IMG/VR virus record: IMGVR_UViG_3300028735_000394
Coordinates: 1-23,713 of that record
Length of the DNA: 23,713 bases
Strand: one strand, 5' to 3'
From: a virus
Within the stretch, counting starts at the first letter, position 1, and every line of letters begins with the position of its first letter. A program made the position numbers and the translations under genes. The notes under the pieces were generated by a model that did no database searches, was not told the origin of the DNA, and was given only the letters and a program-made list of their open reading frames with translations. Positions 1 through 23,713 of this stretch are shown piece by piece.

Positions 1-2268
1 ATGCTGCCTGAGCGGGTCGATCTGGCCGCCATTGCGGCGGCGGTGGGGCGGCACCCAAGGAAATTGCGTGAATGGCTCAAGCACCCCTTCTGGCCCAAAG
101 GCCAGGAGGTCGGCAAGGGCGGGCGTCTGACGTGGCTGGTGGATGAGCTGCCGGAGGTGTTGCCCAGGAAGCGCGGCGAGCCGGTGAGGGTGAAGCAGGC
201 GGTGGTGATGTATCTGGCGCGCCAGATGGCGCGGGCGGCGGCCTCTCCGTCAGACACCCTCGCCCCAAGCCCATCTCCCGCGAGCGGGCGAGAAGTGTAT
301 TTGACCGCCCCCGGCGGTCAGTCCATCCCGGCGGGATTGCCCTCTCCCGCCGATTCCAGCCCGGCGGCCACCGGTGCGGGTGGGCTGACCGGCGGGGGTG
401 GCGCGGATCGGGTGCTGGTGGGCGAGCTGGTCGCGCCGGTGCAGCCGGCCAATGATGCCGACCGGGAGCGCATCGAGCGGGCGCGCAAGATCATGGCGGC
501 GATCCAGCCGCTCATGGCGCTGCCGGATCGGCACCGGGGGCGGCGGGCGATGGCGGAGGCGATTGCCCGCGATCTTGGCGTGAGCTTCCAGCAGGTCTAC
601 CGCTACGAACAAAAAGCCCGCGTGGGCGGGCTGGATGCGCTGGTGCGCATGGGCAGCCGATCAGACCGGGGCACGGCGCGGGTGGTGGTGTCGAAAGAAT
701 TCGAGGCGTGGGCCGCCGGGCTGGTGGCGGCGTGGCCTGCGGGCGGGTTCGACGTGGCGCGGCTGGCGGACATGCTGCGCGCGAAGGTGCGCGGGGCATG
801 GACGGGCGGGGCCGATGGCGAGCGGCAGTGCTGGCTCAAGGCCACGGCGTGGCTCGCGAAGGACTTGCGCGCGGCGGGCTGTCCGGATGGGTGGCTGGCG
901 AGGCTGCTCAACCTGCCGGTGGCGCGGCGCTTCGTGGGGGCCGAGGGCCAACATTTCCGGGTGGCGGGCAAGAGCCTGCGCGACGGCAAGGCGCTCTACG
1001 ACGACAACCTCACGCCGGTGCGGCGCACGGCGCAAGCTTACCTGCCGGGCGATCTGGTGTGCGGCGACATTTCGCCGCTGGACATCCCCTGCCTGCGGCC
1101 CGATGGCTCGACCATGTATGCCCGGATGATTTCGTGGCACGACGTGGCCACGAACTGGCTGTGGATCGACCTCTTCCCCGTCGAGAAGGGCGAAGGGGTG
1201 CGGCGCGAGCATGTGGCGGCGAGTTTTGCGCGCATGTGCGAGCAGGCCCCGTTCGGGGCTCCGAAGCGCCTGTATCTGGACAACGGATCCGAATACAAGT
1301 GGGACGACATGCTGGATGCGTGGCACCAGCTGGCGACGCTCACGGGACAGCAGATGGCCTACGAGATTTACGCCCTGCTGCCCGAGGCCGGGCGGCTGAC
1401 GCGCTCCATCCCCTTCCATCCGCGCGGCAAGCGCATCGAGGGGCAGTTCGGAAACTTACGCCACTGGCTGGCGTGGTGGATGGGCTATGTGGGCGGCAAC
1501 CGCATGACGAAGAAGATCGTGACGCTTGGCAAAGGCGTCACGCCCAGCCGCTTCGAGGAGGTGGCCGAGTGGCTCAAACGCGAGCTTGCCGACTATCACG
1601 TTACGCCGCAGCCGAGGGCCGAGCACATGGCGAGGCTGTCGCCGCAGGGCAAGCTCGAGCAGGCGCTGGCTGGGGGCTGGAAGCCGACGCGCATCGACCG
1701 GGGGCTGCTGATGCTAGCCTTCAGCGAGCGGCAGTGGCGCACGGTCACGCATGGCCGTGTGTCCTGGGGCGGGCGCTGGTACCGGTGCGACGAACTCATG
1801 GGCATCGAGGGCAAGGTGCTGTGCGCCAAGCCGCGCGTCTATGAGACCTGGGCGGACATGCTCTTCGTGTTCGACCGGCAAGGCCGCCTGATTGGCGAGG
1901 CGGTGCCGGAGTATCTCTTCGGCCTGCTCGATCCCGCCGGGGCGAAGGAAGCCGGGCGCAGGCGGCAGGCGCTGCGGCTCTTGAATGCGGACAGGCTGGA
2001 GCAGGCCCCGCCGCTGGATGTGCGGGAGGTGTCGGGCCTGCGGGCGGAAGTGCTCGGATTGGATGCGACGATCCAGCGCGCCGCGGATGCCGCCGTCGAA
2101 GTGGAGCCATCCGAGACAGCTCGGCTGATGCTGAACCGCATGCGGATGGTGAGCGAGCAGGCGCAGGCTGCGCAGCGGCGGGCGGAGGCGGCCAAGCAGG
2201 CCGAGCAGCTGATCCGGCTGGCGGAAGACGACCCGGAGGCGGCGGCGCTGCGGGCGATTGGGTTTTGA
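1..2268 (+). CDS. A: MuA-like DDE transposase
   Basis: Catalyses strand transfer of the phage ends in integration and replicative transposition. The 755-residue product is longer than Mu A (663). An N-terminal winged-helix-like DNA-binding region (about 1-80) is followed by a Pro/Gly/Ser-rich linker (about 83-140), helix-turn-helix subdomains (about 150-330), the RNase H-like catalytic core, a beta-barrel region and a charged, Ala-rich C-terminal tail that in Mu contacts MuB and ClpX. The likely catalytic triad is D356 (in CGDISPLD), D427 (in YLDNGSEY) and E480 (in GKRIEGQFG), with spacing close to other MuA proteins. The start lies on base 1, so no ribosome binding site can be seen and an earlier start cannot be excluded. 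The extra length is mostly the linker, which holds a palindromic insertion. A short hairpin separates it from the MuB gene. Confidence 0.93.
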   Translation: MLPERVDLAAIAAAVGRHPRKLREWLKHPFWPKGQEVGKGGRLTWLVDELPEVLPRKRGEPVRVKQAVVMYLARQMARAAASPSDTLAPSPSPASGREVYLTAPGGQSIPAGLPSPADSSPAATGAGGLTGGGGADRVLVGELVAPVQPANDADRERIERARKIMAAIQPLMALPDRHRGRRAMAEAIARDLGVSFQQVYRYEQKARVGGLDALVRMGSRSDRGTARVVVSKEFEAWAAGLVAAWPAGGFDVARLADMLRAKVRGAWTGGADGERQCWLKATAWLAKDLRAAGCPDGWLARLLNLPVARRFVGAEGQHFRVAGKSLRDGKALYDDNLTPVRRTAQAYLPGDLVCGDISPLDIPCLRPDGSTMYARMISWHDVATNWLWIDLFPVEKGEGVRREHVAASFARMCEQAPFGAPKRLYLDNGSEYKWDDMLDAWHQLATLTGQQMAYEIYALLPEAGRLTRSIPFHPRGKRIEGQFGNLRHWLAWWMGYVGGNRMTKKIVTLGKGVTPSRFEEVAEWLKRELADYHVTPQPRAEHMARLSPQGKLEQALAGGWKPTRIDRGLLMLAFSERQWRTVTHGRVSWGGRWYRCDELMGIEGKVLCAKPRVYETWADMLFVFDRQGRLIGEAVPEYLFGLLDPAGAKEAGRRRQALRLLNADRLEQAPPLDVREVSGLRAEVLGLDATIQRAADAAVEVEPSETARLMLNRMRMVSEQAQAAQRRAEAAKQAEQLIRLAEDDPEAAALRAIGF
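257..320. repeat. Palindromic repeat-like insertion inside the transposase linker
   Basis: Two inverted repeats lie side by side within the coding sequence. CTCGCCC (259-265) pairs with GGGCGAG (286-292) around an inner CCCGC-GA-GCGGG. A perfect 8-bp stem TGACCGCC (302-309)/GGCGGTCA (313-320) has a CCC loop. The first resembles the short palindromic intergenic repeats common in high-GC proteobacteria (CTCTCCCGC...GCGGG type). It is read in frame and encodes low-complexity Pro/Ser/Gly residues that Mu A lacks. The repeat-family identity is from memory and not verified. Confidence 0.45.
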
Positions 2269-2271
2269 GGT

Positions 2272-2295
2272 GCCGCCGGGCGGCAACCCGGCGGT
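2272..2295 (+). other. Intergenic hairpin between transposase and MuB genes
   Basis: CCGCCGGG (2273-2280) and CCCGGCGG (2287-2294) form a perfect 8-bp GC stem around a 6-base loop, extendable by a G-U pair. It sits just after the transposase stop and before the MuB ribosome binding site. There is no following T-run, so it is not a typical terminator. A role in mRNA stability or in lowering MuB expression is possible. Confidence 0.5.
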
Positions 2296-2326
2296 GGTGT
2301 GAAGCGAAGCGAAAGGCAAGGAGATT

Positions 2327-3067
2327 ATGGCACGAGAGATCAGAAAAACCAAGGCGGTGGCGGACGCCCTGCGGCTTGCGGAGATCGTGATGGAATCCGA
2401 CAACCCGATCGGGGAGATTATTGGGCCTGCGGGCACAGGCAAGAGCATGGCCGGGCGCGCGGTGGCGCAGCAGTACAACGCTGTGCGCATCGTGGCATGG
2501 GACGGCATGACGCGGCATCAACTGCTGCGGGCTGTGGCCCAGGCCGTGGGCATCGATGGCGCGGGCGCGGTGGATCGCCTGCTGGCGATCCGGCCCGACG
2601 ATGGCGCGGCGCGGCGGCTGCTGGTGGTGGATGAGGCCAACAAGCTCACCTGGCGTCCCCTGGAGGCGCTGCGCTATCTGGCGGATGAGTGTGGCTTTGC
2701 GGTGCTCTTGATCGGCACAGAGCTCTATGAGCGGCAGTTTACCAGCGGGCGCACACGCGATCTGCTGCTGCAACTGGGTAGCCGCATTGGGGCCAAGCGG
2801 GCTGCCACCCGGCATCTGGATCGGGCAGAGACGGTGGCGCATGTGCTGCGCCCGCTGTTCGGCGAGGGTGTGGACAAGGAACTGGCAACCGCCTTCTGGC
2901 AAGGTTGCCGGCGCGGCAACTTCCGCGAGGCGGTTGAGCTTGCCGAGGAATGTCGCCGGATCATGGCGGCCAACGGCATGCAGAGCTTGACGCCCGCGGT
3001 GCTGGAACTGGCGCTCAAGTGGAGCGCGAACCGGCGCGTGGCGGGCAGCGACGGAGGTGCGGCATGA
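2327..3067 (+). CDS. B: MuB-like AAA ATPase, transposition target activator
   Basis: MuB-family ATPases bind target DNA, stimulate the transposase and give target immunity. The 246-residue product has a Walker A motif GPAGTGKS (33-40) and Walker B LLVVDEANK (D102, E103), followed by AAA lid features. It is shorter than Mu B (312) because it lacks the N-terminal helix-turn-helix arm; the P-loop is almost at the N terminus. The ATG at 2327 follows a clear AAGGAG site. It lies 58 bp after the transposase gene, the usual A-B arrangement, and its stop overlaps the next start (ATGA). The short form is common in MuB/TniB/IstB-like ATPases, so the precise subfamily is open. Confidence 0.92.
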   Translation: MAREIRKTKAVADALRLAEIVMESDNPIGEIIGPAGTGKSMAGRAVAQQYNAVRIVAWDGMTRHQLLRAVAQAVGIDGAGAVDRLLAIRPDDGAARRLLVVDEANKLTWRPLEALRYLADECGFAVLLIGTELYERQFTSGRTRDLLLQLGSRIGAKRAATRHLDRAETVAHVLRPLFGEGVDKELATAFWQGCRRGNFREAVELAEECRRIMAANGMQSLTPAVLELALKWSANRRVAGSDGGAA

Positions 3068-3264
3068 GGCGCGATGATGTGGAACGTCTTGCGGACATCG
3101 CCTGCGACCTGGATGCGCTGGCGAACTTCTTTCCAGATCATGCGCGGATGACGATCAAGCACTGCGTGGACGAGCTGCACGCCACGGCGCGGGCCTGCGC
3201 CGAGCGCCTCGGCGTGACGATCTACGCAGACGACGATGAGGACGAGGCCGTTGAAGCTCGCTGA
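3064..3264 (+). CDS. Hypothetical small early protein
   Basis: A 66-residue product that I do not recognise. It starts in an ATGA overlap with the MuB stop, so translation is probably coupled. It is largely helical by composition, with two Cys residues and a strongly acidic C terminus (YADDDEDEAVEAR). Its end overlaps the next gene by 29 bases. Support is the stop-start overlap and good codon bias; no domain is visible. Confidence 0.7.
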   Translation: MRRDDVERLADIACDLDALANFFPDHARMTIKHCVDELHATARACAERLGVTIYADDDEDEAVEAR

Positions 3265-3466
3265 AATCGCCGACGTACTCGGGTGCAGCAAGGCGACCGC
3301 CAGCCGGTTGGCGCGGGGCATCTACGACAAGCAGTCGGATTTGCCCGTGCGGTACGCGTTGCTGATGCGGCTCATCGATGAGGCGCGCGCGCAGTCGGCG
3401 CCAGAGCGGATCTGTATCCATTGCCCGCGCGAGGACTGCACGGGCTGCCGGGTGGCGGAGTTGTGA
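3236..3466 (+). CDS. Small HTH protein with a C-terminal Cys4 cluster
   Basis: A 76-residue product. Residues 7-30 (LAEIADVLGCSKATASRLARG) look like a helix-turn-helix of the Cro/XRE or sigma-like type. The C terminus has C60-x2-C63-x4-C68-x2-C71, a compact Cys4 arrangement likely to bind zinc. A small regulator in the early operon is the natural reading, but no partner or operator is visible. The ATG at 3236 overlaps the previous gene and lacks a good ribosome site; a TTG at 3251, just before the HTH, is an alternative start. It is followed by about 67 bases without a gene. Confidence 0.72.
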   Translation: MRTRPLKLAEIADVLGCSKATASRLARGIYDKQSDLPVRYALLMRLIDEARAQSAPERICIHCPREDCTGCRVAEL

Positions 3467-3533
3467 CATCGCAGGTTTAGAGGGTTTTTTGCACGCCCTT
3501 GCCGGGGTGTTTGAAGTTTGAAAGGAGATTGAC

Positions 3534-4007
3534 ATGGCGAAGGCAGCAAAAAAAGAGGTGGTGGCTAAGGACGAGGCGCAAGGCCAAGCAGCGGCGTGGA
3601 TCGAGGTGCACGGCAGCGACGAGCGTGCCGAGGCGCTGCCAGCCCTGGTGCATCTGGCGGTGCGCGCCTGGGGGCTGGTGCGGCGCATCGATGAGCTGGA
3701 GGAGGAGTTGGCCGGAATCAAGGGCGAGCTGGCCAGCGCGGTGGGTGCGGGGCGCTCGTTGGTGGTGCCCAAGGTGTGCCGGGTAGCAGTGTTGAGCACG
3801 CGCACCGTGTGGGTGGTGGATGCCGAGAAGTTGCGCGCGCTGCTCGGGGATCGCTGGGGCGATTTGGTGACGGAGACGGTCAGCTACAAGCCGAACGAAA
3901 AGCTGATCGAGATGAGCACCGACGGGGACGATCCGATGGCACCGGCGTATCGCGCACTGCTGCGCGTGCGCACGAGCACGGCAGTACGCATCACCGCAGA
4001 GAAGTGA
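3534..4007 (+). CDS. Hypothetical early protein with N-terminal coiled coil
   Basis: A 157-residue product with a strong ribosome site (AAAGGAG) 6 bases before its ATG. The N terminus is Lys/Ala-rich, residues about 45-70 (RRIDELEEELAGIKGELASA) suggest a short coiled coil, and a beta-rich segment follows that ends in VRITAEK. Mu keeps its host-nuclease inhibitor Gam in a similar position, and the coiled-coil-then-beta layout is loosely Gam-like, but I see no convincing Gam signature. The function is left open. Confidence 0.75.
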   Translation: MAKAAKKEVVAKDEAQGQAAAWIEVHGSDERAEALPALVHLAVRAWGLVRRIDELEEELAGIKGELASAVGAGRSLVVPKVCRVAVLSTRTVWVVDAEKLRALLGDRWGDLVTETVSYKPNEKLIEMSTDGDDPMAPAYRALLRVRTSTAVRITAEK

Positions 4008-4020
4008 GGGAGGGTGAGCC

Positions 4021-4263
4021 ATGGACTGGGCTGACGAGGACGATCTGCTAGAGGCGGCCGACTGCGCACCGCCGGTGCGCGCCGTCGATGCGCTGCTGCC
4101 GGACCGTATTGCGCGCGGGTTGGCCGGTGTGTGGGAGGCGCGGCAGGTGCAAGGGCTGCTGCTGTGGTTGCAGCGCTATGAGCGGGCGCTGCGCCACATC
4201 GCGGTGCATGGCGATGCCGACAGCGCGATGCTGGCCAGCCGCACGCTGGTGGGCGACGGCTAG
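4021..4263 (+). CDS. Hypothetical small early protein
   Basis: An 80-residue, mostly helical protein with an acidic N terminus (MDWADEDDLLEAAD). It starts 13 bases after the previous stop behind a GAGGG ribosome site. I do not recognise the family. It is followed by a 79-bp gap holding two overlapping hairpins before the GemA gene. Confidence 0.7.
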   Translation: MDWADEDDLLEAADCAPPVRAVDALLPDRIARGLAGVWEARQVQGLLLWLQRYERALRHIAVHGDADSAMLASRTLVGDG

Positions 4264-4270
4264 CCGAGAC

Positions 4271-4317
4271 GGCGGGCCACGGGTGCGGCCCGCCCTGTCT
4301 GGCGTGCCTGACAGGGC
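4271..4317 (+). promoter_or_regulatory. Two mutually exclusive hairpins before gemA
   Basis: Stem 1 is GGCGGGCC (4271-4278) with GGCCCGCC (4287-4294). Stem 2 is GCCCTGTC (4292-4299) with GACAGGGC (4310-4317). Both are perfect 8-bp stems and they share bases 4292-4294, so the full stems cannot form together. No T-run follows either one. The layout could act as an attenuator-like or processing element, or as a protein-binding dyad. What is seen is only the symmetry; the role is inferred. Confidence 0.5.
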
Positions 4318-4342
4318 AGGATGCATCAAGCGGGAGAGTATC

Positions 4343-4789
4343 ATGGCAAGACAGACCGATGGCGCGCGTCGGCGCGCACTGATCGCGCAGGCGCACCTGG
4401 CGGCCAAGCAGGCCGGGTGCGCGAGCGAGGAAGACCGCCGCGCCATCCAGCAGATGGTGACCGGCAAGGCGAGCTGCGCCGATATGACCGAGCGCGAGCT
4501 GGTGCGGCTGATCGACCACTGGGGGCGCATGGGGTCGGACGTGCGGGCCGCCGCCCCACGGGGGGCGGAAGCGCCGATGGCCACGCGCTGGCAACTGGCC
4601 ACCATCGAGCGGCTGGCGTGGGAGCTTGGGTGGGAACAAGGGTTGGACGATGCGCGGCTGCTGCGCTTCGTGCAGCGCACCGCCAAGATCGACTTGGTGC
4701 GCTGGCTCGATCGCGCTGCGGCCAGCCGCGTCATCAGCGGTCTGATGCGCTGGAAGCGCCAGCGTCAGGCCAAGGGGGGGCAGGCATGA
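4343..4789 (+). CDS. gemA: GemA / Mu gp16-like regulatory protein (DUF1018)
   Basis: A 148-residue product that matches the GemA/gp16 family of Mu-like phages: an Arg/Ala-rich N-terminal helix region, then ATRWQLATIERLAWELGWE, then FVQRTAKID..RWL, then a conserved end VISGLMRWKRQR. In Mu, GemA affects host gene expression and DNA topology during early growth; the mechanism is poorly known. The ATG at 4343 has GGGAGAG upstream and gives the length typical of the family. The gene follows the twin hairpins and overlaps the next gene by ATGA. Confidence 0.88.
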   Translation: MARQTDGARRRALIAQAHLAAKQAGCASEEDRRAIQQMVTGKASCADMTERELVRLIDHWGRMGSDVRAAAPRGAEAPMATRWQLATIERLAWELGWEQGLDDARLLRFVQRTAKIDLVRWLDRAAASRVISGLMRWKRQRQAKGGQA

Positions 4790-5253
4790 GGCTGGGACGC
4801 TGCCCGGTTTGCCATGCGCATCTGCATCTGGACGCCCTGGTGCAGGATGAGGCGGGGCGAGAGCTGCTCGGATTGTGTGCGACGTTGCCCGATGACCTGG
4901 GGCGGGCCCTGGTGGGCTATCTGTCGCTGTGGCGACCGGCGCGCGGCGACCTGGACCATGCGCGGGCGCTGAAACTCGCTCGCGAGGTGCTGGCGCTGGA
5001 GCCGGACCAGGCGCGGCTGGCGTGGGCGCTCTCCGAGACGGTGGAGAGCCTGCGCGCTAAGGGAGAGGCGCGGCGGATGACCAACCACAACTATCTCAAG
5101 CGGGTGATCGAGGGCACACCAGCGGCGGGCAGCCTGGCGGTTGCAGAGCGACCAGCCGTCCCGCATCGCGCGGCCAAGACCAGCGCCACGGTGGATGCGA
5201 TGTTGCGACTGGAGGCGATCAAGCGCGCGGCGCGCGATGAGGGGGCGGCATGA
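4786..5253 (+). CDS. Hypothetical protein with N-terminal CxxC
   Basis: A 155-residue product starting in an ATGA overlap with gemA. It opens with MRLGRCPVCHAHLHLDAL, half of a zinc-finger-like pattern, with another Cys near residue 32. A helical middle follows, then a segment MTNHNYLKRVIEG and an Ala-rich C terminus. Proteins of this kind sit next to gemA in other Mu-like phages as far as I recall, but I know no function. Coupling to both neighbours suggests one early/middle operon. Confidence 0.75.
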   Translation: MRLGRCPVCHAHLHLDALVQDEAGRELLGLCATLPDDLGRALVGYLSLWRPARGDLDHARALKLAREVLALEPDQARLAWALSETVESLRAKGEARRMTNHNYLKRVIEGTPAAGSLAVAERPAVPHRAAKTSATVDAMLRLEAIKRAARDEGAA

Positions 5254-5609
5254 AGGGGGCGCCAGGATGGATGGTGGCCGAAGTGGCCGAGGGCTTGCAG
5301 CGCCTGCTAGTGCTGCGTCTCGAAGGCACGCCGCCAGCGGACGCCATCGACGGCGTGGTGCTTGCCTGGTGCGATGCGCTGCTGGTGCGCGGCAGGTGGG
5401 AGCAAGCGCCGGATGCGCCGCACATACGGCAGGCGTTCCGGTCGCTGGCCGCGCATGCCACACGCTGGCCTGCGCCAGCGAACTTATGGGAGCACATCCC
5501 GCCAAGGCCGGAGCCCAAGAAGCTGCCGCCCCCGGAGATGGATGAGGCGCAGAGGGCTAAAGTCAAGGCGATGCTGGCCGAGCTCGCCGCCAAGATGAGG
5601 ATGCCTTGA
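5250..5609 (+). CDS. Hypothetical early/middle phage protein
   Basis: A 119-residue product in ATGA overlap with the preceding gene. The N-terminal two thirds is helical; then comes a W-P-A-P..LWEHIPPRPEPKKLPPPEM segment and a C-terminal helix. The Pro-rich 'PPRPEPKKLP' stretch recurs in small phage proteins near replication genes, which is a weak hint only. No catalytic motif is visible. Confidence 0.72.
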   Translation: MKGAPGWMVAEVAEGLQRLLVLRLEGTPPADAIDGVVLAWCDALLVRGRWEQAPDAPHIRQAFRSLAAHATRWPAPANLWEHIPPRPEPKKLPPPEMDEAQRAKVKAMLAELAAKMRMP

Positions 5610-5833
5610 TGATGCATGCAGCCAGACTCGAGAACAGCCCGCGCTTACAGCGGGTGTTGGATGTACTGATGACCGGGCGTGCATTGACCACGCTCGACAT
5701 CGTGGTGGAGGCGGGGGTGTGCGCGGTCAACTCCTGCATCGCCGAACTGCGCGCCAACGGGTACGATATCCGCTGTTGGCGTGAGGGCGATGTGTGGCTG
5801 TACCGGCTGGAGGGTGAGTATGGCCATGGCTGA
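5609..5833 (+). CDS. Small winged-helix-like protein
   Basis: A 74-residue product. Residues about 13-66 have the pattern of a winged helix-turn-helix: LQRVLDVLMTGRALTTLDIV, VNSCIAELRANGYDI as recognition helix, and a hairpin WREGDVWLYRL as wing. It starts at ATG 5609 in a TGATG overlap (a second ATG follows at 5612). It ends 14 bases inside the Mor-like gene, so the two are likely co-expressed. It may be a DNA-binding regulator; the target is unknown. Confidence 0.75.
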   Translation: MMHAARLENSPRLQRVLDVLMTGRALTTLDIVVEAGVCAVNSCIAELRANGYDIRCWREGDVWLYRLEGEYGHG

Positions 5834-6182
5834 TACCCAGTTGCTGGAGAGCCTGATTGGCCGCGAGGCGCTGCAGGCGCTCATCCAGACCTGCGGCGGG
5901 CTTTCAGTGCCGATCCCGAAGCGCCTGCCGCTCTCCGGCCCGCTGTGCGACCTGCCGCGGCACGCGCAAGAGGCGCTCGTGCGCTATGCGGGCGGGACGG
6001 AATTCTACATCCCAAAGTGCGACGCCTCGCGACGCGAGGCGCTGTACCAGAAGATCCGCGCCGAGTACGACGCGGGCGCGCGGGTGCAAGACCTGGCGCG
6101 CAAATACCGATTCACCGAACGCTGGATCTACGAAATCCTGAGCCGCCCCAGCCGCGATGGGCGGCAGGCCGAGCTGTTCTGA
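5820..6182 (+). CDS. mor: Mor/C-family transcription activator of middle/late genes
   Basis: A 120-residue product close to Mu Mor (129) and C (140) in length. It shows the family's dimerisation-domain end, GGTEFYIPK (58-66), followed by a C-terminal helix-turn-helix (about 87-108, VQDLARKYRFTERWIYEIL). Mor and C bind as dimers just upstream of weak -10 promoters and recruit RNA polymerase. The ATG at 5820 follows GGAGGGTGAG and overlaps the preceding gene by 14 bases; ATG 5826 is an alternative. It is the only Mor/C-type gene in the window and lies directly before the first late promoter, so it may combine the roles that Mu splits between Mor and C. Confidence 0.88.
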   Translation: MAMADTQLLESLIGREALQALIQTCGGLSVPIPKRLPLSGPLCDLPRHAQEALVRYAGGTEFYIPKCDASRREALYQKIRAEYDAGARVQDLARKYRFTERWIYEILSRPSRDGRQAELF

Positions 6183-6191
6183 CGCGCGGGG

Positions 6192-6242
6192 TGAACGCTT
6201 TCGCGCTTTGCCGCGTTCTCCCAGCCCGCTACGATAGCGGGC
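6192..6242 (+). promoter_or_regulatory. Late promoter copy 1 (Plys position)
   Basis: TGAACGCTTTC at 6192-6202, then exactly 28 bases, then ACGATAGCGGGC at 6231-6242 ending on the lysozyme ATG. The same layout occurs at 14469-14519. GAACGC (6193-6198) and GCGTTC (6213-6218) form a dyad with centres 20 bp apart, a plausible site for a Mor/C-type dimer. TACGAT at 6230-6235 is a fair -10, with TTGCCG (6208-6213) as a weak -35. A hairpin, GCCCGCTA (6224-6231)/TAGCGGGC (6235-6242), abuts the start codon. The promoter role is inferred from the duplicate and from its position after the activator gene. Confidence 0.7.
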
Positions 6243-6731
6243 ATGAATCGCCTACCCGCTACCCTGATGGTCGTCTCCGCCCTGGCAGTGGCCGGGGTGG
6301 CTGTGCGCGAGGGCTATCGCGCGCGTGCGTATAACGACGGCGTGGGCGTGCAGACCGTTGGATTTGGCAGCACGCGCCATCCGGACGGCACGCCGGTCAA
6401 AGCGGGCGACCAAGTGAGCCCGGAGCGCGCAGTGGTGATGCTGGCCAAGGACGCCGACCGCATCTGGCGCGAGGCGGCGCGCTGCATTGGCGATGTGCCG
6501 CTCGCCCAGCACGAGGTCGATGCGTATGCGAGCCTTGCCTACAATATTGGCTCGGGCGCCTTCTGCCGCTCGACCCTGGTCAAGAAGCTCAAGCAAAGCC
6601 CCCCCGACTACGAGGGCGCGTGCCGCGAAATCCTGCGCTGGAACCGCGCCGGTGGGCAGGTGCTGCCCGGGCTGACCAAGCGCCGCGAGGCCGAGTACCG
6701 CCTGTGCATGGGTCAAGAGGAGAGTCGATGA
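6243..6731 (+). CDS. Signal-anchor (SAR) endolysin, GH24 lysozyme
   Basis: Muramidase that cuts peptidoglycan at lysis. The 162-residue product has an N-terminal weakly hydrophobic segment (about 4-21, LPATLMVVSALAVAGVAV) typical of signal-anchor-release lysozymes, then the T4-type triad E23, D32 and T38 with E-x8-D-x5-T spacing (REGYRARAYNDGVGVQTVGFG). A SAR endolysin is exported by the host Sec system and held inactive in the membrane until depolarisation. The ATG directly abuts the late promoter and no Shine-Dalgarno sequence is present, so a leaderless message is likely. The stop overlaps the ATG of a micropeptide gene. Confidence 0.92.
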   Translation: MNRLPATLMVVSALAVAGVAVREGYRARAYNDGVGVQTVGFGSTRHPDGTPVKAGDQVSPERAVVMLAKDADRIWREAARCIGDVPLAQHEVDAYASLAYNIGSGAFCRSTLVKKLKQSPPDYEGACREILRWNRAGGQVLPGLTKRREAEYRLCMGQEESR

Positions 6732-6790
6732 TGCCCGAGCTGTGCTGGCTGATGCCGTGGATCGTGTGGAGGGTGCTGTGGCTGTGGTGA
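6728..6790 (+). CDS. 20-residue Trp-rich membrane micropeptide
   Basis: ATGATG at 6728 follows a good GAGGAG ribosome site and overlaps the lysozyme stop. The frame encodes 20 residues, five of them Trp, nearly all the rest hydrophobic, with one Glu and one Arg (ending WIVWRVLWLW). It ends in TGA at 6788-6790, overlapping a GTG that starts Rz. It could be a small membrane-active lysis factor, or a coupling leader that brings ribosomes to the Rz start. It is too short for codon statistics, so confidence rests on the ribosome site and both overlaps. Confidence 0.5.
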   Translation: MMPELCWLMPWIVWRVLWLW

Positions 6791-7320
6791 CGCCGTGGAT
6801 TGCCACCATCGCGTGCGCCCTGTGCGTGGGTGTCGGGTTTGCATCTGGCTATGCGCTCAAAGCTCGGCTGGCCGAAGGCGAGATCGCGCGCATCGAGGCC
6901 GCGCACGCCGCTGAGCGACAGGCCGCCGCCGAGGCCGCCGCGCAGCGGATGGCAGCCGCCGAAGCGGCCGAAGCGGCCGTCGTGCGCGCATTGAGCGCGA
7001 CAAAACAGCAACTCGCCGCCGCCAATCGGCGGCTCAAGGAGGACTTGTATGCGCTACCCACTGCCCAGCGCTGCGGCTTGTCTGGCGCTGCTCGCGGGCT
7101 GCTCAACGCCCGCCTTGCCGCCGGTGACGCCGTGCCCGCGCGTGCCGCCGAGCCTGACGCAGCCCCTGCCGCCGCTGCCGCCGATACCCGCGACGCCAGC
7201 GAAGCCGACATCGGTGGCTGGATCGCCGATGCCGCTGCCGCCTACGACGAGTGCCGCGCCCGCCTCGACGCCATCCGGCGCTGGGACGAACTGACGCACG
7301 GGGATGGGAATGGAAGGTGA
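6787..7320 (+). CDS. Rz: Rz-like inner-membrane spanin
   Basis: The i-spanin joins inner and outer membranes and fuses them at the end of lysis. From GTG 6787 the product is 177 residues, with an N-terminal transmembrane anchor (about 4-24, WIATIACALCVGVGFASGYAL), then a long Ala/Glu/Arg-rich periplasmic coiled coil, then an Ala/Pro-rich part and a C-terminal helix. There is no in-frame ATG before the coiled coil. GTG 6787 is preferred over GTG 6742 because it forms a GTGA overlap with the micropeptide stop and places the anchor at the N terminus. The gene fully contains Rz1 in another frame. Confidence 0.82.
   Translation: MTPWIATIACALCVGVGFASGYALKARLAEGEIARIEAAHAAERQAAAEAAAQRMAAAEAAEAAVVRALSATKQQLAAANRRLKEDLYALPTAQRCGLSGAARGLLNARLAAGDAVPARAAEPDAAPAAAAADTRDASEADIGGWIADAAAAYDECRARLDAIRRWDELTHGDGNGR
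7049..7294 (+). CDS. Rz1: Rz1-like outer-membrane spanin lipoprotein (nested in Rz)
   Basis: An 81-residue lipoprotein in a frame shifted from Rz and lying wholly inside it. It has a short signal peptide with lipobox LAGC (15-18), so Cys18 would be lipidated. The mature part is very Pro-rich (PPVTPCPRVPPSL, PLPPLPPIPATP), as in Rz1 proteins. A perfect AAGGAGG at 7036-7042 precedes the ATG by 6 bases. The nested Rz/Rz1 layout is the classic two-component spanin architecture. Confidence 0.92.
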   Translation: MRYPLPSAAACLALLAGCSTPALPPVTPCPRVPPSLTQPLPPLPPIPATPAKPTSVAGSPMPLPPTTSAAPASTPSGAGTN

Positions 7321-7627
7321 CATCCTAGGGAGTCTGATGCGCTGGCAGGTGTCGGTGTGGATCATCGGCGCGCTGGCTGGGGCGCTGTTTTTTGTGCTGC
7401 GCGCCGCGCTGGCGCGCTTTACGCAGCAGATGGACGAGCGCCTGGCGCGTATCGAGCGCGTCACGGAGGAGATCGCGCGCATCGACGGAGAGCTGGCGCG
7501 CCTGCGCGCCGAGCTGCCGGTGCACTACATCCGGCGCGACGACCACATCCGCGACATCACGACGCTATCTGTGAAGCTGGACCGGATCTACGAGCTGCTG
7601 CTGATCAAAGGAGTATGTCATGACTGA
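7304..7627 (+). CDS. DUF2730-like membrane-anchored coiled-coil protein
   Basis: A 107-residue product with one transmembrane segment (about 16-35, VSVWIIGALAGALFFVLRAA), a coiled coil (about 38-75, rich in Glu/Arg heptads) and the segment HYIRRDDHIRDITTLSVKLDRIYELL. This matches the DUF2730 (Mu gp25-like) proteins found between lysis and packaging genes of Mu-like phages. The role is not established. ATG 7304 or ATG 7310 may be used; both overlap the end of Rz. It is one candidate for the missing holin or a lysis accessory protein, but nothing shows this. Confidence 0.75.
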   Translation: MGMEGDILGSLMRWQVSVWIIGALAGALFFVLRAALARFTQQMDERLARIERVTEEIARIDGELARLRAELPVHYIRRDDHIRDITTLSVKLDRIYELLLIKGVCHD

Positions 7628-7943
7628 GCGCCGTATCGACGCCGCGCTGGACCTGGGGCGCGCGCACCGCGAGACGCTGCGCTGGGTGCTGCTGACCGCG
7701 CTGTGGCACAGCCGCCCGTATGGCGCACGCGAGGACTTGCTGTCCCTGTGCGCGGCCGATGCGGGGGTGAGCGCCACCATGGACGAGGTGCGGCGGGAGC
7801 TGGGCTGGCTGGAGAGCCACGGGCTGGCGACGGTCGAGCGCAAGGGGCCGGTGTGGGCGGCCATGCTCAGCGCCCACGGTGAAGATGTGTACGACTACCG
7901 GGCCGAGGCCCCGGCGGGGCTGGCGCGCCCGCCGCGCTGGTGA
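7620..7943 (+). CDS. Mu gp26-like winged-helix phage protein (VpaChn25_0724 type)
   Basis: A 107-residue product with the pattern of the small phage family found between gp25 and gp27 equivalents: an N-terminal helix (HRETLRWVLLTALWHSRPYG), then a winged-helix-like fold (VSATMDEVRRELGWLESHGLATVERKGPVWAAML) and a short tail containing GEDVYDY. The function is unknown; it resembles ArsR-type winged helices in shape. The ATG at 7620 has AAAGGAG upstream and overlaps the previous gene by 8 bases. Confidence 0.8.
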   Translation: MTERRIDAALDLGRAHRETLRWVLLTALWHSRPYGAREDLLSLCAADAGVSATMDEVRRELGWLESHGLATVERKGPVWAAMLSAHGEDVYDYRAEAPAGLARPPRW

Positions 7944-7951
7944 GGTGCGCC

Positions 7952-8479
7952 ATGCCGCGCCGCCCCAAAATCACGCAGCTGCCGCCCGAGCTGCGCGCGC
8001 AGCTCGAAAAGCTGCTCGCCGACCAGAGCCACGGTGGCTATGAGGCGCTCTCGGCCTGGCTGGCCGAACAGGGTTACCAAATCGGTAAATCGAGCCTGCA
8101 CCGCTACGACCAGCGCCTGCAGCGCAGCATGGCCGCCATCCGCGCCAGCACCGAGGCGGCCAAGATCATCGCCCAGACGAGCCCGGACGAGGCCGACGAG
8201 CACTCCGCCGCCGTCATCCGCCTGGTGCAGTCCGCGCTGTTCGACGCCATGCTCGCCGTGCGCGAGGCCGAAGACGCCGACCCGGCGGAGCAGGTCAAGC
8301 TCCTGACCCATGCCGCCAGAGCTGTGGCCGAAGCTTCACGCGCTTCCATCGGGCAGAAGAAGTGGGCCGAGGAGGTGCGCGCCAAGCTGGACGCCGTAGA
8401 GCGCGCCGCTGCGCGCGAGGGCAAGACGCTGGACGCGGCGACGCTGGAGGCGATCAAGCGGGGGTTGTATGGCGGGTAG
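7952..8479 (+). CDS. DUF3486 / Mu gp27-like protein, probable small terminase
   Basis: A 175-residue protein. The N terminus, PRRPKITQLPPELRAQLEKLL, followed by a HTH-like segment (GGYEALSAWLAEQGYQIGKSSLHRYDQRL) is characteristic of DUF3486 proteins. These precede the large terminase in Mu-like phages and are thought to be the DNA-recognition (small) terminase subunit. A long helical part follows. ATG 7952 fits the family's usual start, with GAGG upstream. It overlaps the large terminase by 11 bases. Confidence 0.87.
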   Translation: MPRRPKITQLPPELRAQLEKLLADQSHGGYEALSAWLAEQGYQIGKSSLHRYDQRLQRSMAAIRASTEAAKIIAQTSPDEADEHSAAVIRLVQSALFDAMLAVREAEDADPAEQVKLLTHAARAVAEASRASIGQKKWAEEVRAKLDAVERAAAREGKTLDAATLEAIKRGLYGG

Positions 8480-9803
8480 CCCCATTCTCTACCCCTACCA
8501 GCGCCGCTACCTCGCCGACCCCGCCCGCTTCAAGGCGGGCATGTGGTCTCGGCAGACCGGCAAGACGTTCACCACCACGCTGGAGGCGGTGCTGGACGTG
8601 CTGGAGGCCGAGGCCGAAGGGCGGGTGAGCCGCTGGACGATTCTGTCGGTGTCGCGCGACCGGGCGCTGGATGCGATGGACAACGGGGTGAAGCTGCATC
8701 TGCGGGCGATTGGCGCGGCGTTCGAAGCGCTGGATGTGCCCTTCGAGGCGGACGAACTGGCGCACCTGGTGCGCATCGGCAACCGCGGCAGCTACATCCG
8801 CGCCGTGGCGTCGAAGCCAAGCACGGCGCGCGGGATGAGCGATAACCTCATCCTCGACGAATTCGCGCACCACCAGGATTCCCGCGCCATCTGGACGGCG
8901 CTGTTGCCCGTGGTGTCTCGGCCTGACCTGAAGCTGCGGGTGATTTCTACGCCCAACGGCCGCGGCAACAAGTTCTACGAAATCATGACGCAGCCCGACG
9001 GGCTGTTTTCGCGTCATGTGGTCACGATTTATGACGCGGTGGCGGACGGCCTGCCGCGCAACATCGAGGAACTGCGCCGCGCCATGGCCGACCCGATCGC
9101 CTGGGCGCAGGAGTTCGAGTGCCAGTTTGTGGATGAGGCGACCGCCTGGCTGCCGTACGAGCTGATCGACGGCTGCGAGGACCCGGCCTGCCCAGGCGAA
9201 TACCAGGGCGGCCCGTGTTACGTGGGCATGGACTTCGCCGCGCGCGGCGACCTGACCGTCATCGCGGTGCTGGAAGCAGTGGGCGACGTGCTGTGGCTGC
9301 GCGAGCTGATCGAATTGCGCGCGACAAGCTTTGCCGCGCAACTGGCCGAACTGGACCGGGTGATGCGCGACTACCGGGTGATTCGCGCCGCGCTCGACCA
9401 GACGGGCCTGGGCGAAATGCCGGTGCAGGAAGCGCAGCGGCGGCATGGGCAATACCGGGTGGAGGGGGTGCTATTCAACCCGTCCCGCAAGCTCGACATG
9501 GCCACGGTATTGCGCGAGCGCATGGAGGATCGGCGGCTGCGGCTTCCGCTGGGCCATGCCGCCCTGCGCGCCGACCTGCACAGCGTGCAGCGGGTGGCCG
9601 GGCCGAACGGTAACCCGCGCCTGGTGGCCGAGCGGGAAAACGGCTCCCACGCCGACCGCTTCTGGGCGCTGGCGCTGGCGATTTCGGCCGCAGCGCAGCC
9701 GAAATTCGCCTACGGCTACGAGCCGGTGGGCGCGCGCAAGTGGTCTGGGCGATATGACCCAGCGCTGGACGATGCGCCGATGGACAAGTGGGGAGTGTTC
9801 TGA
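8469..9803 (+). CDS. Terminase large subunit (Mu gp28-like)
   Basis: The packaging motor ATPase and headful nuclease. The 444-residue product starts PILYPYQRRYLADPARFK, a Q-motif-like region. It has a Walker A variant SRQTGKT (27-33), Walker B LILDE (127-131, D130/E131), and an RNase H-like nuclease domain with acidic residues D255 (VGMDFAARGD), D310 (ALDQTG) and D396 (HADRFWALALA). The length is close to other Mu-like large terminases without N-terminal extension. It is followed in TGATG overlap by a small orphan gene, not directly by the portal gene. Confidence 0.93.
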   Translation: MAGSPILYPYQRRYLADPARFKAGMWSRQTGKTFTTTLEAVLDVLEAEAEGRVSRWTILSVSRDRALDAMDNGVKLHLRAIGAAFEALDVPFEADELAHLVRIGNRGSYIRAVASKPSTARGMSDNLILDEFAHHQDSRAIWTALLPVVSRPDLKLRVISTPNGRGNKFYEIMTQPDGLFSRHVVTIYDAVADGLPRNIEELRRAMADPIAWAQEFECQFVDEATAWLPYELIDGCEDPACPGEYQGGPCYVGMDFAARGDLTVIAVLEAVGDVLWLRELIELRATSFAAQLAELDRVMRDYRVIRAALDQTGLGEMPVQEAQRRHGQYRVEGVLFNPSRKLDMATVLRERMEDRRLRLPLGHAALRADLHSVQRVAGPNGNPRLVAERENGSHADRFWALALAISAAAQPKFAYGYEPVGARKWSGRYDPALDDAPMDKWGVF

Positions 9804-10024
9804 TGCGCTACACGATCATGACGCCGGATGTGGACGGGTACGTCTTGGCCTTGATGGATCACCCGACATTGTTCGAGGCGCTGCGCCTTACCTGGAGGCT
9901 GTTCAGGCGGCCAAGGGCATACGGCGTGATGATCAAGGTCGAGAGGGCATGGATCGAGCAGCACTGCGCCCCCGTTGAGGCGGGTAGATGTTTCGATGCA
10001 CCACTGGGGATGGAAAAGCGATGA
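9803..10024 (+). CDS. Small orphan protein between terminase and portal
   Basis: A 73-residue product that I do not recognise. It begins in a TGATG overlap with the terminase and ends in an ATGA overlap with the portal gene, so it is tightly coupled to both. It is basic in its middle (LTWRLFRRPRAYGVMIKVERAW) with some hydrophobic helix character. Mu has no gene at this place. It may be a small inserted gene or a packaging accessory factor; there is no evidence for either. Confidence 0.65.
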   Translation: MRYTIMTPDVDGYVLALMDHPTLFEALRLTWRLFRRPRAYGVMIKVERAWIEQHCAPVEAGRCFDAPLGMEKR

Positions 10025-11562
10025 ACACCCAAGCCCTCAAAACCGAACTCGCCGCCCCGGCGCTGACCGGCTTTCGGCAGGCGTGGGTATGGCGGCCCCT
10101 GGCCAGCCTCACGCCCGCGCAGGTGGCGGAAATCCTGCGCCGCGCCAGCATGGGCGATGCGCACGATTTCCTGATCGCCGCCGCCGACATCGAGGAAAAA
10201 GACCTGCACTACCGCGCCGTGCTGCAAACCCGCAAGCTGGAAGTGGCTGGCCTGCCGTGGGATGTGCAGCCCGCGGATGACTCGCGCGCCGCCCGGAAGG
10301 CCGCCGACCTGGCGCGCCGGGTGCTCGAATCCATCGACCTGCCCGAACTCATGGTGCAGCTGCTCGACGCGCTCTCCAAGGGCTACGCGGTGGCGGAAAT
10401 CCTCTGGCAGACGGACGGCCCCACCTGGGTGCCGGGTGCCATCCTGCCGCGCGAGGCGCACTGGTTCCGCTTCGACCGCGAGACCGGGCGCGAGCTGCGC
10501 CTCATGGACGGCACGGCAGACGGGGAGCAGCTGCCGCCCTACAAGTTAGTCTGCCACACGCCCAAGGTCATGGCGGGCATCCCGCTCATGGGGGGGCTGG
10601 CCCGCTCGGCGCTGTGGGCCTGGGTGTTCAAGAGCTACGCGCTGCGCGACTGGGCGGCCTTTGCCGAGCTCTACGGCCAGCCGATCCGGGTGGGCAAATA
10701 CGAGGCCGGGGCCACGCGCGAGGACATCGCGGTCTTGAAGCGCGCCGTGTTCGAACTCGGCTCGGACGCCGGGGCGGTGATCCCAGCGGGCATGGCGCTG
10801 GAGATTGTCGAGAGCGCGGCCAAGAGCGCTTCGGCGGACCTCTACCAGCGGCTCATCGAATACCTCGACCGGCAGGTGAGCAAGGCGGTGCTGGGGCAGA
10901 CGCTGACCACCGACCAGGGGTCGAGCGGCAGCCTCGCGCAGGCCAAGGTGCATGACGAAGTGCGCGCCGACCTGATGCGCGCCGACGCCCGCGCGCTCTC
11001 GGCCACGCTCACGCGCGACCTGATCGCGCCGCTGATTGCGCTCAATATGCCCGATGCACCGCTGCCGCGCCTCACGCTGATGGTGGAGGAGCCGGAGGAT
11101 ATGGCCGCGCTGGCCGATCAACTGGCCAAGCTGGTACCGCTGGGCGTGCCCATCCCGCAGCGCTGGGTGCGCGAGAAGTGGGGCATCCCGGAGGCCGCGC
11201 CGGATGAGCCGGTGCTGGGTGCGCCTTCCCTGCCGAGCGCGCAGGACACCACGGGACAGGCCGCACAGGCCGCGCATCGTCGCATGCAATCTGCGCATGC
11301 TGGCGCTGGCGAGGCCGATCCGACCCCCATCGACCCCATGACCGACCGCATGGAGCAAGAGGCCGCGCCCGCCTGGAGCCAGATCATGGACGCCATCAAG
11401 CGCATCGTGAGTGAAGCACAGGGCCTGGAGCAGCTGCGCGATGCGCTGCTCGCGGCCTATGGCGACTTGCCCATCGACCGGCTCGCCGAGGTGATGGCGA
11501 TGGGCTTCGCCGCGGCGGAGCTTGCCGGACGGTTCGACGTGCGGCAGGAGTCGGCACCGTGA
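10021..11562 (+). CDS. Portal protein (Mu gp29-like, DUF935)
   Basis: Forms the dodecameric portal ring through which DNA enters the head. The 513-residue product has the DUF935 pattern: LASLTPAQVAEILRRASMGD near the N terminus, LQTRKLEVAGLPWDVQP, then DALSKGYAVAEILW, SALWAWVFKSYALRDWAAFAELYGQPIRVGKY and LGQTLTTDQGSSGSLAQAKVHDEVR. The C-terminal part is Ala-rich and variable. ATG 10021 overlaps the small orphan gene's stop, and the end overlaps the next GTG start. The length is in the usual range for this family. Confidence 0.93.
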   Translation: MNTQALKTELAAPALTGFRQAWVWRPLASLTPAQVAEILRRASMGDAHDFLIAAADIEEKDLHYRAVLQTRKLEVAGLPWDVQPADDSRAARKAADLARRVLESIDLPELMVQLLDALSKGYAVAEILWQTDGPTWVPGAILPREAHWFRFDRETGRELRLMDGTADGEQLPPYKLVCHTPKVMAGIPLMGGLARSALWAWVFKSYALRDWAAFAELYGQPIRVGKYEAGATREDIAVLKRAVFELGSDAGAVIPAGMALEIVESAAKSASADLYQRLIEYLDRQVSKAVLGQTLTTDQGSSGSLAQAKVHDEVRADLMRADARALSATLTRDLIAPLIALNMPDAPLPRLTLMVEEPEDMAALADQLAKLVPLGVPIPQRWVREKWGIPEAAPDEPVLGAPSLPSAQDTTGQAAQAAHRRMQSAHAGAGEADPTPIDPMTDRMEQEAAPAWSQIMDAIKRIVSEAQGLEQLRDALLAAYGDLPIDRLAEVMAMGFAAAELAGRFDVRQESAP

Positions 11563-11762
11563 GCGACGACGCCGACCGCGCCGACCGACTGATCGAAGCC
11601 GCGCTGCAAGATGCGCTTGCCGCCGTGCGCAGAAACCGAGGGCCCGAAGCCACGGGGTATTGCCTGTGGTGCGAGGAGCCGCTGGCGGAAGGCCGCCGCT
11701 GGTGCAGCGCAGAGTGCCGAGACGATTGGGATCGCCACCATGCCGCAGCCCGCCGCCGCTGA
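11559..11762 (+). CDS. Small zinc-finger-like protein
   Basis: A 67-residue product from a GTG start in a GTGA overlap with the portal stop. Residues 35-53 hold C-x2-C-x10-C-x3-C (CLWCEEPLAEGRRWCSAEC), a treble-clef-like zinc-binding pattern followed by a helix DDWDRHHAAARRR. Small zinc-finger proteins occur at this place in other high-GC Mu-like phages, as far as I recall, but have no known role. The last 23 bases overlap the MuF gene. Confidence 0.78.
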   Translation: MSDDADRADRLIEAALQDALAAVRRNRGPEATGYCLWCEEPLAEGRRWCSAECRDDWDRHHAAARRR

Positions 11763-13062
11763 CCCGCAGCTTGCCTTCATCTTCCGCCGCCCGTTCGCCG
11801 AGCAGGTGGCGTTCTTCCGCGGCAAGCTCGGCAACCTGGTGCCCACCGCGCGCTGGGACGACATCTGGAAGTCCGCCCACGACCGCGCCTTCATGGTCGC
11901 CGGTGCCGCCAAGGCCGATCTATTGGCCGATCTGGCCGCCGCGGTGGATAAGGCCATCAGCGAGGGCGAGACGCTGGACGAGTTCAGGAAGCGCTTTTCC
12001 GCCATCGTCGAAAAGCACGGCTGGCACGGCTGGACGGGCGAGACGACGGCGGCAGGCCGCGCCTGGCGCACGCGCATCATCTATCAGACGAATCTTTCCA
12101 CCAGCTACGCCGCCGGGCGGCTTGCGCAGCTCAGGGACGCCGGGTTTGAATATTGGGTTTATCGCCACACCCCGAACGAACACCCGCGCCTACAACACCT
12201 GGCCTGGGACGGCCTGACCTTGCCCGCCGATCATCCCTTCTGGCAGACGCACTATCCGCCCTCGGGCTGGGGCTGCCGGTGCCGCGTGGTCGGGGCCGAC
12301 GGACCAGAGTCGGCGAAGCTCTTAGGAGGCAAGCCCGACTACAACCAGCCGCCAGCCGGGTGGGACGAAATCGACCCCAAGACCGGCGAGCCTCCAGGCA
12401 TCGACAAGGGGTGGGGGTATATGCCGGGGGGAACATCCGATCTGGTGCAGGAGATCGAGCGCAAGGCGGACAAGCTGCCGCCGCTGCTGGGAGATGCGCT
12501 GAAAGAGGATGTCGCGTCACGCTTCCGGACTAAGCTGGCGAAAGCGTTCGATGACGTTGTATCGAGAGCAAAGGCAGACGGGACGATGATAGAGTACGCG
12601 GCCCTTCTAGACGAATCAGGAAATCAACTCTGGATCAAGCGCGGGGGCGACAGCTATGTGGAGTTCACCTCGGAAGGAGTACAGCAAATGAAAGGGGCGA
12701 TACTTGTGCACAATCACCCCGGCGGTAGGTCGTTGTCGCTTGAAGACATGAAGCTGGCCGGTACTCAAGGCATGCGGCGCATCTACGCCGTCAGTAACGA
12801 CCGCAGCCACATCTATGCCGCGACAGTCAGGGAGCGCAGCGTCGATAGGCTGATTGATAGATACGCGAAGTATGACGCCGAGGTGTATGAAGCATTCATA
12901 AAGAAAATTGATATGGGGGAAATTACGCCGTCAGAGGCTGAGAATTGGCATCATCACGTGATGAATGCGATCGCATCCAGAGATGGCCTTGTCAGCTATC
13001 GCGTCATTGGTAACGTTCCGAAGTGGGTCAAGGAGGTCATCCGTGAGCTACGTCCTGATTGA
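11740..13062 (+). CDS. F: MuF-type minor head protein (gp30) with a C-terminal JAB-like extension
   Basis: A 440-residue protein. Residues about 1-190 are the MuF/SPP1 gp7 head-morphogenesis domain: FRRPFAEQVAFFRGKL, then WRTRIIYQTNLSTSYAAGRL (from 108), ending at the conserved HYPPSGWGCRCRV (C179, C181). It acts inside the capsid near the portal. From about residue 250 the sequence changes to a separate domain with LVHNHPGGRSLSLED (H324, H326, S333, D336) and a candidate E285. This resembles the JAMM/RadC-type metal-binding pattern, although one spacing is a residue short. The coding G+C falls to about 45% in parts of this domain (12841-12960), against about 65% around it, so the domain was probably acquired. 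ATG 11740 is inside the preceding gene. Confidence 0.88.
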   Translation: MPQPAAADPQLAFIFRRPFAEQVAFFRGKLGNLVPTARWDDIWKSAHDRAFMVAGAAKADLLADLAAAVDKAISEGETLDEFRKRFSAIVEKHGWHGWTGETTAAGRAWRTRIIYQTNLSTSYAAGRLAQLRDAGFEYWVYRHTPNEHPRLQHLAWDGLTLPADHPFWQTHYPPSGWGCRCRVVGADGPESAKLLGGKPDYNQPPAGWDEIDPKTGEPPGIDKGWGYMPGGTSDLVQEIERKADKLPPLLGDALKEDVASRFRTKLAKAFDDVVSRAKADGTMIEYAALLDESGNQLWIKRGGDSYVEFTSEGVQQMKGAILVHNHPGGRSLSLEDMKLAGTQGMRRIYAVSNDRSHIYAATVRERSVDRLIDRYAKYDAEVYEAFIKKIDMGEITPSEAENWHHHVMNAIASRDGLVSYRVIGNVPKWVKEVIRELRPD

Positions 13063-13222
13063 TCATGGTCTGACACCGTTTTCTCCCATCGATGAGATCG
13101 AGGCGTGGATAGAGCGCGTCAAGCGAATGATCGAGGAGCGCCCGAACAACGACGAGCTGCGAGAGGCATTGCAGGAACTTGAGCGCTTGCGCGGCGTGGT
13201 GAAGGGACAGGAACCCGACTGA
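13043..13222 (+). CDS. Small acidic protein downstream of the MuF extension (possible partner)
   Basis: A 59-residue product from GTG 13043 with a perfect AAGGAGG site 6 bases upstream; it overlaps the MuF gene by 20 bases. It is a mainly helical, acidic protein (IDEIEAWIERVKRMIEERP, ELREALQELERL). It is not a core Mu gene and shares the lower G+C of the MuF extension, so the two may have moved together. By analogy with MuF polymorphic toxins it could be a cognate inhibitor or chaperone of the extension; this is inference only. Confidence 0.68.
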   Translation: MSYVLIDHGLTPFSPIDEIEAWIERVKRMIEERPNNDELREALQELERLRGVVKGQEPD

Positions 13223-13707
13223 TGATCCGCATTGAAGTCGACGACCGCGAAGTGCGCCAGGCGATGGAAAACCTGCGCCGTCGTGTTTCGAACATGATAC
13301 CAGCCATGCACACCATCGGCCAGGGTTTGACGGAAGGCAGCCGGGAGCGCATCCTCTTGGGCCGCGACTGGACGGGCCAACCCTTCGCGCCCAACAGCCC
13401 GGCCACGCTCGCCCGCAAGAAGGGCAACAAGCCCCTCATCAACGAAAAAACCTTCGTCACCAGTCGCCTGCACTACGAAGCCAGCGCCGACAGCGTGATT
13501 GTTGGATCAAGCGCCAAGCAGGCCGCCGTGTTGCAGTTCGGTGCAAAGAAGGGGGCCTTTGGCGCGACCCGGCGCGGGGCCAAGATACCCTGGGGCGACA
13601 TTCCCGCTCGCCGCTACCTGCCCATCCGGGAGGACGGCCAGCTCGACGACGCGGCCCGCTCCCTGATCCTGGAGTCCATCCGCGCGTATCTGGCGGATGG
13701 CACATGA
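13222..13707 (+). CDS. G: Virion morphogenesis / tail completion protein (Mu gpG-like)
   Basis: A 161-residue product of the phage virion morphogenesis family (Mu gpG, P2 gpS): an N-terminal strand-helix IRIEVDDREVRQAMENLRRR, then LGRDWTGQPFAPNSPATLARKK, then LHYEASADSVIVGSS, AAVLQFGAKK and the conserved IPARRYLPI near the C terminus. It is thought to act in head-tail joining. It starts in a TGATG overlap and ends in an ATGA overlap. Its G+C is closer to the core genes than to its neighbours on both sides. Confidence 0.9.
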   Translation: MIRIEVDDREVRQAMENLRRRVSNMIPAMHTIGQGLTEGSRERILLGRDWTGQPFAPNSPATLARKKGNKPLINEKTFVTSRLHYEASADSVIVGSSAKQAAVLQFGAKKGAFGATRRGAKIPWGDIPARRYLPIREDGQLDDAARSLILESIRAYLADGT

Positions 13708-13997
13708 AAGCGATCGTATACCCAATCATCACCGGCGATGACTGGTGTTCTCCAGCCACACCGATACCGCTGGAGCGTGACTCAAAAGCCGCGGCTATCC
13801 GCGCACTTCGCGAGAGCGGCTACCGCATCATGTGGAGCGGCGGAGAGCACGCGGTCTTGACGACGACGGCAGAAGAGCTGCGGTATTCTCGGGCTGACAC
13901 CCCAGATGTGATGGAGCGCGAGCGCGCTCTTGGCTATCAGCTGCCAGACGATGCTGAGATCACGAAATATCTCATCACCGTCTGGCCGAATCGATAA
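13704..13997 (+). CDS. Orphan protein of unknown function
   Basis: A 97-residue product in ATGA overlap with gpG. It looks like a small alpha/beta protein (MKAIVYPIITGDDW..., then DSKAAAIRALRESGYRIMWSGGEHAVLTTTAEEL...). I do not recognise it and there is no counterpart at this place in Mu. G+C is lower than in the head genes. It may be accessory cargo of the late operon. Confidence 0.65.
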   Translation: MKAIVYPIITGDDWCSPATPIPLERDSKAAAIRALRESGYRIMWSGGEHAVLTTTAEELRYSRADTPDVMERERALGYQLPDDAEITKYLITVWPNR

Positions 13998-14012
13998 GCC
14001 GAAGGAGTTCCC

Positions 14013-14114
14013 ATGAAGAACGAAGGGCAGCACACCGCTGCCAACAGCGCCCGAGCGCCGGCGCGTGGAGAAGGTGCTCGGGCTGCCCGCCGAGGCTTTG
14101 GTGGTGCGCTATGA
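14013..14114 (+). pseudogene. Probable small gene with a one-base frameshift
   Basis: An ATG at 14013 has a strong AAGGAG site, but its frame gives only a 33-residue Arg/Ala/Gly-rich peptide with poor codon bias. The frame one base ahead reads GSTPLPTAPERRRVEKVLGL... to YDA-stop (TGA 14118-14120) with nearly all codons ending in G or C. That frame has no start; a stop (14014-14016) lies just upstream. Removing one A from the AAGAACGAAGG stretch (14016-14026) would join the ATG to it. It is either a true frameshift, a sequencing error or a recoding site. The ATG-frame stop overlaps the next gene by ATGA. Confidence 0.5.
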
Positions 14115-14317
14115 CGCCTGATCGCTTCGCAGCCGTCGCTCGCCTCATCCGCATGCGCGGCGGGCAGTCACAAGAGGCCGCCAGGCTCGTCCTGGTCGAT
14201 GGCATGCACCCCATCGATGCAGCCCGGAAGACCGGGCTGTCTTCTCAGGCAGTCTGCAACGCGGTCGCCCGCGTGCGGAGGGTGGACGACCTTTTGGCCA
14301 AGTCGGTCAAAAGCTGA
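14111..14317 (+). CDS. KorA/TrfB-like DNA-binding protein
   Basis: A 68-residue product matching the TrfB/KorA DNA-binding fold. An N-terminal helix MTPDRFAAVARLI is followed by SQEAARLVLVDGMHPIDAARKTGLSSQAVCNAVARVRRV, where VLVDG, a helix-turn-helix (about 33-56) and the V.RV end are typical of KorA-type plasmid repressors. It lacks the KorA C-terminal dimerisation region. A regulator of this kind between gpG and the protease gene is unusual for Mu-like phages. It starts in ATGA overlap and is followed within two bases by a terminator, so it is the last gene of its block. Confidence 0.75.
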   Translation: MTPDRFAAVARLIRMRGGQSQEAARLVLVDGMHPIDAARKTGLSSQAVCNAVARVRRVDDLLAKSVKS

Positions 14318-14318
14318 T

Positions 14319-14349
14319 GCGCCAAAATCGCCCTCTGGCGCGTTTTTTT
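14319..14349 (+). terminator. Rho-independent terminator
   Basis: GCGCCA (14319-14324) pairs with TGGCGC (14336-14341) around an 11-base loop, followed by G and seven T (14343-14349). It starts right after the KorA-like stop codon. It ends the transcription block that begins at the lysozyme promoter; head protease and capsid genes lie beyond it under their own promoter copy. Confidence 0.85.
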
Positions 14350-14468
14350 GCCTGCGCAGCTACCCTACCCTATCCCAACGCGCAAAAGGGCCTAGGCAAC
14401 GGCGGGCAACGGCTTTACGGGCGGGTTTTGGTTGGCTGGATTGCCGCCACTGGTCCAATCGCCATGGC
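14350..14468. other. Non-coding gap after the terminator, with a tandem 9-bp repeat
   Basis: No gene is supported between the terminator and late promoter copy 2. The gap holds GGCAACGGC twice at 14395-14403 and 14405-14413 (10-bp period, one helical turn), and a run of TACCC/TATCCC pyrimidine repeats (about 14361-14376). A weak promoter-like pair TTGCCT (14348-14353) and TATCCC (14371-14376) with a 17-bp spacer can be drawn but is not convincing. The repeats could be a protein-binding site. Confidence 0.4.
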
Positions 14469-14519
14469 TGAACGCTTTCTGACTGCCGGATTTGGCGTAC
14501 ATGGCCGACGATGGCGGCC
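14469..14519 (+). promoter_or_regulatory. Late promoter copy 2 (PI position)
   Basis: TGAACGCTTTC at 14469-14479, then exactly 28 bases, then ACGATGGCGGCC at 14508-14519, ending on ATG 14520. The first block is identical to copy 1 (11/11), the second matches 10/12, and the 28-bp spacers are unrelated in sequence. There is no -35-like element and no Shine-Dalgarno site. An inverted repeat ATGGCC (14501-14506)/GGCCAT (14516-14521) lies over the -10 region, as a different one does in copy 1. The second dyad arm of copy 1 (GCGTTC) is not conserved here. The position equals Mu PI, before the protease gene. Confidence 0.7.
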
Positions 14520-15566
14520 ATGCGTACCCAGCACATCAGCCGAGTCTCTGCCCACGGCGCCACCCAGGCGCTGGGGCTTGCGCGCCACGCCATCTCCCTG
14601 CCCTTGTCTCCCGCCGACGCCGACGAGGCGTCTTTCACCCCGCCGGAGTGGGTTCATCTCATCCCGGCAGGGACTTTCTCCGGCCGCGACGGGCGCGGGC
14701 CTTATACGCTGGATGCTCAGGCCGTGCTGGCTGCATTCGCAGCCAATGGGGCGGATTTACCCATCGACTATGACCACCAGAGCCTGACTGCCGAGGAAAA
14801 GTCCGGGCCTGTCCCAGCGGCCGGCTGGATCAAGGAGCTACAGGCCCGCGAGGACGGCATCTGGGCGCGGGTGGAGTGGACGCCACGCGCCGCCGAGCTG
14901 CTGGCGAACAAGGAATACCGCTACCTCTCGCCCGTTTTTCGCTACCAGGCAAAGACGGGCCGCGTCGTAGCGCTGACTGGCGCGGGACTGACTCACAACC
15001 CCAATCTCTATTTGCAAGCCACTGCCTCACGAAAGGAGAGCCACGCCGTGGATGAACTGCTCGAACGCCTAATCTATATGCTCAACCTGCCGGTGACGGC
15101 CACGCCCGAAGAGGTGGCCGCCGAGCTGCAAAAGCTCATTGACCGGCTGAAAACCGCCGAAGCCGCAGCCGCCCAGGCGGCCGAAGAACTCGCCGCCGCG
15201 CAGTCGCGCGAGCCCAACCCGGCGGAATTCGTGCCGGTGGCCCTGCACAAGCAGGTGGCCGACCAGCTCGCCGCGCTTCAAGCAGAGCTCGCCCGCCGCG
15301 AGGCCGAGGCTGCGATGGAAGCCGCCATGAGCGCGCGCAAGGTCTCGCCGGGGATGCGCGAATGGGCGCTGGCTTATGCCAGCCGCGACCTCGAAGGCTT
15401 CAAAGCCTTCGTCGCCGCCGCGCCCGAGATCGTGCCCGAGGGCGCACATCGTCGCACCGAATCCGTGCACGGTGCGATCCTCACCGACGAAGACCGCCTC
15501 GCCGCCAAGCTGCTCGGCATGAGCGAAGAGGCATTTGCCCAAGCCAAGCAATTCATAAAGGAGTAA
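14520..15566 (+). CDS. I: Head maturation protease with C-terminal scaffold (Mu gpI-like)
   Basis: A 348-residue product from ATG 14520. This start is chosen over ATG 14511 because it sits exactly where the lysozyme ATG sits relative to the duplicated promoter. Residues about 20-170 are the Mu-like I protease: FTPPEWVHLIPAG, LPIDYDHQSL, GPVPAAGWIKEL, YRYLSPVF and ALTGAGLTHNPNL. The C-terminal half is coiled coil and Ala/Glu-rich (LKTAEAAAAQAAEELAAAQ), the scaffold part, and ends KQFIKE. The protease cleaves scaffold and itself during prohead maturation. The length is close to Mu gpI (361). Confidence 0.9.
   Translation: MRTQHISRVSAHGATQALGLARHAISLPLSPADADEASFTPPEWVHLIPAGTFSGRDGRGPYTLDAQAVLAAFAANGADLPIDYDHQSLTAEEKSGPVPAAGWIKELQAREDGIWARVEWTPRAAELLANKEYRYLSPVFRYQAKTGRVVALTGAGLTHNPNLYLQATASRKESHAVDELLERLIYMLNLPVTATPEEVAAELQKLIDRLKTAEAAAAQAAEELAAAQSREPNPAEFVPVALHKQVADQLAALQAELARREAEAAMEAAMSARKVSPGMREWALAYASRDLEGFKAFVAAAPEIVPEGAHRRTESVHGAILTDEDRLAAKLLGMSEEAFAQAKQFIKE
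15048..15566 (+). CDS. Z: Internal-start scaffold protein (Mu gpZ-like)
   Basis: Inside the protease gene, AAAGGAG at 15032-15038 is followed 9 bases later by an in-frame GTG at 15048. Translation from there gives a 172-residue protein (VDELLERLIYMLNLP...) made only of the coiled-coil scaffold part. Mu makes its scaffold Z from within gene I in the same way, and lambda makes Nu3 from within C. The site lies exactly between protease domain and coiled coil, which supports real use. Confidence 0.72.
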   Translation: MDELLERLIYMLNLPVTATPEEVAAELQKLIDRLKTAEAAAAQAAEELAAAQSREPNPAEFVPVALHKQVADQLAALQAELARREAEAAMEAAMSARKVSPGMREWALAYASRDLEGFKAFVAAAPEIVPEGAHRRTESVHGAILTDEDRLAAKLLGMSEEAFAQAKQFIKE

Positions 15567-15569
15567 CAC

Positions 15570-16475
15570 ATGGCCATCATCACCCCCACCCTCATCGCCA
15601 GCCTGCGCACGGGATTCTCGAAAGCCTTTCAGGATGCCCTGACCGCCACGCCAACCGACTGGGCCAAGGTCGCCACCCGCGTGCCGTCTTCTTCGGCCAG
15701 CAACACCTACGGCTGGCTCCATCAATTCCCGACTCTGCGCGAGTGGGTAGGCGACCGCGTGCTCAAAGACATGGCCGCGCAGGCCTATCAGGTGCAGAAC
15801 AAGCTGTTCGAGGCCACGGTCTCGGTGCGCCGCACCGACATCGAGGACGACAACGTCGGCGTCTATATGCCCTTGTTTGCCGAGATGGGCCGCGCTGCTG
15901 CCACCCACCCAGACCAGCTGGTCTTTGGACTCCTGAAGACCGCACACACTGTCACCTGCTACGACGGTCAGAACTTCTTCGACACCGACCACCCGGTCTA
16001 TCCGAATGCAGATGGTACCGGAACGCCGACGCTGGTTTCCAACTTACAAGCAGGTTCTGGCGAACTCTGGTATTTGCTTGACACCAGCCGGGCCTTGAAG
16101 CCCCTGATTTTCCAGGAACGCACCCAGCCGGAATTGCAGGCGCTCACTTCCACGCAGGACGAAGGAGTGTTCATGCGCGACGAATACCGCTACGGCATCC
16201 GCTACCGCTGCAATGCGGGCCTGGGCTTCTGGCAGATGGCCTACAAATCGCAAGCGCCGCTGGACGCGGCGAACTTCAACGCCGCGCTTGCCGCCATGCA
16301 GTCGCTCAAGGCCGATGGTGGCCGTCCCCTGGGCATCAAGCCCACGGTGCTGGTGGTGCCGCCGAATCTGCGCGCTGCGGCGATGGAAATCGTCAAGGTC
16401 GAGCGGCTCGCCAACGGGGCCAGCAACCCAAACTATGGCGTTGTCGACTTGATCGTCTCGCCGTGGCTGGTGTGA
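15570..16475 (+). CDS. T: Major capsid protein (Mu gpT-like)
   Basis: A 301-residue product, close to Mu gpT (305). Family features are the N terminus ITPTLIASLRTGFSKAFQDAL, then STTYGWLHQFP-like (NTYGWLHQFPTLREW), the VSVRRTDIEDDNVGVY segment, CYDGQNFFDTDHPV and the C-terminal P.VLVVPPNLR...DLIVSPWL. HK97-fold subunits of this kind build the icosahedral head. The ribosome site AAAGGAG overlaps the end of the protease gene, giving strong initiation as expected for the capsid. Confidence 0.95.
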   Translation: MAIITPTLIASLRTGFSKAFQDALTATPTDWAKVATRVPSSSASNTYGWLHQFPTLREWVGDRVLKDMAAQAYQVQNKLFEATVSVRRTDIEDDNVGVYMPLFAEMGRAAATHPDQLVFGLLKTAHTVTCYDGQNFFDTDHPVYPNADGTGTPTLVSNLQAGSGELWYLLDTSRALKPLIFQERTQPELQALTSTQDEGVFMRDEYRYGIRYRCNAGLGFWQMAYKSQAPLDAANFNAALAAMQSLKADGGRPLGIKPTVLVVPPNLRAAAMEIVKVERLANGASNPNYGVVDLIVSPWLV

Positions 16476-16486
16476 TGAGGTGACGC

Positions 16487-16681
16487 ATGGCCGCGAAAAA
16501 GCCTGACGCCGCGCCCGCCAGCGCAACCGTGCGCCTGATGGTGCGCACCGTGGCCGCACATGGCGAGATGATGCGCTACCGCGCCGGACTCGGCCCATTC
16601 GGGCGCGAGCCGGTGACGGTCGAAGTCACGCCAGAGCAGGCCGAGGCGCTGCGTGCTGACCCGATGCTGATCGTGGAGTGA
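16487..16681 (+). CDS. Small head-region protein (HI1506 / gp35-like)
   Basis: A 64-residue product with a Lys/Ala-rich N terminus, a strand-rich middle (VRLMVRTVAAHGEMMRYRAGLGPF) and VTVEVTPEQAEALRADPMLIVE. This 'phenomenon of VT..Q...L..DP.L.V' end is typical of the small protein that follows the capsid gene in Mu-like phages (HI1506 type). The function is unknown. GAGGTGACGC precedes its ATG. Confidence 0.75.
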   Translation: MAAKKPDAAPASATVRLMVRTVAAHGEMMRYRAGLGPFGREPVTVEVTPEQAEALRADPMLIVE

Positions 16682-16685
16682 CGCC

Positions 16686-17123
16686 ATGTCCTATGCCACG
16701 TCGGACGATCTCGCGGTGCGCTTCGGTGAGGATCGCCTCATCGAGCTGACAGACCGCGACCGCGATGGCTTGGCCGACGACCCGCAGATCGCGCAGGCGC
16801 TCTTGGACGCAAGCTTTGAGATCGACGGCTATCTGGCCGCGCGCTACAAGCTGCCGCTGCCGACCGTACCGCCGCTCCTTGCGCGCATTGCATGCGACAT
16901 CGCGATCTACCGACTGCTGTCGCTACGGCGCATGGGCGACATCGAGGATGCGCGCCGCCGCTATGAGGATGTGCGGCGACTGCTGGAGAGTATCAGCCGG
17001 GGGGTGGTGGCGCTGGGGCTGCCTGCCGATCTGCCAGATCCGCAGCAGCCGCAGCCGAGCCTGGCGGCAGCCAGCGTGGGCAGTCCGCGCGTGATGGGCC
17101 GCGATGCGACGGGTGGCTACTGA
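16686..17123 (+). CDS. DUF1320 / Mu gp36-like head-tail connector
   Basis: A 145-residue product of the DUF1320 family: SYATSDDLAVRFGEDRLIELTDRD, then ALLDASFEIDGYLAARYKLPLP, then LARIACDIAIYRL and RYEDVRRLLESISRGVVALGLP. These small helical proteins belong to the head-tail connector group. The C terminus is Pro/Gln-rich. It ends in a TGATG overlap with the next gene. Confidence 0.9.
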   Translation: MSYATSDDLAVRFGEDRLIELTDRDRDGLADDPQIAQALLDASFEIDGYLAARYKLPLPTVPPLLARIACDIAIYRLLSLRRMGDIEDARRRYEDVRRLLESISRGVVALGLPADLPDPQQPQPSLAAASVGSPRVMGRDATGGY

Positions 17124-17578
17124 TGCTGCTCGCGATCGAAAACGCCATCGTCGCGCGGCTCAAGACGGCGCTTGCACCCTTGCCGGTCGAGGCGCTGCCC
17201 AGCCGGGGCTACCGCTTCGCCCACGCCAAAGGGGCAGCGGTGGTGACGCTCACCGACATCGCGGCTGGCGGCGTGGAGGATACCGGCGCGTCGGTGCAGG
17301 GGGCGGCAGTGACCATCGAGGTGGCGCTGTTTGCCCGCTCCCTGCGTGACGGCGCGGGGGCGTGGGACTTGTTCGATGCGGCGCGCCGCGCGCTGCACTC
17401 CTACAAGCCCGCGCCCGGCTGTACGCCGCTCAAGCTTCTGTCGGCCCGGCTGGCCGACGGCGAAGCCGACACCTGGGTGCTGGTAACACGTTGGCAGACG
17501 TTGGCGCCGCTCGCGCCTGACCTTGACTACGACGGCGGGCCGCTGCTGACCCGCGTGACTTTTGAAGGAGATGACTGA
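17123..17578 (+). CDS. Mu gp37-like protein (DUF1834)
   Basis: A 151-residue product with the gp37/DUF1834 layout: an N-terminal helix LLAIENAIVARLKTALAPLP, strands VTIEVALFARSLRDGAGAW, an ALHSYKP..CTPLKLLSARL segment and a C-terminal strand DLDYDGGPLLTRVTFEG. It is probably a tail-terminator or connector component. It sits between gp36-like and sheath genes, as in Mu, and overlaps both neighbours by TGATG. Confidence 0.85.
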   Translation: MLLAIENAIVARLKTALAPLPVEALPSRGYRFAHAKGAAVVTLTDIAAGGVEDTGASVQGAAVTIEVALFARSLRDGAGAWDLFDAARRALHSYKPAPGCTPLKLLSARLADGEADTWVLVTRWQTLAPLAPDLDYDGGPLLTRVTFEGDD

Positions 17579-17766
17579 TGGCGATGTACATCTACCAAGG
17601 CCCGCTGACGAGCTTCACGCTCGCCGGAGGCCGCGACGTGATTTTGACGCCCGGCGCAGCCGTCGAGCTGCCCGACTGCGACGTGGTGGAGACGCTCAAG
17701 GCGCTCGGGCGGCTGACCCCGGTCGAACCAGCACCCGCCGCACCAAAGCCCAAGAAAGGAGAGTGA
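17578..17766 (+). CDS. Small gp38-like protein before the sheath gene
   Basis: A 62-residue product, strand-rich at first (MYIYQGPLTSFTLAGGRDVILTPGAAVELPDCDVV), then a short helix and a Pro/Ala/Lys-rich tail (PAPAAPKPKKGE). Small proteins of this kind lie before the tail sheath in many Mu-like phages; the role is unknown. It is the last gene before the switch to P2-type tail genes. Confidence 0.75.
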   Translation: MAMYIYQGPLTSFTLAGGRDVILTPGAAVELPDCDVVETLKALGRLTPVEPAPAAPKPKKGE

Positions 17767-17769
17767 CCC

Positions 17770-19002
17770 ATGCCCGCCAACTTCCTGCACGGCGTCGAGA
17801 CAATCGAGATCGACAAAGGCCCGCGCCCCATTCGCCAGGTCAAGACCGCCGTCGTGGGCCTGATCGGCACCGCGCCGACCGGCCCGATCAACACCCCGAC
17901 CATCGTGCTGTCGGAAAAGGACGCCGCGCAGTTCGGCTCCATCAGCGACGCCTCCAGCGCCGGGCACACCATCCCACAGGCGCTGGACGCCATCTTCGAC
18001 CACGGCGCTGGCACGGTGATTGTGGTCAACGTCTTTGACCCGGCCATCCACACCGTGACCGGCGAGTCTGGCAAGACGCCGATCGACGCGAGCCACATCA
18101 TCGGCACGGTGACGGAGGGCGGCCAGCGCACGGGCTTGAAGGCGCTTGATGACACTTACAGCCTGTTCGGCTTCAACGCCAAGATTCTGATTGCGCCGGG
18201 CTACGCCACCTTGACCGCGGTCACGACCGAGCTGATCGCCATGGCCGACAAGCTGCGCGCGGTGGCGCTGATCGACGCACCGGCGGGCCTGACCGTGCAG
18301 CAGGCGATTGCTGGGCGCGGCACCTCGGGCACGATCAACTTCAACACGTCCAACCCGCGCGCTGTGCTGTGCTACCCGCACTTGAAGGTCTACGATCCGC
18401 GCACGAACAGCGAAAGGCTGGAGCCATTCTCCGCGCGCCTTGCAGGCGTCATGTGCAAGACTGATATGGAACAAGGCTACTGGTGGTCGCCTTCGAACCA
18501 TGAAATCAGCGGCATCGTGGGCGTGGAGCGCCCGATTACCGCGCGCGTAAACGACCCCAACAGCGAGGCCAACCTGCTCAACGAGGCCGGCATTGTGACT
18601 GTTTTCAACTCTTTCGGAACCGGCTATCGCGTGTGGGGCAACCGCTCGGCGGCTTGGCCGTCTATTTCGCACCCTAAGAACTTTATCAGTGTCAGGCGCA
18701 CCGCCGACGTATTGCACGAGTCGGTCGAATACGCGATGCTGCAATTCATCGACCGCCCGATCAATGACGCGCTCATTGACGACATTCGCGGATCGGTCAA
18801 CGCCTTCATCCGCACACTGGTCGGGCGCGGGGCGCTGATCGATGGAAGCTGCACCTACGACCCGGCGAAGAACCCGCCGACGGAACTTGCCAGCGGGCAT
18901 CTGACCTTCGACCTGACCTTCATGCCACCGACGCCGGCGGAGCGGATCAGCTTCGAATCCTTCATCGACATCAACCTGCTGCGCGGCCTGGGCGGCCAAT
19001 AA
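17770..19002 (+). CDS. FI: Tail sheath protein, P2 gpFI-like
   Basis: A 410-residue contractile sheath subunit, close to P2 FI (396). It begins FLHGVETIEIDKGPRPIRQVKTAVVGLIGTAP and shows HIIGTVTEGGQRTGLKAL, the C-terminal DLLNE-like NLLNEAGIVTV, F.YR.WGNRSAAWP, then EYAMLQFIDRPINDALIDDI and the end LTFDLTFMPPTPAERI. This order is that of P2 FI rather than Mu gpL. A strong AAAGGAG site precedes the ATG. Confidence 0.93.
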   Translation: MPANFLHGVETIEIDKGPRPIRQVKTAVVGLIGTAPTGPINTPTIVLSEKDAAQFGSISDASSAGHTIPQALDAIFDHGAGTVIVVNVFDPAIHTVTGESGKTPIDASHIIGTVTEGGQRTGLKALDDTYSLFGFNAKILIAPGYATLTAVTTELIAMADKLRAVALIDAPAGLTVQQAIAGRGTSGTINFNTSNPRAVLCYPHLKVYDPRTNSERLEPFSARLAGVMCKTDMEQGYWWSPSNHEISGIVGVERPITARVNDPNSEANLLNEAGIVTVFNSFGTGYRVWGNRSAAWPSISHPKNFISVRRTADVLHESVEYAMLQFIDRPINDALIDDIRGSVNAFIRTLVGRGALIDGSCTYDPAKNPPTELASGHLTFDLTFMPPTPAERISFESFIDINLLRGLGGQ

Positions 19003-19012
19003 GGAGTAGATC

Positions 19013-19534
19013 ATGGCGAAAATTGAGATCCACCGCATCACCAACGCCAACATCTATCTGGACGGGCAATCGCTCCTGGGCCGCGCCGAAGAAGTGCAAT
19101 TGCCGCAGGTCAAGACCAAGATGGTCGAGCACAAGGCGCTCGGCATGGTCGGCACCATCGAAGCCTTTGCGGGCTTCGAGAAGCTCGAAGGCAAGATCAA
19201 GTGGGCGAGCTTCTATGCCGACGTGCTGAAAAAAGTCGCCAACCCGTTCAAGGCTGTGCAGCTTCAGGTGCGCGGCTCGATGCCGATCATCGTCGGCGGC
19301 TCGGTTAATCGCGAAGCGCCCATCGTGGCGATCCTCTCGGTGGTGTTCACGAGCCTGCCGGGCGGCGCATTCAAGCAGCATGAGAACGTCGAGCTCGAGA
19401 CCGAGTTCACGGCCTACTACATGAAGCTTACCGTCGACGGCCAGGACGTGACCGAAATCGACGTGCTGGAGAACATCTACAAGGCCGGTGGCGTGGATAT
19501 GCTGGCGCAATATCGCGCAAATATTGGAGGGTGA
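19013..19534 (+). CDS. FII: Major tail tube protein, P2 gpFII-like
   Basis: A 173-residue tail tube subunit, similar in length to P2 FII (172). Family features: ITNANIYLDGQSLLGRAEEVQLPQ, KMVEHKALGMVGTIEAF.GFEKLEGKI, a middle VQLQVRGSM, and the conserved C-terminal YYMKLTVDGQDVTEIDVLENIYKAGGVDMLAQYRANIG. The tube polymerises inside the sheath. AAGGAG lies just before the ATG. Confidence 0.94.
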   Translation: MAKIEIHRITNANIYLDGQSLLGRAEEVQLPQVKTKMVEHKALGMVGTIEAFAGFEKLEGKIKWASFYADVLKKVANPFKAVQLQVRGSMPIIVGGSVNREAPIVAILSVVFTSLPGGAFKQHENVELETEFTAYYMKLTVDGQDVTEIDVLENIYKAGGVDMLAQYRANIGG

Positions 19535-19537
19535 TGA

Positions 19538-19780
19538 ATGAAGAAACCTGAATTCACGCTCGCCGAAGGCACGGGGCGCGACCTGATCGAGGCGCAGCGC
19601 ATCAGCGGCGGCGATCCGAACCAGCTGGCGCTGGCGCTGGCGGCGCGCTTGGTGCGCGTCGATGGCAAGCCGGTGCTCTACGAGGACTTCCTCGACTGGC
19701 CGCTTGCCGACGTGATGCGCGCGGTAGGCGAGGTGAACAAGCTGCTGGGAAACGTCCTCTCCCCGACCGGGCAGGGCTGA
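19538..19780 (+). CDS. E: Tail assembly chaperone gpE (unshifted product)
   Basis: An 80-residue product with the P2 gpE pattern: EFTLAEGTGRDLIEAQRISGGDPNQLALALAARLVRVDGKPVLYEDFLDWPLADVMRAVGEVNKLLG. It coats the tape measure during tail assembly. A GGAGGG site precedes ATG 19538. The slippery sequence GGGAAAC lies 25 bases before its stop and makes the extended form. Confidence 0.9.
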   Translation: MKKPEFTLAEGTGRDLIEAQRISGGDPNQLALALAARLVRVDGKPVLYEDFLDWPLADVMRAVGEVNKLLGNVLSPTGQG

Positions 19781-19914
19781 TCCACCTGGCCCATGTGACC
19801 GGCTGGGGGCATGACGAGATGATGGCGATGCCGATTGCCGAGCTTTCCGACTGGTGCCGCGAGGCGGTCGACTACTGGAACCGGATCAACGGCGGCGACC
19901 GTAACGGCGAATGA
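19538..19914 (+). CDS. E': Tail assembly chaperone gpE-E' (-1 frameshift fusion)
   Basis: If ribosomes slip back one base at GGGAAAC, 72 residues of E are joined to 53 residues of the -1 frame, giving 125 residues. The E' part reads RPLPDRAG, then LIHLAHVTGWGHDEMMAMPI, then ELSDWCREAVDYWNRINGGD, as in E' proteins of P2-like phages, and ends at TGA 19912-19914. The -1 frame has no ribosome site or sensible start of its own. The E to E+E' ratio sets tail chaperone function in many phages. Confidence 0.85.
19747..19792 (+). promoter_or_regulatory. Programmed -1 frameshift signal (GGGAAAC plus stem-loop)
   Basis: GGGAAAC at 19747-19753 has the right register for the zero frame, G GGA AAC, the canonical X XXY YYZ heptamer. 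Downstream, GGGCAGG (19769-19775) can pair with CCTGGCCC (19785-19792) with one bulged base around a 9-base loop that contains the E stop codon. The spacer of 15 bases is longer than usual for a stimulatory hairpin, so the structure part is less sure than the heptamer. Confidence 0.82.
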
Positions 19915-20080
19915 ACTGGTCGATGCGCCCGCCGACCGCATCGCCGAGGCTGAGCATGAAGCCAATCCAGCCGATGACGACGAGGCCAAAGACAAAGAAG
20001 ACCAGCGCCGAGATGATGGACTCGGCGAACGCCAGCCACACGCAGACGGCCATGAGCAAGATGAGCAAGACGCTTTGCAT
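19886..20080 (-). CDS. Minus-strand two-helix membrane protein
   Basis: A 64-residue product, the only supported minus-strand gene in the window. It has two transmembrane helices: about residues 4-19 (VLLILLMAVCVWLAFA) and 22-44 (IISALVFFVFGLVVIGWIGFMLS), joined by Glu-Ser, then a basic tail ending RRYGRRR. Almost all codons end in G or C, so it is the coding strand. It fills the gap between the E' stop and the tape measure gene, with a 29-base tail-to-tail overlap with E'. There is no ribosome site; its own promoter ends 6 bases before the ATG. It could be a superinfection-exclusion or other lysogenic membrane protein; a pinholin-like shape is also possible. I do not recognise a family. Confidence 0.78.
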   Translation of the reverse strand: MQSVLLILLMAVCVWLAFAESIISALVFFVFGLVVIGWIGFMLSLGDAVGGRIDQFIRRYGRRR

Positions 20081-20086
20081 GTAAGG

Positions 20087-20115
20087 ATTATAGAACGATG
20101 AGCCCAGCTGCGCAA
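20087..20115 (-). promoter_or_regulatory. Sigma70-like promoter for the minus-strand membrane gene
   Basis: Read on the minus strand: TTGCGC (20115-20110), a 17-base spacer, then a perfect TATAAT (20092-20087), then six bases CCTTAC and the ATG at 20080. Transcription would start at or within a base or two of the start codon, giving a leaderless message. The same bases carry the plus-strand ribosome site (AAGGA) and start of the tape measure gene. Confidence 0.68.
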
Positions 20116-22635
20116 CTGTCGATCCTGCTCACGCTCAAAGACCTCGCCAGCGGGCCGCTGTCTCGCTTTGGCGAAGTCTTGCAGCAGACATCGACCCGGC
20201 TCGTGGCGATGGGCGAGGCTGGGCGCATCGCCGGCCGCGCGATGATGGACATGATGAGCGGGCCGGTCAAAGCATTCTCCGATGCCGAGGACGCCGCCAC
20301 CCGGCTCCAAACCGTGATGATGGACGCCGCCGGGAATGTGCCGCCCACCTTCCAGGCGGTGAGCGATCTGGCCACCGAGCTCGGAAACAAATTGCCGGGC
20401 ACGACCAAAGACTTCCAGAACATGATGAGCGCGCTCAAGGAGATGGGCGTGACCGATCAGGCCATTCTTGACGGCCTGGGCAAGTCGGCGGCCTATCTGG
20501 GTGTTGCGCTCAAAATGCCTTATGAAGAGGCGGCGCGCTTTGCCGCGCGGCTCGCCGAGGCCTCTGGCGTGGCAGAAAAGGACATGATGTCCTTCCTCGA
20601 CGTGATCGCGCGCACGCGCAACCTGGGCGTGCAGACCACCGAAATGGAATACGCCTTCGCGCGCGCGGGCGGCAAGCTCAAAGAAATGGGCGTGCAGGGG
20701 CTCGCGGCAAGCCGCGCACTCGCACCCCTTTATGCGCTGCTGATCCGCACCGGTCTCTCCGGCGAGACCGTCGGCACCGGCTTTGCCGCCGTGCTCACCG
20801 GCCTGCAAAAGCTGGTCTATGACACCAGCAAGAACATGAACGACGCGCGCGAAATCCTGCGCCGATACGGCATCACGCTCGACATCATCGATCGGCAGAC
20901 CGGCAAGCTCAAAGGCCCGAGGCAACTGGTGGCCGAGCTTGAGAAGCTCAAGGCGCTGCCGTCACAGATGCGCTTTGATCTGCTGCAGAAAATCTTCGGC
21001 GGCGGCCAGGATGCACAGATGGTCGCGACCATGATCGAAACCGGCCTGGCCGGCTACCAGAAGATTGCCGACCAGATGCACGCACAGGCCAACCTCAACA
21101 CCAAGGTTGAGGCGCAGCTAACGACGCTGAAAAACGTCTGGGATGCAGCCTCGGGCACCTTCGAGAACGTGCTTGCGAAGTTCGGCGGGCTGATCGCGCC
21201 CGAGCTCAAGCGCGCGCTCGATGCTTTCAACGACTTTTCCGAGTGGCTCGGCAATCTGATCGACCGCTATCCCTTGATCGGGAAAATCGTCGGCATCACG
21301 CTCGCTTTCGGCGGCGCGCTGGTGTTCGCGGGCGGGTCTCTGGCGCTGATGGCGGGCACGGCGATGAAGGCTGTCGGGCCGCTGATGACGATGGCGCGCT
21401 GGCTGGGCGTCAACCGCGCGCTGGCGGCGGGCGGAACGTTTCTGACCATCGCGCGCGAGATCGCCATCTCGGGCGCGCCGATAAAGGCGATCGGCTGGCA
21501 TCTGGGGATGATCGCCGCGCAGGCCAAGGCTTCGGCGCTGGCGCTAGGCGGCACGCTCAAGACTGCGTTGATGACGGCAGGCCGCGCCGTGCTGTGGCTG
21601 GGGCGGGCGGTGCTGATGAACCCCATTGGTCTCGCGCTCGGCATCGCCGCGCTGCTCATTTACAAGTTCTGGGGGCCGATTTCCGGCTTCTTCAAGGGGC
21701 TGTGGAGCGGGCTGTCCCAGGGATTCGGCATGATCGCAGACGACATCGAGCGCGCCTTTGCGCCCGCCATGCCGCTGCTGCGCCCGCTCATTGACGCGCT
21801 GGGCTGGCTCGGCGGCAAGATCAAGGCCGTCATCGGCTGGCTGGGCGACCTCATCGAGCCGATGGACGATGCGGGCGGCGCGGCCAAGAGCCTTGGCGAA
21901 AAGGTCGGCCTGTATATCGCCGCGATGGTCAAGACCTGGCTCTCGCTGCCGGGCAAGTTGATCGCACTGCCCATCGAGATGCTCAAGATCGGCCAGCAGA
22001 TCGTCGCCGGCCTGATCGATGGCATCAAGGACAAGCTCTCGGCGGCGAAAGAAGCGGTCATGAACCTGGGCGCGACGGTGCGTGATGGCCTTAAAAGCCT
22101 GCTCGGCATCCGCTCGCCATCACGCGTTTTCGCCGAACTGGGAGGCTTCCTGGGCGACGGTTTGTCGCATGGAATGCGCGCAAGTCTTGGCGAAGTGCAG
22201 AAAGCCGCCGCTGCGATGGCCGGCGCGGCGACGATTGCGCTTGCGCCTCCAGCGCTTGCCGCGCCCGTCATGCAGGCCACGCCAGATGCCGCGCGCATCC
22301 TACGCCAAGCTGTCGAGCCGGTCGCTCTGCCGCAGCCCACCGATGCGCTCCGCACCATCCGGCAAGCGGTCGAGCCGATCGCTCTGCCGTCGATCCAGCC
22401 TGCCGCGCTCCCCACTGTCGAGCCGCCGCGCGGTGCGCTCAAAGCGGGCGCAGCGCCGGGCGCGCCGATGCAGATCACCTTCGCGCCGCAGATCACGGTC
22501 AATGGCGCGGCGACCCCTGAGGCCGCGCGTGCGCAGGTGACGCAGGCGGTGCATATGAGTTTCGCTGAGTTTGAGCGCCTCATGCGTCGCTGGCAGCATG
22601 AGCAGCGTCGTGCTGGTTGGGAGGCGACCGCATGA
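20098..22635 (+). CDS. T: Tail tape measure protein (P2 gpT-like)
   Basis: An 845-residue protein that sets tail length and helps DNA entry. The N-terminal part is helical (LTLKDLASGPLSRFGEVLQQ), with the tape measure domain over about 60-320 (LATELGNKLPGTTKDFQNMMSAL, ALAPLYALLIRTGLSGE). Hydrophobic membrane-like segments lie at about 394-425 (IGKIVGITLAFGGALVFAGG) and 507-532 (MNPIGLALGIAALLIYKFWG). The common C-terminal motif LLGIRSPSRVFAELGGF is at about 669-685. Two copies of (I/L)RQAVEP(V/I)ALP lie about 19 residues apart near 735-764. The name T follows P2 and differs from Mu capsid gene T. Confidence 0.93.
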   Translation: MSPAAQLSILLTLKDLASGPLSRFGEVLQQTSTRLVAMGEAGRIAGRAMMDMMSGPVKAFSDAEDAATRLQTVMMDAAGNVPPTFQAVSDLATELGNKLPGTTKDFQNMMSALKEMGVTDQAILDGLGKSAAYLGVALKMPYEEAARFAARLAEASGVAEKDMMSFLDVIARTRNLGVQTTEMEYAFARAGGKLKEMGVQGLAASRALAPLYALLIRTGLSGETVGTGFAAVLTGLQKLVYDTSKNMNDAREILRRYGITLDIIDRQTGKLKGPRQLVAELEKLKALPSQMRFDLLQKIFGGGQDAQMVATMIETGLAGYQKIADQMHAQANLNTKVEAQLTTLKNVWDAASGTFENVLAKFGGLIAPELKRALDAFNDFSEWLGNLIDRYPLIGKIVGITLAFGGALVFAGGSLALMAGTAMKAVGPLMTMARWLGVNRALAAGGTFLTIAREIAISGAPIKAIGWHLGMIAAQAKASALALGGTLKTALMTAGRAVLWLGRAVLMNPIGLALGIAALLIYKFWGPISGFFKGLWSGLSQGFGMIADDIERAFAPAMPLLRPLIDALGWLGGKIKAVIGWLGDLIEPMDDAGGAAKSLGEKVGLYIAAMVKTWLSLPGKLIALPIEMLKIGQQIVAGLIDGIKDKLSAAKEAVMNLGATVRDGLKSLLGIRSPSRVFAELGGFLGDGLSHGMRASLGEVQKAAAAMAGAATIALAPPALAAPVMQATPDAARILRQAVEPVALPQPTDALRTIRQAVEPIALPSIQPAALPTVEPPRGALKAGAAPGAPMQITFAPQITVNGAATPEAARAQVTQAVHMSFAEFERLMRRWQHEQRRAGWEATA

Positions 22636-23549
22636 GCCTCTATGCCGTGCTCAATGACACCGAGCTTGAGATCATCACCTGGCTCGACGGCCTGTCCATG
22701 CGCTATGGCGCGGAGTATGCCGAGCAAGGGCTGATCGGGCGCAAGAGCCTCTTGCAATACACCGGGCACAAGCCCGACGAGGTGCGGATTGATGCGCGGC
22801 TGCATGCGCAGTGGTGCAACCCGGCCGCCGAGGTGAGACGCATCAAGGACAAGATGGACACCAAGGAGCCGGTGGCCTTTGTGCTCGGAACCGGCGAATA
22901 CCGGGGCGTATTCGTCATCACCGAGGCCGAGGTGACGACCACGCAGACCGATGGCTATGGCTCGGCCATCGCCTTCGAGCTCTCGATCATGCTGCGCGAA
23001 TACGTGGGCGACCCGGCGCAGCCCAACCCGCCGGGTGTGGTGGCAAGCGGATACCGCATCCCCATCGAGGCCGCGACGGTCGACGACTTCGCCCTGATCG
23101 AAGATGCGCCAATCGACAGCGTGGGCGGTATCGCGCAGGTGTCTGCCGATGGGCTCTCGGCCATCGCGCGCGGGGTGGGTCTCGCGGCTGATGTGGCGAG
23201 CTTCGCGGCGCTGGCGCAGAGCAATCCGGCCTCAGCGCTGCTGGCGCTGCCCGGAGTCGCAAACGCCGTATCCTCATTCGGCGCGACGATCCCCGTCGAA
23301 GGCTTCGACGCGCTGCGCGGCGTCGCTGCGGTCGCTGCCGATGCGGGGCAGGCGCTATCGGCCTTTCAGACGGCGCGCAATACCTTCGACGTGGCAGCGG
23401 ACGCGCTCGGTGGCGGCCTCTCGGGTGTGGCTTCGGCGCTCTCCAGCGTGCGCTACGGCGCGCAGGCGCTGGAAGGAGTGCGTGATGCGGTCGGGCGCAT
23501 TGCGGCGACCGCCGCGAGCCGTCTGCCCGTCGAGGAGGTCTGGGTATGA
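22632..23549 (+). CDS. U: P2 gpU-like tail protein with a long Ala-rich C-terminal extension
   Basis: A 305-residue product. Residues about 1-130 match the P2 GpU family: MSLYAVLNDTELEIITWL, GRKSLLQYTGHKPDEVRIDARLH, FVLGTGEYRGVFVITEAEVT and AIAFELSIMLREYVGDP. P2 gpU is about 159 residues, so the last 160 residues are extra: Ala/Gly/Val-rich, low complexity (GLSAIARGVGLAADVASFAAL, ALRGVAAVAADAGQAL). GpU acts at tail completion. It overlaps both neighbours by ATGA. Confidence 0.88.
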   Translation: MSLYAVLNDTELEIITWLDGLSMRYGAEYAEQGLIGRKSLLQYTGHKPDEVRIDARLHAQWCNPAAEVRRIKDKMDTKEPVAFVLGTGEYRGVFVITEAEVTTTQTDGYGSAIAFELSIMLREYVGDPAQPNPPGVVASGYRIPIEAATVDDFALIEDAPIDSVGGIAQVSADGLSAIARGVGLAADVASFAALAQSNPASALLALPGVANAVSSFGATIPVEGFDALRGVAAVAADAGQALSAFQTARNTFDVAADALGGGLSGVASALSSVRYGAQALEGVRDAVGRIAATAASRLPVEEVWV

Positions 23550-23713
23550 AGGCGATCCTGCACACCGTGATCGATGGCGAGCGTTGGGACTTGCTCGCAT
23601 GGCGCTACTACCGCGATGTGCGCGAGGTGCCGCGCCTGATCGCCGCCAACCCGCACGCGCCGCGCGCGTGCATCCTGCCCGCTGGGCTCAAGATCGCGGT
23701 GCCGCTGATCGAG
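23546..23713 (+). CDS. X: P2 gpX-like tail protein (cut by window end)
   Basis: The first 56 residues are present, no stop before the window end. It begins MKAILHTVIDGERWDLLAWRY and contains VPRLIAANPHAP and ILPAGLKIAVPLI, the LysM-like pattern of P2 gpX, a short baseplate/tail hub-associated protein. It starts in an ATGA overlap with gpU. P2 gpX has 67 residues, so most of the protein is probably seen. Confidence 0.88.
   Translation, partial: MKAILHTVIDGERWDLLAWRYYRDVREVPRLIAANPHAPRACILPAGLKIAVPLIE

Follow-up and report, generated by a model that had tools for sequence, protein, structure and literature searches.

The window analysed here is a 23,713-nucleotide stretch of viral DNA (positions 1 to 23,713 of IMG/VR record IMGVR_UViG_3300028735_000394), and it represents a phage of the Mu type whose head genes are of the D3112/DMS3 type; its major head protein shares 63% identity with the DMS3 protein. 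Between the Mu gpG-like gene and the head protease (identified by a phrog_328 match in a PHROG search) lies a variable slot, and the features in and around this slot are listed in Table 1. An ORF beginning with ATG encodes a protein of 68 residues (MTPDRFAAVARLIRMRGGQSQEAARLVLVDGMHPIDAARKTGLSSQAVCNAVARVRRVDDLLAKSVKS), in which the VLVDG motif and the helix-turn-helix (HTH) described in the original prediction are both present. Upstream of it are a gene for a 97-aa protein, whose start codon overlaps the gpG stop codon (ATGA), and a small ORF of 33 aa. The 68-aa gene is indeed the last one before a terminator, as a stem and a T-run follow it directly; this stem was missed by a strict terminator scan because its loop is longer than 8 nt.

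Table 1. Features of the gpG-protease slot and its borders in the window
Feature	Position	Strand	Basis
Gene for a Mu gpG-like protein (tail completion/neck), bordering the variable slot on the left	13222..13707	+	Pfam Phage_tail_S, E 1.4e-19; phrog_26
97-aa protein of no known family; anti-CRISPR or other anti-defence candidate	13704..13997	+	homologues in L011, L103, L082
33-aa ORF with a good ribosome site (AAGGAG) upstream; its stop and the 68-aa start overlap in ATGA	14013..14114	+	sequence; alignment with L011
68-aa KORA-type HTH protein, probable Aca4-family (anti-CRISPR-associated) regulator	14111..14317	+	Pfam KORA; KorA fold; AcrIF11-linked relatives
Terminator-like stem (GCGCCA...TGGCGC) and T-run, right border of the slot	14318..14347	+	sequence; also in relatives with an empty slot
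Two tandem GGCAACGGC repeats (at 14395 and 14405)	14395..14413	+	kept in relatives without the 68-aa gene
Block resembling a late promoter, TGAACGCTTTC ... CGACGATGGCGGCC, ahead of the head protease	14469..14519	+	similar block at 6192-6242

The 68-aa protein matches the Pfam KORA model over residues 1–55 (E 8.2e-6; 26.4 bits, which is 0.3 bits under the gathering score of 26.7), and the same model is matched by 10 of 11 aligned family members, with a best E of 1.1e-8. The structure predicted by AlphaFold2 with the help of 10 relatives reaches a mean pLDDT of 95.7, and it aligns with residues 5–71 of KorA (2w7n) at a Z of 9.6 and 1.9 Å with 28% identity, while Z reaches 10.0 against FocB and 8.5 against ArdK of plasmid R388. 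Since the protein ends at the equivalent of KorA residue 71, the C-terminal dimerisation domain of KorA is missing, in agreement with the prediction. The proposed KorA/TrfB relationship therefore stands for the HTH domain, by profile and by fold, but the reading as a plasmid-type regulator does not, because the closest relatives are of the Aca4 type and come from phages.

Compared with KorA/TrfB of IncP plasmids, the window protein shares the fold of the HTH domain over 67 residues, but it is phage-borne and contains that domain without the dimerisation domain. The operator core of RP4 KorA (TTTAGCTAAA) was not found in the window with up to one mismatch. ArdK is likewise a KORA-type HTH protein, but it possesses a dimerisation domain, and the sites that it uses are direct repeats at -35.

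About 25 relatives of the 68-aa protein were found in searches of viral contigs and genomes, and those in the aligned set are 44–79% identical. The nearest ones found are phage proteins, not plasmid KorA, and a search of annotated phage records gave no relative at E up to 1. In three related loci (L088, L089 and L095), the gene directly upstream of the 68-aa homologue encodes AcrIF11. The L089 product matches PDB 6kyf (E 7.7e-54) and the NCBIfam AcrIF11 model (5e-32), the L095 product matches the same model at 3.5e-40, both of them above the cut-off, and the upstream gene of L088 is nearly identical to that of L089 as judged by eye. The homologues in L088 and L089 are 56–57% identical to the window protein overall (65–67% over the best 57 residues), and that in L095 is more distant (44% overall, 49% in the best segment).

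Aca4 has been described as a 67-aa protein with the Pfam KORA domain, the closest structure being TrfB 2W7N, and with AcrIF11 as its neighbour (PMC9410906; PMC6739104); the published reference is WP_071533911 from Pseudomonas (PMC9410906). The window protein resembles it in size (67–68 aa), in its KORA match, in the TrfB-like HTH, in being the last gene of a short operon, and in having relatives at 44–57% overall identity that follow AcrIF11. We conclude that the 68-aa protein very probably belongs to the Aca4 family, to which it is linked through genomic neighbourhood and the published domain description. The window copy differs from Aca4 in that it follows the 97-aa gene, lies in a Mu-like late region and has no palindromic operator in a promoter. 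What is described here is an Aca4-family regulator that sits in a new locus, has unusually lost its own operator and is accompanied by a new candidate anti-defence gene.

Family members were also seen after an acidic 62-aa ORF in L002 (2809-3219) and L102, where the phage operon is unrelated and lacks the palindromic operator, and this ORF is a candidate for another accessory gene.

The slot was compared among phages related to the window by their protease (53–92% identity), and its content is highly variable. In L012, L013 and L015 the slot is empty, and the terminator lies directly 3' of the gpG stop codon. The close relative L004 (899-3766) carries ABC-3C-type proteins in the slot (CTD10, E 2.8e-15; DUF2326, E 2.8e-28), and L005 (1660-3737) carries a C5-cytosine methyltransferase gene followed by one for a DUF4928 protein, which are likely a restriction-modification pair. 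The slot genes of L023 (400-3889; contig IMGVR_UViG_3300031950_000009) resemble csf1, csf2 and csf3 of type IV CRISPR with weak but consistent matches (E 1e-5, 7e-7 and 9e-12, all under the equivalog cut-offs), and a CysH-like gene comes after them (PAPS_reduct, E 2.4e-19); this arrangement resembles a type IV-B-like effector set within the head operon of a Mu-like phage. Because related phages carry defence systems there, the slot is a useful place to seek genes of both attack and defence.

In DMS3, the same gpG-protease slot holds gene 30, whose annotation is type I-E anti-CRISPR, and gene 31, which encodes a small HTH protein and which we take to be aca1. The two phages are alike in having, at this position, a small gene and then one for a small HTH protein; however, Aca1 represents another HTH family, and there is a gap before the acr gene in DMS3 and none before the 97-aa gene in the window. 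An Aca4-type gene is now placed in the Mu-like phage slot in which DMS3 keeps acr-aca1. The description of Aca1 comes from JBD30, a close relative of DMS3 (PMC9410906).

Three homologues of the 97-aa protein were found in the viral collection. In L011, the homologue is 77% identical and is followed by a 68-aa homologue, the two genes overlapping in ATGA; in L103, it is 40% identical and is also followed by a 68-aa homologue. In L082, a 69% identical homologue stands alone in the early region without an HTH gene, as the first gene after an early-type promoter. Pfam, NCBIfam and PADLOC gave no match to the 97-aa protein and PHROGs none worth trusting, and searches of phages, plasmids, PDB sequences and 369 genomes of one class gave chance matches only. 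Its structure model is confident (pLDDT 90.7), and fold searches with Foldseek and VIA returned nothing significant (best Foldseek E of 0.16 in PDB and 0.03 among viral models; best Z of 5.2). Weak Nudix-like rows in these searches were discarded, as no structural match was significant. No known anti-CRISPR was matched by sequence or by fold.

Aca genes are a standard marker for new anti-CRISPRs, and Aca4 served in this way to find further type I-C anti-CRISPRs (PMC7913775). Because the gene that comes after it belongs to the Aca4 family, the 97-aa gene is a good candidate to encode a novel inhibitor of bacterial immunity. Its small size, narrow distribution, Aca-type neighbour and position in a defence/anti-defence slot together make the product a candidate anti-CRISPR or other anti-defence protein. 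It is quite likely some anti-defence or host-directed accessory protein, and a strict anti-CRISPR function is a tentative proposal which we put somewhat below even chances. In one published set of aca-linked candidates a minority were active, with six type I-C inhibitors and AcrIE9 among 27 tested (PMC7913775). A specific anti-defence candidate can now be named, with 97 aa, a confident model and no known fold.

In the relatives, the promoter of the cassette is TTGACATACACnCTTAAGnGTGTATTAT, and it contains a palindromic operator. For example, the promoter of the L011 pair is TTGACA-16-TATTAT, in which the spacer is the palindrome ATACACgcTTAAagGTGTAT. Closely similar promoter-operators precede AcrIF11 in L088 and L089 as well as the operons of L101, L105 and L110, and there is a weaker one in L095; in L101, the family gene also lies in the gpG-protease slot, but the gene upstream of it is another one. 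An operator matrix, built from the three AcrIF11 promoters only, was applied to 18 other family genes, and upstream of 10 of them (L011, L101, L090, L091, L092, L100, L104, L105, L109 and L110) its score exceeds 14 bits, against 95% levels of 8–13 bits in Markov nulls. The recognition helices of the window and L011 proteins are nearly identical, so the window protein probably reads an operator of the L011 type. In reporter tests, representatives of all ten Aca families studied repressed their own promoters (PMC9410906). In relatives of the L011 type, the cassette is under its own strong sigma-70 promoter, from which the upstream protein would be made in a burst on entry of the phage DNA into the cell. 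Binding of the HTH protein to the palindrome ATACACnCTTAAGnGTGTAT, located between the -35 and -10 elements, would then shut the operon off.

The operator motif can be used for finding further anti-defence operons. In a scan of viral contigs, three of seven matches were known family loci, and the others, inside genes or before unrelated genes, were rejected. The same palindrome was also noticed in a promoter of L125, TTGACAATACACCCTTAAAGGTGTATAATAT (around 5444, reverse complement), which is followed by an unrelated HTH gene and has no recognised family member near it.

A recurrent leader lies just after the promoter in several loci, and it consists of the hairpin GnCAGCAnGGTGCTGnC and, in most of them, CGCGCCCCGGGGAGTCAGGG. 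It was seen at L011:3248-3308, L101:2612-2672, L104:2648-2720 and L082:3940-3994, and also in L116, L117 and L120. It precedes differing accessory genes, with or without an Aca4-type operator, and may possibly be a control element at the RNA level; an Rfam search with the L011 leader returned no family.

Alignment with L011 shows that the whole block of promoter, operator and leader is missing from the window. Neither operator nor leader was found in the window with up to three mismatches, the operator matrix gave nothing above chance, and no sigma-70-like promoter was found in 13000-15000. Autoregulation of the window copy is thus unsupported, and with promoter, operator and leader gone, the 97-aa and 68-aa genes are most likely transcribed with the late operon. 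Between these two genes, the window contains a segment of about 113 bp, including the 33-aa ORF, which is absent from L011. Neither this ORF nor the alternative frame across it has a homologue in our searches. The other frame at 14013-14121 holds a gene-like peptide end (LPTAPERRRVEKVLGLPAEALVVRYDA), and one frame shift would join it with the 33-aa ORF.

The missing operator, leader and sigma-70 promoter, together with the extra segment, would also fit a decaying remnant, in which the promoter was lost, a segment was inserted and neither gene is functional now. However, both frames are intact, and their divergence from L011 is mainly synonymous, which points to purifying selection on the 97-aa gene (dN 0.17, dS 1.08, dN/dS 0.16) and marks the 68-aa ORF as a real gene (dN 0.16, dS 0.53, dN/dS 0.30). 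The start/stop codon overlaps also preserve translational coupling, which is kept at the 68-aa gene because the stop codon of the 33-aa ORF overlaps its start. We consider decay unlikely.

The explanation that we find likely is that the 68-aa protein acts as a repressor of the Aca4 family and that 13704-14317 is an altered cassette of the acr-aca type, located in the cargo slot of a DMS3-like Mu-type phage. The 97-aa protein would most likely inhibit a host defence, possibly CRISPR-Cas. Since the contig contains no operator of the known type, the HTH protein of the window would be limited to such promoters in co-resident phages or to a site that is not recognised as an operator. A further-reaching version, in which the 97-aa protein is the first of a new anti-CRISPR or anti-defence family and its operator-less Aca4-like partner silences the palindrome-bearing anti-defence operons of competing phages in trans, is speculative and rather unlikely to hold in full.

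The overlapping two-gene operon of L011, with the anatomy of an autorepressor, could also be read as a toxin-antitoxin pair, in which the 97-aa protein is the toxin and the HTH protein is both antitoxin and autorepressor, and Aca and antitoxin HTH proteins are known to be alike (PMC9410906). However, the 97-aa gene occurs without any HTH gene in L082, and its product matches no toxin family or fold, which makes this pairing very unlikely beside an altered acr-aca-type cassette.

The original prediction had placed a second copy of the late promoter after the gene, with tandem 9-bp repeats in the gap upstream of this promoter, and had suggested that the 68-aa protein might tune it. The repeats and the late-promoter-like element are present in the gap before the protease, the latter recurring near 6192. 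The terminator, the two GGCAACGGC-type repeats and the TGAACGCTTTC element are common to the window, L011 and seven relatives without the 68-aa gene (L004, L005, L008, L012, L013, L014 and L015), so the repeats belong to the border of the slot and not to the regulator, and the paired loss of gene and repeats that such control would lead one to expect is not seen. Tuning of the late promoter through these repeats was a reasonable idea, because the KorA relative ArdK can bind direct repeats (PMC9723621), the 68-aa protein has the KORA fold and the repeats sit between its gene and the promoter, but it is rejected on the distribution among relatives and is highly improbable, as the operator of this family is an inverted repeat that lies in the promoter of the gene itself and the best operator-matrix score in the region of the second late promoter is 2.0.

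As for the protease itself, the distance from TGAACGCTTTC to the ATG at 14520 is 51 nt, which matches the spacing at 6192-6243, so that translation probably starts at this ATG, not at 14511.
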